Below, piece by piece: positions 1-64,000 of a stretch of DNA of 64,000 bases. Within the stretch, counting starts at the first letter, position 1, and every line of letters starts with the position of its first letter. The notes below the pieces were generated by a model. The model did no database searches. It had not been told where the DNA came from and saw only the letters and a program-made list of their open reading frames with translations. The position numbers and the translations under genes were made by a program. This stretch comes from Candidatus Limivivens intestinipullorum (GTDB taxonomy: Bacteria > Bacillota > Clostridia > Lachnospirales > Lachnospiraceae): contig DVIQ01000027.1 in assembly GCA_018711185.1 (NCBI GenBank), forward strand, positions 1 to 64,000, in the 5' to 3' direction.

Positions 1-2
1 CC

Positions 3-344
3 AATACCAGCGGAAACGACGTTGCCCGGCATTTTATCGAAAAAATGGGGAACGGTGTTACGAAAGGCGAGCTGGAAGCGCTGATTGACGGCAAAACTGT
101 AGAGAAGGAGATTCAGGAAGATTTGACTTATAACAGGCTCTACGATTCCATAGAGAATTTGTGGAGCGTGCTGCTTATGACGGGGTATCTGACCTGGCGG
201 GGAGAGGCCGGCGGGCATCGGTACGAGCTTGCGATTCCGAATATGGAAATCCGCGAGATTTTTATCCGACAGATCATGGCGCTGTTTAAAAAGGAAGTTG
301 CCGGAGACGGAGCACTTTTGCAGGACTTCTGCAGCGCAGACTGA
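3..344 (+). CDS. AAA-ATPase-like (PF09820-type) protein, 3' part, lacking the nuclease domain
   Basis: The frame is open at the window edge, so the 5' end is outside. The visible 113 residues begin NTSGNDVARHFIEKMGNG and continue with YNRLYDSIENLWSVLLMTGYLT and LAIPNMEIREIF. These segments are typical of the end of the AAA-ATPase-like domain in a large family of gut-bacterial proteins of about 550 residues that normally continue into a PD-(D/E)XK nuclease domain (DUF1703). Here the frame stops right after LLQDFCSAD, where the family usually goes on for about 200 more residues, so this is either a truncated allele or a decayed gene. Function in the family is not established. Assignment rests on recognised motifs only. 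Confidence 0.7.
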   Translation, partial: NTSGNDVARHFIEKMGNGVTKGELEALIDGKTVEKEIQEDLTYNRLYDSIENLWSVLLMTGYLTWRGEAGGHRYELAIPNMEIREIFIRQIMALFKKEVAGDGALLQDFCSAD

Positions 345-356
345 TCAGCAGCCTGC

Positions 357-386
357 GGGGAAAGCGCTGATTTTACCAGCGCTCCC
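357..386 (-). terminator. Possible terminator after ykoC
   Basis: On the minus strand AGCGCTG-gtaaaat-CAGCGCT is followed by a short TTT run, just past the ykoC stop codon. The stem is good but the T tract is short, so termination efficiency is uncertain. Confidence 0.45.
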
Positions 387-1151
387 TCAGAATAAGAGAC
401 TCGCGCCCAGCACGCTCCCGACGCAGACCAGGAAAAAGAGCGCGTCATACCACCGTACCCGCGGAATCTGGTAATAGGTTCTGGGATCAGCGCCTGAGAA
501 GCCGCGGGATTCCATGGCCATGGCCACGCTGTCGGACCAGCGGATGCAGTTGACCAGCATGGCAAAGATGGCTTTGGCGGAGAGGCCTCTTACCGGGATG
601 CCCCGGGTGCGGAAGGCGAGCTTGATTTTATCGTACTCCCGGCGGATGCCCGGAACCAGATGAAAGGCAGCCAGGATTCCGTACGCGAATTTGACCGGGA
701 GGCGGCACTGGTGGATCAGGCTGCTGATAAATTCCTCCGGGTCTGTGGAGAGGACGAAAAAACTTCCAAGGCCGGCGAAGGCTAAAATCCGGGTCGCCAG
801 GGAAAGGGCGCTGCCGAGATTTCTGGCGGCGGCAGTCTGAACCGCGTAGGAGAGGGCCGCGCCCTGGGAAGTCTGGAGCTGGTCCATGACGCTCTGGCCT
901 CTTGCGTAATACAGGCCCATGAAAAACATGCCTGCCGCCGCTGCCGCCGCGGGAATCAGAATCTTAACGACGCTGGATTTCCGGGTATCGGAGAAGAAGA
1001 ACAGCAAAAGCAGGCAGACTGCCAGTACGGACAGGTTCAGAAGGGTATTGTACTGGAAGGCCAGCAGCAGAACCAGCACCAGGACGGTCAGCGCTTTGAC
1101 GGAAGGGTTTATGCGGGACATAGGCCTTTTTTTTGTGTTAATGGTTTCCAT
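387..1151 (-). CDS. ykoC: ECF transporter transmembrane component EcfT/YkoC
   Basis: A 254-residue integral membrane protein, the scaffold (T) subunit of an energy-coupling factor importer. Several hydrophobic segments lie in the first half. Two Ala/Ser-Arg-Gly motifs in the cytoplasmic coupling helices (AFRTRG near residue 185 and AMESRG near residue 215) are the EcfT signature that contacts the ATPases. It starts 14 bp inside the end of the double-ATPase gene, so the two are probably translationally coupled. The set ykoF-ykoE-ykoD-ykoC matches the B. subtilis YkoEDCF system, assigned to import of thiamine or its hydroxymethylpyrimidine precursor. Substrate is inferred from gene context and the TPP-type leader. 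Confidence 0.88.
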   Translation of the reverse strand: METINTKKRPMSRINPSVKALTVLVLVLLLAFQYNTLLNLSVLAVCLLLLFFFSDTRKSSVVKILIPAAAAAAGMFFMGLYYARGQSVMDQLQTSQGAALSYAVQTAAARNLGSALSLATRILAFAGLGSFFVLSTDPEEFISSLIHQCRLPVKFAYGILAAFHLVPGIRREYDKIKLAFRTRGIPVRGLSAKAIFAMLVNCIRWSDSVAMAMESRGFSGADPRTYYQIPRVRWYDALFFLVCVGSVLGASLLF

Positions 1152-2817
1152 GGACTTCCTCCTCGGTTCGAAATCTCCGGTTTCTGAGATAAAGCCGCCT
1201 CTGGGCCCACTGGCCGGCCAGAGCCTCGTCGTGGGTGGTAAAGAGAACTGTCAGTTTTTCTTTTTCTGCTTTTTCACGGATCTGGGACATCATGGCCTGG
1301 GAGGAGCGGTAGTCCTGGCCGTAGGTGGGCTCGTCCAGAAGCAGGATGCGCTGCTGGCCTGCCAGCACGGACAGAACCGCCAGGCGGCGCTGCTGGCCCT
1401 GGCTGAGCATATAGGGGGAGTAGTTCCGGTAGCGCTTCAGGCCGTACAAGTCCAGCATGGCTTCGGCTTTTTCCTTTAAGGCCTCCTGGGAAAGACCGGG
1501 ATTCCAGATCCGGATGCTGGTAAGGATTTCCTCCTCCACCTGCTGGGTGATGAACTGATTGGCGGGATTCTGGAAAACGATTCCCACTTTGGCGTACAGG
1601 TCTTTGGGGCGGTATTCCGCAAGGGATTTTCCCTCCACGCGAATTTCTCCCGAAAAGGGACACTGTTTCAGCAGGGCCAGAAAAAAGGTGGTTTTTCCGC
1701 TTCCGCTTGAGCCCAGGATGGCCGTTATGGTTCCGGGGGCGAAGGAGACGCGGGTGTCTGCAAGGAGAAGCTCCCCGTCTTCCAAAGCGGGCTTCCGGAA
1801 CAGCCGCTTTTTGACGGAGCCGGGGCGTGCAAGGGCGCGGATGTCCACTGCAAGGGACGAGACAGCCGCACCGGAGCTGTCTGACGGGCGTTCGGAGGCA
1901 TGCGAAGCCATGCCGGAGGCCTTCACCGCGCAGCGGGAGCCGTCCGCAGCCGTGCCGGAGGCCTTCGCCGCGCAGCGTGAGTCGTCCGCGTCTGCCCGGA
2001 GGTCGTTCGCCGCGGGGCTTACGCCGCGCCGCCTGCCGGTGTCCGGCGTTTTTTCTTCCGGATAAAAGATCCCTTCCTGCAGAAACAGCGGCCGGTATTC
2101 CGCCAGATTGTCCCTGGTGATGCCCTGGGCCAGTACCCGGCCGCCTTCTCCCAGGATCTGAAATTCGTCCGCGCAGTCCAGCCAGTAATCCAGCCGGTGG
2201 TCGATGACCAGGACGGTTCTTCCCTGGTCGCGAAGCGCCTGGAGGCTTTCCAGGATTTCCCCGGCGCTGGCCGGGTCCAGGTTCGCGAAGGGCTCGTCCA
2301 GGAAGAGGCAGCGGCTTTCCATGGCATAGAGGCAGGCCAGGATGCCCTTCTGCTTTTCGCCGCCGGAGAGGGTCTGCAGCTTCCGGTCCAGGAGCTTTTC
2401 CATGTGGAAGAAGGCGGCGGTGCGCCGGACGCGCTCGTCCATCTCTTCCGGCGGAATCTGGAGATTTTCCAGGCAGAAAAGCATTTCCCGGCGGAGGGTG
2501 TCCATACAGTACTGAAGATCGGGATTCTGGAACATCATGCCAAAGAGCCCGGCCCGTCTGGCGGGAGACAGACTTTCCAGAGGCGTCCCGAAAAGGGAAA
2601 CGCTTCCGCTTTCCAGGACGCCGCCGTTTTCCGGGAGGAGGCCCCCAAGCACCAGGCCCAGGGTGCTCTTGCCGCAGCCGCTGCTCCCGGTGAGAACGGT
2701 GATTTTTCCCTGGGGAATCTTCAGGCCGGCGTGATCCAGAATGTTCCGTTTGCCCTGCTCATAGTACCGGAATACCAGATCGCTGGCGCAGACGGCCAGG
2801 GGCATAGCTGCCGTCAC
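1138..2817 (-). CDS. ykoD: ECF transporter fused double ATPase (YkoD-type)
   Basis: A 559-residue protein with two ABC nucleotide-binding domains in one chain. The first has Walker A GSSGCGKST near residue 45, signature LSGGEKQK near 150 and Walker B CLFLDEP. The second has GSSGSGKTT near 365, LSQGQQRR near 470 and LLLDEP. Between them, at about residues 258-325, is a low-complexity linker containing repeated SRCAxKASGxA units, encoded by short repeats near 1900-2000, which is unusual for a catalytic fusion. The start is taken as GTG, 3 bp after the ykoE stop, with GAGGA upstream; an ATG four codons in is possible. It energises uptake through YkoC and YkoE. Confidence 0.88.
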   Translation of the reverse strand: MTAAMPLAVCASDLVFRYYEQGKRNILDHAGLKIPQGKITVLTGSSGCGKSTLGLVLGGLLPENGGVLESGSVSLFGTPLESLSPARRAGLFGMMFQNPDLQYCMDTLRREMLFCLENLQIPPEEMDERVRRTAAFFHMEKLLDRKLQTLSGGEKQKGILACLYAMESRCLFLDEPFANLDPASAGEILESLQALRDQGRTVLVIDHRLDYWLDCADEFQILGEGGRVLAQGITRDNLAEYRPLFLQEGIFYPEEKTPDTGRRRGVSPAANDLRADADDSRCAAKASGTAADGSRCAVKASGMASHASERPSDSSGAAVSSLAVDIRALARPGSVKKRLFRKPALEDGELLLADTRVSFAPGTITAILGSSGSGKTTFFLALLKQCPFSGEIRVEGKSLAEYRPKDLYAKVGIVFQNPANQFITQQVEEEILTSIRIWNPGLSQEALKEKAEAMLDLYGLKRYRNYSPYMLSQGQQRRLAVLSVLAGQQRILLLDEPTYGQDYRSSQAMMSQIREKAEKEKLTVLFTTHDEALAGQWAQRRLYLRNRRFRTEEEVHGNH

Positions 2818-2820
2818 GGG

Positions 2821-3420
2821 TCAGTCGTCCTCGGTAGGAACAGCCAGCCCGGCGCTGATGGCGTAGCCTCTGAGAACGCCGGCCTTTGCCAGACGGTCCG
2901 CCAGGTACTTGGTAAAGCAGGCGGTGAGCAGCAGAGCGCTGATAATCCGCACAACCAGCATCAGCAGCAGGACGGGAACGGCGATGGCGCTGTAGCCGCT
3001 GATTACCAGGTTGTAGCCCATGGTGATCACGGAGCAGCATACGCTGGCCAGCATCATGGTTTTCAGATCATACTTTTTATAGCGGAAAATGGCCAGCACC
3101 AGCTCGATTCCAAGGCCCTGCACAAAGCCTGAGAGGATGATGATGGGCCCGAAGTAGTTGCCAAGAAGGCATTCGATGATGGCGGCCAGCATTTCAGAGA
3201 TCACCGCGGCGCCGGGTTTGCGCAGAACGTAGCCGCCAAAGGCACCGGCCATGAAATAAATGCCGTAGAAGGGCTCATAGCCTAATTGGGACATGCCTGC
3301 GGGGGTCAGAACCGCACTCAGCGCGCCGCCGCTGTAGGTGGCGCCCAGAAAGATGACGCCAAAGATGACGCCGGTTATGGCGATCATTAAGATATCCTTT
3401 AATTTCCAGCTTTCTTTCAT
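2821..3420 (-). CDS. ykoE: ECF transporter substrate-binding membrane protein YkoE
   Basis: A 199-residue membrane protein with about five or six hydrophobic helices. It resembles YkoE, the S component proposed to recognise thiamine or hydroxymethylpyrimidine. It lies between ykoF and the double ATPase gene, 3 bp from the latter, and is preceded by AGGAG about 8 nt before the ATG. Motifs such as GALSAVLTPAG and GIYFMAGAFGGYV fit the family. Together with YkoD and YkoC it would form a dedicated ECF importer. The assignment rests on the complete four-gene order; the ligand has not been tested. Confidence 0.85.
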   Translation of the reverse strand: MKESWKLKDILMIAITGVIFGVIFLGATYSGGALSAVLTPAGMSQLGYEPFYGIYFMAGAFGGYVLRKPGAAVISEMLAAIIECLLGNYFGPIIILSGFVQGLGIELVLAIFRYKKYDLKTMMLASVCCSVITMGYNLVISGYSAIAVPVLLLMLVVRIISALLLTACFTKYLADRLAKAGVLRGYAISAGLAVPTEDD

Positions 3421-3454
3421 AATTTTTCTCTCCTCTTTTTTGTATTAGTACCGC

Positions 3455-4099
3455 TTATGCCTCTTTCGTAGGGCTGTTTACGGAAATGGTCACCTCAAAG
3501 ATGTAGTGACTTAAATGCTCCGCGCAGTAGGTGTTTACATAGTGGATGTAGTCAAAGAGCTCCTGCACATCACAGCTTAATACGGTGCAGTAATGGGCGG
3601 ATTTTTCGTAAATCCCCAGGTCGATGGCGTGATTCACCACTTCGGCAATGTACTCCATGTAGTTGGGAATGCCCATGGGGTACAGGGCAATCTTGCAGGC
3701 CACCGGGAAATGGATATTCCGGATTGCAGGCTCGTTTAAGAGCACCTCGTCCTCGGCCAGGAAGGAGTCCCCGGCGATGTCTCCGGGACAGCCTCTGGAA
3801 AAAGTGGCCTCCATGGTCATGTGAACGTCTTTGCGCCACGCGTGGATGAAGCAGGCTTTCACGGCGTCCTCCACATGGATCTGCCGGCCACGGTAAATGG
3901 TGGAGAGCTTTCCGGTCTCCTGCCATACCTTATCGGTTTTCGTGGCCTTTACCGCGTCCAGAATAATCTCCGCGAAGCGGTCGGTCATGGGAGACAGGGA
4001 AAAGCGGCAGCCGGTGATGGCCGGCAGATCGCTTCCGCAGCCGCATCCACACCCGCACTGGCCCTTTTGACCATAGGTTACATACTCCTTTTTTTCCAT
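3455..4099 (-). CDS. ykoF: YkoF-family thiamine/HMP-binding protein
   Basis: A 214-residue soluble protein. B. subtilis YkoF binds thiamine through two ACT-like halves, and the same conserved stretches occur here: SLSPMTDRFAEIIL, STIYRGRQIHVEDAVKA, TFSRGCPGDIAGDSF. The N terminus carries an unusual Cys/Gly run (QCGCGCGCGS) that could bind metal. The start is the ATG at 4099, 8 nt after GGAGG; a TTG five codons upstream would lie inside the ribosome binding site. That GGAGG is one arm of a hairpin (4107-4134), so translation may be controlled. It is the first gene of the operon after a TPP-riboswitch-like leader, and might buffer or deliver the vitamin precursor. Confidence 0.87.
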   Translation of the reverse strand: MEKKEYVTYGQKGQCGCGCGCGSDLPAITGCRFSLSPMTDRFAEIILDAVKATKTDKVWQETGKLSTIYRGRQIHVEDAVKACFIHAWRKDVHMTMEATFSRGCPGDIAGDSFLAEDEVLLNEPAIRNIHFPVACKIALYPMGIPNYMEYIAEVVNHAIDLGIYEKSAHYCTVLSCDVQELFDYIHYVNTYCAEHLSHYIFEVTISVNSPTKEA

Positions 4100-4106
4100 A
4101 ATAAAA

Positions 4107-4134
4107 ACCTCCAAAGATCAGATATCCTGGAGGT
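4107..4134 (-). promoter_or_regulatory. Hairpin sequestering the ykoF ribosome binding site
   Basis: On the minus strand ACCTCCA pairs with TGGAGGT across a 14-nt loop, and the second arm contains the GGAGG of ykoF. A TTTTTATT run follows, so the hairpin could act as a translational block, a terminator, or both. Confidence 0.55.
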
Positions 4135-4280
4135 CGTATTTTGAAACGAGAAAACGCTGCGCGCGAAGACGCGCGGACACAGACCGGCGGTTCTGGAAAG
4201 AACAGCCTTCCAAGCGCCGTAAGAGCATCGGCAGTGACTCACTCCCTCCGCCAGTATGAATCAACTGGTGACGGTTACTC

Positions 4281-4311
4281 AAAACAGCCGCAAACATCGG
4301 CTGTTTGCGGC
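4281..4311 (-). terminator. Candidate riboswitch-linked terminator hairpin
   Basis: On the minus strand this can form GCCGCAAACA/TGTTTGCGGC (10 bp, loop of 5) or the shifted AACAGCCG/CGGCTGTT followed by TTTT. It lies about 55 nt downstream of the TPP-type aptamer, where an expression platform would be expected. The T run is short. Confidence 0.5.
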
Positions 4312-4334
4312 GTATGAATGTGATTCAGGCGTGA

Positions 4335-4373
4335 GCGGATTCCATTCGCGGAGCGAATTTTCAATGAATCCGC
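4335..4373 (-). promoter_or_regulatory. Alternative stem that competes with aptamer helix P1
   Basis: On the minus strand GCGGATTC (the 3' side of the presumed P1) can instead pair with a downstream GAATCCGC. The ATTCGC-tcc-GCGAAT hairpin sits inside. Mutually exclusive pairing of this kind is the usual switch in riboswitch leaders. A very similar stem occurs at 53198-53236, so it may derive from a repeat. Confidence 0.45.
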
Positions 4374-4460
4374 GAACCGCTGACGCAAACGTATGAGCGG
4401 CAGCGGACAGGTTCAACGGGTCAGATTTCTCACTCTCAGTCATTTGACTCCCCGGGATTC
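4366..4460 (-). promoter_or_regulatory. TPP (thi-box) riboswitch-like leader of ykoFEDC
   Basis: On the minus strand the order GAATCC-CGGGGAG, then CTGAGAGTGAG, then ACCCGTTGAACCTG matches the 5' half of the TPP aptamer (P1/P2, the CUGAGA loop and the P3/J region). Outer P1 would be GAATCC pairing with GGATTC. The 3' half is atypical: instead of the usual GCCAGCGnAGGGA there is a longer CCGCTG/CAGCGG stem-loop. The position, about 270 nt upstream of ykoF, and the operon function support the call. The aptamer may be divergent, or altered by a repeat insertion. Confidence 0.7.
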
Positions 4461-4490
4461 GTGTATAGTATAACAAATTTCACCGGATTG

Positions 4491-5339
4491 TCAATCGGTT
4501 GGTTGAGCCAGGTATTCCCTGGGGCTTACGCCCATGCACTTTTTGAAGGTGCGGCTGAAGGCGGAAACCTCGTTGAAGCCTAAAAGCGCCGCCACCTGGG
4601 TAATGGAAAAGCCCATGCGCAGATAGAGGATGGCGGAGGAAATCCGCGTCTGGTTTATATACTGAACCGGAGTGGAGCCGAAATTCTTTTTAAATAAGTA
4701 GAACAGGGATCTGGGAGAAACGTTCAGGGCTTCTGCCAGCATATTTGACGTAATTTTTTCATTCAGATGGGCAGAGAGGTACCTGGATACCCCGGCCTTG
4801 AAGGAATCTTCGGCGTCAAGGACCGGCGTCCCTTTGGGGGAGAGGGCCTGCATGACCTCCAGAAGGAAGGCTTTCGAGACCGTTTCCAGGGACAGGCAGC
4901 CGCCGCTGGCCGTATAGGTGGAGAAAAACGGAAGAAAGGCGTTCAAATGCCGGCAGTTCTGCACAATGGTCATGGGCTGTTTCAGAAAGCGGTCAATGAT
5001 CTGGCCCTCCTTGGAGGTGTCCGCCTTTGTGCCGGTGCGGGTGACGACAAAATTACAATAGTACAGGAGCATGGGTTCCTCTGAGGTCAGAATAATCTCA
5101 TGTTTTACGAAGGGACGTCCCAGGAACAGGGTGTTTTCCGAGAGGGCATATTCCGTTTGCTCTTCGATGTACCGTCCGGTACCGGACCGGACGAAGCAGA
5201 CTTCAAAGCTGTCATGTGCGTGCAGGCTGTTTCTTGGACAAGCCTGGCTGAATTCGCAGGGGCGTATTTCTGCGGCCACGATCTGGTAAGAACCCGCCGT
5301 GTAATGGTGAAGAAAAAGTTCGCTGTTCAGGGAAATCAT
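4491..5339 (-). CDS. AraC family transcriptional regulator
   Basis: A 282-residue regulator with an N-terminal cupin-like sensing half (about residues 20-150, including HAHDSFEVCFVRSGTGRYIEE) and a C-terminal double helix-turn-helix AraC domain (about 185-280). The second HTH ends FSRTFKKCMGVSPREYL, the AraC signature. The start is the ATG at 5339, 8 nt after GGAGG; a TTG further upstream overlaps that site. It is divergent from the glycoside hydrolase genes that begin at 5652 and probably activates them in response to a sugar. A 135-bp mobile repeat lies in the divergent intergenic region. Confidence 0.9.
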   Translation of the reverse strand: MISLNSELFLHHYTAGSYQIVAAEIRPCEFSQACPRNSLHAHDSFEVCFVRSGTGRYIEEQTEYALSENTLFLGRPFVKHEIILTSEEPMLLYYCNFVVTRTGTKADTSKEGQIIDRFLKQPMTIVQNCRHLNAFLPFFSTYTASGGCLSLETVSKAFLLEVMQALSPKGTPVLDAEDSFKAGVSRYLSAHLNEKITSNMLAEALNVSPRSLFYLFKKNFGSTPVQYINQTRISSAILYLRMGFSITQVAALLGFNEVSAFSRTFKKCMGVSPREYLAQPTD

Positions 5340-5377
5340 GAAACCTACCTCCAAAGAATCTGACGTATCGATTATTA

Positions 5378-5512
5378 GTTACAGTTCAGCTTTGCTGAAC
5401 TGTAACTGCAAAAATCCATTTGAAATCGCCTTCGGCGATGGGATTTTCGCACTCCTGAATCACGTTCTTACGGTCTGCGCAGCATGTGCGCAGACCTGGT
5501 CTGAACTGTTAC
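5378..5512 (-). mobile_element. MITE-like element, full-length copy 1
   Basis: About 135 bp with internal hairpins GTTCAGC/GCTGAAC, AATCC..GGATT and GTCTGCGCA/TGCGCAGAC. It is in the opposite orientation to the copy at 41947. Flanks are GATTATTA (5370-5377) and GATTATTG (5513-5520), a 7/8 direct repeat consistent with target duplication. It sits between the AraC gene and the glycosidase operon. Confidence 0.8.
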
Positions 5513-5517
5513 GATTA

Positions 5518-5555
5518 TTGCGCAGCTTGCGGGATTTGTCAAGTTCTGTGCGCAA
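5518..5555. promoter_or_regulatory. Candidate operator of the glycosidase operon
   Basis: TTGCGCA (5518-5524) and TGCGCAA (5549-5555) form an inverted repeat about 100 bp before the first fucosidase. No strong sigma-A promoter is obvious next to it, which fits an activator-dependent promoter. Assignment to the AraC regulator is inference. Confidence 0.35.
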
Positions 5556-5651
5556 ATTGTTATGGAAAACGGGGGAAGGATGCGGTAAGCTTTCTGCGAC
5601 ACCGGTTCCGAAAAACCTGTGAGCATTAATAAAAAGCGGAGGAATACGGAA

Positions 5652-6941
5652 ATGATGCAGGATTGGTTTCGTAAAGCAAAACTTGGAATTTTTATTCACT
5701 ATGGCATTTACGCGGTGGGAGATGTCTCGGAATCCTGGAGCTTCCACAATGGAAACATTTCTTATGAAGATTATATGAAGCAGTGCGAGGGCTTTACGGC
5801 GTCCAAATTTGACGCGAAAAAGTGGGCGGATCTTTTTAAGCGCGCCGGAGCCCAGTATGTTGTGATGACTTCAAAGCACCACGACGGCGTCGCGCTGTTT
5901 GATACAAAATATTCGGATCTCAGCGTGGTAAAAAAGACCCCGGCAGGACGTGACCTTGTAAAAGAATACACGGAGGCGGTCCGTGAGGCGGGCATGAAGG
6001 TGGGAATTTATTTCTCCCTGATCGACTGGTCGGATCCCCGCTACCGCTCGGTTTACCCGGAGGGATCGGATCCCAAGGATCATCTGCAGGATGTGTTTGC
6101 CACTCCGGCTGGCGGCCCGGAGGATCCGGAAAAATGGCAGGAGTTCCTGGAATTTAACAATAACCAGATGCGGGAGCTGATGACCAATTACGGCACGGTT
6201 GATCTTCTGTGGTTCGACGGGGACTGGGAGCGCAGCGCGAACCAGTGGAAGGCGAAGGAATTTAAGGCATACCTGGAATCCTTAAACCCGAATGTAATCG
6301 TAAACTCCAGACTGCAGGGCTACGGCGATTATGAGACGCCGGAGCAGGGCATTCCCCTTTATGGACCCAAAGGCGTCTGGGAGTTCTGCACAACCATCAA
6401 CGATTCCTGGGGATACCGTCCCTCTGACAACCATTACAAGACCAGCAAACAGATTATCCGTATGTTCTGCGACTGCCTGACCCTGGGCGGAAAGATGCTT
6501 CTGGATGTTGGCCCCAAGGAAGACGGAACCCTGGACGAGAGACAGGTAAAGGTTCTGGAAGACCTGGGTACCTTTATCCATGACAACGAGGAAGCCATCT
6601 ATGAGACGGAGAAGGGACTCAGCTACAGCCAGTTCCTGGGCGGCAGCACCCTGTCCAGGGACAAAAAGACCATCTATCTGTTTGTGTATGACAAGCCCTC
6701 GGAATATCTCTGCGTAAAGGGCGTTAAGACGCCGGTAAAGAAGGTGACGGTGCTGCATACCGGTGAAGAGCTGAGCTTTGACTATACAGGCTCCCTGCCC
6801 TGGAGCGGCATTCCGGGAACCCTGTGGATCAAGGCGGATCAGATGAAGGAGCATCCGCTGACCACCGTGCTGAAGGTAGAGCTTGAGGGAGAGATTACCT
6901 ACAATCTCGGCCACGGAGAGGTTGTTACCTTTAATGAATAG
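5652..6941 (+). CDS. GH29 alpha-L-fucosidase
   Basis: A 429-residue glycoside hydrolase family 29 enzyme. The family removes alpha-linked fucose by retention, using an Asp nucleophile in the TIM barrel. Recognisable parts are LGIFIHYGIYAVG near the N terminus, YVVMTSKHHDGVALFDTKYSD (two segments, residues about 78-98), VDLLWFDGDWE with the presumed nucleophile Asp near 195, and GGKMLLDVGPKEDG. There is no signal peptide, so it should act in the cytoplasm on imported oligosaccharides. The start is the ATG preceded by GGAGG; a GTG eleven codons upstream lacks a site. It is the first gene of a four-gene glycosidase operon. The linkage specificity cannot be read from sequence. Confidence 0.9.
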   Translation: MMQDWFRKAKLGIFIHYGIYAVGDVSESWSFHNGNISYEDYMKQCEGFTASKFDAKKWADLFKRAGAQYVVMTSKHHDGVALFDTKYSDLSVVKKTPAGRDLVKEYTEAVREAGMKVGIYFSLIDWSDPRYRSVYPEGSDPKDHLQDVFATPAGGPEDPEKWQEFLEFNNNQMRELMTNYGTVDLLWFDGDWERSANQWKAKEFKAYLESLNPNVIVNSRLQGYGDYETPEQGIPLYGPKGVWEFCTTINDSWGYRPSDNHYKTSKQIIRMFCDCLTLGGKMLLDVGPKEDGTLDERQVKVLEDLGTFIHDNEEAIYETEKGLSYSQFLGGSTLSRDKKTIYLFVYDKPSEYLCVKGVKTPVKKVTVLHTGEELSFDYTGSLPWSGIPGTLWIKADQMKEHPLTTVLKVELEGEITYNLGHGEVVTFNE

Positions 6942-6957
6942 AAAGGAAAGCAGAGCG

Positions 6958-8370
6958 ATGGAAGAAGAAATTTTGACGGCGGAAGCTGCGGAAACGGAAG
7001 CCCCGGACGCGGAAGAAAAGAAGATCGTAAACGGCACGCACAATTACAGCACAGAGGAAGCGTATGTGAAGCCGACAGATCCCAAGGTTCTCAAGAAGCT
7101 GGAATGGTTTCAGGATCAGAAGCTGGGACTGATGATGCACTGGGGAATCTACAGCGAGCTTGGTCTGGTGGCCTCCTGGGCGTTAAGCGATCAGGACGCC
7201 GACTGGGCGAGAACCGGCATCGACTGGGAGGTGACCGGGGAGGAATTTAAGCAGCAGTATTTCAACCTGAACAAAACCTTCAACCCCGTGCGCTTTGAGC
7301 CGGAAAAATGGGCGGAGCTGGCAAAGGAAGCCGGAATGAAATATTTCATTTTTACCACGAAGCATCACGACGGCTTCTGTATGTGGGACACGAAATATTC
7401 GGATTATAAGATTACGGCTCCGGACTGCCCGTTCCACACTCACAAATACGCGGACGTGTGCGCGCACCTCTTTGAGGCCTTCCGCAAAAAGGGAATCGGC
7501 ATTATGCCGTATTTCTCAAAGGCGGACTGGCATGTGGACAGCTACTGGAAGGATGACACCGAAAGAGGAAAGTTCAAGTCCAGAGGCCCGTCCTACGTTC
7601 CGGCGGAGAACCCGGAAGAGTGGGAGCGCTTCGTGACCTTTACCCATAATCAGATCCGGGAGCTGGCCACCAACTACGGACGCTTAGAGGGCATGTGGTT
7701 CGACGCCGGATGGGTATGCAAAGAAAACGGCCAGGATATCCGCCTGGGCGAGGTGATCGAGGAGATCCGGAAATTCCAGCCCGGAATGCTGTGCGCGGAC
7801 CGGACCGTGGGCGGCCCGTATGAGAATTATGTGACCCCGGAACAGTGCGTGCCGGAGGAGCCGCTGTTTATTCCCTGGGAGAGCAACATTTCCCTGGGCA
7901 GCGATTTTTCCTATCAGTTCAACGATACCTTTAAAACCACCAGACAGATTCTGAACCTTCTGATCGACGTGGTTGTCAAGGGAGGAAACCTGGCGGTGAA
8001 CGTGGGACCGCAGCCGGACGGCAGGATTCCCGCGGAGAATATCCAGACCTTAAAGGAAATGGGCGCATGGCTTTCCGTATACGGCGACGCCATCTACGGC
8101 ACCCGTCCCTGCGCGCCTTATAAGAAGGACGGCATCGGCTTTACGAAAAGAGAGGATACCGTGTACGCGTTGCAGCCCTTTAAGGAGGAGACAGACCCTG
8201 TGGAAAACGTGGTATGGATTCCGTATACCGGACAGGTGACGGAAGTGACCGCCATGGGAGACGAGAGAGTGGAATCCTTCACAAAGGAGGAGGGCGGCTT
8301 GAGAGTCGTTCTTGAGAAAAAAGAATACGAGAAGGCCCCGATTGCCAGAGTTTTCTGCCTGAAAGCCTGA
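6958..8370 (+). CDS. GH29 alpha-L-fucosidase (second copy)
   Basis: A 470-residue GH29 enzyme, clearly diverged from the gene just upstream (16 bp gap). It has an acidic N-terminal extension of about 30 residues, then LGLMMHWGIYSELG, YFIFTTKHHDGFCMWDTKYSD (residues about 130-150), GMWFDAGWV with the presumed nucleophile Asp, and GGNLAVNVGPQPDGR. No signal peptide is seen. Having two unlike GH29 enzymes together suggests the operon handles different fucose linkages, or a branched substrate with more than one fucose. The start is the ATG after GAAAGGAAA. A 135-bp mobile repeat directly follows the stop codon. Confidence 0.9.
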   Translation: MEEEILTAEAAETEAPDAEEKKIVNGTHNYSTEEAYVKPTDPKVLKKLEWFQDQKLGLMMHWGIYSELGLVASWALSDQDADWARTGIDWEVTGEEFKQQYFNLNKTFNPVRFEPEKWAELAKEAGMKYFIFTTKHHDGFCMWDTKYSDYKITAPDCPFHTHKYADVCAHLFEAFRKKGIGIMPYFSKADWHVDSYWKDDTERGKFKSRGPSYVPAENPEEWERFVTFTHNQIRELATNYGRLEGMWFDAGWVCKENGQDIRLGEVIEEIRKFQPGMLCADRTVGGPYENYVTPEQCVPEEPLFIPWESNISLGSDFSYQFNDTFKTTRQILNLLIDVVVKGGNLAVNVGPQPDGRIPAENIQTLKEMGAWLSVYGDAIYGTRPCAPYKKDGIGFTKREDTVYALQPFKEETDPVENVVWIPYTGQVTEVTAMGDERVESFTKEEGGLRVVLEKKEYEKAPIARVFCLKA

Positions 8371-8377
8371 GACGGCG

Positions 8378-8509
8378 GTAACCGTTCAGCCCTTCTGAAC
8401 CGTTACATGCAAAATCCATTTAAAATCGCCTGCGGCGATGGGATTTTGCACTCCTGAATCACGTTCTTACGGTCCGCGCAGCATGTGCGCAGACCTGGGC
8501 TGAACTGTT
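8378..8509 (-). mobile_element. MITE-like element, full-length copy 2
   Basis: About 132 bp, closely matching the copy at 5378. It is flanked by direct repeats of GACGGCGG (8371-8378 and 8510-8517), and the left one follows the fucosidase stop codon immediately. The outer AC of one end is lost. It lies within the glycosidase operon. Confidence 0.8.
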
Positions 8510-8530
8510 GACGGCGGGCTTATGTATACT

Positions 8531-8560
8531 GGATACCCCGCAGCTTGCTGTGGGGTATCC
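8531..8560. repeat. REP-like hairpin related to the IS200 end hairpin
   Basis: GGATACCCCGCAGC-tt-GCTGTGGGGTATCC is a 14-bp stem with one mismatch, placed between the mobile repeat and the GH42 ribosome binding site. Its core matches the hairpin at 15557-15581 at the end of the IS200-like element, suggesting a solo end or REP-type repeat. Confidence 0.55.
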
Positions 8561-8595
8561 TGCATCCGCCGGGATGTGGAAAAAAGGAGGCGATT

Positions 8596-10641
8596 ATGGA
8601 ACACGCTGTGGAAAAAGGCGTTTGCCCGCGCACGGGGGCGCAGTTTTTTATAAACCCGGACGATACCATGGAGGACGTTCAGAAGCATTTTCGTCTGATG
8701 AAGGAATATGGAATCCGGCTGGTGCGGCTTTTTATCCTGTGGGATCATGTGGAGCCGAGACCGGGCCAATGGGAGTTTGAGCGGTATGACGCCGTTTATG
8801 AGCTGGCTGCCCGGCAGGGCATACAAATCGTATCCACCCTGACGGCGGAGGACCCGCCGGGATGGCTGGAAGAAAAAATTTTTTATCACCATTACGCGGA
8901 TTTAAACCGCAACGATCTGAAAGAGGCCGCAGCCCGCTACATTGAAAAGGTGGTTTCCCGCTACTGGCGGCATCCGGCTCACTACGCCTGGATTCTGATG
9001 AATGAGCCGGAGCTTCTGGTCAATCAAAACAAAGAGACCATGGACCAGTTCCGGACATGGCTTGCCAAGAAGTACGGAACCATAGAAGCATTGAATCAAA
9101 AGTGGTATTATTCCTTTTCCGATTCTCAGGAGGTTACGGTAAACCTGCCGGAAACACCGGAATACTGGCAGTGTTTTCCGTCGTTTACAGACTGGCACGC
9201 CTTTTTGAAGGACAACCTGTGCGGACAGCTTGCCTGGATACAAGGAGAGATCCGGAAAATCGATTCCGTTTCTCCTACCCATGTGAATCCCAAGGGCTTT
9301 TTTGGAAATCTGGCCGGGGTGGGACAGGATTATTTCAAAGAGGCAAAGGTGGTGGATATTCTGGGGGCCTCCATTCATCCGGCATGGAAATTTTTATGGT
9401 TTTCACGCCCGGAATACGGTCTCGCGTATTCATTTTGCGTGGATCTGATCCGAAGCGCGGCCAGAGGCAGGAGTTTCTGGGTTACGGAGCTGCAGGCCGG
9501 TCCCACGGTTATGACGGGGGTTTGCCCCTGCACCCCGTCGCCTCAGGAGATCACGGCGTGGCTGTGGGACGCCGTCGGGGCGGGCGCAAAGGCCGTGATT
9601 TACTGGATGTGGCATCCCCGCACCTTTGGCCAGGAGGCGGGAGAATGGGGCCTTGTGACGGCAAACCATAAGGTGAGCAGACGCATGACCGCTTCCGCCG
9701 GGGTAAGCCGGCTCCTGCGGGAGAACCGGGAGCTGTTCGCCAAAGCGGAACCGGAGCCGGCGCAGACCGCGGTGTTTTATAATCACGGAACAGAGGTGCT
9801 GTCTCTGATCGAGGGAAGCCCTCTCTACCGTACCCAGGAAGCGCCGATTCAGGCTCTATGCGGTGTTTACAAGGCACTGATGAGCGCCCACATCCCGGTG
9901 GACTTTATTGCGGAGGACAACATACGCCAGGGCAGGCTGGAAAACTATAAGGCGGTATATTTTCCGTATTCGTATGCCCTTGACGCGGATCTCCAGGAGA
10001 AGCTTCTTTCTTATATCAAGGGCGGCGGAAGCGTCTGGGCGGACGCCCCCTTTGCCCAGAAGAACAGTGAGGGAGAAATCCTCAGAAACAGCGAAGCCCT
10101 CTACAAAGCCTTTGGCATGGACGTAATCGAATTTCAGGGCTGTGAGGCCGGGGAAGACGGGGCGAAGCCCTATCTGTGCCAGGCGGATCTGGAAAGCGTA
10201 AGCGCGCGGATACAGAGCCGCTTCGGGGACGGGAGCCCGGCCGTGCTGCGGCATACTTACGGTAAGGGACATACCTGCTTTGTAAATTCAGCGGCCAGTC
10301 TGGGGTATTTTCAGACGCGTCTGGAAGTGTTCCGGAAACAGATCGTGTCCTTTGCCGAGGAGCGGACCGACAGGGAAATGGAGTTTCCTTCCGAAGAAGC
10401 CTGTATAACCAGCCGGGTTCTGCGGGCCGGGGAGGAACGGATTATTATTTTGGAAAACTGGTCGGAGCGGGAAGCGCGCTGTGTCCTGAGGGGACGGAAA
10501 AAGGGGATCGGAGCGGTCCGAAAAATCACGGAGGAGACCAGACTTGCGCAGGAGGAGAATCAGGTTTTGGTGACCCTTGGGCCTAAGGAGAGCGCTGTTT
10601 TCGTAGCAGGGCTCAGGGAAGGATTGCAGCGTAATACGTGA
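8596..10641 (+). CDS. GH42 beta-galactosidase
   Basis: A 681-residue glycoside hydrolase of family 42 architecture. It has an N-terminal TIM barrel (YGIRLVRLFILWDHVEP, then ILMNEPE with the presumed acid/base Glu near residue 136), and FWVTELQAGP near 300 with the presumed nucleophile Glu. A trimerisation-like domain (about 390-600, VFYNHGTEVLSL and GKGHTCFVNSAAS) and a small C-terminal beta domain follow. No signal peptide is present, so it should be cytoplasmic. GH42 enzymes hydrolyse terminal beta-galactosides. The start is the ATG after AAGGAGG. Position after two fucosidases suggests that it removes galactose exposed after defucosylation. Confidence 0.88.
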   Translation: MEHAVEKGVCPRTGAQFFINPDDTMEDVQKHFRLMKEYGIRLVRLFILWDHVEPRPGQWEFERYDAVYELAARQGIQIVSTLTAEDPPGWLEEKIFYHHYADLNRNDLKEAAARYIEKVVSRYWRHPAHYAWILMNEPELLVNQNKETMDQFRTWLAKKYGTIEALNQKWYYSFSDSQEVTVNLPETPEYWQCFPSFTDWHAFLKDNLCGQLAWIQGEIRKIDSVSPTHVNPKGFFGNLAGVGQDYFKEAKVVDILGASIHPAWKFLWFSRPEYGLAYSFCVDLIRSAARGRSFWVTELQAGPTVMTGVCPCTPSPQEITAWLWDAVGAGAKAVIYWMWHPRTFGQEAGEWGLVTANHKVSRRMTASAGVSRLLRENRELFAKAEPEPAQTAVFYNHGTEVLSLIEGSPLYRTQEAPIQALCGVYKALMSAHIPVDFIAEDNIRQGRLENYKAVYFPYSYALDADLQEKLLSYIKGGGSVWADAPFAQKNSEGEILRNSEALYKAFGMDVIEFQGCEAGEDGAKPYLCQADLESVSARIQSRFGDGSPAVLRHTYGKGHTCFVNSAASLGYFQTRLEVFRKQIVSFAEERTDREMEFPSEEACITSRVLRAGEERIIILENWSEREARCVLRGRKKGIGAVRKITEETRLAQEENQVLVTLGPKESAVFVAGLREGLQRNT

Positions 10642-10665
10642 AAGTGACGAATGGAGGAACGCGGT

Positions 10666-12447
10666 ATGGCGACATGGGAAAAGGAATGGAAAGGAAATAG
10701 AGGAGAAGAACTCTTAAAAGCGGTGGAAACGGAGGAGTACCGTATTTTGACGGACTGGAAAGAGGGCGTCTGCTCCCTTGCCATGAAGAATCTCTGCGGC
10801 CATCCGGTACGGCTTGAGAAAATCCCCGTTCTGGAGATGGATATGCCCTTTGGGCCGGATACCCCGGTTTATGGAGAGGCCTACAATATGCTGTGCCAGT
10901 ACAGCGGAACCGTAAAGAAAGTGGACCTGATCGGCTTTTTCGGGGATCACGGGCACTACCGGCTTTCGGCTCCAAAGGATTTTCAGCAGGTGTATAATCT
11001 GATCCGTTTTACCATGGAAAACGGAGAGAGCCTCCTGCTGGGCTTTTCCTCCTGCCGGCGGTTTAGCGGAGAATTCTGGTTCAATGAGAAGAAGCTGTAC
11101 GCGGTGCTGAACCTGGAAGGAATCGAAATCCGGGAGGGAGAGACCGTGGCCCTGGAAACGCTTTTCGCGGGGAAGGGCCCGAAAGAAGCCGTGGAGGAAG
11201 CTTTTGGGGACGCGATACAGACAAACCATCCGATGCTTCGGACGCCCGAAATCCCCACCGGCTGGTGTTCGTGGCCGGTGTACGGCCCCCAGGTGACGGA
11301 ACAGAATATTTACGACAATCTGAACGCCATCAAAGAGCAGGGACTGAATTTGAAATACATTCAGCTCGACGACGGATACCAGCCGTTTATGGGAGACTGG
11401 CTTCAGACGACCGACGCGTTTCAGGGCGGGATGGAGAAAATGTGCCTTGCCATAAAGGAACAGGGCTTTGAACCGGCGATCTGGGTAGCCCCGTTTATCG
11501 CGGAAGAAAAATCGGAACTGTTTCAGAAGCATCCCGGCTGGTTCGTAAAGGATACGGATGGAAAGCCTCTGGCGTCGGATCGCGTAAGCTTTGGAGGCTG
11601 GCGCTGCGGGCCGTGGTATATGCTGGACGGCACACACCCGGAAGCACGGAATTATCTTTCGGAGGTTTTCCGGACCATGCGGGAAAAATGGCAGGTGAAA
11701 TATTATAAGATGGACGCGATTATGTGGGGCGCCCTGCCCTTTGGCGTCCGTTTTGAGAAGAACCGGACAAGCGTGGAGGCCTACCGCATGGGAATGCGGG
11801 CGATTCTGGAAGGAGCCGGAGAAGACAGTTTCCTGCTGGGGTGCAACGCTCCCATGTGGCCCTCCTTGGGACTGGTTCATGGAATGCGGGTTACCAATGA
11901 CATTTCCAGAAATTTTGACTCCATCAAAGAGGTGGCCAGGGAAGGCTTCTTCCGGAACTGGCAGAATAACCGGCTGTGGATCAACGACCCTGATACGGTT
12001 CTGCTTCGAAACAGCGACAAAGTGGTCCCGGACCCGGAAGGGAAGCCGGTGAAAATCAACACCGGACTTTCCCGGAGCGAATTTCTCTACAACGCGTCTT
12101 ACGTGCTGGCCTCCGGCGGAATGGTGCTTGCCGGCGACAACCTCGCTGAATTTACGGAACAGAACCGGGCGGATCTGAATAAACTGCTTCCGCCCCTTGG
12201 CCAGGCCGCCGTGTTTGAGACGGACGACCACGCGGTTGGGCGGATTGCCCTTGAGAAAAAAGAAATTTTGTGTGTTTTTAACCCGGAAGACAGCGGCCGG
12301 GATTTCCCGGTACAGGTGAAAAAGACGGCGAAGGCCGTTGATTTCTGGACCGGAGAAGAGCTGGGCGTCTGGACGCGGGGAACGCGGACGGTGCGCGTGG
12401 AGGGGCGCTCGGCAGCGGTGGTTGTGTTGGAATTTACGGGTGAATGA
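10666..12447 (+). CDS. GH36-type alpha-galactosidase / alpha-N-acetylgalactosaminidase
   Basis: A 593-residue enzyme resembling glycoside hydrolase family 36. The barrel begins TGWCSWPVYG and contains LKYIQLDDGYQ, the nucleophile motif YYKMDAIMWG (Asp near residue 350) and the acid/base region RVTNDISRNFD (Asp near 412). It lacks a signal peptide. The GGAGG that serves the ATG at 10666 lies within an upstream in-frame ATG, so the shorter form is chosen. Family members act on alpha-galactose or alpha-GalNAc; sequence alone does not decide which. With fucosidases and a beta-galactosidase this would be a sensible set for blood-group-type glycans. A strong terminator follows. Confidence 0.82.
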   Translation: MATWEKEWKGNRGEELLKAVETEEYRILTDWKEGVCSLAMKNLCGHPVRLEKIPVLEMDMPFGPDTPVYGEAYNMLCQYSGTVKKVDLIGFFGDHGHYRLSAPKDFQQVYNLIRFTMENGESLLLGFSSCRRFSGEFWFNEKKLYAVLNLEGIEIREGETVALETLFAGKGPKEAVEEAFGDAIQTNHPMLRTPEIPTGWCSWPVYGPQVTEQNIYDNLNAIKEQGLNLKYIQLDDGYQPFMGDWLQTTDAFQGGMEKMCLAIKEQGFEPAIWVAPFIAEEKSELFQKHPGWFVKDTDGKPLASDRVSFGGWRCGPWYMLDGTHPEARNYLSEVFRTMREKWQVKYYKMDAIMWGALPFGVRFEKNRTSVEAYRMGMRAILEGAGEDSFLLGCNAPMWPSLGLVHGMRVTNDISRNFDSIKEVAREGFFRNWQNNRLWINDPDTVLLRNSDKVVPDPEGKPVKINTGLSRSEFLYNASYVLASGGMVLAGDNLAEFTEQNRADLNKLLPPLGQAAVFETDDHAVGRIALEKKEILCVFNPEDSGRDFPVQVKKTAKAVDFWTGEELGVWTRGTRTVRVEGRSAAVVVLEFTGE

Positions 12448-12449
12448 CG

Positions 12450-12526
12450 GAAAAAGAAGGAGACAATCCCGCAGAATTCGGGCTTTATCAAAGCTGAAAT
12501 TCTCTGCTGGTTCGTCTCCTTTTTCA
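12450..12526 (+). terminator. Terminator of the glycosidase operon
   Basis: AAAAAGAAGGAGAC pairs with GTCTCCTTTTTC across an inner stem GCAGAATT/AATTCTCTGC, and the distal arm runs into TTTTT. It lies just after the GH36 stop codon. Confidence 0.8.
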
Positions 12527-12614
12527 TAAGTTCTATTTTAAGGCGAGAAATCCCCTTAGCAGGATTTTTCGAAGCGTTCTTTCGGCTAAACGGTCTTCGG
12601 CCCTGTTTTACACA

Positions 12615-12694
12615 GTATCTGCAAAAGATGTGCAGAAAATCTGCCAAATGGGTTGATTATCTGCATATAAAGTGGTAATATCATATGCAGATAA
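12615..12694. promoter_or_regulatory. Promoter and clustered operator of the Fic gene
   Basis: A promoter TTGATT (12653-12658), 17-nt spacer, TAATAT (12676-12681) is framed by a perfect inverted repeat TTATCTGCATAT (12657-12668) and ATATGCAGATAA (12683-12694). Three further half sites (ATCTGCA, TGTGCAGA, ATCTGC) lie at about 12617-12644. A repressor bound here would cover the promoter. The Fic protein's own C-terminal helix-turn-helix-like region is the natural candidate. Confidence 0.7.
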
Positions 12695-12710
12695 GAATGG
12701 AGAATGTACA

Positions 12711-13757
12711 ATGAAAGTATTTGATTATTCTTTTTTGAATAATGGGCTGCTCCCAGCAAGTTTAATCAATCTGACTTCCAGTATTGTTTCGCTAAAAACA
12801 ATGGCGGGGGTTCGTAAAGATGAGTATGCACAGGTTTTTACCGAACTGGAGTCTATTGCTAAGGTGCAGTCGGTCAAAAGCTCCAATGCCATTGAGGGCA
12901 TTGTAACCAGCGATGAGCGTATTCATGCGATCGTGAACCAGAACAGCGCTCCCTTAAATCACAATGAGGCGGAGATCGCCGGGTATAGAGATGCGCTGAA
13001 TACAATCCATCTGGGGTATGAGCATTTGGATTTCCGGCAGAGCGACATTCTCAGGCTTCATGAGATGATGATGTCCATTGCCGGATACGAATATGGCGGG
13101 CAATACAAGACAGACGACAATGTGATTCTGGAAGTAGACGCTCACGGCCAGCGGCGTGTTCGTTTCCAGCCTACCCCGGCGGCAGAAACGCTTCAGGCGA
13201 TGGAACAACTTGAATTGGCGTATATGGCTGCCAGAAGTGATGCCAATATCAACCAGCTTCTGTTGATCCCCTGTGTGATCCTGGACTTTCTCTGTATCCA
13301 TCCGTTCCGGGATGGCAACGGAAGAATGTCACGGCTGCTTTCGCTGCTTCTGCTCTATAAAAACGGCTATGACGCCGGAAAATATGTTTCTTTCGAGGAA
13401 CAGATCAACAACTATAAAGCTTACTATTATGAAGCACTGCGGCAATCTTCCGAGGGCTGGGCGCAAAACGAGAACAGCTACTTTCCCTTTATAGAAAACT
13501 TCCTTTCCATGTTGTATATGTGCTATAAGGAACTGGATAAACGCTTTGCAGTTGTCCATGGAAAGCGAATTACCAAGAAAGCCCGGGTAGAGGCAACCGT
13601 ACTGAACAGCCTTACCCCTATCTCGAAAGCGGAGATTTGTCAGATTCTGCCTGACATCAGCCCCACCACGGTAGAAGCCGTGCTGGGGGCAATGGTGAAA
13701 AGTGGCAGTGTCAAACGGCTTGGGAAGGGGCGGAATACTCGATATATCAAAGCATAA
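12711..13757 (+). CDS. Fic family protein with C-terminal winged-helix-like region
   Basis: A 348-residue Fic-domain protein. Fic enzymes usually transfer AMP from ATP to a target hydroxyl. The core motif HPFRDGNGRMSR (near residue 196) is intact, including catalytic His and phosphate-binding residues. An N-terminal SSNAIEG near residue 57 fits the (S/T)xxxE(G/N) self-inhibitory motif of class II Fic proteins. The C terminus (about 275-348, EICQILPDISPTTVEAVLGAMVKSG) looks like a winged helix. The ATG at 12711 follows GGAGAAT closely; an earlier in-frame start would lie inside the operator. Base composition is more A+T-rich than neighbours, and two insertion sequences follow, so horizontal acquisition is likely. 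The target is unknown. Confidence 0.88.
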   Translation: MKVFDYSFLNNGLLPASLINLTSSIVSLKTMAGVRKDEYAQVFTELESIAKVQSVKSSNAIEGIVTSDERIHAIVNQNSAPLNHNEAEIAGYRDALNTIHLGYEHLDFRQSDILRLHEMMMSIAGYEYGGQYKTDDNVILEVDAHGQRRVRFQPTPAAETLQAMEQLELAYMAARSDANINQLLLIPCVILDFLCIHPFRDGNGRMSRLLSLLLLYKNGYDAGKYVSFEEQINNYKAYYYEALRQSSEGWAQNENSYFPFIENFLSMLYMCYKELDKRFAVVHGKRITKKARVEATVLNSLTPISKAEICQILPDISPTTVEAVLGAMVKSGSVKRLGKGRNTRYIKA

Positions 13758-13763
13758 GTTCTA

Positions 13764-14772
13764 TAGCAGTCCTAAAAATTACCGCACATAACCACACGCA
13801 CGAAAATATCCCATACAATCCGACTCACGGATCTCCGCAAATGCTGCTTCAACGGCCTTTGATAAAAGTGCTGCTGTACGGACTTTTTGTTTTCTCATAT
13901 ATGCCTTGATCTTTGACCACATATTTTCTATCGGGTTTAAATCTGGGCTGTATGGCGGCAAATACAAATACTTGATATGATTTTTGTCCAGAAAATCTTT
14001 TACTGCGCGGGCATGGTGTGACCGCATATTATCCATGATAACGACGTCATCCGGGCCGAGTGTTGGAAGCAAATTTACTTCCAGATATTGCTGAAACCGT
14101 TCTGCTGTGGTACCTCCCTGATAGATGGTATAAACACAGGTTCCATCAAGCCGTATAGACGACAGGATCGTTGTATTGACAGGCGTGTTCAGCGGAGCAC
14201 TGTCAACGGCACGCTGGCTGCGCTGCGCCCGTGCGTAATGCCTTGTCATGTTGATATTAACCCCGCTTTCATCGAGAAACACAAGATGGCCTGTGTCTTT
14301 CTCCGATAGGCACTGCTGCCAGCCTGTCCGCTTCTGCTGAACATCGGGGACGATCCTGTTCTGAAGCATGAAGAGACTTCTTTTTATAGACATATCCCAG
14401 CTTCACAATGGCTTTTCGGACCGTTTCGTCACTGACATGGAGTTGGAGAGTCTCTGTGACCTCATGAATCGTAATATGGGGCTGCTGTTGGATAAGACGG
14501 TCGATACGGGCAAGATCATCAGCGGAAAGAGAACGCTTACGGCCGCGCAGGGAGGTACGCGTTTCCACAGAGCCGGTTGCTTTCAACTGTTCACGCAATC
14601 GATAGATCGTACTTGTATTTACGGAAAAGCATTTTGCAATTTCCTTGACAGGGATTTGATGATTAAGGGCTTGGACAATAAGATGTCGCGCTTCGTTGTG
14701 TAACATAAATATCACCTCTACCTTAATCATAATACCGTTGTCAAGTATGTGCAGTATTTATTTGAATTGCTA
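13764..14772 (-). mobile_element. IS630-family insertion sequence
   Basis: The ends are imperfect inverted repeats: TAGCAGTCCTAAAAATTACC at the left and, read inwards from the right, TAGCAATTCAAATAAATACT, both leading to GCACATA. A TA dinucleotide lies outside each end (13762-13763 and 14773-14774), as expected for IS630 target duplication. The size is about 1.0 kb, with the transposase filling nearly all of it. The Fic gene stops only a few bases before the left end. Confidence 0.85.
13779..14706 (-). CDS. IS630-family transposase, split between two frames
   Basis: The first frame (14269-14706, ATG after GAGGTG) encodes helix-turn-helix DNA-binding domains and reaches YKKKSLHASEQDRP. The second frame (13779-14393) supplies DVQQKRTGWQQ onward, with the catalytic residues in LVFLDESG, VVIMDNMRSHH and SPDLNPIENMWSKIK, so the DDE triad is complete. 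Joining the frames requires skipping one base at CCCC (minus strand, 14346-14349), because RPDVQQKR is the usual continuation. This is either a +1 programmed frameshift or a recent one-base insertion that disables the gene. The rest of the protein looks intact. Confidence 0.85.
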
Positions 14773-14889
14773 TAGTACTACGACGGAAAAGCCGGTTACG
14801 GTTCGCGGCAGCCGCGAACAGAACAGCGGCTGCTTGCGGAACGGAGGGACGTCATAGTGAAAAAAGTTGATGCTTGTTGACAAAAGTCG

Positions 14890-14972
14890 CTTGAAAAAAT
14901 ACCTGATTTTAAGAAGAACTCCCTTGGAAGATATTTGATTTCATGAAGAACTCCCTTGAAAAATATTTAATC
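14890..14972. repeat. Short tandem repeat, 32-33 bp unit
   Basis: Two full units and a partial third: each begins CTTGRAARATA, continues TGATTT and ends GAAGAACTCC (14890-14922, 14923-14954, 14955-14972). The stretch 14773-15069 between the IS630 and IS200 genes holds this array and one end hairpin of the IS200 element; no coding sequence is seen. Confidence 0.6.
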
Positions 14973-14980
14973 TCTCCGGG

Positions 14981-15585
14981 TCTAATTCCCCGCAGCTCTG
15001 CTGCGTAACAAACTTTTGAGAAAAGTGGAAGAAGTGATATACTAAAGGAAAAAAGAAAGGAATTGTGAGATGAGTGAGTATATACACAAATCGCACAATG
15101 TATCAGTGCTTATGTATCACTTCGTATGTCCAGCAAAATATCGAAGAGTAGTAATAGATGATGAGGTAGATGAAGTAATAAAAGAGACGTGTCAGGAAAT
15201 AGAAAAACGATATGAAATAAGATTTCTGGAAATAGGGACAGATCGAGATCATGTACATTTCCTGATACAGTCCGTGCCAAAGTATAGCCCACAAAAGATC
15301 ATACAAATAGTAAAGAGTATTACAGCTAAAGCGGTATTTGCAAAATGTCCGCAGGTGAAGAAAAAACTGTGGGGAGGGGAGTTCTGGACGGATGGATATT
15401 ATGTGGCAACCGTAGGTGAACATGGAAATGAACAAGTAATCAGTAAGTATGTGAGAGAACAAGGACAAGAAAAAGAATATAAGAAACTATATCAAGCAGT
15501 AGAGGAAGAGAAGCAGTATAGCATATGGGATTATATGTAGAGGGAGCGACCTTCGATACCCCGCAGCTCTGCTGCGGGGTAGTTC
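14981..15585 (+). mobile_element. IS200-like insertion sequence (approximate limits)
   Basis: A single-gene element with hairpins at each side: CGCAGC-tct-GCTGCG at 14991-15005 and TACCCCGCAGC-tct-GCTGCGGGGTA at 15557-15581, as expected for the folded ends recognised by Y1 transposases. Exact cleavage points cannot be set without an empty site. Confidence 0.6.
15070..15540 (+). CDS. tnpA: IS200/IS605-family Y1 transposase TnpA
   Basis: A 156-residue HUH single-strand transposase. The metal-binding HUH motif is seen in DRDHVHFLIQ, near residue 60. The catalytic Tyr probably lies in FWTDGYYVATVGEHG (about 110-122). The length is normal for TnpA. It moves as single-stranded DNA by recognising the terminal hairpins present on both sides. 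No tnpB follows, so the element is IS200-like. Start ATG follows AAAGAAAGGAATT. The A+T-rich codon use contrasts with the surrounding genes. Confidence 0.9.
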   Translation: MSEYIHKSHNVSVLMYHFVCPAKYRRVVIDDEVDEVIKETCQEIEKRYEIRFLEIGTDRDHVHFLIQSVPKYSPQKIIQIVKSITAKAVFAKCPQVKKKLWGGEFWTDGYYVATVGEHGNEQVISKYVREQGQEKEYKKLYQAVEEEKQYSIWDYM

Positions 15586-15651
15586 ATCTTGCTGTAGATA
15601 AGGAAATGCCGGACTGGTGGGTTCCGGATTTATTGGTGCCGGACTGGAGGA

Positions 15652-15759
15652 ACGATTGAGAGTGAAAAAATACGAGTATAAAAGAAAAGAAGACTTATAT
15701 GGCGGATATCGTTCAGAAGACATTATTGAACTTTTCAAAATGCGTGAACGCAAATAAAT
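15652..15759 (+). CDS. Small unrecognised protein or remnant
   Basis: An open frame from a TTG or GTG (about 15656/15662), preceded by GGAGG at 15647, ends at TAA 15757-15759 and encodes about 33 residues including RKEDLYGGYRSEDIIELF. The frame continues open upstream (GLVGSGFIGAGLEER), so it might instead be the tail of a longer gene cut by the IS200 element. No family is recognised. The rest of 15541-15901 contains the IS hairpin and a terminator and no other gene. Confidence 0.3.
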
Positions 15760-15783
15760 CAATTTTTTAAAATTTTTCAGGAT

Positions 15784-15824
15784 GCCCGGAAATGCCCATC
15801 CTACGCGGTTTTTCCGGGCTTTAT
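15784..15824. terminator. Bidirectional-type terminator hairpin
   Basis: GCCCGGAAA (15784-15792) pairs with TTTCCGGGC (15811-15819), followed by TTTATAG. An A/T-rich run also lies on the other side, so it may serve transcripts from both directions. Confidence 0.55.
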
Positions 15825-15901
15825 AGTTCTAACCGCATCTATTGCCGCGACAGATGAATAGTATTCGCAGCAGTTCATACCTTTTCGGCCATCTGGCCCT
15901 G

Positions 15902-16786
15902 TTAAATTTCTTTTAATTCTTTTAATACTTTTAATACTTCTCCAGCATCCCCATCAATGCAGACAGACCGCTCCCCAATCTCCCTTGGCACATAGGCTTC
16001 CCCGTAATTCACGCAGGCATACACAGCTTTCGGATTTTGATACGTCATCTGCCAGAAGGGATATTTAATAATTCCCGGCGTATTGCTTCCAACGCCCAGT
16101 TCAAGAAAAAGAATGCGCATGCTCTGGTGGCGGCGCAGGAAATCCTGATAGCGTTCCGCCGCTTTGTGCCAGCCCGCGTCCTCCACGAAGGTATCGTCCG
16201 CCCGCAGATTCATGGACATGGGCGCGCCGCAGACGGGGCAGCGGGGGACAAGTTCGGAAGGAATGCGCATGTCTTTCTGCCGGTCAATCATCTGGCGGAC
16301 AAGGCTCTCGTTGTCGTAGGTCTTGTCATGGCAGGGCTTGGAGCACTGGAACAGGCCGTAATCCCCCTGGGTATAGAACAGCCGGTGCTTGTCGAACCCG
16401 GCCTTCTGAAAGCAGTGGTCTACGTTCGTGGTCAGAACGAAATAATCCTTGTCCCGCACAAGCTCCAGCAAATCCCGGTAGACGCTTTTGGGTGCGTCCT
16501 GATAGCGGTTAATATAGATGTACCGGCTCCAGTAGGCCCAGTGCTCCTCCAGGGAGTCAAAGGGATAGAAGCCGCCAGAATACATATCCCGGAAGCCGTA
16601 TTTCGCGATAAAATCCGAAAACGTTTCCTGAAACCGTTTTCCCGTATAGGTAAATCCGGCGGAGGTGGAAAGCCCCGCGCCCGCGCCGACGAGAACCGCG
16701 TCCGCGGCTTTCAGTTCGGCGGCCAGTTTTTTAACGCTGTCCCAGCAGCTTCTTGTAGATTGTATAGTCTGTGTCCTTGAAAACAT
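15902..16786 (-). CDS. Class M sirtuin (SirTM-type) protein ADP-ribosyltransferase
   Basis: A 294-residue sirtuin-fold protein. NAD-binding motifs GAGAGLSTSAGF (near residue 35) and TTNVDHCFQKAG (near 120) are visible, as are two Cys pairs (CSKPC, CPVC) that may hold zinc. Sirtuins linked to macrodomain genes form class M, which ADP-ribosylate proteins rather than deacetylate them. The gene starts 56 bp inside the macrodomain gene, at an ATG preceded by GGAGG within that gene, so the pair is translationally coupled. In staphylococci and streptococci the operon also carries a GcvH-like protein and a lipoate ligase; neither is present here, so the modified partner is unknown. Confidence 0.85.
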   Translation of the reverse strand: MFSRTQTIQSTRSCWDSVKKLAAELKAADAVLVGAGAGLSTSAGFTYTGKRFQETFSDFIAKYGFRDMYSGGFYPFDSLEEHWAYWSRYIYINRYQDAPKSVYRDLLELVRDKDYFVLTTNVDHCFQKAGFDKHRLFYTQGDYGLFQCSKPCHDKTYDNESLVRQMIDRQKDMRIPSELVPRCPVCGAPMSMNLRADDTFVEDAGWHKAAERYQDFLRRHQSMRILFLELGVGSNTPGIIKYPFWQMTYQNPKAVYACVNYGEAYVPREIGERSVCIDGDAGEVLKVLKELKEI

Positions 16787-17510
16787 TAAAAATTACCTCC
16801 ATACCGTTTTTGTTTTCCTGTAAATAAGACCGGACCGTCTGAACCGCGATTTTGGCGGCCAGCTCATTGGGAAAATGAAATTCTCCCGTGGAAATGCAGC
16901 AGAAGGCCACGCTTTTCAGGCCGTAAGCGCCGGCCAGCTCCAGGCAGGAGCGATAGCACGAGGCCAGCAGCTCACAGTCTTTCCGGGCGACCTCCCGGTA
17001 AATAATCGGGCCCACCGTGTGCAGAACATAGCGGCAGGGAAGATTATAGGCTTTCGTAATTTTTGCCCTGCCTGTGGGCTCTTCCGTGCCCTGTTCGCTC
17101 ATGACGCGGGCGCATTCTAGACGAAGCTGTACGCCGACGGCGGAATGAATGGCATTGTCAATACACCCGTGGCAGGGAACGAAGCAGCCCAGCATCTGGC
17201 TGTTTGCCGCGTTGACGATGGCGTCCGCCGCCAGGGTTGTGATATCGCCCTGCCAGAGAGCGATTCCCGGCTCGACCGGCGTTAAATCCCTCGGTTTTGT
17301 TACGCCTTTTTTCGCGGATTCCAGCTGCAGATACGCGTCCTGCGCTTTTAAAAAATCTTCGCTGACCGGAGCGGGCATGCGTACGTTCATAAGGCTGCGG
17401 AGCAGCCGCCGCTTTTCTGCCGGATTTTCGGGGACAATGATATTTTTGTAATCCGCGTTTTCGTTTATCAGATAAAAAATTAAAAAATCGAGCCTTTCTT
17501 CCTGGGTCAT
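16731..17510 (-). CDS. Zinc-containing macrodomain protein-ADP-ribose hydrolase
   Basis: A 259-residue macrodomain protein that would remove ADP-ribose placed by the adjacent sirtuin. A helical N-terminal region of about 85 residues precedes the macrodomain. The ADP-ribose-binding segment is DAIVNAANSQMLG, followed by FVPCHGCIDNAIHSAVGVQL, which carries the Cys/His residues of the zinc-macrodomain subgroup. The phosphate loop is CCISTGEFHFP. The start is the ATG after AAGGAGG; a much longer frame upstream would read through a fragment of the mobile repeat. Known pairs in Gram-positive pathogens respond to oxidative stress. Confidence 0.87.
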   Translation of the reverse strand: MTQEERLDFLIFYLINENADYKNIIVPENPAEKRRLLRSLMNVRMPAPVSEDFLKAQDAYLQLESAKKGVTKPRDLTPVEPGIALWQGDITTLAADAIVNAANSQMLGCFVPCHGCIDNAIHSAVGVQLRLECARVMSEQGTEEPTGRAKITKAYNLPCRYVLHTVGPIIYREVARKDCELLASCYRSCLELAGAYGLKSVAFCCISTGEFHFPNELAAKIAVQTVRSYLQENKNGMEVIFNVFKDTDYTIYKKLLGQR

Positions 17511-17520
17511 GGCTTCCTCC

Positions 17521-17557
17521 TTGCACTCCTGAATCACATTCTTACGGTCTGCGCAGA
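17521..17557 (-). repeat. Fragment of the MITE-like element
   Basis: TTGCACTCCTGAATCACATTC and CTTACGGTCTGCGCAG match the middle of the full-length copies; both ends are missing. It lies just upstream of the macrodomain ribosome binding site. Confidence 0.65.
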
Positions 17558-17697
17558 ACCGCTTGAGTTTCCTTCTTCTGAGATATATAATATCCCTGCG
17601 CGGACTGCGTGTAAAGCAGGCACTATATTGTGAGATAGTTACCGGAAGGTAACTGCCCAAAATCCACGCGAAGGCAGCGCAGAAAGGAATTGCAGGA

Positions 17698-18396
17698 ATG
17701 TATCACATATTAATTGCCGAGGATGACAATGACATCAATCAGCTTCTGAAACGGATTCTCACAAAGGCAGGCTACCGGGTAAGCCAGGCGTTCTCCGGTA
17801 CAGAGGCCAGGCTTTTGGCGGCCATGGAGGAGCCGGATCTTATGCTGCTGGACCTGATGCTTCCGGGAATGTCCGGCGAGGAGCTGATCTGTGAAATCCG
17901 GGGAAAAAGCAGTCTTCCGATTCTCGTTCTCTCTGCGAAAGGCGGTCTGGACGACAAGGTAAACGCCATACGGATGGGTGCCGACGACTATGTTACAAAG
18001 CCCTTTCAGCAGGAAGAAGTGCTTGTGCGGGTGGAAGCGCTTCTGCGCCGGGCAGGCGGACAGAATCCCCAGCCCGCAAAGGAGGAAAAGCGGCTGCTGA
18101 CGGCAGGAGAGCTTTCCATGGATACCGAGGGCAGAACCGTGCGGGTATGCGGGAAGGAAATCACTTTGACATCCCACGAATTTGACATTCTCCAGGTTCT
18201 TCTGGAAAATCCGAAAAAGGTGTTCTCCAAGGATGCCCTCTATGAGGCGGTCTGGAAAAGCGGCTACTATGGGGAGGACAACACCGTCAGCGTCCACGTG
18301 AGCAACCTTCGGAAAAAGATCGGGGCCTGCACGGACCGGGAATACATACAGACCGTATGGGGAATCGGCTACCGGCTGGGAGGGGACGTTTCCTGA
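17698..18396 (+). CDS. OmpR/PhoB-family response regulator
   Basis: A 232-residue two-component regulator. The receiver domain (1-115) has the acidic pair EDD near residue 8, the phosphoacceptor Asp in LMLLDLMLPG (near 52) and Lys in DYVTKPF. A winged-helix DNA-binding domain of OmpR type occupies about 130-230 (SHEFDILQVLLENP, VSVHVSNLRKKIG). It heads a group followed by an ABC transporter and a histidine kinase, the usual arrangement of bacitracin or cationic-peptide sensing modules. Two direct repeats of TTTATGATTTC after its stop are a likely binding site in front of the ABC genes. Start ATG follows GAAAGGAATTGCAGG. Confidence 0.93.
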   Translation: MYHILIAEDDNDINQLLKRILTKAGYRVSQAFSGTEARLLAAMEEPDLMLLDLMLPGMSGEELICEIRGKSSLPILVLSAKGGLDDKVNAIRMGADDYVTKPFQQEEVLVRVEALLRRAGGQNPQPAKEEKRLLTAGELSMDTEGRTVRVCGKEITLTSHEFDILQVLLENPKKVFSKDALYEAVWKSGYYGEDNTVSVHVSNLRKKIGACTDREYIQTVWGIGYRLGGDVS

Positions 18397-18407
18397 GACC
18401 CTGCTTT

Positions 18408-18434
18408 TTTATGATTTCGATTCTTTATGATTTC
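18408..18434 (+). promoter_or_regulatory. Direct-repeat candidate response-regulator box
   Basis: TTTATGATTTC occurs at 18408-18418 and again at 18424-18434, a 16-bp start-to-start distance, about 95 bp before the ABC transporter gene. OmpR-type regulators commonly bind such tandem half sites. Confidence 0.5.
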
Positions 18435-18528
18435 TTTAAAGTTTATTAAGGACTTCTTTGAGGGATTTTCGTAAGATAGACTCCGTAAACAAGAAGAATC
18501 CATATTCACTTGACACGGAGGGAAGACG

Positions 18529-19446
18529 ATGAACGATATTTTGCTTCACACGGAGCATGTGACGAAAACATACGGAAAACAAAAGGCCCTGGATGATGTG
18601 AGCATTACGCTCCAGCGGGGCGAAATCTACGGCCTGGTGGGAAACAACGGGGCTGGGAAAACAACCCTGATGCGCCTGATTGCCGGCCAGTCTCCCATGG
18701 AGAGCGGGGAAATTCAGCTCTTTGGAGGGAGAACCGAGGCGGAGCTTCGAAAGAACCGCAGAAGAATGGGGACGCTGATCGAGACGCCGGGGTTTTTCTC
18801 CTACCTGACGGCCAGGGAGAATCTGGAATATTTCCGGCTGCAGTTTGGCATACCGGGAAAGGACATTGTGGAGGGAACCCTGGAGGAAGTGGGCCTTGGG
18901 GACGCCGGAAATAAAAAATACAAGAACTTTTCCCTGGGCATGAAGCAGAGACTGGGCCTGGCCCTGGCGATCATGCACTCGCCGGAGTTCCTTGTGCTGG
19001 ATGAGCCCATTAACGGCCTGGACCCGGAGGGAATCATCGAAATCCGCAGCCTTCTCCAGAAAATCAACAGCAAAAAGAATGTGACGATTCTGATTTCCAG
19101 CCACATTCTGCCGGAGCTGTCCAGCATTGCCACACGGTACGGATTTTTGAAAAACGGCGTGCTCCTTGAAGAGCTTTCCGCCCAGGAGCTGCTGCGAAAA
19201 TGCAGCGTTTATGTGGAACTTCAGGTTTCCGATGTGAAGAAAGCGAGCGTGGTTCTGGAGACCCGCTTGGGAATCCGGAATTATCAGGTGTATCCGGACG
19301 GATACCTGCATGTTTTTGAGAAGCTGGACCAGGTGGACCAGATCTGCCGGGAGGTGGTGCTTGCGGATATCGGGCTGTTTTCCGCCCACAAGCAGGCCAT
19401 GGATCTGGAAAGCTATTACGTGAATCTGATGGGAGGTACGCAGTAA
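18529..19446 (+). CDS. BcrA-type ABC transporter ATP-binding protein
   Basis: A 305-residue ATPase with Walker A GNNGAGKTT near residue 38, signature FSLGMKQR near 137, Walker B LVLDEP and the switch His in SSHILPE. It belongs to the type that pairs with ABC-2 permeases in bacitracin/lantibiotic resistance or immunity. The permease begins at its stop codon (TAATG). Flanking response regulator and kinase genes suggest peptide-antibiotic responsive expression. The RBS is GGAGGG. Confidence 0.9.
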   Translation: MNDILLHTEHVTKTYGKQKALDDVSITLQRGEIYGLVGNNGAGKTTLMRLIAGQSPMESGEIQLFGGRTEAELRKNRRRMGTLIETPGFFSYLTARENLEYFRLQFGIPGKDIVEGTLEEVGLGDAGNKKYKNFSLGMKQRLGLALAIMHSPEFLVLDEPINGLDPEGIIEIRSLLQKINSKKNVTILISSHILPELSSIATRYGFLKNGVLLEELSAQELLRKCSVYVELQVSDVKKASVVLETRLGIRNYQVYPDGYLHVFEKLDQVDQICREVVLADIGLFSAHKQAMDLESYYVNLMGGTQ

Positions 19447-20186
19447 TGAACTATATCAAAAGTGAGTTTTACCGGACAATTCGATGCAGAGGTTTTGTTA
19501 TTGCTTCGGGCGTGATTTTCGCTCTGTGCGCCGCGGTAATTATTCTCTGCGCGGTTATGAACCAGAACTATACGGTCAAGGTGACAGGCTCTGCCATCCT
19601 GGGCCTGGTGATTATGATTTCCGGCAGCTTTCTCTATTTCGCGGCCATGATCGGTTATCTGATTGACAACGGAGAAAAGAAAGAGCATACAGTGAAGCAT
19701 ACGGTGGCTTATGGCATCGCGCGGGAAAAGCTGTATCTTCTCCGGTTCGCGAATCAGGCTGTCTGGGGAACGGCCGTTTATTTTCTGACCGCCGGACTCC
19801 TCTGGCTGCTCAGCGCGCTGCTTTTGCCGGGCACGGACGCGGAAAGTGTAAATCTGTTCTGGAAGACTATCGTGACCCTTTATCCGCTGTGTATCGGCAC
19901 CCTGGCCCTGCTTCACGCCATTTCTATGAACATGGAAAATACGAATCTGTCAATCGTTCCCCTGGCGCTGATCCTTTCGGTGCTGCCCTGGGCTTTGCAG
20001 ATCATCGGAATGCGGTTTGAAATCATGACAGAGGTCGCCAGATGGCTGCCCTCCTCTCTGGCGAATTACAGCCGGATCCTGGAGGAGGCCGGCATGGTGG
20101 AGAAATGCTGGGGCGTGGGAATCTTTTGGATCGCCGCTTCCAGCGCGGTGGGAATCCTTCTGTATAAAAAACAGGAAATTCGCTAG
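19446..20186 (+). CDS. ABC-2-type permease
   Basis: A 246-residue membrane protein with about six hydrophobic helices and few charged loops; it is the membrane partner of the ATPase just upstream, whose stop codon it overlaps by one base. It resembles the permeases of BcrAB/lantibiotic immunity systems by size and context rather than by a sharp motif. It would export or expel a membrane-acting peptide. A 27-bp fragment of the mobile repeat follows, before the kinase gene. Confidence 0.85.
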   Translation: MNYIKSEFYRTIRCRGFVIASGVIFALCAAVIILCAVMNQNYTVKVTGSAILGLVIMISGSFLYFAAMIGYLIDNGEKKEHTVKHTVAYGIAREKLYLLRFANQAVWGTAVYFLTAGLLWLLSALLLPGTDAESVNLFWKTIVTLYPLCIGTLALLHAISMNMENTNLSIVPLALILSVLPWALQIIGMRFEIMTEVARWLPSSLANYSRILEEAGMVEKCWGVGIFWIAASSAVGILLYKKQEIR

Positions 20187-20203
20187 AAAAACGCTGAACA
20201 AGG

Positions 20204-20230
20204 GCAACGGTTCAGCAGGGCTGAACCGTT
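20204..20230. repeat. Short MITE-like element (fused ends), copy A
   Basis: GCAACGGTTCAGC-aggGCTGAACCGTT is a near-perfect palindrome equal to the ends of the full elements. Flanks GAACAAGG (20196-20203) and AAACAAGG (20231-20238) match at 7 of 8 bases. Confidence 0.7.
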
Positions 20231-20302
20231 AAACAAGGCGCTTTCCGCGCCGGATTTGCGCAGGAAACCCGGCAGGCGCCGGGATGCGTAAAAGGAGGAC
20301 AT

Positions 20303-21229
20303 ATGGAACTGATTTTGCTGTTTCTTTTCGCGATTGGCGCAGCGGTGTTTGCCGCGCGCCTTTTCCTGCTTCGGCGAGCCATAGAAAGACTTCGGCGGGA
20401 TTTTTGTGAGGTCACCGCTCAGAAGGACGCGGACAGGCACCTGACGCTGGATTATCAGGATAAGGCTTTGGAGGAGCTGGCAGCGGAGCTGAACCGCTAT
20501 ATCGAGGACTGCTATACGGAACGCTACCGTCACCGCTGCCGGGAAAAGAATATCCGCAGCGAGATTACAAATATATCCCACGACTTGCGAACGCCGCTTA
20601 CTTCCATTACCGGATATCTGGGGCTGATTCAGGGGGAAAACCTGACAGACCGGGAAAAGAAGGAGTATTTTGGGGTGATAAACCGGCGAAGCCAGGATCT
20701 GGAGGATATGATCCAGTGCCTTTACGACTACGCCCGCCTGGAAAACGAGGAATACCGCTTTCACATGGAAAAGACGGATATACGGCACCTGTTCTGCGAA
20801 TATCTTTTGAGCTTTTACAGCGAATTTCAGCAGAAAAAGATTCAGGTTCAGGTAGAATTGCTGAAGGAGCCGGTTATGGTGACGGCAGACCGGGAAGCCC
20901 TGAACCGGATTTTCTATAATCTGATCACAAATTTGATGAAGTATTCCGGCAAAAGCTGCAGAATCGCCATGCAGTCCTGCGGGGACACAATCCAAATCCT
21001 TTTTGAAAATCCGGCTCCGGAAATGTCGGACTATGAGGCCCAGCATTTGTTTGACCGTTTTTACCGGGCGGAACGGACAAAGACGGCCCAGGGAAGCGGT
21101 CTGGGGCTTACCATCGCGAAAATGCTCACGGAAGGAATGGGAGGAACGCTGACAGCCCGGTGCCGGGACGGCAGGCTGATCCTCTGCTTTTCCATGAAAA
21201 CGATAGCTTTTAGCTATGATGGTCCATAA
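20303..21229 (+). CDS. Sensor histidine kinase
   Basis: A 308-residue kinase with one N-terminal membrane helix (residues 3-24) and no obvious extracellular domain, so input probably comes through the membrane or the transporter. The H box NISHDLRTPLTSI places the phosphorylated His near residue 95; N box FYNLITNLMKYSG and G box GSGLGLTIAK are present. It pairs with the response regulator at 17698, with the ABC genes between them. The start ATG follows AAGGAGG. Confidence 0.92.
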   Translation: MELILLFLFAIGAAVFAARLFLLRRAIERLRRDFCEVTAQKDADRHLTLDYQDKALEELAAELNRYIEDCYTERYRHRCREKNIRSEITNISHDLRTPLTSITGYLGLIQGENLTDREKKEYFGVINRRSQDLEDMIQCLYDYARLENEEYRFHMEKTDIRHLFCEYLLSFYSEFQQKKIQVQVELLKEPVMVTADREALNRIFYNLITNLMKYSGKSCRIAMQSCGDTIQILFENPAPEMSDYEAQHLFDRFYRAERTKTAQGSGLGLTIAKMLTEGMGGTLTARCRDGRLILCFSMKTIAFSYDGP

Positions 21230-21240
21230 AAGACAGGTAT

Positions 21241-21269
21241 TTGCCATTTTGTAAATTCGATAGTATACT
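21241..21269 (+). promoter_or_regulatory. Sigma-A promoter of the DUF3737 gene
   Basis: TTGCCA, 17-nt spacer, TATACT. The leader then contains two hairpins, CCGGGGC..GCCCCGG (about 21285-21311) and GGATAGCA..TGCTGTCC (about 21328-21358). Confidence 0.6.
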
Positions 21270-21381
21270 GTAACTGTAAAGGAACCGGGGCGGGGGATTG
21301 CCTGCCCCGGTATCGCCTCCGACGGTTGGATAGCAGTGTTCTTGCGAGAGTGCTGTCCGGGGGCATAAAGGAGGATGAAAA

Positions 21382-22248
21382 ATGAAGATAATAGAGAATC
21401 AGACATTTGACGAGGAGCGGGCTCTGTACGGGAGCCATGGCGTTCTGCTTAGAAATTCCGCTTTTGACGGACCGGCGGATGGAGAAAGCGCATTTAAGGA
21501 GAGCAGCGACATTGAAGCAGAGCACGTTTTCTGCAATCTCAGGTATCCATTCTGGCATGATCATGGATTAAAAATCCGGGATTCCGAGATGACGGAGCTT
21601 TGCCGGGCCGCTCTGTGGTATTCGGATCACATCGAGATTACAAACACGAAACTTCACGGGATCAAGGCTCTGCGGGAGTGCAGCGATGTGGTTCTGGAAG
21701 ATTGTGACATTATTTCTCCGGAATTTGGCTGGTCTGTTAAAAATATTGAGATGAAGAACTGCACTGCCCAGAGCGAATATTTTATGATGCGTTCCGAGAA
21801 CCTGAGATTTTCCCAGGTGACCTTCCAGGGAAAATATTCGTTCCAGTACATAGAGAACGCGGTGTTTGAAAACTGCACCTTCGATACAAAGGACGCGTTC
21901 TGGCATGGGAAAAACGTTACAGTAAAGGACAGCACGATAAAGGGAGAGTATCTTGCCTGGTATTCGGACGGCCTGACGCTGATCAACTGCAAGATCATCG
22001 GAACCCAGCCTTTCTGTTACTGCAAGAACCTGAGGCTGATTAACTGTCAGATGATTGACACGGATCTTGCCTTTGAGAAGTCCGAGGTGGAGGCCGAGAT
22101 TACCACGCCGGTTCTCAGCATCAAAAACCCCGCGTCCGGCCATATTTACGTTCCGGCGGCGGGCGAGTTGATTTTCGATGATGAGCAGGCAAAGGGACAG
22201 GTCATTATTCAGGAGAAAGAAGCGCCCAAGCGCTGTGCCTGCGCCTGA
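21382..22248 (+). CDS. DUF3737 family protein (beta-helix)
   Basis: A 288-residue soluble protein with repeating strand pattern (IEMKNCTAQS, AVFENCTFDT, LTLINCKIIG, LRLINCQMID), indicating a right-handed beta-helix. It resembles DUF3737 proteins found in many Firmicutes, whose function is unknown. The C terminus has a Cys-containing tail (RCACA). There is a good GGAGG upstream, and the MATE transporter begins 5 bp after its stop, suggesting cotranscription. Confidence 0.82.
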   Translation: MKIIENQTFDEERALYGSHGVLLRNSAFDGPADGESAFKESSDIEAEHVFCNLRYPFWHDHGLKIRDSEMTELCRAALWYSDHIEITNTKLHGIKALRECSDVVLEDCDIISPEFGWSVKNIEMKNCTAQSEYFMMRSENLRFSQVTFQGKYSFQYIENAVFENCTFDTKDAFWHGKNVTVKDSTIKGEYLAWYSDGLTLINCKIIGTQPFCYCKNLRLINCQMIDTDLAFEKSEVEAEITTPVLSIKNPASGHIYVPAAGELIFDDEQAKGQVIIQEKEAPKRCACA

Positions 22249-22252
22249 ATCT

Positions 22253-23599
22253 ATGAAGAAAAATCGACTGAAAAAATCATTGCTTCAGAGCCGGCTTCTG
22301 CGAACCCTTCTGTTTTTGTCCCTGCCGACGATTGTGGAAGAGATTCTCGCGACGCTTCTGCAGTATGTGGACACCGCCATGGTGGGGCAGCTTGGCGAGC
22401 GCGCCACGGCGTCGGTGAGCATTACCACAAACGTGACCTGGCTGGTGAACAGCGTACCCGGCGCCATTGGTACGGCCATACTGGTGCTGATCTCCAAAGC
22501 GGACGGGGCGGGGGATGAAAAACAGGTTCGCAGGCTGTCCCAGCAGGCTCTTTTTCTGGCTGTGGTTTCCGGCCTCCTTCTGGGGGCGGTTTCCATAGCC
22601 CTTTGTCCGTTTATCCCGGTTTGGATGGGCGCCGAGGAGGCGATCCGGGAAGAGGCTTCCCGCTACTTTTTCATTATCAGCCTGCCCCTGGTGTTCCGCT
22701 GTGTCAGTACGGTACTCGGGGCCGCTCTTCGGGCCGTACAGAATACGAAAACGCCGATGCTCATCAGCCTGGCGGCCAATGGACTGAATGTGGTGCTGAA
22801 TTATCTGCTGATTTATACGCTGGGCTTCGGTGTGGCCGGAGCGGCGGCCGCGTCGGCGGTATCCTACGCCCTGTCCGGTATTCTCATGTTCGCTGCCTGC
22901 CGCAGAAACCGTCTCCTGAGCTGGAAATGGAAGGAGTTTGCTCTGGAACCTGGGCTGTTAAAAAGCTGTGCCGCTGTGGGAACGCCGGTTCTTGGAAGCA
23001 GTGTTGTGTCCTGTCTGGGCTATGTGGTGTTTGCCAGCCTGGTTTCCGGCATGGGAACCACCGTCTTTGCCGCCCATTCTATTGCGGTGACCGCGGAGAC
23101 GATTTTCTATGTGCCGGGCTATGGGCTTCGCTCCGCTGCCTCCACTTTGATCGGCAGCGCAAGGGGAGAGAAAAACAGCGAAAAGCTCAGGCAGGTCGGA
23201 AAACTGAGCGTCGGGCTTACAGTAGCGATTATGTGCGTCAGCGGCGTTCTGCTCTATGCGGGAGCCCGTCCCCTGATGCGGCTCTTTTCCCCCAGCGACC
23301 CGGTGGTGAGCCTTGGGGCGGAAATGCTTCGGCTGGTAGCTCTCTCCGAACCGTTTTTCGGCCTGATGATTGTCCTGGAAGGAATCTTTTACGGACTCGG
23401 GCGTACGCGCTATGCTTTTTTCGTGGAGACGGCAGGCATGTGGGGCGTCCGTATTCTGTCCACCTGGCTCTGCGTTCACGTGTGGGGGTTGGGACTGCGG
23501 GCGGTATGGTACTGCATGATCGCGGACAATGTCTGCAAGGCGCTGCTGTTTGCCATTCCCTTCGTAAAGAAGAGTATCCGGCAGAAAATCCTGCAGTAA
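22253..23599 (+). CDS. MATE family efflux transporter
   Basis: A 448-residue protein with about twelve membrane helices in two similar halves. LPTIVEEILATLLQYVDTAMVGQLG near the N terminus and the corresponding LGSSVVSCLGYVVFASLVSGMG in the second half (quoted as short segments) are typical of MATE drug/cation antiporters. The substrate is not predictable. The ATG at 22253 lies 5 bp after the DUF3737 stop and lacks a clear site of its own, so coupling is likely; an upstream in-frame GTG at 22235 is the alternative. Confidence 0.85.
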   Translation: MKKNRLKKSLLQSRLLRTLLFLSLPTIVEEILATLLQYVDTAMVGQLGERATASVSITTNVTWLVNSVPGAIGTAILVLISKADGAGDEKQVRRLSQQALFLAVVSGLLLGAVSIALCPFIPVWMGAEEAIREEASRYFFIISLPLVFRCVSTVLGAALRAVQNTKTPMLISLAANGLNVVLNYLLIYTLGFGVAGAAAASAVSYALSGILMFAACRRNRLLSWKWKEFALEPGLLKSCAAVGTPVLGSSVVSCLGYVVFASLVSGMGTTVFAAHSIAVTAETIFYVPGYGLRSAASTLIGSARGEKNSEKLRQVGKLSVGLTVAIMCVSGVLLYAGARPLMRLFSPSDPVVSLGAEMLRLVALSEPFFGLMIVLEGIFYGLGRTRYAFFVETAGMWGVRILSTWLCVHVWGLGLRAVWYCMIADNVCKALLFAIPFVKKSIRQKILQ

Positions 23600-23632
23600 C
23601 AAACTTTGCCGAAAAAAGAAAAAATGTTTTTC

Positions 23633-23661
23633 TTGTAAAATCACAAAGAGTGTGTTATATT
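23633..23661 (+). promoter_or_regulatory. Promoter of the giant surface-protein gene
   Basis: TTGTAA, 17-nt spacer, TATATT. Its -10 region lies in the left arm of the inverted repeat at 23645-23706, so the dyad may be an operator rather than only a terminator. Confidence 0.5.
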
Positions 23662-23716
23662 GTTAAAAAGTGACGAAACACTTTGCGGCTTATAACACAA
23701 CTCTTTTTTTATTTTT
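23645..23716 (+). terminator. Inverted repeat: MATE terminator and/or adhesin operator
   Basis: AAAGAGTGTGTTATA (23645-23659) pairs with TATAACACAACTCTTT (23691-23706) with one bulged base, followed by TTTTATTTTT. The rest of the 286-bp gap before the surface protein shows no gene or known riboswitch. Confidence 0.6.
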
Positions 23717-23885
23717 CATGCTTATGCCCGGTATCTGCGGGTGTAAATTTTCTTAATCATTCCCTTATGAAACAAAAATTAAAAAAATCCGCGGCAATGC
23801 GTGCCCCGCCTTTTGTCCGTATGCCGGAAGGCTTTTCACGGTTCTCAATACCAGTTTTTGCGGACATGTTCCGGGAAAGGAAAAA

Positions 23886-26800
23886 ATGTATCGAAAAAAG
23901 AAAGACAGAATCTTGTCCATGATTTTGGCTTTGGCACTCTCTGCGTCTTTTTTAGGCGGATGGCAGGCGGATTCCGCCCAGGAAATCGGCGCTGTTTCGG
24001 AGAGCGAGGAGGCTTTTGAATCAGACACGCTTTTCACGGAAGAAAATCAGCCGGAGGCTTTGACGGCGGAAACAGAAGATACAGGATTGGAAGTACAGAG
24101 GAAAGAGACGGAGAATACCGAAGGTACAAAAGCTACGGGTGCGGAGACGGGCACAATGTCCGCTTCCGAAGCGGAGAACGCTGATACAGGTGAGAAAGAA
24201 ACAGACAGGGTCGCGGCGGCAGACAGAACCGCAGAAGCAGACAGGACGTCAGCCGCGGATGCCGGTGAGTCCGAAGAAAAGCAGACGGACAAGGCCGCTG
24301 TTTCTTCGGAAACCGAGGGCGCTGGCGAAACGTCAGCCGCGAATGCCGGGGGAACCGAAGAAGAGCAGACGGACAAGGCGGCTGTGTCCTCAGAAACCGA
24401 GGACATAGGCGAAACGTCAGCCGCGAACGCCGGGGGAACCGAAGAAGAGCAGGCAGACAAGGCCGCCGTTTCTTCGGAAGCCGAGGACACGGGCGAAACG
24501 TCAGCCGCGAACGCCGGGGGAACCGAAGAAGAGCAGACGGACAAGACCGTCGGTTTTTCCGAAACCGAAAACGCTGGCGAAACAACCGCTCCGGGCGGCG
24601 GCAAATCAGCGGCTACGGAGACCGGCGTGCCGGCAGAGACCGAAGAAACGATAGCAGAGGAAACGGATGCATTGGCAGGGGAAACGGGTGCCTCGACAGA
24701 AGAAACGGATGCGTCGGCAGAGCAAACAGATGCGCTGGAGTTTGATACAGGGATTTATATGGGCGGATGGATGAACGCGGACAGCGGCAGCCTGGAAGGG
24801 GCAGCCCGGCTTTTCCTGTATGAGGATGGCACGGCACTGTTCAGCGAAGACGGCAAACAGGTTGACGGAGGGGGCTGGCAGGCAATGCCGGACGGCCTGC
24901 GGCTGACGATGCAGTCCCGGATCAAAGGCGCGTACGAGATGGATGTGGTATACGAAAACGGACTTTTGATGCTGCGGGAGGGCCCTGGAAGTTTTCGGAT
25001 GTCCAGAACCGCGGACAGCAGGCTCACGGTCACCGCGGAAGGAACCGCGATTCTGCAGGGAGAGGCGTATCAGCCCGAAGATGGAAAGAACCTGGGATTT
25101 TCAGCGGATTTTTACGCGATTCGGGTGGAGGAAACCGATGTAAATCCGGAGAAAGCAGGCAAATACAAAACGATCTATTCTCTGACGGATTTCCTGACAG
25201 GCAGGAGTTTCGCCGTAGAGCAGCCGGTGACTGTCCTTGCCGTGCAGCCGGAGCAGCCGACGGAGAGCGGAGAGACAGAGCAGCCGGAGTTGCCGTTGGC
25301 GAGAGAAGAAACAGAGATGTCGGAGAGCGCGGAAACGGAAGCATCCGTATCGCTGTCAGAGAACGCGGAAACAGAGGTGACTGAACGGCCGGCAGAGGAT
25401 GCGGAGACAGCAGTGCCGGAGCAGCCGGCGGAAAAGATTCACAGGCCGGATACAGGAGAAGAAAGTTATACGAAAACGTTTCGGGTAACCACAAAGGGCG
25501 GTGTCCTGCGCGTACTCGGCAGCAGCCGGCGGCTTCTGGCAGAGCTGGCTTACGGGGATGCGGACTTTGTGCTTCATTTCCCGGAGGATGGAGAGAAAAA
25601 TGCGGAGGATATCACCGTTCAGGCGGTTGCCGAGGATGGTTATACCGTGAAAAATTATGTGATTGTGACGGAAGACAGCGGCATGTCTGTGACATCCCCG
25701 GGTTCGGTGTACGGTATCGGAGAGCAGACCTACAGCCGTGCCCATTACCTGACCCAGACACCAAAAAATGAGGTGTTCAAGGTATCCTTTGAAAAACAGG
25801 GAGTTCACTCCCTCTTCGCAGTCAGGGCAGCGCTGCCCGCCGCCAGCGGAAATATTGACAGCCCGGCAGTGGGGGATACCTTCACAGGAAGGGCGACCCT
25901 GACCTCCATCAATTCGCCGGCGGGAAAGACGTATAACGGAACAGGCGTCATTACCTGTACCAGCGGCGACTTTGAGGGGGACAGTTTTCAGATGTATGCC
26001 TGTGCCTCCGGACATACCCACGCGATTCCGCTGCGGGGACAGACGGGCTCATACACACTGACGATTACTGCCGTGGATAAGAGCGCGGGAAAGATTTCTT
26101 ATAGTATTTATTGGGCAAACGACAATGAGCCCAGCGGATATCAGGACCTTTCCAGCAGCGGAAGCTACAGCCACTCCTTTGAGGCCAGAATCAAGGCCAC
26201 GAAGGTGACAAAGGACGGCTTCGATGTGTCCGTGAGCTCAGAATATACCCTGAAAGGGGCAGAGTTTACCCTTTACCGGAACTATGATCCCGCCAGCGGA
26301 AAGCTTTCCGGAAAAATCGGAGTTATGACCACCGGTTCCTCCGGGAAAACCAGCATTTCTTCCGCCATTACCGCAGAAGCCGGAACCTACTATATAAAAG
26401 AGACAAAGGCGCCGCAGGGATTTCTGCTGAACAGCAAAGTATATACCGTAACGGCCCAGGCAGGCGTTACAAACGTCACGGAGATTCCCGATGACGAGAA
26501 ATACGGGACGATATTGATTCAGAAGGTGGACGAGGACACCGGAAAGCCGGACGCGTCCCTGAAAGGGGCGAAGTTTACCATATCCAGTGACGAAGCAGGG
26601 AAAAACGTCCTGGAAACCCTGATCATCGATGAAACCGGACAGGCAGAGTCCAAAAATCAGTATCTTTTGGGCGTTGCCTACTATGTCAAAGAGATTTTTG
26701 CCCCTGCCGGCTGGAATATTGACGAAGAGGCAAAAGAAGTGACGGCGGTGGACGACGGCACGGACGAGCCCTCGGTGACAGTAAAATTCCGGGACTCAAA

Positions 26801-29800
26801 GCAGGAGGGCGGAATCGCCGTACAGAAAGTATCCGGCAGAAACGGAAAATCGAAGCCTCTGAATGAGGAATACAGCTTTAAAGGCGCTATGTTTACCATA
26901 TACCGGGATAAGGACTGCACAGACCGGGTCGGGAGCATCACCACAGATGAAAATGGCTATGGCAAGAAGACCGGCCTTGAAGTGGGAACTTACTATGTAA
27001 AAGAGACCCGGGCGCCTTTGAGCGGAAATTATGAGATAAATGATACCGTTTATCCTGTGGAAGTGGGAGGAACCATGCTTGTCCGAGTGAAAATCCGGGA
27101 GGACGAGGTTCTGACGCATTTTACGATCCAAAAAGTAGATGAGAAAACGGGGAAGGCCGATCCAGGGCTGAAAGGAACGACCTTCGGTGTATTTTCTGAC
27201 CGGGCCTGTACAGACAAGCTGGAGACCGTGACGGTGGGAGCGGATGGAATCGGCACCACCGGGGATTATTATTATCTGGGAAAGACATATTATGTGAAAG
27301 AATTGTCTGCCCCCGCGGGCTGGCTGATGGATACCGGCGTAAAAGCCGTAAAAGCCACCGACGCCGTAAAGGTTCCCTCTCTGACCTTTGAGAATACCAA
27401 TCCCAAAGGAAAGATTCAGGTGCAGAAGACCGTTTCCGATGAAAATTATATAAAAATGTATCCCCTTACGGGAGCGGTTTATACGATTTATTCGGACGCG
27501 GAATTAAAAACTGCGGCAGGGACAATGACCACGGACGCCAAAGGACGGGCTGTTTCCGGAGAACTGCCCCTTGGAAGATACTGGGTAAAGGAGACAAAAA
27601 CGCCTGTGTCAGGCGGCTATGAACTGGACACAAAGGTCTATCCTGTACAGATTACGCTGCAGAATTATTCCGATCCCATTGCCGTCAGCTCTCAGGAACC
27701 GTCTACTACGGGAAGCATTGTGATTGAAAAGCATGACAGCGAGACAAAAACTTCTGTGCCGGCAAATGAAAAGTATTCTCTGGACGGAGCCGTTTATACG
27801 GTTTACCGGGACGCGCAGCTTTCCCAGACCGCGGGAACCATTCGAATACTGAACGGAACGGGAACCTTAGGCGGTCTGCCCTATGGAATCTATTACGTGA
27901 AAGAGACCCAGGCTCCGGCAGACTATCATCTGGATACAAGGGTTTATACCGCGAAGGTGGACAGCAAGGATCCGGTGAAAATCCTGTCAGAGGATCCGGT
28001 AAAGAAGGGACAGATTCGAATTGAAAAGAGGGATGCGGTTACAGGTACCGGTACGTCGGCAAACCAAAAGTATTCTCTGGACGGAGCGGTCTATGCGATT
28101 TACACGGACGAGGCCTGTACGAAACGTCTGCAGGAGCTGACCATAAAGAACGGAAGTGCCCAGACGGAAAAGACGCTTTTGTTTGGAGACTATTGGGTGA
28201 AGGAGACGAAAGCGCCGGATGGTTATGAGCTGGACGCGAAGATTTATAAAGTAACCATTGACAGCGAGACATGCCAGGAAATTTCCGCTGCCGCCGGAAC
28301 CCTGATTGTTTCCAGCGAACAGCCCAGGCGCGGCGCCATCGGGATTGAAAAACGGGATTCGGCCACCGGAACAGGGCAGCCCCTGAATGAGAATTACAGC
28401 CTGGACGGAGCCGTTTACGGGGTCTTTGCGGATGCGGACTGTACGGAGAAACTACGGGAACTGACCATCGAGAACGGCCGTGCCCGGACAGAGAAAGAGT
28501 TTTTGTTCGGAGACTACTGGGTGAAGGAGATAAAAGCGCCGGATGGTTATGAACTGGACGCGAAGATTTATAAAGTAACCATTGACAGCGAGACGTGTCA
28601 GGAAATTTCCGCTGCCGCCGGGACTTTGATTGTTTCCAGCGAACAGCCGAAGTACGGGGCCATCGGAATTGAAAAGCGCGACGCGCGGACGGGTACCTCC
28701 AAGCCGGTAAACGACCGGTACGTTCTGGACGGCGCTGTATATACGATTTTCGGCGATGCGGACTGCACGGAGAAACTGCAGGAGCTGACCATAAAAGACG
28801 GCCGCGCCCGGACGGAAAGGAACCTGCCCTTTGGGGAGTATTGGGTGAAGGAGACAGCCGCGCCTAAAGATTATGAGCTGGATACGGCGGTTTACCGTGT
28901 TGTCATTGACAGCGAAGCCTGCGAGAAAATTTCCGTGGAAAATGGAACCCTTGTAATCTCTGCGGAAGCCCCGAAGCGGGGAGCGGTGGGAATTGAAAAG
29001 CACGATACGGAAACCGGCACGGTAAAAGAGGCAAACGCAAACTATACGATGGACGGGGCGGTCTATACCATTTATTCGGACGAGGGCTGTACGGCGGAGG
29101 TGACACGGCTGACCATAGAGAACGGCCGTGCCCAAACCGGAAAGGAACTTCTCTTTGGAGACTACTGGATAAAGGAAACCACTCCGCCTGCTTATTATGA
29201 GGCAGATGCCGGAGTTTATAAGGTGACCATAGACAGCGAGAATTGTGAAACGGTTTCGCTGGAAAACGGAACCCTGGTTCTGTCCGCGGATACGCCGAAA
29301 CGCGCCAGGCTGGCGGTGCAGAAGCGGGACGCCGAGACGGGGGAGACATCTCCTTATACGGAGGCACTGTCTTTTGCGGGGGCTGAATTTGGCATTTACC
29401 GGGATAAGGACTGCACGGAGCTGATTCAGAGCCTGGTTACGGACGAAAGCGGATATGCCGTATCGGAGGAACTTTTGATCGATACGTATTATATCCGGGA
29501 GATCACGGCGCCCGAAGGCTATAACCGGAATCCAAAGATCTTTGCCGTTGCTCCGGAACAGATGAAGGAAGCGCTGGATAAGGACGAGGCCCAGGCGGTT
29601 GTGATCACGGATGTGGAACAGGAAATCATCCGGGCAAATGTGCTTCTGATGAAATACATTAATGATGATGACGGAAGCACCATTCAGCGGCCCCAGGACC
29701 GGGATTTGTCCGGTATCCGCTTTACTTTTACTTATGTTGAAGATGAAAGCGTCACGTTTGACGTGTGCGGAGAGAAAAATACGATTATTACGGACGAAAA

Positions 29801-32711
29801 CGGCGTTGCGGTCACGGAAGACCGGGAAAAGTATCCCAGAGGCACGCTGATTTACGGAACGTGGCGAATATCCGAGATTCCTAATTCCGGACTTCTGGAG
29901 CCCATCCGGGACTTTGAGATTCAGGTAACGGAAGAGGGCGGAATTTATCCTTACGTAGCAAACAACGACACGGTTCAGGCCAGGGTGGAGATTCAGAAAC
30001 GGGATGCGAACACCGGAGAATTGATTCCGCTTTCCGATGTCTCGTTCCGGATCCGTGACGAAAAGGGAGATCTCATTGAAATGTGGGATCCGGCGCTGGG
30101 CGCGTATACGGATGTGTTCCGAACGGATGACAAAGGAACTGTGCGGCTGCCAAATACCTTATTCTACGGGAGCTATACCCTGGAGGAGATTGCGGCGCCG
30201 GATGGATACCTGCTCTCTGAGCCTGTGTCCTTTTCCGTGGAGGAAGCGCACAGAAATCCCCTGGAACCCCTGATTGTGGAGTGCTTCGACCAGCCCCAGA
30301 CAGGGAAAATTGAAGTGACCAAGGTAGATCAGGATACGGATGAAAACGCGGGGGAAGGCTTCGCGTTTGAGATCGTCGCGGCAGAGGACATACTGGACGC
30401 GGCCGGAAATCCGCGGACCGGTGAAAATGCCCTGGGAGAGACGGTTGAACTGACAAAAGGCACGGTGGTGGATTCGATTATTACCGATAAAGAGGGACGG
30501 GCAGCCTCAAAAGAGCTGTATTTAGGCAGTTACCTGGTACGGGAAATCGCTGCGCCGGATTTTTATACGGTGAACGAAACGGAACAGACGGTTGTTCTGG
30601 CCGCGGATGCCTCTGCGGAAATCGTATGGACTAAGGTGAAAGAGGCGGATGTGAAAACCCGCATTGAGCTTACGAAAGTGGACGCCTATAATGGCATGAA
30701 AGCCCTGCCCGGCATTACGTTCCGGGTATTTCCGGAAACGCTTTTGGAAGAGATCACGGCGGGACGCCTGGACCTGCCGGCAGCAGGCCGTGAGTACACG
30801 ACAGATGCCCGGGGGCGTGTCCGGATCGAGGATCTGAACCACGATACCACTTACTGCATCGTGGAGACACATACATTGGACGGCTATAACCTGGATCCCA
30901 CGGTTTACCGGATTTATGTGGATGAGAAAGGTCTCATCGGCGGAGAAAAGACGCATGTTATGACGATTGCCAACACGCCGAATGTGGTGGAGATCACGAA
31001 GACGGATATCACCGGCGAGACGGAACTGGAAGGCGCGCGCCTGGAAATTACGGATGCTGATGGGAATATTGTGGACGAATGGATTTCAGACGGAACGCCC
31101 CATGTGATTCTGGGTATGAAAGCGGGAGATTATACGCTGACAGAGACCCAGGCCCCGGAAGGATATGCCAGGGCCGAGAGCGTTTCCTTTACGGTGACGG
31201 ATAAGCTGGAGGTGCAGTCCGTGACGATGAAGGACGAGCGGATCACGGTGGAGGTTGTAAAGCTGGACGCCGAGACCGGACAGCCGGTGTCCGGGGCAAA
31301 GCTGATGGTCAGTGACAGCAGCGGCGGCATCGTGGAGGAATGGGTTACAGACGAAACGCCGCATCGGATGTTTCTGGCAGCCGGAGACTATGTATTGTCC
31401 GAAACCCAGGCGCCGGAGGGCTATGCCGCGGCAGAACCAAAAGCGTTTACTGTAACAGACGAAAGAGGCGTGCAGACCATAGAACTGGAAGATGCGCCGC
31501 TGTCTCTGGTCATTTCCAAACAGGGAGAGGAGCCGGACGCGGAGCTTCCCGGCGCGCGGCTTCAGCTTCTGGACGCCCGGGGAGTGGAAATCGCTGCCTG
31601 GACGACTGCAGAGCAGCCCCATACCATAAAATATCTTCCGAAAGGGAGTTATACCCTGCGGGAGCTGGCCGCGCCGGAGGGCTACAGTCTGGCGGCGGAT
31701 CTTACCTTCATCCTGGAAGATACGGCAAAGCCCCAGTATGTGACGATGAAAAACACCAAAACACAGACGGAGATTACCAAAACCGATTTTGCCACCGGCG
31801 AGGAACTGCCCGGGGCAGAGCTGGTAATTACCGACACGGAAGGGAATGAGATCGAGAGATGGGTGTCCACAGAGGAGCCGCACAAAATCAGCGGGCTTCC
31901 GGTGGGAGAGTACACCCTGACGGAGACTATCGCGCCGGAAGGGTACGCCACGGCAGAGAGCGTAAAGTTCACAGTGACGGATACGGGCGAAATCCAGAAA
32001 GTGGAGATGAAGGATCAGCCCTTGGAGGTGGAAATCAGTAAGACGGACATTGCGACGGGCGAGGAATTGCCCGGAGCGGAGCTGGTGATCACCGACGCGG
32101 AAGGGAAGGAGATTGAGAGGTGGGTATCCACGGAGAAGCCGCACAAAATCAGCGGGCTTCCGGTGGGAGAGTACACCCTGACGGAGACTATCGCGCCGGA
32201 AGGGTACGCCACGGCGGAAAGCGTAAAATTCACAGTGACGGATACGCGCGAAATCCAGAAAGTAGAGATGAAGGACGAGCTTATTCAGGTAGAAGTTGCG
32301 AAGAGGGACGCCAAGACAGCGGAATTTCTGGCCGGGGCAAAGCTGGAGATCCGGGGAATCGACGGAAAGACCGTGGAGAGCTGGACTTCCCAGGAAAAGA
32401 TGTATGTTATTGAAGGACTGCCGGCGGGAGACTACACTCTGGTGGAAACGGAAGCGCCCGAGGGCTACGAAAAGGCCGCGGAGCTGGCTTTTACAGTAAA
32501 GGACACCGGAGAAATCCAGACGGTGACGCTTTACAATAAAAAGTATCCGGAAACGCACGAGACGGAGGGTCCCTCCGGCCCGGCCCCCGAAACGGGAGAT
32601 CCTTCCCAGACAGCAGTCTACGGCGCTGCGCTGCTGGCGGCGGCTTTGCTGGCAGGCATGCTGCTTTACCGGACATGGAAGATCCGCAGGGACGGAAAGG
32701 ATAAAGTATGA
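23886..32711 (+). CDS. Giant multi-SpaA/Cna-B cell-surface protein
   Basis: A 2,941-residue secreted, probably wall-anchored protein. After a signal peptide (about 1-30) comes a Glu/Thr/Ala-rich stalk (about 35-285) with four near-identical 28-residue repeats. A globular head (about 290-765) of unrecognised fold follows. About 21 SpaA/Cna-B (prealbumin-like) modules then occupy residues 770-2885. Most start with a (I/V)xK strand and carry the Y(W/Y)(V/I)KE..AP.GY stretch whose Glu usually catalyses an intramolecular Lys-Asn/Asp isopeptide bond. The end has an LPXTG-like APETGD, a hydrophobic helix and KIRRDGK. The length suggests a rigid fibre-like adhesin. No sortase gene is in the window. 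The gene has its own promoter and GGAAAGG site. Confidence 0.93.
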   Translation: MYRKKKDRILSMILALALSASFLGGWQADSAQEIGAVSESEEAFESDTLFTEENQPEALTAETEDTGLEVQRKETENTEGTKATGAETGTMSASEAENADTGEKETDRVAAADRTAEADRTSAADAGESEEKQTDKAAVSSETEGAGETSAANAGGTEEEQTDKAAVSSETEDIGETSAANAGGTEEEQADKAAVSSEAEDTGETSAANAGGTEEEQTDKTVGFSETENAGETTAPGGGKSAATETGVPAETEETIAEETDALAGETGASTEETDASAEQTDALEFDTGIYMGGWMNADSGSLEGAARLFLYEDGTALFSEDGKQVDGGGWQAMPDGLRLTMQSRIKGAYEMDVVYENGLLMLREGPGSFRMSRTADSRLTVTAEGTAILQGEAYQPEDGKNLGFSADFYAIRVEETDVNPEKAGKYKTIYSLTDFLTGRSFAVEQPVTVLAVQPEQPTESGETEQPELPLAREETEMSESAETEASVSLSENAETEVTERPAEDAETAVPEQPAEKIHRPDTGEESYTKTFRVTTKGGVLRVLGSSRRLLAELAYGDADFVLHFPEDGEKNAEDITVQAVAEDGYTVKNYVIVTEDSGMSVTSPGSVYGIGEQTYSRAHYLTQTPKNEVFKVSFEKQGVHSLFAVRAALPAASGNIDSPAVGDTFTGRATLTSINSPAGKTYNGTGVITCTSGDFEGDSFQMYACASGHTHAIPLRGQTGSYTLTITAVDKSAGKISYSIYWANDNEPSGYQDLSSSGSYSHSFEARIKATKVTKDGFDVSVSSEYTLKGAEFTLYRNYDPASGKLSGKIGVMTTGSSGKTSISSAITAEAGTYYIKETKAPQGFLLNSKVYTVTAQAGVTNVTEIPDDEKYGTILIQKVDEDTGKPDASLKGAKFTISSDEAGKNVLETLIIDETGQAESKNQYLLGVAYYVKEIFAPAGWNIDEEAKEVTAVDDGTDEPSVTVKFRDSKQEGGIAVQKVSGRNGKSKPLNEEYSFKGAMFTIYRDKDCTDRVGSITTDENGYGKKTGLEVGTYYVKETRAPLSGNYEINDTVYPVEVGGTMLVRVKIREDEVLTHFTIQKVDEKTGKADPGLKGTTFGVFSDRACTDKLETVTVGADGIGTTGDYYYLGKTYYVKELSAPAGWLMDTGVKAVKATDAVKVPSLTFENTNPKGKIQVQKTVSDENYIKMYPLTGAVYTIYSDAELKTAAGTMTTDAKGRAVSGELPLGRYWVKETKTPVSGGYELDTKVYPVQITLQNYSDPIAVSSQEPSTTGSIVIEKHDSETKTSVPANEKYSLDGAVYTVYRDAQLSQTAGTIRILNGTGTLGGLPYGIYYVKETQAPADYHLDTRVYTAKVDSKDPVKILSEDPVKKGQIRIEKRDAVTGTGTSANQKYSLDGAVYAIYTDEACTKRLQELTIKNGSAQTEKTLLFGDYWVKETKAPDGYELDAKIYKVTIDSETCQEISAAAGTLIVSSEQPRRGAIGIEKRDSATGTGQPLNENYSLDGAVYGVFADADCTEKLRELTIENGRARTEKEFLFGDYWVKEIKAPDGYELDAKIYKVTIDSETCQEISAAAGTLIVSSEQPKYGAIGIEKRDARTGTSKPVNDRYVLDGAVYTIFGDADCTEKLQELTIKDGRARTERNLPFGEYWVKETAAPKDYELDTAVYRVVIDSEACEKISVENGTLVISAEAPKRGAVGIEKHDTETGTVKEANANYTMDGAVYTIYSDEGCTAEVTRLTIENGRAQTGKELLFGDYWIKETTPPAYYEADAGVYKVTIDSENCETVSLENGTLVLSADTPKRARLAVQKRDAETGETSPYTEALSFAGAEFGIYRDKDCTELIQSLVTDESGYAVSEELLIDTYYIREITAPEGYNRNPKIFAVAPEQMKEALDKDEAQAVVITDVEQEIIRANVLLMKYINDDDGSTIQRPQDRDLSGIRFTFTYVEDESVTFDVCGEKNTIITDENGVAVTEDREKYPRGTLIYGTWRISEIPNSGLLEPIRDFEIQVTEEGGIYPYVANNDTVQARVEIQKRDANTGELIPLSDVSFRIRDEKGDLIEMWDPALGAYTDVFRTDDKGTVRLPNTLFYGSYTLEEIAAPDGYLLSEPVSFSVEEAHRNPLEPLIVECFDQPQTGKIEVTKVDQDTDENAGEGFAFEIVAAEDILDAAGNPRTGENALGETVELTKGTVVDSIITDKEGRAASKELYLGSYLVREIAAPDFYTVNETEQTVVLAADASAEIVWTKVKEADVKTRIELTKVDAYNGMKALPGITFRVFPETLLEEITAGRLDLPAAGREYTTDARGRVRIEDLNHDTTYCIVETHTLDGYNLDPTVYRIYVDEKGLIGGEKTHVMTIANTPNVVEITKTDITGETELEGARLEITDADGNIVDEWISDGTPHVILGMKAGDYTLTETQAPEGYARAESVSFTVTDKLEVQSVTMKDERITVEVVKLDAETGQPVSGAKLMVSDSSGGIVEEWVTDETPHRMFLAAGDYVLSETQAPEGYAAAEPKAFTVTDERGVQTIELEDAPLSLVISKQGEEPDAELPGARLQLLDARGVEIAAWTTAEQPHTIKYLPKGSYTLRELAAPEGYSLAADLTFILEDTAKPQYVTMKNTKTQTEITKTDFATGEELPGAELVITDTEGNEIERWVSTEEPHKISGLPVGEYTLTETIAPEGYATAESVKFTVTDTGEIQKVEMKDQPLEVEISKTDIATGEELPGAELVITDAEGKEIERWVSTEKPHKISGLPVGEYTLTETIAPEGYATAESVKFTVTDTREIQKVEMKDELIQVEVAKRDAKTAEFLAGAKLEIRGIDGKTVESWTSQEKMYVIEGLPAGDYTLVETEAPEGYEKAAELAFTVKDTGEIQTVTLYNKKYPETHETEGPSGPAPETGDPSQTAVYGAALLAAALLAGMLLYRTWKIRRDGKDKV
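24250..24590 (+). repeat. 84-bp tandem repeat in the surface-protein stalk
   Basis: Four units, each encoding a 28-residue block that opens with SAANAGGTEEEQ and contains DKAAVSSE. The units differ at few bases, so copy number could vary between strains. Confidence 0.75.
31771..32275 (+). repeat. Recent tandem duplication of a SpaA module
   Basis: Two adjacent modules of about 83 residues are nearly identical over most of their length (both contain GEELPGAELVITD, ISGLPVGEYTLTETIAPEGY and ATAESVKFTVTD). DNA identity is very high, including silent positions. Confidence 0.75.
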
Positions 32712-33022
32712 GAAGGTGGCTTCTTGCGCTGATAATCGCGCTTCAGGTTTTTGCGGGAATTTTTTCAAAAATGGACGGGATACGGAAACAGGAGCAGAAC
32801 GCTTTGTCCGGATCCCGGACAGAGAATATCTACTCTATCGCTTACGCGCAGGCTTGGACAGAAACCAGCGCCGTGACAGCGGAAACGGTACGGCAGAGCA
32901 GCAGTGCCCGGGAAGAGAGGACGGAGGGAGATAAAAGCTGCCGATTTTGCCGGAAGTCATCCGTGGATAAAGAAAATGAGGACTCTACAGGGATAAAGAA
33001 AGCCGCCGAAAGCGGCGGCTGA
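32708..33022 (+). CDS. Small secreted or membrane-anchored protein
   Basis: A 104-residue frame overlapping the surface-protein stop by 4 bp (ATGA). It has a hydrophobic N terminus (RRWLLALIIALQVFAGIFS) resembling a signal peptide or anchor, then a polar tail with a Cys pair (CRFC). The last codons lie in a strong GCCGCC-gaaa-GGCGGC hairpin that may help end the transcript. No family is recognised. The coupled start supports it as a real gene, but conservation would be needed to be sure. Confidence 0.5.
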   Translation: MRRWLLALIIALQVFAGIFSKMDGIRKQEQNALSGSRTENIYSIAYAQAWTETSAVTAETVRQSSSAREERTEGDKSCRFCRKSSVDKENEDSTGIKKAAESGG

Positions 33023-33063
33023 GGGCGCAGGGCGGGTAGGTTTGCAGAAGGAAGCTGCAAAAA

Positions 33064-33104
33064 GGCCGGCAGCTCCCGGAAACGGGAGGGTGCGCATGCC
33101 GGCC
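33064..33104 (+). terminator. GC-rich hairpin downstream of the surface-protein operon
   Basis: GGCCGGCA and TGCCGGCC enclose a second stem CTCCCG-gaaa-CGGGAG. There is no T run, so it may stabilise the 3' end rather than terminate by itself. Confidence 0.4.
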
Positions 33105-33159
33105 TGAAATTTCTGTGAAGCGGATGCGATCAGTCCGCTTCGAGCGCAGGAGACTATTC

Positions 33160-33188
33160 GTAACAGTTCAGCTTTGCTGAACCGTTAC
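33160..33188. repeat. Short MITE-like element (fused ends), copy B
   Basis: GTAACAGTTCAGC-ttt-GCTGAACCGTTAC. No clear direct repeat flanks it. It overlaps the 3' end of coaX and provides its stop codon. Confidence 0.7.
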
Positions 33189-33952
33189 GGTTGATTTTTC
33201 TTATAAATCAGCCAGAGGCCCTTTAAAAGGAGTTTATCATCCAAAATGATTTCTTCCAGACAATTCGGAACAATCACACGGGCAATGCCTCCGGTGGCGA
33301 GTACGGTAGCCTTTTCGCCAAGCTCTTTTTCGATACGCTGGATCATGCCGTCCATGCACGCGGCGTTTCCCAAAAGAACGCCGCTTTTCATGCAGTCGAT
33401 GGTGTTTGTGCCGATCACCTTTTTGGGCGGATCCAGGCTGATCCGCGGAAGCTGGGAGGTGCGGCTGGTTAGAGTATCCAGAGAGATCCGGACGCCGGGC
33501 AGAATCATACCGCCGATGTAGTTTTTCTTTTTGTCAATGACGGATATGGTGGTGGCAGTCCCAAGATCGAAGATAATAAGCGGGGCAGGATATTCGGCGA
33601 TGGCAGCCACCGCGTTCACCACCAGATCGCTGCCCAGCTGGGCCGGGTTGTCCATAAGGATGTTCAGCCCGGTTTTCAGACCCGGCCCTACGATCAGCAC
33701 CTTGTGATGGGTGATTTTAAAGACTGCGTCTTTTACAATGTTCGTCACAGGGGGAACCACGGAAGCGATGATGGAGCCTGTGATGGCGGAAGGGGAGATT
33801 TCGTACATCTCAAGGACGTTTTTGAAGCTGATCGCGTATTCCAGAACGGTCTGGGTGGAATTGGTTGACAGCCGTTCCACAAAAAGAATGTCCCCATCCT
33901 CAATACAGCCGATGACAATATTTGTATTTCCAATATCAATGGCAAGAATCAT
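33185..33952 (-). CDS. coaX: Type III pantothenate kinase
   Basis: A 255-residue kinase of the ASKHA fold that phosphorylates pantothenate, the first step of coenzyme A synthesis. The phosphate-binding motifs DIGNTN (residue 5) and FDLGTATT (near 128) are intact, as is GGMILPGV near 146. The last codon and the TAA stop lie in the end of a short mobile repeat (33160-33188), so the ancestral C terminus may have differed by a few residues. It precedes on the opposite strand the coaBC gene, and follows the ECF S component gene in the same direction, forming a coenzyme A cluster. Confidence 0.95.
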   Translation of the reverse strand: MILAIDIGNTNIVIGCIEDGDILFVERLSTNSTQTVLEYAISFKNVLEMYEISPSAITGSIIASVVPPVTNIVKDAVFKITHHKVLIVGPGLKTGLNILMDNPAQLGSDLVVNAVAAIAEYPAPLIIFDLGTATTISVIDKKKNYIGGMILPGVRISLDTLTSRTSQLPRISLDPPKKVIGTNTIDCMKSGVLLGNAACMDGMIQRIEKELGEKATVLATGGIARVIVPNCLEEIILDDKLLLKGLWLIYKKNQP

Positions 33953-33974
33953 ATATGAAAAACACCTTCCTTTT

Positions 33975-34002
33975 GCAACAGTTCAGGCCGCTGAACCGTT
34001 AC
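33975..34002. repeat. Short MITE-like element (fused ends), copy C
   Basis: GCAACAGTTCAG-gc-CGCTGAACCGTTAC between coaX and the S component gene. The flanks are T-rich but not an exact duplication. Confidence 0.65.
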
Positions 34003-34005
34003 TTT

Positions 34006-34638
34006 TTATATTATTTTTGCTTTAAGAATGATGCGGCCGACCAAGGCGGTAAGCAGCGCGGCTACGATGGCCTCCGGCACACCGTTGATTCCGATGATGG
34101 TCAGAATAAAAAGGTAGACGGTTTCGGAGGCCGTATTATTGGCCGCGGCGTAGGCATCCCGGAAAAAAAGAAAAATCATATTCATGACCAGAAGCGTGTT
34201 CGTCAGCGCTCCAGCGATGCCGGCTGCCCCCAGAGATGTGGTCGTTCCCCATTTCTTTTCCCGGAAAATCCTGTGAAAAAAGCGGTATACATAGTATGGA
34301 ATTACGCCGGTGAGAATGCGCGGAATGAAGCAGATAATAAGGCTTGGAATGCCGCCGTGGATTTCTCCCAGCTCATAAAACGGGGAAAACACAAAGGATG
34401 TCGCCGTAGGATTCATGGTATTGTTTACCAAGCTGGTAAGCCCAAAGACAAATCCCAGAACGGCTCCTTTTTTGGGCCCTAAAAGCACAGAGCCCAGAAT
34501 GACGGGAATGTGGATGATAGTAGCGCGGGTAAATCCCAGAGGAATATACCCGAGAAATGGGGTGAAGGCCATGAGAATAATCAGTGCTGCGAACAGTGCA
34601 ACCTGAACCAGGCCCAGAGTGGAGTGTTTGGTTTTCAT
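34006..34638 (-). CDS. panT: ECF transporter S component, probably pantothenate-specific (PanT)
   Basis: A 210-residue membrane protein with about six helices. The N-terminal stretch LVQVALFAALIILMAFTP, with small residues, and LGSVLLGPKKGAVLGFVFGL fit ECF substrate-binding (S) subunits. It has no ATPase neighbours, so it would share the general EcfA-A'-T module encoded elsewhere. Its position between coaX and coaBC strongly suggests pantothenate as ligand. The ATG at 34638 follows AGGAGG; longer frames upstream lack a site. Confidence 0.8.
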   Translation of the reverse strand: MKTKHSTLGLVQVALFAALIILMAFTPFLGYIPLGFTRATIIHIPVILGSVLLGPKKGAVLGFVFGLTSLVNNTMNPTATSFVFSPFYELGEIHGGIPSLIICFIPRILTGVIPYYVYRFFHRIFREKKWGTTTSLGAAGIAGALTNTLLVMNMIFLFFRDAYAAANNTASETVYLFILTIIGINGVPEAIVAALLTALVGRIILKAKII

Positions 34639-34825
34639 AGTAATCCTCCTTGTTATTATTCCCTGACGGGATACAATACAATGTGGCCGCAAACGCGGCC
34701 TGCGGACCGGCGCGGGCACGCCGCGCACCTGACGGCGGCGCCTTGACCTTGTGCTAGTATATCACAGAATCGGCCGCGGCGCAACGGAGAGCGTCTTTTA
34801 CCAAAACCTATAAGATGGGGCAGAC

Positions 34826-34867
34826 ACGGTCCGCACAGTATGCGCGCGGACTTGGGCTGAACTGTCA
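34826..34867 (-). repeat. Fragment of the MITE-like element
   Basis: ACGGTCCGCACAGTATGCGCGCGGAC then TTGGGCTGAACTGTCAC matches one end and first hairpin of the full copies; the rest is missing. The 362-bp gap 34639-35000 also holds promoters but no gene. Confidence 0.6.
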
Positions 34868-34897
34868 CCATGGGCTGTTCAGTTACGGCAGTTTCGG

Positions 34898-34926
34898 TTG
34901 ATTTTATATGGATATTGATTTACAAT
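34898..34926 (+). promoter_or_regulatory. Sigma-A promoter of coaBC
   Basis: TTGATT, 17-nt spacer, TACAAT, about 75 bp before the coaBC start. Confidence 0.65.
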
Positions 34927-35000
34927 ATTAGCATCTGCTGCATCAGTTTTGGAGTCCCGCAAAGAGGGCGGGATGGGATAAGGAGGAATATACAGAGCAT

Positions 35001-36206
35001 ATGCTGAAGGGAAAAACGGTAATCCTTGGAGTGACCGGCAGCATTGCCGCGTATAAGGCGGCGAATCTTGCGAGCATGATGAAAAAGCTTGGCTGCAATG
35101 TCCATGTGATTATGACAAAAAACGCGACGAATTTTATACATCCGATTACCTTTGAGACATTGACCCAGAACAAATGTCTGATTGATACCTTTGACCGGAA
35201 CTTCGAGTTCAGCGTGGAGCATGTTTCTTTAGCGAAACAGGCGGATTTGGTTATTATTGCGCCGGCTACGGCAAATGTCATCGGAAAGATCGCCGGCGGA
35301 ATCGCCGATGACATGCTGACCACTACGGTTATGGCCTGTACCTGCCCGAAACTTATCGCGCCGGCTATGAATACCAGGATGTTCCGAAACCCGATTGTTC
35401 AGGAAAATATCGCGAAGCTTGGGAAACACGGTTATGTGGTAATTCAGCCGGAGGTAGGGATGCTGGCCTGCCGGGATGTGGGAGAGGGGAAGCTTCCCTC
35501 AGAGGATCTGCTGCTGGACTATATACTCCGGGAGATTGCCCGCGAAAAGGATATGAAGGGGATGAAGGTTCTTGTGACGGCGGGACCCACTGTGGAGGCG
35601 GTGGACCCGGTGCGGTATATCACGAATCACTCTACTGGGAAAATGGGCTATGCCCTGGCCAGAGCCTGCATGCTCCGGGGCGCTCAGGTAACTCTGATTA
35701 CAGGTCCCACCGCTATACCAAAGCCCCGGTTTGTGGAGACGGTACCAATTACCAGCGCCAAAGAAATGTTTGACGCGGTTGTGGAAAGATTTAAAGAGCA
35801 GGATCTTATCATAAAAGCCGCTGCCGTGGCGGATTACCGTCCAAAGCAGACAGCGCAGGACAAGATCAAGAAACAGGGAGAGCATATGGCGCTGGAACTG
35901 GAGCGCACGGACGATATCCTGCAGTATCTGGGCGATCACAAAAAAGCAGGCCAGTTTCTCTGCGGTTTTTCCATGGAGACAAAGGATATGCTGGAGAACT
36001 CCCGGAAGAAACTGAAAAAAAAGAATCTGGACATGATCGTCGCAAACAATCTGAAGGTAAGGGGCGCGGGCTTTGGAACGGATACGAATGTGATTACGAT
36101 GCTGACAGAACGGGAGGAGGTTTCTCTGCCTCTGCTGACAAAAGAGGAGGCGGCGAACCGTATTTTGGATCAGATTCTGTCTATGAAGGAGTCGAGAAAG
36201 GAATGA
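35001..36206 (+). CDS. coaBC: Bifunctional phosphopantothenoylcysteine decarboxylase / phosphopantothenate-cysteine ligase
   Basis: A 401-residue fusion. The N-terminal flavin-dependent CoaC part (1-185) has GVTGSIAAYKAANL, the active-site His in EHVSLAK and the PAMNTRMF motif. The C-terminal CoaB part (186-401) has VTAGPTVEAVDPVRYITN and AAVADYRPK. It joins cysteine to phosphopantothenate and decarboxylates the product. The start ATG follows AAGGAGG. It lies beside coaX and the PanT-like gene. A small orphan gene overlaps its end by 4 bp. Confidence 0.95.
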   Translation: MLKGKTVILGVTGSIAAYKAANLASMMKKLGCNVHVIMTKNATNFIHPITFETLTQNKCLIDTFDRNFEFSVEHVSLAKQADLVIIAPATANVIGKIAGGIADDMLTTTVMACTCPKLIAPAMNTRMFRNPIVQENIAKLGKHGYVVIQPEVGMLACRDVGEGKLPSEDLLLDYILREIAREKDMKGMKVLVTAGPTVEAVDPVRYITNHSTGKMGYALARACMLRGAQVTLITGPTAIPKPRFVETVPITSAKEMFDAVVERFKEQDLIIKAAAVADYRPKQTAQDKIKKQGEHMALELERTDDILQYLGDHKKAGQFLCGFSMETKDMLENSRKKLKKKNLDMIVANNLKVRGAGFGTDTNVITMLTEREEVSLPLLTKEEAANRILDQILSMKESRKE

Positions 36207-36430
36207 AAGAATACGAAGCGGTATGGGAGATTTTTAATCAATGCCCGAATAATCAGATGAGGGATGTATTCTTTGAGGAACTGTCCCTGGATGATCCGGA
36301 GGAATATCTGAGACAGAAATTCAAGGGTAAGGAGGTATCCTGGGAAAAAACAGTCCTGGAGGACGGAACCCTGGTTTTTGACATTCAGGCATCCGGAATC
36401 CGCCAGAGATATACATTTACCGAGATCTGA
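36203..36430 (+). CDS. Small acidic protein of unknown function
   Basis: A 75-residue soluble protein beginning MKEYEAVWEIFNQC, overlapping the coaBC stop by 4 bp (ATGA) and therefore likely translated with it. It has no membrane segment and one Cys. No known family is recognised. Stable linkage to coaBC in related genomes would support a role around coenzyme A. Confidence 0.65.
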   Translation: MKEYEAVWEIFNQCPNNQMRDVFFEELSLDDPEEYLRQKFKGKEVSWEKTVLEDGTLVFDIQASGIRQRYTFTEI

Positions 36431-36452
36431 AGAGGGCAGGAAAGGAGACGTC

Positions 36453-37469
36453 ATGAAAGCATCGAAAATTATTGAGGGCGCCATGCTGGCGGCTGCGGCA
36501 GGCACCGCGGCGGCTACGGGAAAGTTTTTCAACGATGTAGTCTGCAGAGAAAAATGCATGCCGCCTATTTGGCGGCGGACTTTCAGAGTAAGGAAAGACA
36601 GAAAAGAACACGTTTCCCCGTATCAGGATGTTTTGGAGGAGGGGAAAAAATGGCTGAAAAAGATGGAACCGCAAAGCGAGTATTTTATGCTTCAATCCTT
36701 TGACGGACTTACTTTGACAGCGAGAATGATTCCCGCGGACAAAGATTGCGGCAGGGTGGTTCTGGCTGTACACGGATACAAAGGAAGCGGGGAGAAGGAC
36801 TATGCGGTGATGGCACGTATGTTCCATGAGGCGGGGTACCATGTTCTACTGGTGGATAACCGGGCTCACGGCGCCAGCGAAGGAAAGTACGTGGGTTTCG
36901 GATGCCTGGACAAGGAGGACTGCTACCGGTGGATTCAGCATCTGAACCGCCGCTTTAAAGGAAAATGCGATATCTTTCTTCACGGCGTATCCATGGGCGC
37001 GGCCACGGTGCTGATGACCTCGGAGCTGAATCTGCCGCCGGCGGTAAAGGGAATTGTGGCTGACAGTCCCTATACTTCCCCGATGGAAGTCTTTGAGGCG
37101 GTTGCATCCGGAAGAAAAGGCGGAAAGCTGGCGGCAAAGGCGGTTCTTACGTGCGGAGACATTCTCTGCCGGATAAAGGCCGGCTATGGATTTCTGGACT
37201 GCTCCGCTGAGGAGGCGGTGACGAAAACCAGAATCCCGATTTTTCTGATTCACGGAGAACGGGATCGGATGGTGCCGCCGGAGATGTCCGAAAGGATATA
37301 CCATGCCTGCGTTTCCCCTAAAAAATTGTGGATCGCGAAAAAGGCCGGCCACCTGGAGGTGTTTTACAAATATCCGCGGGAGTACCGGAGGCGGGTGCTT
37401 GAATTTTATGAAGCGTGTGAAAACGGAAGTTTGGTGAAAACAGAAAAGGAGAGTCGCGTTGGAGTTTAA
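36453..37469 (+). CDS. Alpha/beta hydrolase
   Basis: A 338-residue protein with an N-terminal hydrophobic segment (about 8-25) and an alpha/beta hydrolase domain. The nucleophile elbow is HGVSMGAAT (Ser near residue 188). The oxyanion region is VLAVHGYKGSGEKD, the acid Asp is probably in IHGERDRMVP and the His in KKAGHLEVF. It resembles a Lachnospiraceae family of membrane-attached hydrolases with unknown substrate. The ATG at 36453 follows AAAGGAGA. Confidence 0.88.
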   Translation: MKASKIIEGAMLAAAAGTAAATGKFFNDVVCREKCMPPIWRRTFRVRKDRKEHVSPYQDVLEEGKKWLKKMEPQSEYFMLQSFDGLTLTARMIPADKDCGRVVLAVHGYKGSGEKDYAVMARMFHEAGYHVLLVDNRAHGASEGKYVGFGCLDKEDCYRWIQHLNRRFKGKCDIFLHGVSMGAATVLMTSELNLPPAVKGIVADSPYTSPMEVFEAVASGRKGGKLAAKAVLTCGDILCRIKAGYGFLDCSAEEAVTKTRIPIFLIHGERDRMVPPEMSERIYHACVSPKKLWIAKKAGHLEVFYKYPREYRRRVLEFYEACENGSLVKTEKESRVGV

Positions 37470-37470
37470 G

Positions 37471-38604
37471 ATGAAAAACCTGAAGCCGCTTTTCCTTGGC
37501 GGTGCCATTCTGATTTTTTTCGCGTGGGCGCTGAATAATCTCGGACTGCTGAAGAGCGGTTTATTTAGCCTGATGGAAATGCTGGGGCCTTTTCTGATCG
37601 GAGCGGCTTTCGCGTTTATCCTGAATGTGCCTATGCGGGCAATGGAGCGTCTGCTCCTGAAGAGAGTAAAACGGAAAAAATTTGCCAGGGCACTGAGTAT
37701 GGTGCTGTCTCTGGTCATTGTAGCGCTGATTCTTGCCTTTGTCTTTATGATGGTAATTCCGGAGATTATAGAGACGATCGCGCAGATTAACCGGGGAATC
37801 CCTGGATTTATCAGAGAAGTGGGACAGTGGATTGAGGGATTGACCGACAATGTGCCGGAACTGGGGGATTATCTTACATCGCTGCAGAATGATTGGTCCA
37901 ATTTGAACAAAAATCTTCTGGATGTTCTGCAGAATACCGTTACGAATGTGCTGGTGTCCACGGTAGGAGTCGCTACTTCCATGATCGATGCCATTGTGAC
38001 CCTTGTCATCGCGGTTATATTTGCGATGTATATTCTCGCGCAGAAGGAAAAGCTGGCCAGCCAGGGAAAGCGGGTGATGTACGCTTATCTGCCGCAAAAG
38101 AGGGTGGACCGGATATTGGAGATCCTGCGGCTTTCCAGCCGGATTTTCTCCGGATTTATTGCCGGGCAGTGTACGGAAGCGGTGGTTTTCGGATGCTTCT
38201 GTTTCCTTGGAATGACAATTTTCCGCCTCCCATATGCCCTGACGATTTCCGTACTGATCGGCTTTACGACGCTGATCCCGATTTTCGGAGCGATTATCGG
38301 AACGGTGGTCGGGGCGCTGCTGATTATGGTTGCATCGCCGATCAAAGCGGTTATCTTTGTCATTATGATTCTGGTGTTCCAGCAGATTGACGGAAATCTG
38401 ATTTATCCCAGGATTGTGGGAAACAGTGTGGGGCTTCCGGGAATCTGGGTAATGATGGCCGTCACGGTAGGTGGAAGTCTTCTGGGCGTGTTCGGGATGC
38501 TTGTCTTTGTTCCCCTGGCGTCCGTGGCCTACTGCCTGATTCGTGAAAATGTGGGAAAACGGCTGAAGCTTAGGAATATGGACGGAAGGGCTGCAGGCTT
38601 GTAA
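37471..38604 (+). CDS. AI-2E family (UPF0118) transporter
   Basis: A 377-residue membrane protein with a pair of N-terminal helices, a soluble middle (about 65-150) and five or six further helices. LIYPRIVGNSVGLPGIWVM near 310-330 is the conserved family signature. Members have been linked to autoinducer-2 export or cation/proton exchange; no specific role can be chosen here. ATG 37471 follows GGAG by 6 nt and the preceding stop by one base; a TTG start at 37459 is possible. Confidence 0.88.
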   Translation: MKNLKPLFLGGAILIFFAWALNNLGLLKSGLFSLMEMLGPFLIGAAFAFILNVPMRAMERLLLKRVKRKKFARALSMVLSLVIVALILAFVFMMVIPEIIETIAQINRGIPGFIREVGQWIEGLTDNVPELGDYLTSLQNDWSNLNKNLLDVLQNTVTNVLVSTVGVATSMIDAIVTLVIAVIFAMYILAQKEKLASQGKRVMYAYLPQKRVDRILEILRLSSRIFSGFIAGQCTEAVVFGCFCFLGMTIFRLPYALTISVLIGFTTLIPIFGAIIGTVVGALLIMVASPIKAVIFVIMILVFQQIDGNLIYPRIVGNSVGLPGIWVMMAVTVGGSLLGVFGMLVFVPLASVAYCLIRENVGKRLKLRNMDGRAAGL

Positions 38605-38697
38605 ACCCGGCCCAAATGGTGTATAGTGAGGAAGGCGGTGGTCTGCGCGGCCTTGCGTGGCCGCCGCGCTGATGAAACAAAGAAAGGAACAGCCAGC

Positions 38698-38725
38698 GTA
38701 ACAGTTCAGCCAGTTGAATTGTTAC
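38698..38725. repeat. Short MITE-like element (fused ends), copy D
   Basis: GTAACAGTTCAGC-ca-GTTGAATTGTTAC, slightly decayed. Flanks CAGCCAGC and CAGACAAC match at 6 of 8 positions. It is just upstream of the Mrp-type gene. Confidence 0.6.
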
Positions 38726-38744
38726 CAGACAACAGGTGCAGAAT

Positions 38745-39623
38745 ATGGCAGAAAAAGGATGCAGCAGCAGCAGCTGCACAAAAGAAAGCTGCGAGGGATG
38801 TCCGTCCAAAAAGCCGGCGAGCTTTCAGGTAGAGCCAAACGCGTTTACGGAAGTAAAACACGTGATCGGTGTGGTGAGCGGCAAAGGAGGAGTGGGGAAA
38901 TCCATGGTCACCGCCGCCATGGCCAACCGGATGGCGGAGAAAGGCTTCCGGGTGGGCATTCTGGACGCGGATATCACGGGTCCGTCCATTCCTAAGATGT
39001 ATGGAATTCATGGACCGGCCCAGGCGGACGACCAGGGAATCTATCCGGTCCTGACAAAGAATGACATCAAGGTGATTTCCATTAACCTTCTGATGCCGGA
39101 TGAGGAAGCGCCGGTAATCTGGCGTGGACCGGTGATTGCGAATATGGTGAAGCAGTTTTGGAGCGAGGTAATCTGGGGGGAGCTGGATTATCTGTTTGTG
39201 GATATGCCGCCGGGAACCGGCGACGTGCCGCTGACCGTGTTCCAGTCTTTGCCAGTGGAAGGGATCATCGTGGTGACCTCTCCTCAGGAACTTGTAAAAA
39301 TGATTGTAAAGAAAGCCTGGAATATGGCGAAAACCATGAATATCCCGGTTCTTGGCATTGTGGAGAACTACAGCTATCTGAAATGCCCGGACTGCGGAAA
39401 AGAGATTTCTGTATTCGGGGAGAGCCATATCGATCAGGTGGCGGAGGAAATGGAGCTGAAGCTGCTGGGCAAGGTACCTATCGAGCCCGCTTACGCGGAG
39501 TTTGCGGATCAGGGCGAGTTTGACAAGGTGTCCAACCCCTATCTGGACGGAGCCTGGGAAGCTCTTTATGAGCTGGAAAGAGAACGGCAGAAAAAAGAGT
39601 CAGGAGAGACGGCAGAGGCGTAA
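38745..39623 (+). CDS. Mrp/NBP35-family P-loop ATPase (Fe-S carrier)
   Basis: A 292-residue ATPase of the Mrp/Nbp35 group, which holds and transfers iron-sulfur clusters. The deviant Walker A is SGKGGVGKS (near residue 47). A C-terminal CPDC pair (near 211) is the usual cluster ligand of the dimer. The N terminus has four Cys (CSSSSCTKESCEGC), recalling the extra cluster site of Nbp35. It may serve nearby Fe-S proteins such as the radical SAM enzyme and the helicase. The start is the ATG preceded by a weak AGGTG. Confidence 0.9.
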   Translation: MAEKGCSSSSCTKESCEGCPSKKPASFQVEPNAFTEVKHVIGVVSGKGGVGKSMVTAAMANRMAEKGFRVGILDADITGPSIPKMYGIHGPAQADDQGIYPVLTKNDIKVISINLLMPDEEAPVIWRGPVIANMVKQFWSEVIWGELDYLFVDMPPGTGDVPLTVFQSLPVEGIIVVTSPQELVKMIVKKAWNMAKTMNIPVLGIVENYSYLKCPDCGKEISVFGESHIDQVAEEMELKLLGKVPIEPAYAEFADQGEFDKVSNPYLDGAWEALYELERERQKKESGETAEA

Positions 39624-39693
39624 CATGGAAGCACAGCGGCAGAGGATCGCGTTATAACACGGAGAAGAACTGGCGGGCGGCGCTCGCCGGAGC

Positions 39694-39738
39694 GGGGCAG
39701 AAAACGGAGCAATTGACGTTTTCTGCCCCGTTTGTGTT
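39694..39738 (+). terminator. Terminator after the Mrp-type gene
   Basis: GGGGCAGAAAAC pairs perfectly with GTTTTCTGCCCC across 12 nt, followed by GTTTGTGTTTT. Confidence 0.75.
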
Positions 39739-39765
39739 TTCAGTAACTTCAGCTATAAAATTTCC

Positions 39766-39816
39766 TTTACAAAATCGAACATATGTACTATAATAACGGA
39801 AAAGAACAGATGTTCG
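39766..39816 (+). promoter_or_regulatory. LexA-type SOS promoter of the radical SAM repair genes
   Basis: The promoter is TTTACA (39766-39771), 17-nt spacer, TATAAT (39789-39794). CGAACATATGTACT (39776-39789) lies in the spacer and overlaps the -10, and AGAACAGATGTTCG (39803-39816) lies just downstream. Both follow the Gram-positive LexA box CGAAC-N4-GTTCG; the second is nearly perfect. Repression by LexA is inferred. Confidence 0.75.
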
Positions 39817-39876
39817 ATTTAGCAATACTGTTACGATCGACGCCGTTAACCGAAAAGCGGCGGAATGGAGATTGTT

Positions 39877-41196
39877 ATGAGGATTGAAAAGGAAATGACT
39901 CTTATGGAAAAGCTTACGATCCTGACGGATGCGGCAAAGTACGATGTGGCATGTACATCCAGCGGCACGCAGAGGGGGAATGACGGTGCCGGTATCGGGA
40001 ACTGTATATCTGCCGGGATCTGTCACAGCTTTTCCGCAGACGGCAGATGTATCTCACTTCTGAAAATACTCTTTACAAATGAATGCGTGTTTGATTGCCG
40101 CTACTGTATTAACCGCTGTTCCAATGACGTACCGCGGGCCTCTTTTACGCCGGAGGAGGTCTGCCGTCTGACCATAGAATTTTACCGGAGAAATTATATT
40201 GAGGGCCTCTTTCTGAGCTCCGGAGTCCTTCACTCCCCTTCCTATACCATGGAACTTCTTTACCAGACCTTATATTTGCTGAGGACAAAGTACCATTTTC
40301 AGGGATATATCCATGTTAAAGCTATTCCGGGCGCTTCGGGAGAGCTCATCGAAAAGACCGGTTTCCTGGCGGACCGCATGAGCGTGAATCTTGAACTGCC
40401 CACAGCCGCGGGGCTGAAGCTTTTAGCGCCCCACAAAAGCAGAAAGACCATACTCGGGCCCATGCGTCTGATCCAAAGCCGCCGCGAGGAAAACTGCCGC
40501 GAGCTTACGGTGTATAAAAAGGCACCGGCTTTTGTGCCCGCGGGACAGAGTACCCAGATGATTATCGGAGCCACGCCGGAGAGCGATTACCAGATTGTAA
40601 AGACCGCGGAGGCCCTTTACCGGAACTTTGCTCTGAAGCGAGTATTTTACTCGGCCTTTGTACGGGTAAATGACGACAGCAGCCTGCCGGTTCTGCCCGG
40701 TGGCCCGCCGTTGCTCCGGGAGCACCGTCTGTATCAGGCGGACTGGCTTCTGCGGTATTATGAATTTCAGGCGGATGAGATCCTCTCAGAAAAGAGACCG
40801 TTTTTTAACGCGTTTCTTGATCCCAAGTGTAATTGGGCCGTGCAGAACCTGGATTGTTTCCCTGTGGAGATTAACCGCAGCGATTATCACACGCTTCTGC
40901 GGGTACCAGGTATCGGTGTACGGTCGGCCAGGCGGATTATCCGGGCCAGACGCTACGGGGAGCTGCGCTTTGAGGATTTGAAAAAGATGGGAGTTGTATT
41001 GAAGCGTGCCCAGTATTTTATTACCTGCAAAGGCAGGATGCTGTATCCGGTGAAGCTTGAGGAGGAGGAGGTCACCAGAAACCTTTTAAATGTCCGGGAA
41101 AAACTTCCCTTTGAGGCTCAGACATGCCGCCAGATGAACCTGTTTACGGATTTTGGATTAAAGAGGGAGGAGCTGTATGCGGATTTTTCTCTGTGA
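39877..41196 (+). CDS. Radical SAM DNA modification/repair protein (UDG-linked type)
   Basis: A 439-residue radical SAM enzyme. The cluster motif is CVFDCRYC (near residue 70). The C terminus has a helix-hairpin-helix DNA-binding region, LLRVPGIGVRSARRIIRARR (near 345). It resembles the putative DNA modification/repair radical SAM family linked to uracil-DNA-glycosylase-like proteins (TIGR03916), and the partner gene follows with a 20-bp overlap. Two LexA-type boxes at the promoter support a damage response. The chemistry is unknown. ATG 39877 is chosen because GGAG precedes it by 6 nt; the ATG at 39865 contains that site. Confidence 0.88.
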   Translation: MRIEKEMTLMEKLTILTDAAKYDVACTSSGTQRGNDGAGIGNCISAGICHSFSADGRCISLLKILFTNECVFDCRYCINRCSNDVPRASFTPEEVCRLTIEFYRRNYIEGLFLSSGVLHSPSYTMELLYQTLYLLRTKYHFQGYIHVKAIPGASGELIEKTGFLADRMSVNLELPTAAGLKLLAPHKSRKTILGPMRLIQSRREENCRELTVYKKAPAFVPAGQSTQMIIGATPESDYQIVKTAEALYRNFALKRVFYSAFVRVNDDSSLPVLPGGPPLLREHRLYQADWLLRYYEFQADEILSEKRPFFNAFLDPKCNWAVQNLDCFPVEINRSDYHTLLRVPGIGVRSARRIIRARRYGELRFEDLKKMGVVLKRAQYFITCKGRMLYPVKLEEEEVTRNLLNVREKLPFEAQTCRQMNLFTDFGLKREELYADFSL

Positions 41197-41941
41197 CGGG
41201 ATACCGGAAGGAATCCTGACCGGCGTCTATGACGCCTGGGCCAGCCGCCTGGGGCACAGCCAGGTCAGGCTGCAGTCCGGGGAGCCAGGAGATATGGAGC
41301 TTTTCGCGGAGTATACCAGGACGCGTCCGGATCGGGAAAAGGCGGAAAAGGTGGCCCGCACTATAAAAAGGGAGCTTGGGGCGTACGCCTGGCAGTGTAT
41401 TTTCCAGGCGGCCCTCTCAGAAGCCCCGGAACGGGCCGATAGTATCTATCGAACGGTGGTGGAAGGACTTTTGGCTTCAAACAAAAGAGAACAGATCATG
41501 GACCGGCTTCAGAACAAGGATATTCGCCGAGTTTTTGAGCTTTCCAGAAGAGTGGGAAATGAAGCACATCATTACCTGGGATTTCTGCGCTTTTCCGAGC
41601 TGGGGGGAGGGATTCTTTTTTCGAAAATCCATCCAAAGGCAAGGATTTTGTCCCTGATCGGCGATCACTTTTCCCAGCGTTTTCCGATGGAGCATTTCCT
41701 TATTTGCGATGCGGCGCATGAGGAGACCCTTCTTCACAGGGCCGGGCATCCCTGGATTCTTACTCAGGGACAGGCTTTGAATCCGGAGCGGACGGCACAG
41801 TTTTCAGAGACAGAGCAGGAGTTTCGCTGTCTGTGGCAGGGCTTCGTGGACACCATTGGCATAGAAGAACGAGCCAATTCCGGCCTTCAGCGTCAGCTTC
41901 TTCCCCTTCGCTATCGCCCGGATCTGGTGGAGAAACTGTAA
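41177..41941 (+). CDS. TIGR03915-type DNA metabolism protein (radical SAM partner)
   Basis: A 254-residue protein starting MRIFLCDGIPEGILTGVYDAW and ending PLRYRPDLVEKL. It resembles the probable DNA metabolism family (TIGR03915/DUF4130) always found beside the UDG-linked radical SAM gene. It overlaps that gene by 20 bp with GAGGAG just before its ATG, so the two should form one functional unit. The catalytic residues are not known. The TAA stop overlaps the 8-bp direct repeat of the following mobile element, which did not alter the protein. Confidence 0.85.
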   Translation: MRIFLCDGIPEGILTGVYDAWASRLGHSQVRLQSGEPGDMELFAEYTRTRPDREKAEKVARTIKRELGAYAWQCIFQAALSEAPERADSIYRTVVEGLLASNKREQIMDRLQNKDIRRVFELSRRVGNEAHHYLGFLRFSELGGGILFSKIHPKARILSLIGDHFSQRFPMEHFLICDAAHEETLLHRAGHPWILTQGQALNPERTAQFSETEQEFRCLWQGFVDTIGIEERANSGLQRQLLPLRYRPDLVEKL

Positions 41942-41946
41942 ATTTT

Positions 41947-42080
41947 GTAACAGTTCAGCCCAGGTCTGCGCACAAGCTGCGCGGACCGTAAGAACGTGAT
42001 TCAGGAGTACAAAATCCCATCGCCGCAGGCGATTTTAAATGGATTTTGCATGTAACGGTTCAGCAGGGCTGAACCGTTAC
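41947..42080 (+). mobile_element. MITE-like element, full-length copy 3 (reference copy)
   Basis: 134 bp from GTAACAGTTCAGCCC to GGGCTGAACCGTTAC with exact 8-bp flanks TAAATTTT (41939-41946 and 42081-42088). Inside are a GTC.GCGCA/TGCGC.GAC hairpin, conserved CGTAAGAACGTGATTCAGGA and an AAATCCCATCGCC/GGCGATTT..GGATTT hairpin. There is no coding frame. The remainder of 42089-42438 holds the HPr-like gene promoter and leader; nothing else recognised. Confidence 0.88.
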
Positions 42081-42271
42081 TAAATTTTCGTTGATTCATG
42101 CCATAAAAATGCAGCGTTTTGCAGAAGAAACGAAAAAACAAATGCAGTCCGGAAGATTTCCCCAAAATGGTTGCGGATAAATCGCACAGTTTTCGTGTAT
42201 AGGGTCTGAAAAAATTGTATATAATTTCTTGAGGCTGCCGCGTCTTTACAGAAGGCTTGGGAAAAAATTGA

Positions 42272-42300
42272 TTGACAAAAAAATAACCGGATGGCATAAT
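42272..42300 (+). promoter_or_regulatory. Sigma-A promoter of the HPr-like gene
   Basis: TTGACA, 17-nt spacer, CATAAT. The transcript would have a leader of about 130 nt with paired segments such as CTCTCTAAGGGAG, not matched to a known RNA family. Confidence 0.7.
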
Positions 42301-42438
42301 GCGGGGTAACCAGTAAACGGACACGCCTGAAGCATGAAACAGCTCTCTAAGGGAGCAGTCTCCGTTTTGTAGACCGCCGCGGTGCCGGAGAGAAGGCGAA
42401 AGGCGTACAGCGCATGAATGAAGAAAGGAAGATTGAAG

Positions 42439-42666
42439 ATGTCTGAAAGAAAAATCAAGCTTACAGATCTGAAGGATGTGAAAGAGTTTGTCCACGCAGC
42501 CGAGCAGTGTGATTTTGATATTGATGTGTTTTACAATCGTATCATCATTGATGCAAAATCCATTTTGGGTGTTCTCAGTCTGGACTTGAGCCGTGAGCTG
42601 ACTGTAAAGTATGGTGGACAGAATATGGAGTTTGAGGATATTCTCAGTAAATACGCAACAGCCTGA
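42439..42666 (+). CDS. HPr-like protein without the phosphoryl-accepting His
   Basis: A 75-residue protein with the HPr fold pattern: strand RKIKLTDLKDVKEFVHAAEQ, then DVFYNRIIIDAKSILGVLSLDLSREL, which matches the helix-2 region of HPr (usual K/AKSIMGxxSL). The loop that carries His15 and the following Arg in true HPr is replaced, so it cannot act as a normal phosphocarrier. Such HPr-like proteins are common in clostridia; a regulatory or scaffolding role is likely but unproven. ATG 42439 follows AAAGGAAG. Confidence 0.8.
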   Translation: MSERKIKLTDLKDVKEFVHAAEQCDFDIDVFYNRIIIDAKSILGVLSLDLSRELTVKYGGQNMEFEDILSKYATA

Positions 42667-42744
42667 GAAGCGGGAAACTGCCCCAGCCGAATAGGCTGAC
42701 CGGCGATCCTGAGATGGTTTTTGCAAACTATAGAGAAAAAAGGG

Positions 42745-42808
42745 AACGCTGCATACCCCTTGTGAGACAAAACGGTTTCTAGGGGCAGGCCGCGTTTCTT
42801 TTTTTGAC
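42745..42808 (+). terminator. Terminator after the HPr-like gene
   Basis: GGGAACGC..CCCCT pairs with AGGGG..GCGTTTC, ending in TTTTTTT. Confidence 0.7.
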
Positions 42809-42833
42809 TGAATCAGATGTCCGGGTGTATAAT
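42804..42833 (+). promoter_or_regulatory. Sigma-A promoter of the helicase gene
   Basis: TTGACT, 18-nt spacer, TATAAT. The -35 overlaps the T tract of the preceding terminator. No LexA-type box is visible. Confidence 0.65.
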
Positions 42834-42880
42834 GGGGAAAGCAAAATGAAGTCTGGATCCGCAAAGGGGTAAGAAAACAG

Positions 42881-45277
42881 GTGGAAGAAATTCGAATATC
42901 CGTGCGCAGTCTTGTGGAATTTATTCTGCGCAGCGGCGATATAGACAACCGGCATGGGATGCCGGCCGATAAGGAGGCGATGCAGCTGGGCAGCCGTCTT
43001 CACAGAGAAATCCAGGGGCAGATGGGAAAGGCCTACCAGGCCGAGGTACCGCTGAAAACGCTGTGGCACTGCGAGGACTACGCCATTTCAGTGGAAGGAC
43101 GCGCGGACGGGATTTTTCCTATGACAGTCGGGAACGCGCCGGATCTTCCGGAGGAGATTTTCCAGGCTGTGGCGGAGGCGGACGGGCTGATGTTTGTGGA
43201 TGAGATAAAAGGAAGCTACCGGAGTCCGGCGCGCATGGAGGAGCCGGTTCCAGTACATCTGGCGCAAGCAAAATGCTACGCCTACATCTACGGTGTCAGT
43301 CATGGCCTGAAAAACATGGGAGTGCAGATGACCTACTGTAATCTGGAGACAAAGGAAACCCGGAGGTTTCATCAGATATTTTCCGTGGATGAGCTGACAG
43401 CCTGGTTTTCCGCTGTTATGGAAGAATACCAGAAGTGGTGCGATTTCCAGCAGAGCTGGAAAAAGGTGAGGCAGGCATCGATTCCGGAGGTGCCGTTTCC
43501 ATTTCCCTATAGGGAGGGACAGAAGGACATGGCGGCGGCGGTTTACCGTACCATTGCCAGAAAGAAAAAGATTTTTATTCAGGCCTCCACGGGTGTGGGG
43601 AAAACCATATCCACTGTTTTTCCGGCAGTCAAGGCGGTGGGGCAGGGAATCGGAGACAAAATTTTTTATCTTACGGCAAAGACCATTACAAGGACGGTGG
43701 CCCAGGATGCCTTTGCGCTCCTGAAGGAAAAAGGCCTGAAATATAAGGTGATTACTTTGACAGCCAAAGAGAAAATCTGTCCGCTGGAGGAGACGGACTG
43801 CAATCCGCTCCACTGTCCAAGGGCGAGAGGCCATTTTGACCGGATTAACGACGCCGTTTTTGAGATGCTGAATGAGGAATGCGATTTTACCAGGGAAGCG
43901 GTGGAGGCTTACGCCGAGAAGCGGAATGTCTGTCCCTTTGAGATGAGCCTTGATCTGGCTGCGTGGATGGACGCTGTGATCTGTGACTATAACTACGTGT
44001 TTGACCCAAGAGCCAGACTCAAGCGGTTCTTCGGAGAGGGCGTCCGGGGAGACTATCTGTTTCTCATCGACGAGGCCCACAACCTGGTGGAGCGCGGCAG
44101 AGAAATGTTCAGCGCTTCTTTATATAAAGAAGATTTTCTTGAATTGAAAAGGGAAGTGCAGCCCTATAACCGGAAGCTGTCGCGCCAGCTCGAGACGTGC
44201 AATCGGATGATGCTGGAGTGGAAGCGGGAGAGCGATTCCTGGCGGCTGCTGGACAGCACAGGGGCCTTTCCAGCGGCGCTTATGAATCTGACGGGCATGC
44301 TGGAGGATTTCATGGAAGAACTGACGGACCGGGATCTGGGAAAGAAGGTTCTGGACTTTTACTATCAGGTCAGCAAGTTTCTGGATATTTATGAGCGGGT
44401 AGATGAAAATTATCGGATTTATACGGATTTTTCGGAGGACAGCCGCTTCTTTATCCGCCTTTACTGCATCAACACCGCCGTGAATCTGCAGGAGTGCCTG
44501 GACAAGGGCAGCAGCACCGTTTTCTTTTCCGCCACACTGCTTCCTGTGCGGTACTATATGGGGTTGCTCTGCAAGGACACGGACTGCTACGCCATTTACG
44601 CGGAGTCTTCCTTCCGACCGGAAAACCGCCTGGTTCTCATGGGTCTGGATGTGAGCAGCCGCTACAGCCGCCGAGGCCCCAGGGAATACGCGAAGATCGC
44701 GGCTTATATACAGGCGATGGTTTCCGGTCGAGAGGGAAACTATATGGTTTTCTGTCCTTCCTATCGCATGCTCCAGGAGATCTCCCAGGCATACATGGAA
44801 ATATGCGAACCCCGGACGGAAATCATCTGTCAGAAACCCGGTATGTCAGAGACGGACAGAGAAGAATTTCTGGCGAAATTTTCCCGGGAGACGCCGCATA
44901 CGCTGGTGGGCTTTGGCGTCATGGGAGGCGTGTTTGGAGAGGGAATCGATTTGACGGGAGAACGGCTGATCGGGGCGGCGATTGTGGGTGCCGGACTGCC
45001 TCAGGTGTGCAGCGAGCGGGAAATTCTCAAGGATTTTTACAATGCCGCGGGAGCGGATGGATTTTCTTACGCGTACATTTATCCGGGTATGAATAAGGTT
45101 TTGCAGTCGGCGGGCCGGGTAATCCGCACGGCGGCTGATCGGGGCGTGATCCTTCTTTTGGACGAACGGTTCGGGCAGACTGCGTACAGATCGCTGTTTC
45201 CAAGGGAGTGGGCCGAAAGCAGTCCCTGCAGTCTGAAGAATGTCGGGGAGAAGATTAAGCGGTTCTGGCGCTCCTGA
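42881..45277 (+). CDS. Rad3/DinG-type ATP-dependent DNA helicase with N-terminal nuclease-like domain
   Basis: A 798-residue superfamily 2 helicase. Residues 1-200 look like a Cas4/RecB-type PD-(D/E)XK domain (GRADGI, FVDEIKGSYR as the Asp/Glu-x-Lys region, QAKCYAYIY). The helicase core has Walker A ASTGVGKT (near 237), DEAH box LIDEAHNLVE (near 398) and final motif QSAGRVIRT. Four Cys between about 300 and 350 (ICPLEETDC, HCP, NVCPFEM) match the XPD/DinG iron-sulfur cluster site. It probably unwinds damaged or structured DNA. Start is the GTG at 42881, with a weak GGGG site. Confidence 0.87.
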   Translation: MEEIRISVRSLVEFILRSGDIDNRHGMPADKEAMQLGSRLHREIQGQMGKAYQAEVPLKTLWHCEDYAISVEGRADGIFPMTVGNAPDLPEEIFQAVAEADGLMFVDEIKGSYRSPARMEEPVPVHLAQAKCYAYIYGVSHGLKNMGVQMTYCNLETKETRRFHQIFSVDELTAWFSAVMEEYQKWCDFQQSWKKVRQASIPEVPFPFPYREGQKDMAAAVYRTIARKKKIFIQASTGVGKTISTVFPAVKAVGQGIGDKIFYLTAKTITRTVAQDAFALLKEKGLKYKVITLTAKEKICPLEETDCNPLHCPRARGHFDRINDAVFEMLNEECDFTREAVEAYAEKRNVCPFEMSLDLAAWMDAVICDYNYVFDPRARLKRFFGEGVRGDYLFLIDEAHNLVERGREMFSASLYKEDFLELKREVQPYNRKLSRQLETCNRMMLEWKRESDSWRLLDSTGAFPAALMNLTGMLEDFMEELTDRDLGKKVLDFYYQVSKFLDIYERVDENYRIYTDFSEDSRFFIRLYCINTAVNLQECLDKGSSTVFFSATLLPVRYYMGLLCKDTDCYAIYAESSFRPENRLVLMGLDVSSRYSRRGPREYAKIAAYIQAMVSGREGNYMVFCPSYRMLQEISQAYMEICEPRTEIICQKPGMSETDREEFLAKFSRETPHTLVGFGVMGGVFGEGIDLTGERLIGAAIVGAGLPQVCSEREILKDFYNAAGADGFSYAYIYPGMNKVLQSAGRVIRTAADRGVILLLDERFGQTAYRSLFPREWAESSPCSLKNVGEKIKRFWRS

Positions 45278-45295
45278 ACGGTTACGGAATTGCTG

Positions 45296-45429
45296 GTAAC
45301 AGTTCAGCCCAGGTCCGCGCACATACTGCGCAGACCGTAAGAACGTGATTCAGGAGTGCAAAATCCCATCGCCGCAGGCGATTTCAAATGGATTTTTGCA
45401 GTTACGGTTCAGCAGGGCTGAACGGTAAC
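45296..45429 (+). mobile_element. MITE-like element, full-length copy 4
   Basis: 134 bp, GTAACAGTTCAGCCC to GGGCTGAACGGTAAC. Flanks are AATTGCTG (45288-45295) and AATTGCTA (45430-45437), 7/8. The rest of 45278-45634 holds the purA promoter and leader, with no gene. Confidence 0.85.
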
Positions 45430-45457
45430 AATTGCTATGGTTATCGGAAAGATTGGT

Positions 45458-45486
45458 TTTACTTATCGCGGGAAATATAGTATAAT
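45458..45486 (+). promoter_or_regulatory. Sigma-A promoter of purA
   Basis: TTTACT, 17-nt spacer, TATAAT, about 150 bp before the start. No purine riboswitch was recognised in the leader. Confidence 0.65.
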
Positions 45487-45634
45487 AAGGATTGTTTGAC
45501 ATTCTGCGAAAACGCAGGAAATTTTATACAGCAGTTTGGCCGCGGTTAGAGGGAAGAACTGTCCAAAGGCCGGTAAAACGGAATGACGGCCGGCAAAACT
45601 GCGCAGATTTACGACATGGTCAGGAGGAATCAGT

Positions 45635-46909
45635 ATGGTTACGGCAGTAGTAGGAGCAAACTGGGGAGATGAGGGAAAAGGGAAAATCACGGATATGCTG
45701 GCCGAAAAGGCGGATATTATTGTGCGCTTTCAGGGAGGAGCCAACGCAGGTCACACGATTGTAAATGATTACGGCAAATTCGCGCTGCATACGCTTCCAT
45801 CGGGCGTGTTCTATACACATACCACCAGCATTATCGGGAATGGAGTTGCCTTGAACATACCGCTGCTTTTTAAAGAGATTAAGAGCATTACGGACCAGGG
45901 TGTCCCCACGCCTAAGATTTTGGTGTCCGACCGTGCCCAGATTGTGATGTCTTATCACGTACTCTTTGATACTTATGAGGAAGCGCGTTTGGCCGGAAAG
46001 TCCTTTGGCTCTACAAAATCCGGAATTGCGCCCTTCTATTCTGATAAATACGCGAAGATCGGCTTCCAGGTAAGCGAGCTCTTTGATGAGGAACTCTTAA
46101 AGGAAAAGACAGTGCGGATCTGCGAACAGAAGAACGTGCTTTTGGAGCATTTATATCATAAGCCGCTGCTGAAACCGGAGGAGCTTCTGGAGGAGCTTCA
46201 CGGATACCGGGATATGGTGGCTCCTTATGTGTGCGATACGTCCGCGTTTCTCTGGAACGCGATCCAGGAAGGAAAAAATATTCTGCTGGAGGGACAGCTT
46301 GGTTCTTTAAAGGATCCGGATCATGGAATCTACCCGATGGTGACCTCCTCTTCTACGCTGGCAGGCTACGGAGCCATTGGAGCAGGGCTGCCCCCCTATG
46401 AGATCAAAAAGATCGTCACTGTGGTAAAGGCGTATTCCAGCGCGGTGGGAGCCGGCGCGTTTGTAAGTGAAATTTTTGGAGAGGAAGCGGACGAACTGCG
46501 CAGACGCGGTGGCGATGGCGGCGAGTTCGGCGCGACCACAGGCCGACCCAGAAGAATGGGCTGGTTCGACTGCGTAGCCACCAGATACGGCTGCCGGATT
46601 CAGGGCACTACAGATGTGGCTTTCACCGTTCTGGACGTGCTGGGATATCTGGATGAAATCCCTGTATGCGTTGGTTATGAGCTGGACGGAAAGGAAATCA
46701 CAGACTTCCCCACCACCTCACAGCTGGAACGCTGCCGCCCGATTATCGAAAAGCTTCCGGGCTGGAAGTGCGACATCCGGGGCATCCGCAAATATGAGGA
46801 GCTTCCGGAAAACTGCAGAAAATACGTGGAGTTTGTGGAAAAGCGCATTGGCTTCCCCATTACCATGGTTTCCAACGGACCCGGAAGAAACGATATTATT
46901 TATCGCTAA
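45635..46909 (+). CDS. purA: Adenylosuccinate synthetase
   Basis: A 424-residue GTP-dependent enzyme joining aspartate to IMP on the way to AMP. The P-loop-like WGDEGKGK (residue 11), GGANAGHT (near 37), the LLEGQLGSLKD region and TTGRPRRMGWFD near 300 are all present. Length is normal. The ATG follows AGGAGG. The gene appears to be transcribed alone, from its own promoter, downstream of a mobile repeat. Confidence 0.96.
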   Translation: MVTAVVGANWGDEGKGKITDMLAEKADIIVRFQGGANAGHTIVNDYGKFALHTLPSGVFYTHTTSIIGNGVALNIPLLFKEIKSITDQGVPTPKILVSDRAQIVMSYHVLFDTYEEARLAGKSFGSTKSGIAPFYSDKYAKIGFQVSELFDEELLKEKTVRICEQKNVLLEHLYHKPLLKPEELLEELHGYRDMVAPYVCDTSAFLWNAIQEGKNILLEGQLGSLKDPDHGIYPMVTSSSTLAGYGAIGAGLPPYEIKKIVTVVKAYSSAVGAGAFVSEIFGEEADELRRRGGDGGEFGATTGRPRRMGWFDCVATRYGCRIQGTTDVAFTVLDVLGYLDEIPVCVGYELDGKEITDFPTTSQLERCRPIIEKLPGWKCDIRGIRKYEELPENCRKYVEFVEKRIGFPITMVSNGPGRNDIIYR

Positions 46910-47002
46910 GAGGGCTTTCGCATACCATTAAGAATTTTTAGAAAGTCTTCAGAACTTTGACATGTGAATTTCACATTTCTCTGTTATCCTGTAAGAGTAA
47001 AC

Positions 47003-47031
47003 GTAACCGTTCAGCCATACTGATCCGTTAC
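47003..47031. repeat. Short MITE-like element (fused ends), copy E
   Basis: GTAACCGTTCAGC-cat-ACTGATCCGTTAC, 29 bp, with exact 8-bp flanking repeats GAGTAAAC (46995-47002 and 47032-47039). This shows that the short form itself is bounded by a target duplication. Confidence 0.8.
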
Positions 47032-47040
47032 GAGTAAACA

Positions 47041-47096
47041 GCAGTTGTTGTTCACAGCAGCCAGGCGCGAGAGCGGCTGCCCAGTGAACAGCAAAC
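47041..47096 (+). promoter_or_regulatory. Long hairpin in the leader of the VTC-like gene
   Basis: CAGTTGTTGTTCAC-AGCAGCC and GGCTGC-CCAGTGAACAGCAAACTG form an imperfect stem of about 20 bp, ending some 50 nt before the start codon. The role is unknown; it could be an operator or an RNA control structure. Confidence 0.45.
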
Positions 47097-47148
47097 TGTG
47101 GAAAACAACAGGCAGACGGTTTCGAACCGTCACAACGGGGGGATTCAC

Positions 47149-47775
47149 ATGGATTATACAACTTACTATGAAGAGTATGATACGATAACAGAAGAACGCT
47201 ACGGAGAGTTGAAAAGCATGCTTGAGGCACAGGACAAAAAAAAGAAGTTTCAGGCATTTCATCTTAGAAAACTTGAGTTTATAGGTACGAATGACCAGAA
47301 GGCGGTTCCGAATTTTTTCCTTTGCGTGAAAAATCAGGACGAAAACGAGATCTACCTTGAAAAGAAATTTATCCAGGGAGATATCCATTTCAAAAAGTGC
47401 GCAAAGCTGACGAAAGAAGAGTGCGACCGGATTTTACGAGGCGATATAGACTGGATGAAAGATCATAAGAAGGGTCTGTTCAGTGATTTTTACCGCCAGG
47501 TATCTCTGAATCATTTGAGTCCCGGACGGGTAACCGATTATGAACGGGAGATGCTCAAAGGGAAAAAAGAGAGCTACGTCACCTTCAGCAAAAAGATCGA
47601 AAGAGCGGTGGGCAGGACGAGGGATCTTTTCGAAGTGCCGGAGTTTACGCTTTCCTGCCTGGATGAAGGAAAGGTACTGGTTACCTATAAGAAAGAAGCA
47701 ATTCTGCCGGCAGTGCTGGTGACGATCATGCAGATTCAGAAGGACAAAGAAGGCGAGCTGGCATTTGCTTTCTGA
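47149..47775 (+). CDS. VTC-domain-like protein, function unproven
   Basis: A 208-residue soluble protein. The second half, GRVTDYEREMLKGKKESYVTFSKKIERAVG, recalls the YERxAF...RITFD segment of VTC/triphosphate-tunnel proteins, and the end GKVLVTYKKEAILPAVL fits the last tunnel strand with Lys. An Lys-rich first half (EIYLEKKFIQ) could supply the other tunnel residues. Bacterial relatives sit in polyphosphate- or CotH-linked operons, but none is adjacent here. The ATG follows GGGGGG. It might instead be an unrelated orphan; a structure search would decide. Confidence 0.45.
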   Translation: MDYTTYYEEYDTITEERYGELKSMLEAQDKKKKFQAFHLRKLEFIGTNDQKAVPNFFLCVKNQDENEIYLEKKFIQGDIHFKKCAKLTKEECDRILRGDIDWMKDHKKGLFSDFYRQVSLNHLSPGRVTDYEREMLKGKKESYVTFSKKIERAVGRTRDLFEVPEFTLSCLDEGKVLVTYKKEAILPAVLVTIMQIQKDKEGELAFAF

Positions 47776-47823
47776 AGTCAGAAAGAGACAGTTCGCTACG
47801 ATTCACAGCAGTAACAATGGTTA

Positions 47824-47858
47824 AAAGCGGGAAAACCTGCAAAGGTTTCCCGCTTTCT
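47824..47858. terminator. Bidirectional terminator
   Basis: AAAGCGGGAAAACCT-gcaa-AGGTTTCCCGCTTT with TTTCTTC on the plus side and TTTTAA on the minus side, between two convergent genes. Confidence 0.8.
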
Positions 47859-48086
47859 TCAGCTTTTCGAGTCCTGCGGGGGCTCGTTCTTTTTCTTTTT
47901 CAGCATCCGGTATACGAGAATGTACGCATAGAGAATTACAGGAACAAGAATGGTGCAGGCTACGCAGCCGCGGAAGAGCATTCCGGCCCATTCACTGTCA
48001 ATCAGAGCGAATACCAGAGTCAGAAGATACATTCCGGCCAGCAGGAGGATGCCTGCCCAGGCCAGAATTCGTTTTCCTTTTTCCAT
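47859..48086 (-). CDS. Small two-helix membrane protein
   Basis: A 75-residue protein with two hydrophobic segments (about 7-28 and 38-60) and a Lys-rich, Pro-containing tail (KKKKNEPPQDSKS), probably facing the cytoplasm. The ATG at 48086 follows AAGGAGG by a good distance; the longer in-frame extension upstream crosses the promoter. Transcription is convergent with the VTC-like gene. No named family is recognised, although similar small proteins are frequent in Lachnospiraceae. Confidence 0.7.
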   Translation of the reverse strand: MEKGKRILAWAGILLLAGMYLLTLVFALIDSEWAGMLFRGCVACTILVPVILYAYILVYRMLKKKKNEPPQDSKS

Positions 48087-48132
48087 ATAACAGCGGCCTC
48101 CTTTTTCAGCTTCAGAGAAAAGCTTCTTACCT

Positions 48133-48161
48133 ATTATATATACAATTTGATAGAAAAGCAA
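48133..48161 (-). promoter_or_regulatory. Promoter of the small membrane protein
   Basis: Minus strand TTGCTT, 17-nt spacer, TATAAT. Confidence 0.55.
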
Positions 48162-48194
48162 GCTGCGAAAGCCAAATGGCTGTAACGCTCTGGC

Positions 48195-48223
48195 TTGACG
48201 GGGAAACAGGGGCGGAGTAAAAT
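48195..48223 (+). promoter_or_regulatory. Promoter of the aldo/keto reductase and EndoQ-UvrD genes
   Basis: TTGACG, 17-nt spacer, TAAAAT, about 85 bp before the reductase start. No SOS-type box is seen. Confidence 0.6.
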
Positions 48224-48306
48224 GGAAGAAAACTTGCCCTGTCGGATTTCGGAAGAAAAAGAGGATTTCGGGTAAACACGCGAGGAGAAAAGAAAGGAGA
48301 AAGGCT

Positions 48307-49344
48307 ATGGACAGAGTGACATTGGGAAATACAGGCATTACCGTAAACAAGAATGGATTTGGAGCGCTTCCGATTCAGCGAATCAGCCAGGAAGAGGCGG
48401 TTAAGCTGATTCGGAGAGCGTATGAGGGAGGAATCACGTTCTTTGACACCGCCAGGGTATATACCGACAGCGAATGCAAGCTCGGTGCGGCCCTGGATGG
48501 TATCCGCGAGAAGGTATTCGTGGCTTCAAAGACGGCTGCCGCTGATGCGGAAAGTTTTTGGAGAGATCTCGAAACAACGCTGAAAAATCTGAAAACAGAT
48601 TATCTGGATCTCTATCAGTTTCATAATCCGGCGGTCTGTCCGAAACCAGGAGACGGTTCGGGTCTTTATGAGGCCATGACGGAGGCAAAGAAGCAGGGGA
48701 AAATCCGCCATATTGGGATTACGAATCATCGTTTGATGGTGGCTCATGAGATTGTGGAAAGCGGCCTTTATGAAACGCTGCAGTTTCCTTTCTGCTATCT
48801 GGCTACGGAGAAGGACATGGAGCTGGTGGAAAAATGCAAAAAAGCCGGTATGGGCTTTATTGCTATGAAATCTCTTTCCGGCGGACTGATTACAAACTCC
48901 AGGGCGGCCTATGCTTTTGCGGCTCAGTTTGACAATGTCCTGCCGATCTGGGGTGTACAGCGAGCAAATGAGTTGGAAGAGTTTCTTTCCTATGTGGAGA
49001 ATCCGCCGGTAATGACAGAGGAGCTTCGTCAGGTGATCGAAAAAGACCGTGCGGAGCTCCAGGGGGATTTCTGCCGGGGATGCGGATACTGTATGCCCTG
49101 CCCCGCGGGAATTGAGATCAATACCTGCGCCCGGATGTCCCTTCTGATCCGGCGTGCCCCTGCCCAGGCGCAGCTTACGCCCGAGATGCAGGAGAAAATG
49201 CGGAAAATCGAGGGATGTCTCCACTGCAACAAATGCCGTTCTAAATGCCCCTATGGGCTGGACACTCCGGCGCTTCTGGAAAAAAATTATAAGGATTACA
49301 AAGAAATTTTAAAGGCGGGAGAGATAAAGCCGCTGAAAGGCTGA
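48307..49344 (+). CDS. Aldo/keto reductase with C-terminal 4Fe-4S domain
   Basis: A 345-residue protein. Residues 1-250 form an aldo/keto reductase barrel (LGNTGITVNKNGFG, FFDTARVYTDSE with catalytic Asp/Tyr, VASKT with Lys, DLYQFHN with His). Residues 255-330 hold two Cys groups, CRGCGYCMPCP and CLHCNKCRSKCP, forming a ferredoxin-like domain. Members are common in anaerobes and may couple electron carriers to carbonyl reduction; the substrate is unknown. The EndoQ-UvrD gene begins 43 bp after it, so both may share a transcript. Confidence 0.9.
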   Translation: MDRVTLGNTGITVNKNGFGALPIQRISQEEAVKLIRRAYEGGITFFDTARVYTDSECKLGAALDGIREKVFVASKTAAADAESFWRDLETTLKNLKTDYLDLYQFHNPAVCPKPGDGSGLYEAMTEAKKQGKIRHIGITNHRLMVAHEIVESGLYETLQFPFCYLATEKDMELVEKCKKAGMGFIAMKSLSGGLITNSRAAYAFAAQFDNVLPIWGVQRANELEEFLSYVENPPVMTEELRQVIEKDRAELQGDFCRGCGYCMPCPAGIEINTCARMSLLIRRAPAQAQLTPEMQEKMRKIEGCLHCNKCRSKCPYGLDTPALLEKNYKDYKEILKAGEIKPLKG

Positions 49345-49387
49345 GATGGCGCGGGTATGCCGGACGATGACACAAAGGAGAACAAGA

Positions 49388-52300
49388 ATGTACATAGCGG
49401 ATTTACATATTCATTCCAGGTATTCCAGGGCCACCAGCAAGGACGGCTGTCCGGAGGTCCTGGGACTTTGGACGGCGAAAAAGGGAATCCGCCTGATTGG
49501 AACCGGAGATTTTACCCATCCGGCCTGGCGGGAGGAGCTGGAGGAGAAGCTGGAACCGGCGGAGAACGGCTTCTACTGTCTGAAGGAGAAGCTTTCCCGG
49601 ACAGGCTCGGCTTCCTGGCAGAGAATGGAGCCCAGGTTCGTGGTGTCCGGCGAAATCAGTTCCATCTATAAGAAGGACGGGAAGGTAAGGAAGGTCCACA
49701 ACCTGATTCTCCTTCCAAGCCTGCGGGACGCGAAGCTTCTCTCAGGCCGTCTGGAGGAGATTGGAAATCTGCGCTCGGACGGGAGGCCGATTCTGGGACT
49801 GGACTGCCGTGACCTTCTGGAGATTACCATGGAGGTATGCCCCAAGGCTGTTTTTATCCCTGCCCATATCTGGACGCCGCATTTTTCCATGCTGGGCGCT
49901 CTTTCTGGCTTTGATTCTCCGGAGGAATGTTTTGGGGATATGGCAGGATATATTCACGCGGTGGAGACAGGGCTTTCCTCGGATCCGCCCATGAACTGGC
50001 GGCTCTCGATGCTGGATAAGTACCAGCTTGTCTCCAATTCGGATGCCCACTCTCCCGCGAAGCTTGGACGGGAAGCGAATCTTTTGACGGGCGAGTTCTC
50101 TTATGAGGGCCTGTACCGGGCAGTGCAGACAGGAGAGGGCCTGGAAGGAACCATTGAGTTTTTTCCGGAGGAGGGAAAGTACCATTTCGACGGCCATCGA
50201 AAATGCGGAATCTGTCTCAGCCCTCTGGAGGCGGAGGCCAGACAGGGAATTTGCCCTGTCTGCCAAAGACGGCTGACCATGGGGGTTTCCCACCGGGTAG
50301 AGCAGCTTGCGGACCGGAAGGAGGGATTTCTGCCGGCGCGGGCCAAACCCTACGAGAGCCTGGTGCCTTTGCCTGAGGTTCTGGCAGCTTCCATGGGTCT
50401 TGGCACGGGAAGCCGCCGGGTGGAGCAGCTATACGAGGAGATGCTTGCTGGCCTGGGTTCGGAGTTCGAAATCCTTCGGGAGGTTCCTGTGGAGGAGATT
50501 CAGAGAAAAGCAGGGTACCTTGCCGCGGAGGGAATCCGGAGGCTTCGGAACCGTCAGGTAAAGCGGATTCCCGGCTTTGACGGGGAATATGGGCGCATCC
50601 GTCTGTTTACCAGCGATGAGATCCGGAACACGGAAGGGCAGCTCAGCCTTTTCGATGGCTGGATGGAGCAGGCTGCCCCGGATCGAGAAACAGCCGCCGC
50701 GTCGGAGGCTGAAAGGGCGCCGCAGCCAGGAAGCATTCCGCGGCGAAAAGGAGCCGTATCCGGAAGTGTCTCGCATCCGGAAAGCGGCTCCGGAGCGGTT
50801 GGAGCAGAAGATGCTTCCGGTACGACGGAAGCCAAGTCAAAGGGAGGCGTAGCGGGCAGCGAGGCATCGGAGCCCGTGCCCTCAAAGCCCGCATGGAATG
50901 CGGCGCAGCTTCAGGCGGCCCGGACCCCCGGAAGAGTCATCGCGGTGCAGGCGGGTCCGGGAACCGGAAAAACCGCTTCACTGATCGCCAGAGTACATTG
51001 GCTTCTGGAGGGACGAAGGATCAGCCCCGCAAGTGTTACCGTTGTGACGTTTACCCGAAAGGCCGCGGCGGAAGTACGGGAACGGCTGGAGCGGGAGCTG
51101 GGAAAACGGAGAGGCCGCGGCCTGACTGCGGGAACCTTCCACTCCATCTGTCTGGAACTTCTGGAAAAGACCGGCAGAAAACCGGCCCTGGCAGACGACG
51201 GCGTGATGCGGGAGACGGCCAGGGAGGCTGTAAAGACCGCCGGATTGTCCATGAGCGCCGGAGACTTCCTTTTAAGGCTGACTCGGTATAAGGCCAAAGG
51301 TTCCGAGGACGCTTTGGAAGGGAACTTTCGGAAGGCAGCGGATTTCTATCAAAAGAGGCTGGAGGAAAGAGGCTTTTGGGACTATGACGATCTGATTCTT
51401 GAGACCAGCCGTCTGATTGAGTCCGGGGAAATATCAGAAGAATTGCTTGCGCCCTTTACCTACCTGCTGGTGGACGAGTTTCAGGACATAAATCCAGCCC
51501 AGTACCGTCTGATCCGTAACTGGAACCGGGGTGGGAGAGAGCTTTTTGTCATCGGAGACCCGGACCAGGCGATTTACAGTTTCCGGGGAGCGGACGCAGA
51601 CTGCTTTGGCCGTCTGTCCAGGGAATGGCCGGATCTTACGGTCATCCGCCTGACGGAAAATTACCGGTGCATGCCAAAGATTTTAAAGGGCGCCGGGGCG
51701 GTGATCGAGAAAAATCCCGGAGGCAGCCGGACGCTGCGGGCGAATCGGCAGGGCGAGTCTCCCATAAGGCTGGTTCTGTCCACGGGAGAAACAGCCGCGG
51801 CGATGTATGCCGCAAAGGAAATCAGCCGGCAGGTGGGCGGCCTGGATATGCTGGCATCCCACGAAAAAGGAAATCGTCTGGAAGATCGCGAAGCCAGAAG
51901 TTTCGGCGATCTGGCGGTTCTATACCGGACACGCCGCCAAGGGGAGCTTTTGGAAAAAGTGTTTGCTCAGGAGGGGATTCCCTGCGTTGTGGCGGGGAGA
52001 GAGGATTATCTGGATATGCCCTCGGTCAGAGGCGCTGTCAGCTTTTTTAACCGCGCGCTGGGAAAAGCGGAAGTGCCCTACGGCGTACTGGCAAGGCAGC
52101 TTTTGGAAAAAGACGGCGATTCGCCCATGGCGGCTATGATTTTTGACCAGAAGCTGGAAAAATACGGGGCGATGGCGGCTCGTACCAGGCCCGCGAAGGT
52201 TTTGGAGGCCTGGGCGGCGGAGTTTGGACTGGATAAAGACGAGGGAATCCGCAAGCTGGAAAACATGGCGCTTCTCCATGACCGGATGCAGGAGCTTTTG

Positions 52301-52687
52301 GATACCATTGTCCTGGGCGCGGAAGGAGATCTCAGGCGCGCCGGCACGAAAACATACCGGGCGGACGCGGTGACCCTCACCACGCTTCACGGTTCCAAGG
52401 GACTGGAATTTCCCGCGGTAATTCTCTTTGGAGCGGATAAGGGCATGATTCCCCTGGAATCTCAGAAGGAGCCTGCTTCGGCGGAGGAAGAGAGGAGGCT
52501 TTTCTATGTGGGCATGACAAGGGCCAGGGATGAGCTGATCCTGCTTTGCGCCGGTGAACCTTCTCCATTTATCGGAGACATTCCCGGGGAAACGCTGAGC
52601 CGGGAAGCTGCCCAGCGGACACCGGCACAATTTCACCAGATGGAGCTGTTCGATTTTCTGTTACAGTTCAGCCCTGCCGAACCGTAA
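49388..52687 (+). CDS. Endonuclease Q-like PHP nuclease fused to a UvrD-type helicase
   Basis: A 1,099-residue fusion. Residues 1-400 resemble endonuclease Q: PHP metal motifs MYIADLHIHSRYSRAT and GTGDFTHP, HIWTPHFS, SNSDAHSP, and a zinc finger CGIC..CPVC near 275-290. EndoQ cuts 5' of deaminated bases (uracil, hypoxanthine, xanthine). A low-complexity linker (about 425-505) leads to a superfamily 1 helicase with GPGTGKTAS (near 523), VDEFQD (near 697), TLHGSKGLEFP and FYVGMTRARDEL. Together they suggest excision repair of deaminated DNA. The ATG follows AAAGGAG. The last nine codons come from a mobile repeat (52660 on); without it the frame would end ...DFLQ at TGA 52806-52808. Confidence 0.87.
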   Translation: MYIADLHIHSRYSRATSKDGCPEVLGLWTAKKGIRLIGTGDFTHPAWREELEEKLEPAENGFYCLKEKLSRTGSASWQRMEPRFVVSGEISSIYKKDGKVRKVHNLILLPSLRDAKLLSGRLEEIGNLRSDGRPILGLDCRDLLEITMEVCPKAVFIPAHIWTPHFSMLGALSGFDSPEECFGDMAGYIHAVETGLSSDPPMNWRLSMLDKYQLVSNSDAHSPAKLGREANLLTGEFSYEGLYRAVQTGEGLEGTIEFFPEEGKYHFDGHRKCGICLSPLEAEARQGICPVCQRRLTMGVSHRVEQLADRKEGFLPARAKPYESLVPLPEVLAASMGLGTGSRRVEQLYEEMLAGLGSEFEILREVPVEEIQRKAGYLAAEGIRRLRNRQVKRIPGFDGEYGRIRLFTSDEIRNTEGQLSLFDGWMEQAAPDRETAAASEAERAPQPGSIPRRKGAVSGSVSHPESGSGAVGAEDASGTTEAKSKGGVAGSEASEPVPSKPAWNAAQLQAARTPGRVIAVQAGPGTGKTASLIARVHWLLEGRRISPASVTVVTFTRKAAAEVRERLERELGKRRGRGLTAGTFHSICLELLEKTGRKPALADDGVMRETAREAVKTAGLSMSAGDFLLRLTRYKAKGSEDALEGNFRKAADFYQKRLEERGFWDYDDLILETSRLIESGEISEELLAPFTYLLVDEFQDINPAQYRLIRNWNRGGRELFVIGDPDQAIYSFRGADADCFGRLSREWPDLTVIRLTENYRCMPKILKGAGAVIEKNPGGSRTLRANRQGESPIRLVLSTGETAAAMYAAKEISRQVGGLDMLASHEKGNRLEDREARSFGDLAVLYRTRRQGELLEKVFAQEGIPCVVAGREDYLDMPSVRGAVSFFNRALGKAEVPYGVLARQLLEKDGDSPMAAMIFDQKLEKYGAMAARTRPAKVLEAWAAEFGLDKDEGIRKLENMALLHDRMQELLDTIVLGAEGDLRRAGTKTYRADAVTLTTLHGSKGLEFPAVILFGADKGMIPLESQKEPASAEEERRLFYVGMTRARDELILLCAGEPSPFIGDIPGETLSREAAQRTPAQFHQMELFDFLLQFSPAEP

Positions 52688-52794
52688 CTGCAAAAATCCA
52701 TTTGAAATCGCCTTCGGCGATGGGATTTTCGCACTCCTGAATCATGTTCTTACGGTCTGCGCAGCATGTGCGCAGACCTGGGCTGAACTGTTAC
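52660..52794 (-). mobile_element. MITE-like element, full-length copy 5, inside the helicase gene end
   Basis: 135 bp, GTTACAGTTCAGCC to GGGCTGAACTGTTAC. Exact 8-bp flanks GATTTTCT (52652-52659 and 52795-52802). It is inserted in the last codons of the upstream gene and supplies its new stop codon. Confidence 0.88.
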
Positions 52795-52873
52795 GATTTT
52801 CTGCAGTGATATGACAAAACAGGCCGGAAAGGCGCGGGCCTTGGAGACGGAAAAGGAAAGGAACAGAGGAAGG

Positions 52874-53194
52874 ATGAAAAAGCACAGAAAACTTCAAATC
52901 CCTGTGTTTACGCTGACGGCTCTGGCAGCCATGGCTGTACTGCTTCTGTGGAGCCGGCTGCAGCCGGGGGAATTGTTTCGCAAAAATATACAGACCACCT
53001 ATTACGAAACGATTTCCGCAGGGGAAGAACCGGAGCTGGACGCGGCGGATTACTTTTCAGAGGAGGAGTATGACCTGACAAAATTCTCTTTTGATGTGAC
53101 GAACTGCGACACGCAGACGCCGGGCGAATATGAAATTCCTGTCTGGTATGACGGAAAAGAGACGAACTGTATTATAAAGCTCACGGTAGAATGA
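52874..53194 (+). CDS. Small membrane-anchored Ig-like protein
   Basis: A 106-residue protein with a basic N terminus, one hydrophobic segment (about 9-28, VFTLTALAAMAVLLLWS) and an outer domain ending YDLTKFSFDVTNCDTQTPGEYEIPVWY and IIKLTVE (quoted in part). That beta pattern is typical of bacterial Ig-like repeats in surface proteins. It is probably exported and anchored. The ATG at 52874 has GAGG close upstream; the ATG at 52811 has no site and lies next to the mobile repeat. Function unknown. Confidence 0.65.
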   Translation: MKKHRKLQIPVFTLTALAAMAVLLLWSRLQPGELFRKNIQTTYYETISAGEEPELDAADYFSEEEYDLTKFSFDVTNCDTQTPGEYEIPVWYDGKETNCIIKLTVE

Positions 53195-53197
53195 AAG

Positions 53198-53236
53198 GCG
53201 GATTCTATTCACAAAACAATTTGGCCGTGAATCCGC
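53198..53236. repeat. GCGGATTC..GAATCCGC hairpin, related to the ykoF leader stem
   Basis: GCGGATTCTATTCAC and GTGAATCCGC enclose 14 nt, then GAA. The arrangement parallels GCGGATTCCATTCGC..GAATCCGCGAA at 4335-4376, so it may be a second small repeat family. Confidence 0.4.
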
Positions 53237-53287
53237 GAAACAGATGTGGGAAGGAAAGAAAAAGCGAGAAAGGGACTTGGGAGAAAC

Positions 53288-53965
53288 ATGGCGGAAGGAA
53301 CGAAGGCAAAGGCCCGGAAGGCATGCGGCATTTATAAACTATTTTGGATTTTTCTTTTATGGAGTATTGTGGGTGATTTTGTGGAAACTGTTTTCTGCCG
53401 GATCACCATGGGAGTCTGGATGAGCCGGAGCAGTCTGGTGCTGGGCCGCTTCAGCGTTGTGTGGGGCATCGGGGCGGTTATCCTGACGGCCAGTCTGTAC
53501 AGACTGCGGTCCAGAGGGCGGTTTGCCCTGTTCCTGGGAGGGGTTCTCCTGGGGGGATTTTATGAGTACATGTGCAGCCTTATGGCGGAGCTGATTTTGG
53601 GAGTGACTTTCTGGGATTACAGCGCGCTGCCTTTGAATATCCAGGGACGGATCAATCTGCCCTACTGTATGCTGTGGGGGCTTGTAGCCGTGATCTGGGT
53701 AGGAAAGCTGTATCCGGTATTATCCGGGCTCATTGACCGTTTTCCGCTGAGGGGCGGAAGAGTTCTGGGCGGTGTTCTGGCGGTCTTTATGCTCCTGAAT
53801 ATGGCGTTGTCCGCGGCGGCGCTGCTTCGCTCCGTGCAGCGCCGGAACTATGGGGAAGAGATGACCGTAAAAAACCGGTACGAGGAGTTTCTGGATACTT
53901 ATTTTCCCGATGAGCGGCTGCAGGAAATTTATCCCAAAATGAAACAGGCGGGGGTGGTGAAATGA
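53288..53965 (+). CDS. PF06541-type (CmpB-like) membrane protein
   Basis: A 225-residue membrane protein with about six helices. It resembles the family annotated as putative ABC transporter permease (PF06541): WIFLLWSIVGDFVETVFCRITMG, GGFYEYMCSLMAELILG and INLPYCMLWG are characteristic. No ATPase is adjacent and the transport function of the family is uncertain. It overlaps the sugar kinase gene by 4 bp (ATGA). The ATG at 53288 follows GGGAG. Confidence 0.8.
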   Translation: MAEGTKAKARKACGIYKLFWIFLLWSIVGDFVETVFCRITMGVWMSRSSLVLGRFSVVWGIGAVILTASLYRLRSRGRFALFLGGVLLGGFYEYMCSLMAELILGVTFWDYSALPLNIQGRINLPYCMLWGLVAVIWVGKLYPVLSGLIDRFPLRGGRVLGGVLAVFMLLNMALSAAALLRSVQRRNYGEEMTVKNRYEEFLDTYFPDERLQEIYPKMKQAGVVK

Positions 53966-54867
53966 TTTATACGGTAACTTTTAATCCGTCGCTGGATTAT
54001 GTGATAACAACAGAAGATTTCGCGCTGGGAAAGACAAACCGGGCAAAGAATGAGCAGATATTTCCGGGCGGGAAGGGAATCAATGTTTCTATTGTCCTGA
54101 AAAACCTGGGAGTGGAGAGCACGGCAATCGGGTTTACAGCCGGATTTACAGGGGAAGAGATTCAGAGACGCCTGAAGGCGATGGGCCTGCGGACGGATTT
54201 CCTTCCGGTAAGGGAGGGAATGTCCAGAATCAATGTAAAGCTGAAGTCTATTGAGGGGACGGAGCTGAATGGAATCGGTCCCCGGATTTCCAGGGAAGAG
54301 ACGCGGATGCTTTTCGAGCGTCTGGATCGGCTTCAGAAAGGAGACTTTCTGGTGCTGGCCGGAAGCGTTCCGGCCGGACTGCCGGATACCATTTACGGAG
54401 AGATCTGCGGCAGAATGGCCCCCAAAGGCGTGGAGCTTGTTGTGGATGCCGCGGGAGAGCTGCTAAAGCAGGTTCTGCCTTACCGTCCGTTTCTTATCAA
54501 GCCAAATTGCCAGGAGCTGGGAGAACTGTTTGGCGCGGAGATTCAAGGGAAGGCGCAGGCCGCGTCCCGGGCCGGACGGCTCGTGGAAATGGGCGCGAAA
54601 AATGTGCTGGTATCTATGGCCGGGCAGGGGGCGGTTTTTGCCGCTGAAAATGGAACGGTCTGTGAGCTGGACGCGCCGAAAGGTACGCTGGTGAACGGAG
54701 TGGGCGCGGGAGATTCCATGGTGGCGGGCTTCCTGAAGGGCTGGATGGAGACGCGCGACTATGACACTGCCTTTAAAATGGGCGTTGCGGCGGGAAGCGC
54801 CTGCGCGTTTTCGGAGTTTTTGGCGGACGCGGAAAAAACGGAAAAACTTTTTCGAGAAATTACTTGA
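53962..54867 (+). CDS. PfkB-family 1-phosphofructokinase-type kinase
   Basis: A 301-residue sugar phosphate kinase. It has TVTFNPSLDYVI at the N terminus, the first PfkB signature FPGGKGINVSIVLKNLG (near 35), and the second GVGAGDSMVAGFLKG with the catalytic Asp near 248. It resembles fruK-type 1-phosphofructokinases, but tagatose-6-phosphate kinases are close relatives, and there is no fructose PTS nearby. It starts within the stop of the preceding gene. The substrate is thus open. Confidence 0.87.
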   Translation: MIYTVTFNPSLDYVITTEDFALGKTNRAKNEQIFPGGKGINVSIVLKNLGVESTAIGFTAGFTGEEIQRRLKAMGLRTDFLPVREGMSRINVKLKSIEGTELNGIGPRISREETRMLFERLDRLQKGDFLVLAGSVPAGLPDTIYGEICGRMAPKGVELVVDAAGELLKQVLPYRPFLIKPNCQELGELFGAEIQGKAQAASRAGRLVEMGAKNVLVSMAGQGAVFAAENGTVCELDAPKGTLVNGVGAGDSMVAGFLKGWMETRDYDTAFKMGVAAGSACAFSEFLADAEKTEKLFREIT

Positions 54868-54908
54868 CCTGTCGTAGTAATTATGGTAGAGTGAAATTAC
54901 TACGACAG
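54864..54908 (+). promoter_or_regulatory. Promoter and perfect dyad operator of the PadR/HAAS genes
   Basis: TTGACC (54864-54869), 17-nt spacer, TAGAGT (54887-54892). A perfect 14-bp inverted repeat CTGTCGTAGTAATT (54869-54882) and AATTACTACGACAG (54895-54908) flanks the -10. Binding by the PadR protein encoded next is the likely explanation. Confidence 0.7.
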
Positions 54909-55006
54909 ATGAAGTAAGTTGGTGTGTTCGCCGCTGCCGGAGCGCGTGTGGACAGGGAAGGGCCGCACAGAGCGCGCCGCCGGGACGGTGAAAGGAGGAG
55001 AGCATA

Positions 55007-55330
55007 TTGATCAGCAGTGATGTAATCCGCGGTTATCACGACACAATGATCCTGTGTCTGCTGTTGGATATGCCGTCCTATGGATATGAGATTTCCAGAA
55101 AGATTCGAGAGCTGTCGTCAGAAAAGTATATTATTAAAGAGACAACCCTGTATTCTGCCTTTAACCGCCTGGAAAAAAACGGCTATGTGGAATCCTTTTA
55201 CGGAGAAGAGACAAACGGAAAACGGCGCACTTATTATAATATCACCCCGGCAGGCCGGGCCTATTACGCGGAGAAGTGCAGGGAATGGGAGCTTACGAAA
55301 TCGGTGATTGAAAAATTTATCCGTAAATAG
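55007..55330 (+). CDS. PadR family transcriptional regulator
   Basis: A 107-residue winged-helix regulator: DTMILCLLLDMPSYGYEISRKI, TTLYSAFNRLEKNGYVES with the recognition helix, and RRTYYNITPAGRAYY in the wing. The start is TTG at 55007 with AAAGGAGG upstream; no ATG with a comparable site exists. It precedes a HAAS/DUF1700-type membrane protein by 10 bp, a pairing seen often in Firmicutes for envelope-stress or lipid-linked control. The perfect dyad at 54869-54908 is its likely operator. Confidence 0.9.
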   Translation: MISSDVIRGYHDTMILCLLLDMPSYGYEISRKIRELSSEKYIIKETTLYSAFNRLEKNGYVESFYGEETNGKRRTYYNITPAGRAYYAEKCREWELTKSVIEKFIRK

Positions 55331-55340
55331 GAGGGCTGTT

Positions 55341-56285
55341 ATGGAAACGATTCGAGTGTATCTTGACACGATGTTCCGGAGTCTGCCGGATACTTCCGAG
55401 GTGCGCAGGGCAAAAGAAGAGCTCCTTGCCATGATGGAGGATAAGTACACGGAGCTGCGCTCCGAAGGAAAAAGTGAAAATGAGGCCATCGGCCAGGTGA
55501 TTGCCGAGTTTGGGAACGCGGAGGAATTGATCCGGGAGCTGGAACTGGACAGCCAGGCTTCCGGCAGAGCGGACGCGCGGAGTGAAAGCCGCGGCTACGA
55601 CGGGCCGGGAGCGCGGAATGAAAGCCGTGATTACGACGGGCCGGGAGCGCGGAATGAAAGCCGTGATTACGATGGGTCGGGAGCAGAGAATGAAAGCGGC
55701 GCTTATGACGGGCCGGGAGCGCAAAACGAAAGCCGCGGATTCAGTCAGACGGAAACACGGGAACCCGACCGGGAGGCGGAGAATGGACTCTGGCTGTCCA
55801 TGGAGGATGTGCGGGATTATCTGATGGCCTTTTCCTCTAATAACCGCTTGATTGCGATTGGCGTTATGCTTTTGATCTGGTCTCCAGCTTTTTCGATCAT
55901 GGTGGAGGGTTTTCCTTTTCTGGAATTTCCGGGACTGACTGTGCTGTTGCTGTTCGTGGCGGCCGGTGTGGTTTTATGTATTCTGGCCGGGACAAAGCGG
56001 CCGGAGCTTACGGAGCTTCAGAACGCGCGCATTTACCTGGATGTAGATACGGAAGTTTACGTTCGTCAGGGCCTGGAACAGAATAAGTCTGTCATGCCTA
56101 TGCAGATCGCGGCCGGCGTGGCGCTGTGCATTTTAAGCTGCATCCCGTCCGTGGCCTCAGAAAGCCTGTTCGGAAACGACATTGGCGCGGGGCTTATGCT
56201 GTTTATGGTGGGAGTTGGCGTGTGTCTCTTTATTCTGGCCGGGACGGAAAGGCAGAAATATCAAATCCTTTTAAACGAACAGTAA
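55341..56285 (+). CDS. HAAS/DUF1700-type membrane protein with 12-residue repeats
   Basis: A 314-residue protein. Residues 1-70 form the helical domain common to PadR-linked membrane proteins (RRAKEELLAMMEDKYTELRSEGKSENEAIGQVIAEFG). A hydrophilic linker (about 80-140) contains five copies of a 12-residue motif (ESRDYDGPGARN). Four helices follow (about 165-190, 195-215, 255-275, 285-305). It is preceded by GGAGG and is coupled to the padR gene. Probably it works with the PadR protein in signal sensing; mechanism unknown. Confidence 0.78.
   Translation: METIRVYLDTMFRSLPDTSEVRRAKEELLAMMEDKYTELRSEGKSENEAIGQVIAEFGNAEELIRELELDSQASGRADARSESRGYDGPGARNESRDYDGPGARNESRDYDGSGAENESGAYDGPGAQNESRGFSQTETREPDREAENGLWLSMEDVRDYLMAFSSNNRLIAIGVMLLIWSPAFSIMVEGFPFLEFPGLTVLLLFVAAGVVLCILAGTKRPELTELQNARIYLDVDTEVYVRQGLEQNKSVMPMQIAAGVALCILSCIPSVASESLFGNDIGAGLMLFMVGVGVCLFILAGTERQKYQILLNEQ
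55580..55735 (+). repeat. 36-bp tandem repeat encoding the HAAS-protein linker
   Basis: About four to five units containing GAAAGCCG, TACGA and GGGCCGGGAGC. Units differ at a few positions; length variation between strains is likely. Confidence 0.7.
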
Positions 56286-56312
56286 AGGACCCGCATGTTT
56301 CGGGAAAAAGTG

Positions 56313-56447
56313 GCAACCGTTCAGCCCAGGTCTGCGCACATGCTGCGCAGATCGTAAGAACGTGATTCAGGAGTGCGAAAGTCCCATCGCCGAAGGCGAT
56401 TTCAAATGGATTTTCGCAGTTACGGTTCAGCAAGGCTGAATCGTAAC
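56313..56447 (+). mobile_element. MITE-like element, full-length copy 6
   Basis: 135 bp, starting GCAACCGTTCAGCCC and ending GGCTGAATCGTAAC, with exact 8-bp flanks AAAAAGTG (56305-56312 and 56448-56455). Confidence 0.87.
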
Positions 56448-56503
56448 AAAAAGTGTACAATGGTGGTAAAAGGAAGAAAAACAAACAGGATCGGAGGCAG
56501 AAT

Positions 56504-57265
56504 ATGAACGCGAAAAAGCTGCTGGCAATCGGCAACAGTTTTTCCCAGGACGCCACACACTACCTTCATCAGATCGCCGCGGCGGATCAGATGGACTTAA
56601 AAGTAGGAAACCTCTATATCGGGGGCTGCAGCCTGGAGCGCCACTGGGAGAATATCCAGAACGAGGCGGAAGAGTATTTATATGAAGAGAACGGAACTTC
56701 AACGGAAACGTATGTGTCGATTCAGAAGGCGCTGGATATGGACGACTGGGATTACATCGTGACTCAGCAGGCAAGCCACGACAGCGGACTTATGGAGACG
56801 TATCATCCCTATCTTGAGAAACTGGCGGATTATATTCGGAAAAAAGCTCCCCAGGCGGAGCTTCTTCTGCAGGAGACCTGGGCTTACGAGACGGACAGTC
56901 TGCACCCGGAATTTGTCCGCTATCACCAGGACCAGCAGGAAATGTATGAGAAGCTGGCTCAGGCCTATCGGGAAGCGGCGAAGACCATCGGGGTACGGCT
57001 GATTCCCTGCGGAGATGTGATTCAAAATCTGCGGAAAAGAGAGCCTTTCCTGTACGGACACGGCGGGATGTCCATCTGCCGGGATGGATTTCACATGAAT
57101 GTGATTTACGGCAGGTATCTGCTGGCCGCCGTATGGTATAAAAATTTGACCGGAAGAAAGATTTGTGAAAATACCTATGTACCTCATACCAGCCTTGCGC
57201 CTAACGCGGTCTGCGATGAGAGGGTCCTCCGGATTATTAAGGAGACTGTGGACAAGGAAGTATAA
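56504..57265 (+). CDS. DUF4886 / SGNH-hydrolase-like protein
   Basis: A 253-residue protein. KLLAIGNSFSQDATHYLHQIA carries the nucleophile Ser block of SGNH-type enzymes (Ser near residue 12). GGCSLERHW and HDSGLMETYHPYLE follow, and RDGFHMNVIYGRYL near 195 may carry the catalytic Asp/His. It resembles DUF4886, thought to act as carbohydrate esterase or similar. No signal peptide is seen. ATG follows CGGAGG; terminator downstream. Confidence 0.82.
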   Translation: MNAKKLLAIGNSFSQDATHYLHQIAAADQMDLKVGNLYIGGCSLERHWENIQNEAEEYLYEENGTSTETYVSIQKALDMDDWDYIVTQQASHDSGLMETYHPYLEKLADYIRKKAPQAELLLQETWAYETDSLHPEFVRYHQDQQEMYEKLAQAYREAAKTIGVRLIPCGDVIQNLRKREPFLYGHGGMSICRDGFHMNVIYGRYLLAAVWYKNLTGRKICENTYVPHTSLAPNAVCDERVLRIIKETVDKEV

Positions 57266-57297
57266 GCGGTGAGGCGGACCGAGAATATCCGCTGGAC

Positions 57298-57344
57298 ATG
57301 GAGATTCGAAAGCTTGAAAAGTTTTCGGATCTCCATATTTTTTT
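57298..57344 (+). terminator. Terminator after the DUF4886 gene
   Basis: ATGGAGATTCGAAA pairs with TTTTCGGATCTCCAT, followed by ATTTTTTT. Confidence 0.85.
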
Positions 57345-57431
57345 GAAAAAACCTGCTTTTTTTCCGGCCTGGATCGTTATACTTTATAGAAAACGGTCAA
57401 GGCCGTTTGCCTACAGAGCGGAGACTTGCGC

Positions 57432-57896
57432 ATGAAAAAAGAGATGGAAGAGATCATCCGTGAAAACTATGGTGATATTTATAAATACTGCTTCCGGCAT
57501 CTGAACCGGAAAGGGGAGGCGGAGGATATGACCCAGGAAGTATTTCTGCGGTTTCTGACGCATAGGGAGCAGTACCGGGAATACGGGAAAATCAAAAATT
57601 ATCTGTACGTCATCGCCGGCAACGCGGTAAAGGATTACTGGAAAAAGCACAGAGAGCAGCCGGGCAGGGCGGAAGAAGAGGATGAAAAAAGCGGGGATAT
57701 GGATGAAGTATTAGAGCGAGTTCGGGTCCGCGCTGCCCTGGACGCTTTGGAGGAGCAGGAGAGGGAGATGATTATCCTGCGGTATTATCAGGAACTGCGT
57801 ATCCGTGATATTGGGCGGATTATGGACATGCCGCCCTCCACGGTGCGCCTGCGGCTGAAGAAGGCGGAAAGCAAGCTGAGAGAACAGCTTGCGTGA
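57432..57896 (+). CDS. ECF-type RNA polymerase sigma factor
   Basis: A 154-residue sigma-70-family protein with region 2 (IIRENYGDIYKYCFRHL, EDMTQEVFLRFL) and region 4 (LDALEEQEREMIILRYYQELRIRD, PPSTVRLRLKKAESKL). It is separated by about 200 bp of imperfect repeats from a membrane protein that may be its anti-sigma partner, followed by an ABC transporter. The start is the ATG at 57432, 9 nt after GGAG; a TTG two codons upstream is possible. Confidence 0.88.
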   Translation: MKKEMEEIIRENYGDIYKYCFRHLNRKGEAEDMTQEVFLRFLTHREQYREYGKIKNYLYVIAGNAVKDYWKKHREQPGRAEEEDEKSGDMDEVLERVRVRAALDALEEQEREMIILRYYQELRIRDIGRIMDMPPSTVRLRLKKAESKLREQLA

Positions 57897-57924
57897 TTTC
57901 CGCAAAATCGCGCGGACCGACGGA

Positions 57925-58065
57925 AGGAAAGCCGGATGGTCAAGAAACGGCGGGCCGGCGAAAAGAAAGCTGGGCTGTTAAATGAGAGGCAGATCGACAA
58001 AAGAAAAGCCGGGCAGTCAAGAAACGGCGGACTGATCAAAGAAATGCCGGACGGTCAATGAGAGA
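57925..58065 (+). repeat. Imperfect repeat between sigma factor and membrane protein
   Basis: Recurring GCCGG..GGTCAAGAAACGGCGG..(A)AAGAAA blocks at roughly 50- to 80-bp intervals. No coding frame fits well. Confidence 0.35.
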
Positions 58066-58094
58066 CGGACCATGCGCAGGAAAGGAGACGGACA

Positions 58095-58862
58095 ATGAGA
58101 CAAAGAAAACTGAAAAAAGAACTGGCGGGTTACACGGTGCCGGATTTTGGTCCGGAAGGGCTGGAAAATACCCTGGAAGCGGTGCAAAACGTCCTGCATC
58201 CGGAGCGGGAGCGGATGGCAAAGGGACAGTTTTTTCTGGACCAGCTGCGTTTTATCCGAATGGGAACCTGGGCGAGAAAGGCAGGCGTCGCGTTTTTGAT
58301 GATCTGGTGTTTGTTCTTTGGAAGAACGCGGACAGAGGGCACTGCCCTGACACTGTTTTCTATGACGGCGATTTTCCTGTGCCTGTCCGGCGCGTGGGAG
58401 CTTGGCGGACTTCTTCGACCGGGGCTTTTGGAGCTCCAGATGACGGCAAGAAATTCTCTGGACAGAATTTTGCTGGCGCGCCTTGTGTTATTCGGCGTGT
58501 TTGACGGGATGGTTCTTGTGGGAATCGCCCTGGCGGGATCGGCCTTTGGCTGCGGAAAAAGCTGGCAGCTTCTCTTGTACAGTGCGGCTCCGTATCTGGC
58601 GGCAGCGGGGGGCTTTCTTACGATTCTGAACCGCGGCAGGGAGGAAAATGCCTTCCTGGGATGCGCGGCATGGAGCTGTTTCCTGTGCGGGGCGCTGTAC
58701 TGCCTGACCATATCAGGATGGAAACTTTACGCAGAAAGCGCGGGGCCTGTTTGGCTGGGGGCTGGGCTTGCAGGGGTTGCCGCGACGGTTTGGAAGTCCG
58801 CGGAATTATTGAAAAAAGCAGGAGGAAATCGAAATGAGATTAACATTGGAGCATCTGTCTAA
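58095..58862 (+). CDS. Membrane protein, candidate anti-sigma partner
   Basis: A 255-residue protein with a soluble N terminus of about 55 residues (KKELAGYTVPDFGPEGLENTLEAV) and five or six membrane helices. It lies between an ECF sigma factor and an ABC ATPase, overlapping the latter by 29 bp. Position and topology suggest that it holds the sigma factor or forms part of the exporter, but no ZAS-type motif is evident. ATG follows AAAGGAGA. Confidence 0.7.
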   Translation: MRQRKLKKELAGYTVPDFGPEGLENTLEAVQNVLHPERERMAKGQFFLDQLRFIRMGTWARKAGVAFLMIWCLFFGRTRTEGTALTLFSMTAIFLCLSGAWELGGLLRPGLLELQMTARNSLDRILLARLVLFGVFDGMVLVGIALAGSAFGCGKSWQLLLYSAAPYLAAAGGFLTILNRGREENAFLGCAAWSCFLCGALYCLTISGWKLYAESAGPVWLGAGLAGVAATVWKSAELLKKAGGNRNEINIGASV

Positions 58863-59709
58863 GAGATTTAAACACAAGATTGCCGTAGACCGGGTAAACG
58901 CGGAATTAACGGAAGGGATATACGGATTTTTGGGGGCCAACGGGGCGGGAAAGACGACGCTGATGCAGATGGTCTGCGGGATTCTGGCGCCCACTGCCGG
59001 GGAAGTGAAGGTAGATGGAAAAAACAATGTGGCCATGGGAGAGGAATTCCGGGATCTTTTGGGGTATCTGCCCCAGGAGTTCGGCTATACGCCCGGTTTT
59101 ACCGCCCAGGAGTTTATGGAGTATATCGCTTCTGTAAAAGGACTGAAGCCCGCTTTTGCCAGACAGAAAACCAGGGAGCTTTTCGCGCTGGTCAACCTGG
59201 AGGAAGAAGCGGGCCGGAAAATCCGGACACTGTCAGGGGGAATGAAGCGGCGGCTTGGAATTGCCCAGGCGCTGCTGAACGATCCGAAAATACTGATCCT
59301 GGATGAGCCAACGGCCGGCCTTGACCCGAAAGAGCGGGCGTATTTCCGGAACATTCTGTCGGAGATGGCAAAGAATAAAATTATTCTGATCTCCACGCAT
59401 ATTGTATCGGACATCGAATACATTTCGGACCAGGTGCTGATCATGAAAAAGGGACGACTGCTCAGGCAGGGGCCTGCGGAGAGTCTTCTTCCGGAGGTGG
59501 AGGGCATGGTATGGTCCTGCAGGATTCCGGTCAGAGAATGGCCTGTCTTTGAGCGGGGGCACAATGTGGTCAATTCTCATAACACGGGAGAAGCGGTGGA
59601 GGCCAGAGTGATCAGTCCGGTCCGGCCGTGCTCCCAGGCAGAGCCGTGCGTGCCGGTTCTGGAGGATCTTTACCTTTATTATTTTGCTGACGAAGAAGGA
59701 AAAAAGTAG
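58834..59709 (+). CDS. ABC transporter ATP-binding protein
   Basis: A 291-residue ATPase: GANGAGKTTLMQ (near 33), LSGGMKRR signature (near 135), LILDEPTAGLDP and STHIVSD. A C-terminal extension of about 75 residues has no clear motif. It overlaps the upstream membrane-protein gene and precedes its permease by 26 bp. Substrate unknown; regulation by the ECF sigma factor is inferred. Confidence 0.9.
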   Translation: MRLTLEHLSKRFKHKIAVDRVNAELTEGIYGFLGANGAGKTTLMQMVCGILAPTAGEVKVDGKNNVAMGEEFRDLLGYLPQEFGYTPGFTAQEFMEYIASVKGLKPAFARQKTRELFALVNLEEEAGRKIRTLSGGMKRRLGIAQALLNDPKILILDEPTAGLDPKERAYFRNILSEMAKNKIILISTHIVSDIEYISDQVLIMKKGRLLRQGPAESLLPEVEGMVWSCRIPVREWPVFERGHNVVNSHNTGEAVEARVISPVRPCSQAEPCVPVLEDLYLYYFADEEGKK

Positions 59710-59735
59710 GGAAATTGATTCAGGAGGAAACAGAT

Positions 59736-60971
59736 ATGAGAAGAATGATTTGGTTTGAGTGGAAGCGAATCTGGCAGAGCCGTCTTACTCAGTTTGCGGC
59801 GGCAGGCTGCGCCTTGTTCCTGATTTTCTGCGTGTGGTCCAGCATTCAGCAGATCATGGCGGTGGATTCGGAGGGAAATACGGTTTTTGGCATGGATGCT
59901 GCAAAGACCCTGCGCGAGTTTGGAGAAAAGCAGACCCTTGATCAGGAGACGGTGGACGGGATTGTGAAGGAGTATCTGGAACGCACGGAAAATCCGGAAA
60001 CCGCGTCAGAGGATTCCAATCTGGAATTTCTCTCGGAGGAGGTCTATCGCACTTGGTATCTGCCAAGGAGAGAGCTTTACTCCATCATCCGAAACGTGTA
60101 CTGGGAGGACGGCAGGCGGGATACCATGGCCGGAGTTCTGTGGGATCATTATGGAGAGGATTTTTATGAGGCCAGAACCCGGAGAGTGCAGGAATGGCTT
60201 TCCGTATACCAGGGAAATCAGGTGATTACCCCGGCGGAGGCGGACTGGTGGGTAAAAAAGGATGCGGCGGTGGGAACGTATCAATACGGCTATTATAAAG
60301 GCTGGGATCTGATTCTGGCCGCCGCCTCCACCTGGACCATTCTGATTATGATGGTTGCCTGCATCGGCATTGCTCCGGTTTTTGCCGGGGAGTACCAGAC
60401 AAAGTGCGATTCCCTGCTTCTTTGCATGCGTTATGGAAAAAGCCGGCTGATCGCGGCAAAGCTGCTGGCTTCCTGGCTGTACGTCAGCACCGTATACTGG
60501 GGGATTGCCCTGGTCTATTGTGCCATATATCTGCTTCTTCTGGGAACCGGCGGCTGGGATCTTCCGATTCAGATTTCCAGTACCAATGCTGTGAGCTATA
60601 ATCTGAATATGGCCCAGGCCAGCGGCCTGGTTCTGCTGCTTGGCTGGCTGTATACCCTTGGAATGACGGGGATTACCCTGTTTTTGTCCTCCCTGCTGAA
60701 AAATGCCTACAGCGTGATCATCGCGGCCTTTCTTCTGCTGATTGTCCCGACCTTTCTCAGTATGAGTTCCGGAGGTTATCTGTGGAAGCATGTCCTGGCC
60801 CTGCTTCCGGCGAAAATCACGGACTTTAGCTTTACTTCGTACCTGGTGTTTCGGGTGGGCGGTCTGATCGTCACCTGGCCCACGGCGGCTATGGCGCTCA
60901 ACGGGGCGGGAGCTTTGCTCCTCTCTGGCCTGGCCTATGCGGTTTTTCGGAGGCATCAGGTGAACCGATAA
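59736..60971 (+). CDS. ABC transporter permease
   Basis: A 411-residue protein with one N-terminal helix (about 13-33), a large extracytoplasmic region (about 40-190) and five or six C-terminal helices, the layout of ABC-2 exporters. The ATG follows CAGGAGG. It is the membrane partner of the ATPase just upstream. The tRNA-Arg gene follows under its own promoter. Confidence 0.85.
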   Translation: MRRMIWFEWKRIWQSRLTQFAAAGCALFLIFCVWSSIQQIMAVDSEGNTVFGMDAAKTLREFGEKQTLDQETVDGIVKEYLERTENPETASEDSNLEFLSEEVYRTWYLPRRELYSIIRNVYWEDGRRDTMAGVLWDHYGEDFYEARTRRVQEWLSVYQGNQVITPAEADWWVKKDAAVGTYQYGYYKGWDLILAAASTWTILIMMVACIGIAPVFAGEYQTKCDSLLLCMRYGKSRLIAAKLLASWLYVSTVYWGIALVYCAIYLLLLGTGGWDLPIQISSTNAVSYNLNMAQASGLVLLLGWLYTLGMTGITLFLSSLLKNAYSVIIAAFLLLIVPTFLSMSSGGYLWKHVLALLPAKITDFSFTSYLVFRVGGLIVTWPTAAMALNGAGALLLSGLAYAVFRRHQVNR

Positions 60972-60992
60972 TAAAAATTTGAAAAAAATAGG

Positions 60993-61021
60993 TTGACAAA
61001 TCTGGCGTACTGGTGTAGAAT
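60993..61021 (+). promoter_or_regulatory. tRNA promoter
   Basis: TTGACA, 17-nt spacer, TAGAAT, 37 bp before the tRNA. Confidence 0.8.
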
Positions 61022-61057
61022 ACATCTTGTTGCAGCGGTAAACAAATCCGTTGTAGT

Positions 61058-61131
<74 letters not shown>

Positions 61132-61137
61132 TCTTTG

Positions 61138-61172
61138 AAACAGTCTTTCGAGAGAAAGGCTGTTTTTCTTTT
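61138..61172 (+). terminator. tRNA terminator
   Basis: AACAGTCTTTC-gaga-GAAAGGCTGTTTTTCTTTT. Confidence 0.85.
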
Positions 61173-61250
61173 CTCTAAAACCGGCGGCGCATACAAAAAG
61201 AAGGCATCCGGAAAAGATCGCGGGCCTTCTGCGGATGCCTGTGCCTGCGC

Positions 61251-62030
61251 TTACGGCAGCAGGCTTTTTCCTTCCCACTCCGGCGCGGGCTGTGCTCCGG
61301 TAAGCTGGACGATGGTCGGAGCGATATCAATGATGCTGGTCGCTCCCTCTATGGGTCCGGGAGTAAAATCCGGACCGATGCAGATCAGAGGGATGAGCAT
61401 ATCGCAGTCCTCCATAGAACCGTGGGTACGATCGTGACCGCCGTGATCCGCCGTAAAAAAGATGGTGTACTCGTCGGACAGGGCATCCACAAGGGCTTTG
61501 GTCTCGTCCAGAGTCTGGCGGCATGCCTGAAGATACTCTTTGCCCATCCATCCATGACCATGGCCGCTTTCGTCTGTCAGGCCCAGATAGACAAAGGCAA
61601 AATCGGGAGCTTCCTCTTTTAAAAAGGAAAGAGCGCTTTGAGTTACCATGTCATTGGCCTTTTCGTAGCCCATAATGCTGCCGGAAACATAGTAGCTGAA
61701 GGCAAGGGAAGCGGGACGGCTTAAATCCCGGAGCTCTTCCCAGTTATAGAAACAGGCGCAGCGGCGGCCGGCGGCAGAGAGCTGCTCGCACAGGCCGTTT
61801 ATGGGACGTACCTGGGGGACGTAGGTATTGGTCAAAATTCCGTGCCGGTTGGGCGATACGCTGTGGAATAGGGACATATGGCAGGGAAGGGTCACGGAGG
61901 GGTAAACGGTCCGCGTGCTCAGAGAATAACTGCCAAGCTTTAAAAGCTCGTCCGCGTAAGGGTGTCCGCAGGCGGCAAGGGCGTCAGGCCGGAAGCCGTC
62001 GGCCAGGATCAATAATACTTTTCGGTTCAT
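61251..62030 (-). CDS. Alkaline phosphatase superfamily (nucleotide pyrophosphatase-type) protein
   Basis: A 259-residue metal-dependent phosphodiesterase-like enzyme. The first metal Asp is in LLILADGFRPDAL, the nucleophile Thr probably in YPSVTLPCHMS (near 45). Metal ligands lie in LTDESGHGHG and FFTADHGGHDRTHG. It is shorter than NPP enzymes (about 400 residues) and has no signal peptide, so it may be cytoplasmic. Substrate unknown. The start is the ATG after GAAAGGATA; an upstream extension lacks a site. Confidence 0.85.
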   Translation of the reverse strand: MNRKVLLILADGFRPDALAACGHPYADELLKLGSYSLSTRTVYPSVTLPCHMSLFHSVSPNRHGILTNTYVPQVRPINGLCEQLSAAGRRCACFYNWEELRDLSRPASLAFSYYVSGSIMGYEKANDMVTQSALSFLKEEAPDFAFVYLGLTDESGHGHGWMGKEYLQACRQTLDETKALVDALSDEYTIFFTADHGGHDRTHGSMEDCDMLIPLICIGPDFTPGPIEGATSIIDIAPTIVQLTGAQPAPEWEGKSLLP

Positions 62031-62186
62031 GGATGAAATATCCTTTCTGCCCTGAAGGGCGCTGCATTTTAGAAGGCGGTTCAGCAGACACGATGAGCGC
62101 GGGGAACGCGTTTCATCAGATTCTGTGAGAAGGGCCTTACGGTGGTAGTATATCATACCGCAGGGCGGTTGGCGATGAGAATTATT

Positions 62187-62219
62187 GCAATGGTTCAGCC
62201 AAGTCCGCGCACACGCTGC
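62187..62219 (+). repeat. Truncated MITE-like element with 8-bp flanking repeat
   Basis: GCAATGGTTCAGCC then AAGTCCGCGCACACGCTGC equals the first 33 bp of the full element. GAATTATTGC occurs on both sides (62179-62188 and 62220-62229), so the right part was lost but the target duplication remains. Confidence 0.65.
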
Positions 62220-62230
62220 GAATTATTGCC

Positions 62231-62259
62231 TTGGATTGCCAAGGCGGCTGTGTTATAAT
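62231..62259 (+). promoter_or_regulatory. Promoter of the DUF1700/ThrE genes
   Basis: TTGGAT, 17-nt spacer, TATAAT, starting directly after the flanking repeat of the truncated mobile element. Confidence 0.6.
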
Positions 62260-62308
62260 AAGGCAAACGGCGGCGCAGATACCTGAGGCTGTAGAAAGGA
62301 AATGCATT

Positions 62309-62755
62309 ATGAGAAAAGCGGAATTTATCGAAACCCTGGAAAAACGCCTGGAAGGAGAAGTATCGGACAGGGAGATTGAGAGTTCAGTCCGATACTACGA
62401 CAAATATTTCGAGGAGGCCAAGCGAAATGGCCAAAGCGAAGAGGAGATTGCGCAGGAGCTCGGGAGCCCTCTTTTGATAGCCAAGACGATTATTGATACA
62501 TCCAGAGGAGGGACCGGAGAAGAGCAGGCGTATTTCCGTGAGGGAGAACTGTATGAGACGGAGGAACCCCGGCAGAGAGAGGACATTCGGGGATACCATG
62601 TAGACTTGGAGGGCTGGAAGGCAAAGGCGGTGCTCATAGGGGCGCTGCTCCTGATTATTCTTTTGATCGTGACCGTTCTTCGTATTTTGATTCCTTTGGC
62701 CGTGCCTATAGCCGTAATTCTCGTTCTTATATATCATTTTAAAAGACGGAGATAA
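62309..62755 (+). CDS. DUF1700 family membrane protein
   Basis: A 148-residue protein: helical N-terminal domain KAEFIETLEKRLEGEVSDREIESSVRYYDKYF with AQELGSP (the DUF1700/HAAS pattern), then two hydrophobic segments at about 110-143. No PadR gene is adjacent, unlike the similar protein at 55341. The ThrE gene begins 5 bp later. The ATG follows GAAAGGA. Confidence 0.82.
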   Translation: MRKAEFIETLEKRLEGEVSDREIESSVRYYDKYFEEAKRNGQSEEEIAQELGSPLLIAKTIIDTSRGGTGEEQAYFREGELYETEEPRQREDIRGYHVDLEGWKAKAVLIGALLLIILLIVTVLRILIPLAVPIAVILVLIYHFKRRR

Positions 62756-62760
62756 GTGAG

Positions 62761-63543
62761 ATGAAAGAGGAGATGGATTACAAGCTTCTGCTGGACACGG
62801 CAGTTCTGGCCGGAAAGCTTATGCTGTCCAGCGGGGCGGAGATTTACCGCGTCGAGGATACGATCTGCCGGATTCTGGATAAGTCCGGTTTTAAGACCAG
62901 AGAGGCATTTGTGATGTCCACGGGCTTTATGGTGACGCTCGACGATCCTAAGTTTGATTCCATGACGGTGGTTCGCCGGGTTTATGACCGGGACACAAAT
63001 TTATACGTTATTTCTATGGTAAATACCGTGTCCAGAGAGTTCTGCAGCGGCCAGATTGACCTGAAAACGGCGTTTCACCGGCTGAAGCATATGGAGACCG
63101 GCCAGTATACCTCCTGGCAGAAGGATCTGGCGGCGGTGGGGGTATCCGCTATGTTCGCGGTGGTATTTGGCGGCGCCATCCAGGATGTTTTCGGAGCTGC
63201 TGTGGCAGGCGTGCTGCTGGTGTTGATTGGCCGCCTGAGCAATCATCTTCTTCTGAACGGCTTCATGCAGACCATGCTTTCCTCAGCGGCCATGGCCGCG
63301 GCCGCAGCGGGGCTTGCGGGGATTCCGTCCCTCTCCATCAGCATGGACATGGTGATCGTATCGGCCATTATGCCCATTGTTCCGGGAGCGGCCATCACCA
63401 CAGCTCTTCGGGATACGCTTCAGGGAGACTACGTTTCCGGAGGCGCAAAGGCTCTGGAGGCTTTTGTGAAAGCGGCGGCCATTGCCATTGGCGTGGGCTT
63501 TGGAATTGTTCTGACAGGAGGTGGACGTTTATGGATGGGCTGA
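62761..63543 (+). CDS. Threonine/serine exporter, ThrE N-terminal half
   Basis: A 260-residue protein with a soluble first third containing LMLSSGAEIYRVEDTICRIL and FMVTLDD, then five membrane helices ending IVPGAAITTALRDTLQGDYVSGGAKALEAF. This is the ThrE/PF06738 pattern, the first half of serine/threonine exporters. The second half is encoded by the next gene, with a 13-bp overlap. Confidence 0.9.
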   Translation: MKEEMDYKLLLDTAVLAGKLMLSSGAEIYRVEDTICRILDKSGFKTREAFVMSTGFMVTLDDPKFDSMTVVRRVYDRDTNLYVISMVNTVSREFCSGQIDLKTAFHRLKHMETGQYTSWQKDLAAVGVSAMFAVVFGGAIQDVFGAAVAGVLLVLIGRLSNHLLLNGFMQTMLSSAAMAAAAAGLAGIPSLSISMDMVIVSAIMPIVPGAAITTALRDTLQGDYVSGGAKALEAFVKAAAIAIGVGFGIVLTGGGRLWMG

Positions 63544-63965
63544 TTCAGGTAATCGGTGCCTTTTTCGCGATTCTGGCGTTTTCGGTGGTCATCGGCGCGC
63601 CAAGAAAATATCTGGTCTACTGCGGACTTACGGGGGCTATTGGCTGGTTCGTGTATCTGGCAACGCTGCCAGGACAGGGAACGGTTATGGCGAACTTCTG
63701 GGGAGCAGTGGTCATATCCCTGACTGCTCACATTTTTGCCCGGATCTTCAAAGCGCCGGTGACGGTATTCCTGATCCCTGGTATTCTGATTCTGGTACCC
63801 GGTTCCTACCTCTACCGCGCTGTATACAATTTCATTGCCGGAGATCAGAAGCTGGCCGGAAGCAATCTCACCGGCACCATTCAGATCGCGGGAATGATCG
63901 CTTTGGCGGTTTTTATTACCGATTCCCTGTTTTCCATCTACCAAAAACGCCGGGAAAGGCTATAA
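63531..63965 (+). CDS. Threonine/serine exporter, ThrE C-terminal half (DUF3815-type)
   Basis: A 144-residue protein with four or five membrane helices (ILAFSVVIGAPRKYLVYCGLTGAIGW, VFLIPGILILVPGSYLYRAVY). It corresponds to the C-terminal ThrE_2 part that is fused to the first half in other organisms. It overlaps the upstream gene by 13 bp. Window ends 35 bp later with nothing further seen. Confidence 0.9.
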   Translation: MDGLIQVIGAFFAILAFSVVIGAPRKYLVYCGLTGAIGWFVYLATLPGQGTVMANFWGAVVISLTAHIFARIFKAPVTVFLIPGILILVPGSYLYRAVYNFIAGDQKLAGSNLTGTIQIAGMIALAVFITDSLFSIYQKRRERL

Positions 63966-64000
63966 AAGCCCATAGTACGGGCCGGAAAAAGAAAATTACG

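Follow-up and report, generated by a model that had tools for sequence, protein, structure and literature searches.

The gene pair CAC3343-CAC3344 of Clostridium acetobutylicum consists of the same radical SAM (rSAM) gene and partner as the locus described here, and its control by LexA was predicted in 2013 from conserved upstream sites and co-expression, so that there, too, the regulation is a prediction (PMC3828012). Another described system is the COG1573-COG4277 operon, which a second source reports or cites as SOS-controlled in Bacteroidetes, Verrucomicrobia, and Caulobacter, and describes as a uracil-DNA glycosylase (UDG) base-excision system with other LexA motifs (PMC8565304). SplB-type genes are likewise SOS-regulated in several bacteria (PMC8565304); spore photoproduct lyase (SplB) is also a radical SAM enzyme and acts on DNA. 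DUF4130 has been described as a predicted enzyme related to mutagenesis that is associated with UDGs and with radical SAM proteins resembling SplB (PMC3765255). Our literature search found no paper joining UdgX with radical SAM and none giving the substrate or reaction of the family.

The window, i.e., the whole stretch of 64,000 nucleotides of Candidatus Limivivens intestinipullorum DNA that was analyzed, carries an rSAM gene followed by a DUF4130 gene that overlaps the rSAM stop by 20 nt (Table 1). The rSAM reading frame is open from 39865, with a likelier start at the ATG at 39877, behind GGAG. We take this gene to be of the COG4277 type, that is, of the HhH/rSAM family, and on that assumption the COG1573-COG4277 operon shares with it both the family and SOS regulation, whereas the operon in the window has no UDG domain. 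The DUF4130-UdgX (TIGR03915-TIGR03914) operons of Alpha- and Betaproteobacteria show the same order as here, an SOS operator upstream of an rSAM gene that the DUF4130 gene directly follows, but differ in that the partner is fused to UdgX and the operators are GAAC-N7-GAAC or CTGT-N8-ACAG. When compared with the accessible part of the CAC3343-CAC3344 account, the pair of operators at the promoter, the wide occurrence in Bacillota, and the linkage to a helicase are new here (PMC3828012).

Table 1. Features of the rSAM-DUF4130 locus, in window coordinates.
Feature	Position	Strand	Details
Hairpin upstream of the operon	39693-39730	+	14-bp perfect stem, then TTTGTGTTTT (T-rich); probable terminator of the upstream mrp/ApbC gene
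Sigma-70-type promoter TTTACA-17-TATAAT	39766-39794	+	TTTACA 39766-39771; TATAAT 39789-39794
Predicted LexA operator 1, CGAACATATGTACT	39776-39789		In the -35/-10 spacer; last base common with the -10
Predicted LexA operator 2, AGAACAGATGTTCG	39803-39816		Starts nine bases past the -10
rSAM gene	39865-41196	+	TIGR03916, 689 bits vs 343.5
CX3CX2C radical-SAM cluster motif	40084-40107	+	C74, C78, C81 (numbered from 39865)
Helix-hairpin-helix (HHH_3) near the C-terminus	40864-40977	+	Pfam 21.9 bits, cut-off 27
DUF4130 gene	41177-41941	+	TIGR03915 217.6 bits (curated cut-off 112.25); PF13566 150 bits; no UDG domain
Hairpin past the DUF4130 gene	42052-42080	+	Perfect 13-bp hairpin, then TAAATTTT; possible terminator of the two-gene operon, within the dispersed repeat 41945-42085

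The promoter hexamers match the consensus at 11 of 12 positions, with a spacer of 17 bp. Operator 2 is a perfect GAAC-N4-GTTC, and operator 1 departs from it once (GTAC); in relatives, GTAC or GTGC is likewise seen at right half-sites that extend into the -10. A (C)GAAC-N4-GTTC(G) operator thus lies over the promoter, as is expected of a member of the Bacillota-type LexA regulon. Transcription would start at about 39801, with operator 2 just downstream of that point. A preliminary description of this DNA had quoted the TTTACA-17-TATAAT promoter and both LexA-type boxes, and all of the quoted letters are found in place. It had also stated that the two boxes overlap, which is wrong, as 13 bp separate them, and that they follow the promoter, which holds for operator 2 but not for operator 1, situated between the -35 and the -10. 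Elsewhere in the genome, a second two-box promoter was observed (G000:C95:10392-10438, corresponding to 893-939 of locus L228), located before an ORF of 31 codons that adjoins an XRE-type regulator; its LexA-type boxes are CGAACGAATGTTCG, touching TATAAT, and CAAACATACGTTCG, 33 nt further on.

The search for the same boxes upstream of homologues, proposed in the preliminary description, was run with a score of at least 18 as the threshold for calling a box, and its outcome left the claim standing. Upstream DNA was sufficient for 79 Lachnospiraceae homologues, of which 74 carried a box and none the reversed motif (0/79), against background rates of 1.5% in shuffled upstream regions and 0.8% in other windows of the same loci. 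A further set, which includes the window itself and may share species with the Lachnospiraceae set, comprised 59 homologues drawn from 24 Bacillota families; 52 had a box and none the reversed motif (0/59), and the boxes were kept in 22 of the 24 families sampled. No box was found upstream of 7 of 138 homologues. At least two boxes were present in 103 of 139 loci, with spacings falling into classes of 23-35 and 45-63 nt, the former commonly placing box 1 between the -35 and the -10 and box 2 behind the -10, like the window. Merely 115 of 9591 pairs of upstream regions were alignable over 60 nt (86 clusters from 139 regions); because these regions are mostly unalignable with each other, the conservation of the boxes is not mere shared ancestry, and the boxes persist where the flanking sequence does not. 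Of the 139 loci, 135 had the DUF4130 gene next to the rSAM gene. In two loci of family f79 (L184 and L194), neither a DUF4130 neighbor nor a LexA box was found.

Regarding other phyla, the non-Bacillota comparison was made on named plasmid records. In Alphaproteobacteria, GAAC-N7-GAAC or GTTC-N7-GTTC, the alphaproteobacterial LexA operator (PMC8565304), preceded the rSAM gene in 12 of 12 loci and occurred in 0 of 2116 background windows. In Caballeronia (Betaproteobacteria), the rSAM-DUF4130 operon was preceded by CTGTATAAATATACAG, an E. coli-type SOS box (CTGT-N8-ACAG). The Bacteroides, Spirosoma, Fusobacterium, and Acinetobacter phage loci had none of the tested motifs, a set that did not include the Bacteroidetes LexA motifs. 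Since three different LexA operators precede the same operon in Bacillota, Alphaproteobacteria, and Betaproteobacteria, its predicted SOS control appears to have persisted while the specificity of LexA changed. The rSAM gene was also seen in two phage-labeled records, an Acinetobacter phage MD-2021a record (L209), in which the DUF4130 partner is present too, and the fecal phage scaffold MT835514 (L210), which has the same double-box promoter.

When considering the rSAM protein, we found that C30, C53, and C62 are as invariant as the cysteines of the CX3CX2C motif from Bacillota to Proteobacteria and Bacteroidota, which suggests an additional Fe-S or metal site; H54 is conserved in the Bacillota set, and C388 is conserved only in part. 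The helix-hairpin-helix (HhH) that the preliminary description placed at the C-terminal end is real: it falls below the Pfam cut-off, but its core residues R346, P348, G349, and G351 are invariant across phyla, and a match was obtained to a ComEA-related HhH (2duy, E 0.0037). The structure model of the rSAM protein is poor to moderate (pLDDT 72) and matches generic radical-SAM barrels only, with RimO, HydE, and viperin among its best matches. With this model of moderate quality, no lyase family or structure match that would indicate likeness to SplB was found beyond the generic CX3CX2C core. No solved structure was found for either the rSAM or the DUF4130 protein.

The DUF4130 model is good (pLDDT 89.5); its best PDB matches, DHH-family phosphatases and RecJ, were considered as fold relatives and rejected, with TM-scores of about 0.3 being too low. 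DUF4130 is a standalone protein in Bacillota and Bacteroidota, and in the Proteobacteria read it is fused to TIGR03914, now called UdgX; these fusions carry GEQPG in 11 of 11 cases and a KRRIH-like loop in 8 of 11. Profile matches placed no UDG or UdgX domain in the operon of the window, fused to the partner or otherwise, and TIGR03914 was found neither in the genome of the window nor in its genus (G000, G001, and G002). The pair had been introduced as "UDG-linked", a label that is not supported here, because the operon contains no UDG and TIGR03914/UdgX is missing from the genome and genus; the name comes from lineages other than this one and does not fit the operon in the window. Two other UDG-superfamily genes are located elsewhere in the genome.

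Because of the probable terminator of the mrp/ApbC gene upstream, the rSAM gene opens its own transcription unit. Past the DUF4130 gene, a dispersed repeat of approximately 135 bp was observed at 41945-42085 (+) and again at 8378-8509 (-), containing a 13-bp perfect hairpin (GTAACGGTTCAGC/GCTGAACCGTTAC). The genome holds at least 40 copies, mostly 93-98% identical, a number that may be higher, as 40 of about 440 candidates were scored; two genus mates carry diverged pieces, as does one other genus, and no Rfam family was found for the repeat. Further downstream, a gene encoding a Rad3/DinG-like helicase is situated at 42881-45277. In 50 of 80 Lachnospiraceae loci, the helicase gene comes after the operon, on the same strand, sometimes within 100 nt of DUF4130 and often with an HPr-like gene between them. 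The helicase was rejected as a member of the SOS operon here, as it lies beyond the hairpin and has its own promoter-like site; it is a possible functional partner of the operon.

Boxes of this type also occur in the genome of the window itself, a short distance ahead of the recA frame and likewise upstream of dinB, and in relatives they are found upstream of lexA in all 14 cases with a readable upstream region. A canonical lexA was not found in the window's assembly (94.7% complete, 118 contigs), in which the sole lexA-family match is an XRE-S24 repressor. Both genus mates searched have lexA; in view of this and of the state of the assembly, the simplest reading of the missing gene is an assembly gap. 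The XRE-S24 protein at C24 was rejected as the organism's LexA, since its DNA-binding domain is of the XRE type rather than the LexA type and the genus mates carry a true LexA.

These observations bear on whether the boxes are LexA operators at all. The bare GAAC-N4-GTTC pattern occurs in the 64-kb window and in the genome about as often as in shuffles or as its reversed counterpart, that is, at chance level; it was dropped as stand-alone evidence, and the case was built on conservation and on the arrangement of the paired boxes centred on a promoter. The frequency of single matches would fit a reading of the boxes as chance GAAC/GTTC palindromes in an AT-rich promoter, without any regulation, but operators 1 and 2 score highest of all sites in the window against the full 14-bp consensus, and they lie 27 bp apart on one promoter, an arrangement of two such sites within 65 nt that arose in 0 of 60 shuffles, and boxes are found at about 94% of homologues against about 1% of background. 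We consider coincidence barely conceivable and, as far as sequence allows, already refuted. The boxes might instead serve a repressor other than the chromosomal LexA that recognizes a LexA-like site, and a prophage XRE-S24 repressor like the one at C24 would be an example; a LexA-like XRE-S24 protein is, after all, the only lexA-family match in the assembly, and another double-box promoter of the genome adjoins an XRE regulator. This is very improbable, given that recA and dinB of this genome and lexA of relatives have the same box upstream, that the genus mates have a true LexA, and that conservation extends to 22 of the 24 Bacillota families sampled. The SOS-type (LexA) control put forward in the preliminary description is borne out by the conservation among homologues, the recA and dinB boxes, the lexA boxes of relatives, and the clade-specific operators in Proteobacteria, and regulation of the rSAM-DUF4130 operon by LexA as part of the SOS response is, on this sequence evidence, near certain.

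A different objection accepts the operators as truly those of LexA and places the target of the enzyme elsewhere, in RNA, the nucleotide pool, or a protein modified during SOS. In its favor, tRNA, ribosomal proteins, and peptides are common targets of radical SAM enzymes, the best structural matches of the rSAM model include RimO, HydE, and viperin, an enzyme with CTP as its substrate, RNA can be bound by HhH motifs, and the papers found show no substrate for the family. Against this stand the proteobacterial fusions, in which the partner is joined to the uracil-DNA binder UdgX, the conserved ComEA-type HhH, and the SOS regulation kept in several phyla under different operators, and we regard a target other than DNA as unlikely. 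The HhH, the fusion to UdgX, and the SOS regulation make DNA the most likely substrate. We hold it highly probable that the segment 39766-39816 acts as the regulated promoter for two genes that form an SOS operon and encode a radical SAM enzyme and a DUF4130 partner that act on DNA, and an ordinary LexA-repressed operon for a radical-SAM DNA-repair enzyme and its partner is the most likely interpretation.

In the SOS response, RecA-stimulated cleavage of LexA lifts repression. In undamaged cells, LexA dimers on both operators, one inside the promoter and the other over the transcription start, would exclude RNA polymerase from the rSAM-DUF4130 operon. Upon DNA damage, RecA filaments would trigger the self-cleavage of LexA, and both genes would be made. 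The rSAM enzyme, most likely held on DNA by its C-terminal helix-hairpin-helix, would use a deoxyadenosyl radical on a damaged or abnormal nucleotide, and the DUF4130 partner, translated from its overlapping start, would work with it. In Proteobacteria, the extra UdgX domain of the partner may capture uracil or abasic DNA.

SOS control was already predicted for relatives, and the window adds another case of this known regulation; because such control was predicted before, the question shifts to what the enzymes do to DNA. Since three structurally different LexA operators front the same operon, the purpose of the enzyme can be read from its regulation, as lineages with a changed LexA specificity appear to have kept the operon in the SOS response. 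As a tentative proposal, to which we give somewhat less than even weight, the rSAM-DUF4130 system may be widespread and SOS-induced and use radical chemistry to repair or convert a lesion in DNA; next to spore photoproduct lyase, it would then be a second radical-SAM activity for DNA repair. In this proposal, the invariant C30, C53-H54, and C62 would probably form an additional metal or Fe-S site, and the system would be coupled to UdgX in Proteobacteria and work without it in Bacillota.

What the first reader, a model, noticed from the sequence alone, without database searches (positions are those of the whole stretch)
41939..42088. Undescribed family of about 135-bp non-coding mobile elements with 8-bp target duplications
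Six full copies (5378, 8378, 41947, 45296, 52660, 56313) share ends GTAAC/GCAAC(A/C)GTTCAGC...GCTGAAC(C/T)GTTAC, three internal hairpins and a conserved unpaired segment AAGAACGTGATTCAGGAGTG. Exact or near-exact 8-bp direct repeats flank them (TAAATTTT, GATTTTCT, AAAAAGTG, GATTATT(A/G), AATTGCT(G/A), GACGGCG). They have no coding frame, so they are MITE-like. From established knowledge, GTAA ends and 8-bp duplications are typical of IS66-family elements, so an IS66 transposase encoded elsewhere is the inferred mover.
Basis: partly seen in the sequence, partly recalled or inferred. Interest (0 to 1): 0.85.

Follow-up and report, generated by a model that had tools for sequence, protein, structure and literature searches.

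The report
Structured mobile repeats with identified mover
Hundreds of short non-coding DNA pieces in this bacterium look like jumping repeats that borrow the transposase of a longer insertion sequence with matching ends, and their interior keeps the same hairpin fold across many related genera, which ordinary deletion leftovers of transposons are not expected to do.

Summary
Six ~134-bp copies lie in the window. In 843 kb of this genome, 25 of 37 end pairs of that size have 8-bp duplications with at most 2 mismatches, against about 1.6 by shuffling.

The IS66 guess is supported and made specific. The likely mover is an ISBst12-type IS66 element, about 1.81-1.84 kb, with one 555-aa ORF. Both its ends match the repeat's first 14 nt in 5 of 8 copies compared, and 14 of 23 end pairs have exact 8-bp duplications. 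A decayed copy sits in the window's own genome.

Beyond the finding:
(1) At least 47 of 397 genomes of the family carry the repeat (lower bound); a class-wide sample found it only in that family (5 of 341).
(2) The interior is unrelated to the insertion sequence but keeps four helices with many two-sided changes.
(3) Solitary 29-bp hairpins made only of the two ends also carry 8-bp duplications, including in genomes without a 134-bp hit.

Mobilisation in trans is likely (0.85). Why the fold is kept, and whether the 29-bp hairpins jump or are excision footprints, is open.

The parts
41947..42080 (+). reference copy of the ~134-bp element
   Evidence: 128.7 bits
41939..41946 (.). left 8-bp target duplication TAAATTTT
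42081..42088 (.). right 8-bp target duplication TAAATTTT
41947..41960 (+). 5' terminal repeat A, GTAACAGTTCAGCC, identical to both ends of 5 of 8 autonomous elements compared
41963..41987 (+). hairpin 1 (GGTC..GACC), covarying across genera
41988..42010 (+). linker with the conserved unpaired segment AAGAACGTGATTCAGGAGT
42011..42047 (+). hairpin 2 with nested inner stem (AAAATCC..ATCGCC..GGCGAT..GGATTTT)
42052..42080 (+). 3' terminal hairpin A'-B: second direct copy of the end repeat plus the inverted right end
45296..45429 (+). full copy, TSD AATTGCTG/AATTGCTA
56313..56447 (+). full copy, TSD AAAAAGTG exact
52660..52794 (-). full copy, TSD GATTTTCT exact; lies across the 3' end of the UvrD-helicase ORF 49346-52687
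8378..8511 (-). full copy, 7-bp duplication GACGGCG, right end altered
5378..5512 (-). full copy, TSD GATTATTA/GATTATTG
4274..4404 (+). degenerate copy
   Evidence: 69 bits
47003..47031 (.). solitary 29-bp hairpin with exact TSD GAGTAAAC
38698..38725 (.). solitary 28-bp hairpin, flanks CAGCCAGC/CAGACAAC (2 mismatches)
20204..20232 (.). solitary hairpin; shifted 7-bp repeat AACAAGG at its edges
33160..33188 (.). solitary 29-bp hairpin, no duplication visible
33975..34002 (.). solitary 28-bp hairpin, no clear duplication

Best explanation
The elements are a family of non-autonomous DNA transposons of Lachnospiraceae. A DDE transposase of the IS66 family (ISBst12 type, one ORF, element 1.81-1.84 kb) recognises the end GTAACNGTTCAGC(C) and inserts the element with an 8-bp target duplication, mostly between genes. 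Shown: shared ends, shared 8-bp duplication length, autonomous copies in relatives, a decayed autonomous copy in the same genome. Inferred: that this transposase acts on the short elements in trans. The interior is not a deletion remnant of the insertion sequences compared; it is an independent cargo whose four helices are kept by compensatory changes across many genera. My most likely reading is that the fold makes insertions tolerable in untranslated regions, as a structured and mostly orientation-neutral RNA (as proposed for ERIC, BOX or NEMIS repeats; recalled), so that lineages with the fold persist; that step is inference only.
For: TSD statistics for ~134-bp end pairs. Internal control: the 38 hairpins with the element's core nearby have no exact TSD and one with 1 mismatch, as expected if the duplication flanks the whole element. 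Autonomous element: 46 loci from one scan; of 35 examined, 23 had an end pair and 14 of these an exact 8-bp TSD, six of them in Sporofaciens musculi and five in Lachnospiraceae bacterium 3-2 (where several ends were candidates the pair with fewest TSD mismatches was taken). One element (L147) examined for genes: a 555-aa ORF, no other ORF above 84 aa, Pfam DDE_Tnp_IS66 68.9 bits against cut-off 23.1. Own-genome remnant with the end GTAACAGTTCAGC at the same distance from the gene (47 bp to the outer edge) as in L066, L076 and L078. First 14 nt identical to both ends in 5 of 8 insertion sequences. The ISBst12-group element ISDge4, seen transposing, has ends GTGACTACTCAGCA/GTAACTGCTCAGCA, one ORF and an 8-bp repeat (PMC12898284, passages read). 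Of 15 genomes chosen because they carry the transposase or part of it, 11 also carry the short element; so does G368 with 86. Covariation: on an alignment made from sequence alone (structure then derived from it) 17 of 27 pairs have two-sided changes; on 58 distinct matches fitted to the model all 27, with 281 such cells against 56.9 in shuffles and at most 55 in slid controls.
Against: No intact copy of this transposase was found in the window's own draft genome (118 contigs, 94.7% complete), only a remnant. Of 13 hairpin-carrying genomes, 6 have no IS66-domain match at all at E<=1e-3 (G076, G095, G226, G343, G347, G367; four of these are 59-88% complete, two 96-98%). G277 and G380 reach the scoring ceiling of 112 copies but are not among the 31 genomes with a relative of this transposase, so their mover is unidentified. 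Of the 15 transposase genomes, 4 lack the short element (G732, G736, G739, G741), and so does G316. NCBIfam's IS66 model falls below its cut-off (136.6 against 180). For the RNA reading: orientation is not significantly biased (23 same, 14 opposite, p 0.19), and the strand test is inconclusive. On recheck the six genomes without an IS66 match moved my confidence from 0.88 to 0.85.
Confidence: 0.85

Rival explanations
1. The interior fold is kept not by selection on RNA but by DNA-level effects: hairpins or cruciforms that help transposition, or template switching in quasi-palindromes that turns imperfect stems into perfect ones and mimics compensatory change.
For: On a MAFFT alignment of the diverse set, G-U and A-C cells in hairpins 1, 2 and 3 are 18/15, 13/10 and 7/2, no clear asymmetry, so nothing ties these stems to one transcribed strand. 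Both orientations occur.
Against: The linker segment and the order of helices are also conserved, which template switching alone does not explain. Autonomous elements and 29-bp hairpins lack the interior and still show 8-bp duplications. G-U does exceed A-C in the 3' hairpin (37/9 diverse, 38/6 own) and in hairpin 1 of the own copies (26/3) on the MAFFT alignment, though few pair positions are involved in hairpin 1 (4 against 3), and on model-fitted alignments (35/13, 61/12), which favour G-U.
Confidence: 0.4
2. The solitary 29-bp hairpins are not mobile themselves but footprints: replication slippage between the direct repeats A and A' (or across the inverted ends) removes the interior of a larger element and leaves the two ends and the duplication, like nearly precise excision of Tn10 (recalled).
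For: The 134-bp element has direct copies of its end 105 bp apart. Loop spectra of solitary hairpins and of 3' hairpins overlap (AGG most frequent in both). Two end repeats three bases apart seem too close for a normal paired-end complex (inference).
Against: G173 and G076 have solitary hairpins with exact duplications but 0 covariance-model hits to the 134-bp element. G173 has two with the same private substitutions at different sites, each with an exact duplication (GCAAATAG, GTTTTTGA). In G343 and G226 the solitary loops differ from the 3' hairpin of the one full element each that I viewed.
Confidence: 0.5
3. REP/RAYT-like system: palindromes spread by an IS200/IS605-type Y1 transposase.
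For: High copy number, intergenic position, hairpins.
Against: REP systems move without target duplication (recalled); 8-bp duplications here are far above the shuffled control and the ends match a DDE element. I did not search for Y1 transposases.
Confidence: 0.03
4. Conserved ncRNA genes or riboswitch-like leaders inherited vertically rather than mobile DNA.
For: Strong covariation.
Against: 8-bp duplications at the copies, no model hit in the 16 orthologous stretches held from G001 and G002, 112 or more hits in three genomes, no Rfam family.
Confidence: 0.03

Closest known systems
ISBst12 group of the IS66 family (ISDge4 of Deinococcus geothermalis, PMC12898284, passages read; ISBst12 itself recalled)
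   Same: End sequence GTAACTG.TCAGCA, 8-bp direct repeat, one transposase ORF.
   Different: Here the mover is a 1.81-1.84-kb Lachnospiraceae subgroup, and the subject is its short partner, which has no gene.
MITEs of bacteria (review PMC10969869, passages read)
   Same: Under 500 bp, non-coding, terminal inverted repeats, duplications, related insertion sequence, stem-loop folding.
   Different: Interior unrelated to the insertion sequences compared yet kept by covariation across genera; three copies of the end repeat per element; 29-bp relatives consisting of ends only. A term search of that review's main text finds no 'IS66', 'Clostridi' or 'Lachnospir'.
ERIC, BOX, RUP, NEMIS repeats (recalled)
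   Same: About 100-150-bp folded intergenic repeats, some with an identified mover (RUP with IS630-Spn1).
   Different: 8-bp instead of TA duplications; IS66-type partner; other taxon.
REP/BIME with RAYT transposase (PMC2817692, search listing and start of abstract only)
   Same: Many short palindromes per genome.
   Different: 8-bp target duplication and DDE partner here.

Membership tests
MITE (non-autonomous partner of an insertion sequence) | Terminal inverted repeats matching those of an autonomous element | tested here: met
   First 14 nt identical to both ends of L147, L150, L154, L155, L156; L162 and L171 15 nt at one end, less at the other; L170 93% (8 compared)
MITE (non-autonomous partner of an insertion sequence) | Same target duplication length as the autonomous element | tested here: met
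   8 bp in both
MITE (non-autonomous partner of an insertion sequence) | No transposase gene, short | tested here: met
   ~134 bp
MITE (non-autonomous partner of an insertion sequence) | Mobilised in trans by that transposase | not testable with these tools
   Needs an assay
MITE type I (internal deletion derivative) | Interior derived from the insertion sequence | tested here: not met
   4 elements against 8 insertion sequences: beyond the ends the best match is 51 bp at 74.5%, E=0.001, at the 3' end of one pair (own41947/L162)
IS66 family, ISBst12 group (the mover) | IS66 DDE domain | tested here: met
   PF03050 68.9 bits, cut-off 23.1
IS66 family, ISBst12 group (the mover) | Single ORF, no tnpA/tnpB | tested here: met
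   Tested on one element, L147: one 555-aa ORF, other ORFs at most 84 aa; no profile search for TnpA/TnpB was made
IS66 family, ISBst12 group (the mover) | GTAA-type ends and 8-bp duplication | tested here: met
   14 of 23 end pairs with exact duplication
IS66 family, ISBst12 group (the mover) | NCBIfam IS66 equivalog cut-off | tested here: not met
   136.6 bits against 180: a divergent member
Rfam RNA family | Match at gathering score | tested here: not met
   Window: only a tRNA; six loci at E<=1: one sub-threshold match
REP/RAYT | No target duplication, Y1 transposase | tested here: not met
   8-bp duplications; Y1 transposase not searched

The most novel reading that the evidence does not exclude
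A 29-bp palindrome consisting of two transposon ends three bases apart is itself a transposing unit with an 8-bp target duplication, far below the size at which a paired-end DDE complex seems possible, so it would have to be used as a hairpin or cruciform or in pairs; and the 134-bp element is this palindrome plus a selected, structured cargo that changes transposase flavour between genera.
Probability: 0.4. Interest if true: 0.85.

Novelty: new variant of a known kind. Interest (0 to 1): 0.66.

Why it matters
Lachnospiraceae are abundant in the gut, and dozens of their genera carry these repeats, some genomes 100 or more, so they shape intergenic regions and may break assemblies. Knowing the likely mover turns an anonymous repeat into a testable two-part system. 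The covarying interior gives a clean case for asking why some MITE-like repeats keep an RNA-like fold, an old question for ERIC and BOX. The 29-bp hairpins set a testable lower limit for what a DDE transposase can move.

Tried and rejected
Classical IS66 as mover: of 11 IS66 loci scanned (of 25 returned), nine have no end with fewer than 2 mismatches within the fetched flanks (about 1.5 kb, some cut by contig ends); the other two are the matching element itself (L062, L066); L056 has its own ends with an exact 8-bp duplication.

Clean empty sites in congeners: G001 and G002 are too diverged in intergenic DNA to align to the base. Absence was seen at 41947 (both), at 38698 (both) and at 47003 (G002), and no model hit in 16 stretches. 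Stretches fetched for 52660 and 56313 were not aligned. In G002 the two flanks of 45296 lie about 7.4 kb apart. One paralogous near-empty site was found for a 29-bp hairpin (L134:6908 against L140 near 18.8 kb) out of 33 elements tested; the script's other spanning hits were the loci themselves or other loci of the same place.

Strand asymmetry (G-U versus A-C) as a test for RNA: positive on alignments fitted to the model, mixed on an unfitted alignment; counted as inconclusive. Terminator targeting: suspected from T-rich duplications, not tested beyond composition (61.7% AT in 33 duplications against 52.9% in flanks; weak GA....TC pattern). Early impression that the other genomes of the genus lack the element (exact-hairpin search) was wrong: the model finds 93 hits in G002 and 4 in G001. 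Plasmids: no match. Phages: three unannotated gut-phage records with 67-78% of the element.

Rows dropped and overcounts: one search used 49 of the 81 hits (63.7 bits and above, without the three such hits in the short stretch L144). One search examined 35 of 46 loci (L176, L178, L179, L181-L188 left out as distant or cut). One search used 15 loci as handles, not all organisms behind the 46 loci. In one search the ends were chosen by a score that includes the duplication, which favours good duplications. Of the 42 hairpins called solitary, three overlap model hits and several more sit beside remains of hairpin 2, so 42 overcounts them; none of the exact ones overlaps a model hit.

Literature: seven searches in the open-licence PMC library listed no paper that I recognised as describing this repeat; I read passages of three papers only, and subscription journals are largely not held.

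Full report
Observation. The six copies and their flanking duplications are as described. A covariance model finds 81 hits at E<=1e-3 in 842.8 kb of the same genome, 41 of them above 100 bits. The end motif GTAACNGTTCAGC occurs 308 times, its reversed control 0 times. Among 37 end pairs 125-142 bp apart, 25 have flanking 8-mers with 0-2 mismatches, against about 1.6 by re-pairing. The duplications have a weak GA....TC pattern (33 examined). Of 49 copies examined, 47 are not nested in a predicted ORF, 16 of these overlapping an ORF end, in DNA about 88% coding by a crude ORF caller.

Anatomy. Each element reads: end repeat A; hairpin 1; an unpaired linker; hairpin 2 with a nested stem; and a terminal hairpin made of a second direct copy of the end repeat (A') and the inverted right end (B). 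I aligned 24 elements by sequence alone: two from the window and 22 from 22 genomes of 20 other genera. 96.1% of paired cells are standard pairs (slid controls at most 37.4%), and 17 of 27 pairs have two-sided changes; the structure was derived from this same alignment. On 58 distinct matches fitted to the model, drawn from other genomes and including most of the model's own sequences, all 27 pairs have them, with 281 such cells against 56.9 in shuffles and at most 55 in slid controls; that alignment leans towards the structure. In L203, L205 and L216 the end flavour differs (GTTAC.. with ..GTAA(A)C at the right) and A, A' and B differ with it; in window copies the three repeats do not always agree.

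Distribution. A BLAST-type search finds the element in 47 of 397 family genomes (40 of 334 genera) with at most two candidates scored per genome. This is a lower bound: the covariance model finds 93 hits in G002, which that search missed. Over the class, 5 of 341 genomes match and all five belong to the same family (stricter filters). Genomes reached through named loci are given no family, so a few carriers outside it are not excluded. That the family is Lachnospiraceae is inferred: the two contigs of G368 have the lengths of two CAJTDK contigs labelled Lachnospiraceae. Elements from other genomes carry their own 8-bp duplications: of 31 loci processed, 9 exact and 8 with one mismatch; one further one-mismatch case (L207) has unclear ends, and L203 is exact by eye but was cut one base short. 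The ends were picked with a score that includes the duplication.

The mover. Classical IS66 loci scanned do not show these ends. One weak IS66-domain hit in G368 had the exact end GTAACAGTTCAGC downstream of its stop. C-terminal fragments at 74-80% identity in G303 and G316, and a decayed copy in the window's own genome (G000:C105, two fragments at 61% and 73% identity with stop codons), have the same end at the same distance. A scan of species-representative genomes returned 46 loci. Of 35 examined, 23 had a pair of ends and 14 of these an exact 8-bp duplication; these 14 are 1812-1829 bp long and come from five genomes (six in Sporofaciens musculi, five in Lachnospiraceae bacterium 3-2, one each in three others). 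One of them encodes a 555-aa ORF with the IS66 DDE domain and no other ORF above 84 aa. In print, the ISBst12-group element ISDge4 has ends GTGACTACTCAGCA/GTAACTGCTCAGCA, one ORF, an 8-bp repeat, and was seen transposing (PMC12898284, passages). The window's element shares its first 14 nt with both ends of 5 of 8 insertion sequences compared and little else; the one longer match is the 3' 51 bp of one copy against the left end of the Roseburia inulinivorans element (E=0.001). Of 15 genomes chosen for carrying the transposase or part of it, 11 carry the short element (1 to 72 hits) and 4 do not; G368 has 86, G316 none. Against this, 6 of 13 hairpin-carrying genomes show no IS66-domain match at all, two of them 96-98% complete, and G277 and G380, with the ceiling of 112 hits, are not among the 31 genomes with a relative of this transposase. 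Other or diverged movers must act there.

Solitary hairpins. In the sampled part of the genome 42 hairpins of 28-29 bp have no element core nearby; 7 have exact duplications, 4 one mismatch and 3 two, against 0.2, 0.2 and 0.6 by re-pairing. Three of the 42 overlap model hits and several lie beside remains of hairpin 2, so the number is an overcount. The 38 hairpins with a core nearby have no exact duplication and one with a single mismatch. In other genomes, of 18 fetched, 5 have exact duplications and 2 one mismatch; of 13 further loci, three of them the same places, 4 are exact and 3 have one mismatch; together 8 exact and 4 with one mismatch of 28 distinct places, without a shuffled control. 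L043 among them adjoins a 134-bp remnant, and L258 has a hairpin-2 fragment nearby (34.6 bits); in the other 19 of 20 loci tested the model finds nothing above 17.1 bits. G173 has 0 hits to the 134-bp model and is not among the genomes with a relative of the transposase, though it has classical IS66 genes; it carries two hairpins with the same private substitutions at different sites with different exact duplications. Either a 29-bp palindrome can be mobilised, or these are footprints left when the inside of a larger element was lost. The direct repeat A/A' and the shared loop spectrum allow the second; the private G173 copies favour the first.

Mechanism. Shown: identical ends, identical duplication length, autonomous copies, a remnant in the same genome. 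Inferred: action in trans. The kept fold is not explained by transposition alone, because insertion sequences and 29-bp hairpins do without it. An RNA role that makes read-through insertions tolerable is my leading reading, but orientation is not significantly biased (23 to 14, p 0.19) and the strand-asymmetry test is inconclusive: G-U and A-C are balanced in hairpins 1-3 of the diverse set, while the 3' hairpin and the own copies of hairpin 1 show an excess of G-U shared by many copies. DNA-level causes, including template switching in quasi-palindromes, remain open.

Novelty. No Rfam family was matched, and none of seven searches of the open library listed a paper that I recognised as describing it. 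The kind, a MITE with an insertion-sequence partner, is known in general; the conserved covarying interior, the three-repeat layout and the 29-bp relatives make it a new variant.

Noticed in passing
window 23886-32711 (+): Very large ORF (2941 aa) with 20 SpaA prealbumin-like domain stretches, a probable giant surface protein.
   Followed up: partly
window 52660-52687: The UvrD-helicase ORF 49346-52687 ends 28 nt inside a repeat, so the element supplies its last codons and its stop.
   Followed up: no
L093:278-1477 (G000:C105): A 399-aa ORF runs into the end of the decayed insertion sequence, which gives its last residues.
   Followed up: no
G277 and G380: Both reach the ceiling of 112 hits, several with identical scores in G277, which suggests recent bursts; no relative of the transposase found there at E<=1e-3, so their mover is unknown.
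   Followed up: partly
L077, L088, L090: Distant IS66 relatives have ends GTTACTGTTCAC/GTTACTGTTCAG, GTTACAGTTCAC and GTTACCATTCAC with exact 8-bp duplications; the first resembles the GTTACTGTTCACAC end of the short elements of G380.
   Followed up: partly
L194, L199, L208 hairpin 1: In some genera hairpin 1 carries what looks like tandem G-A/A-G mismatches in its middle (GGTCGAAGCA..TGCTGAGACC in L194), a motif typical of structured RNA (recalled).
   Followed up: no
MT837311.1, MT836459.1, MT839789.1: Three unannotated gut-phage records hold 67-78% of the element, a possible vehicle between genera.
   Followed up: no
own genome tiles L105, L106, L108, L123; end pairs of 42, 50, 51, 58 and 75 bp: Intermediate-size pairs of ends with near-duplications (1-2 mismatches), possible partial deletion products.
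   Followed up: no
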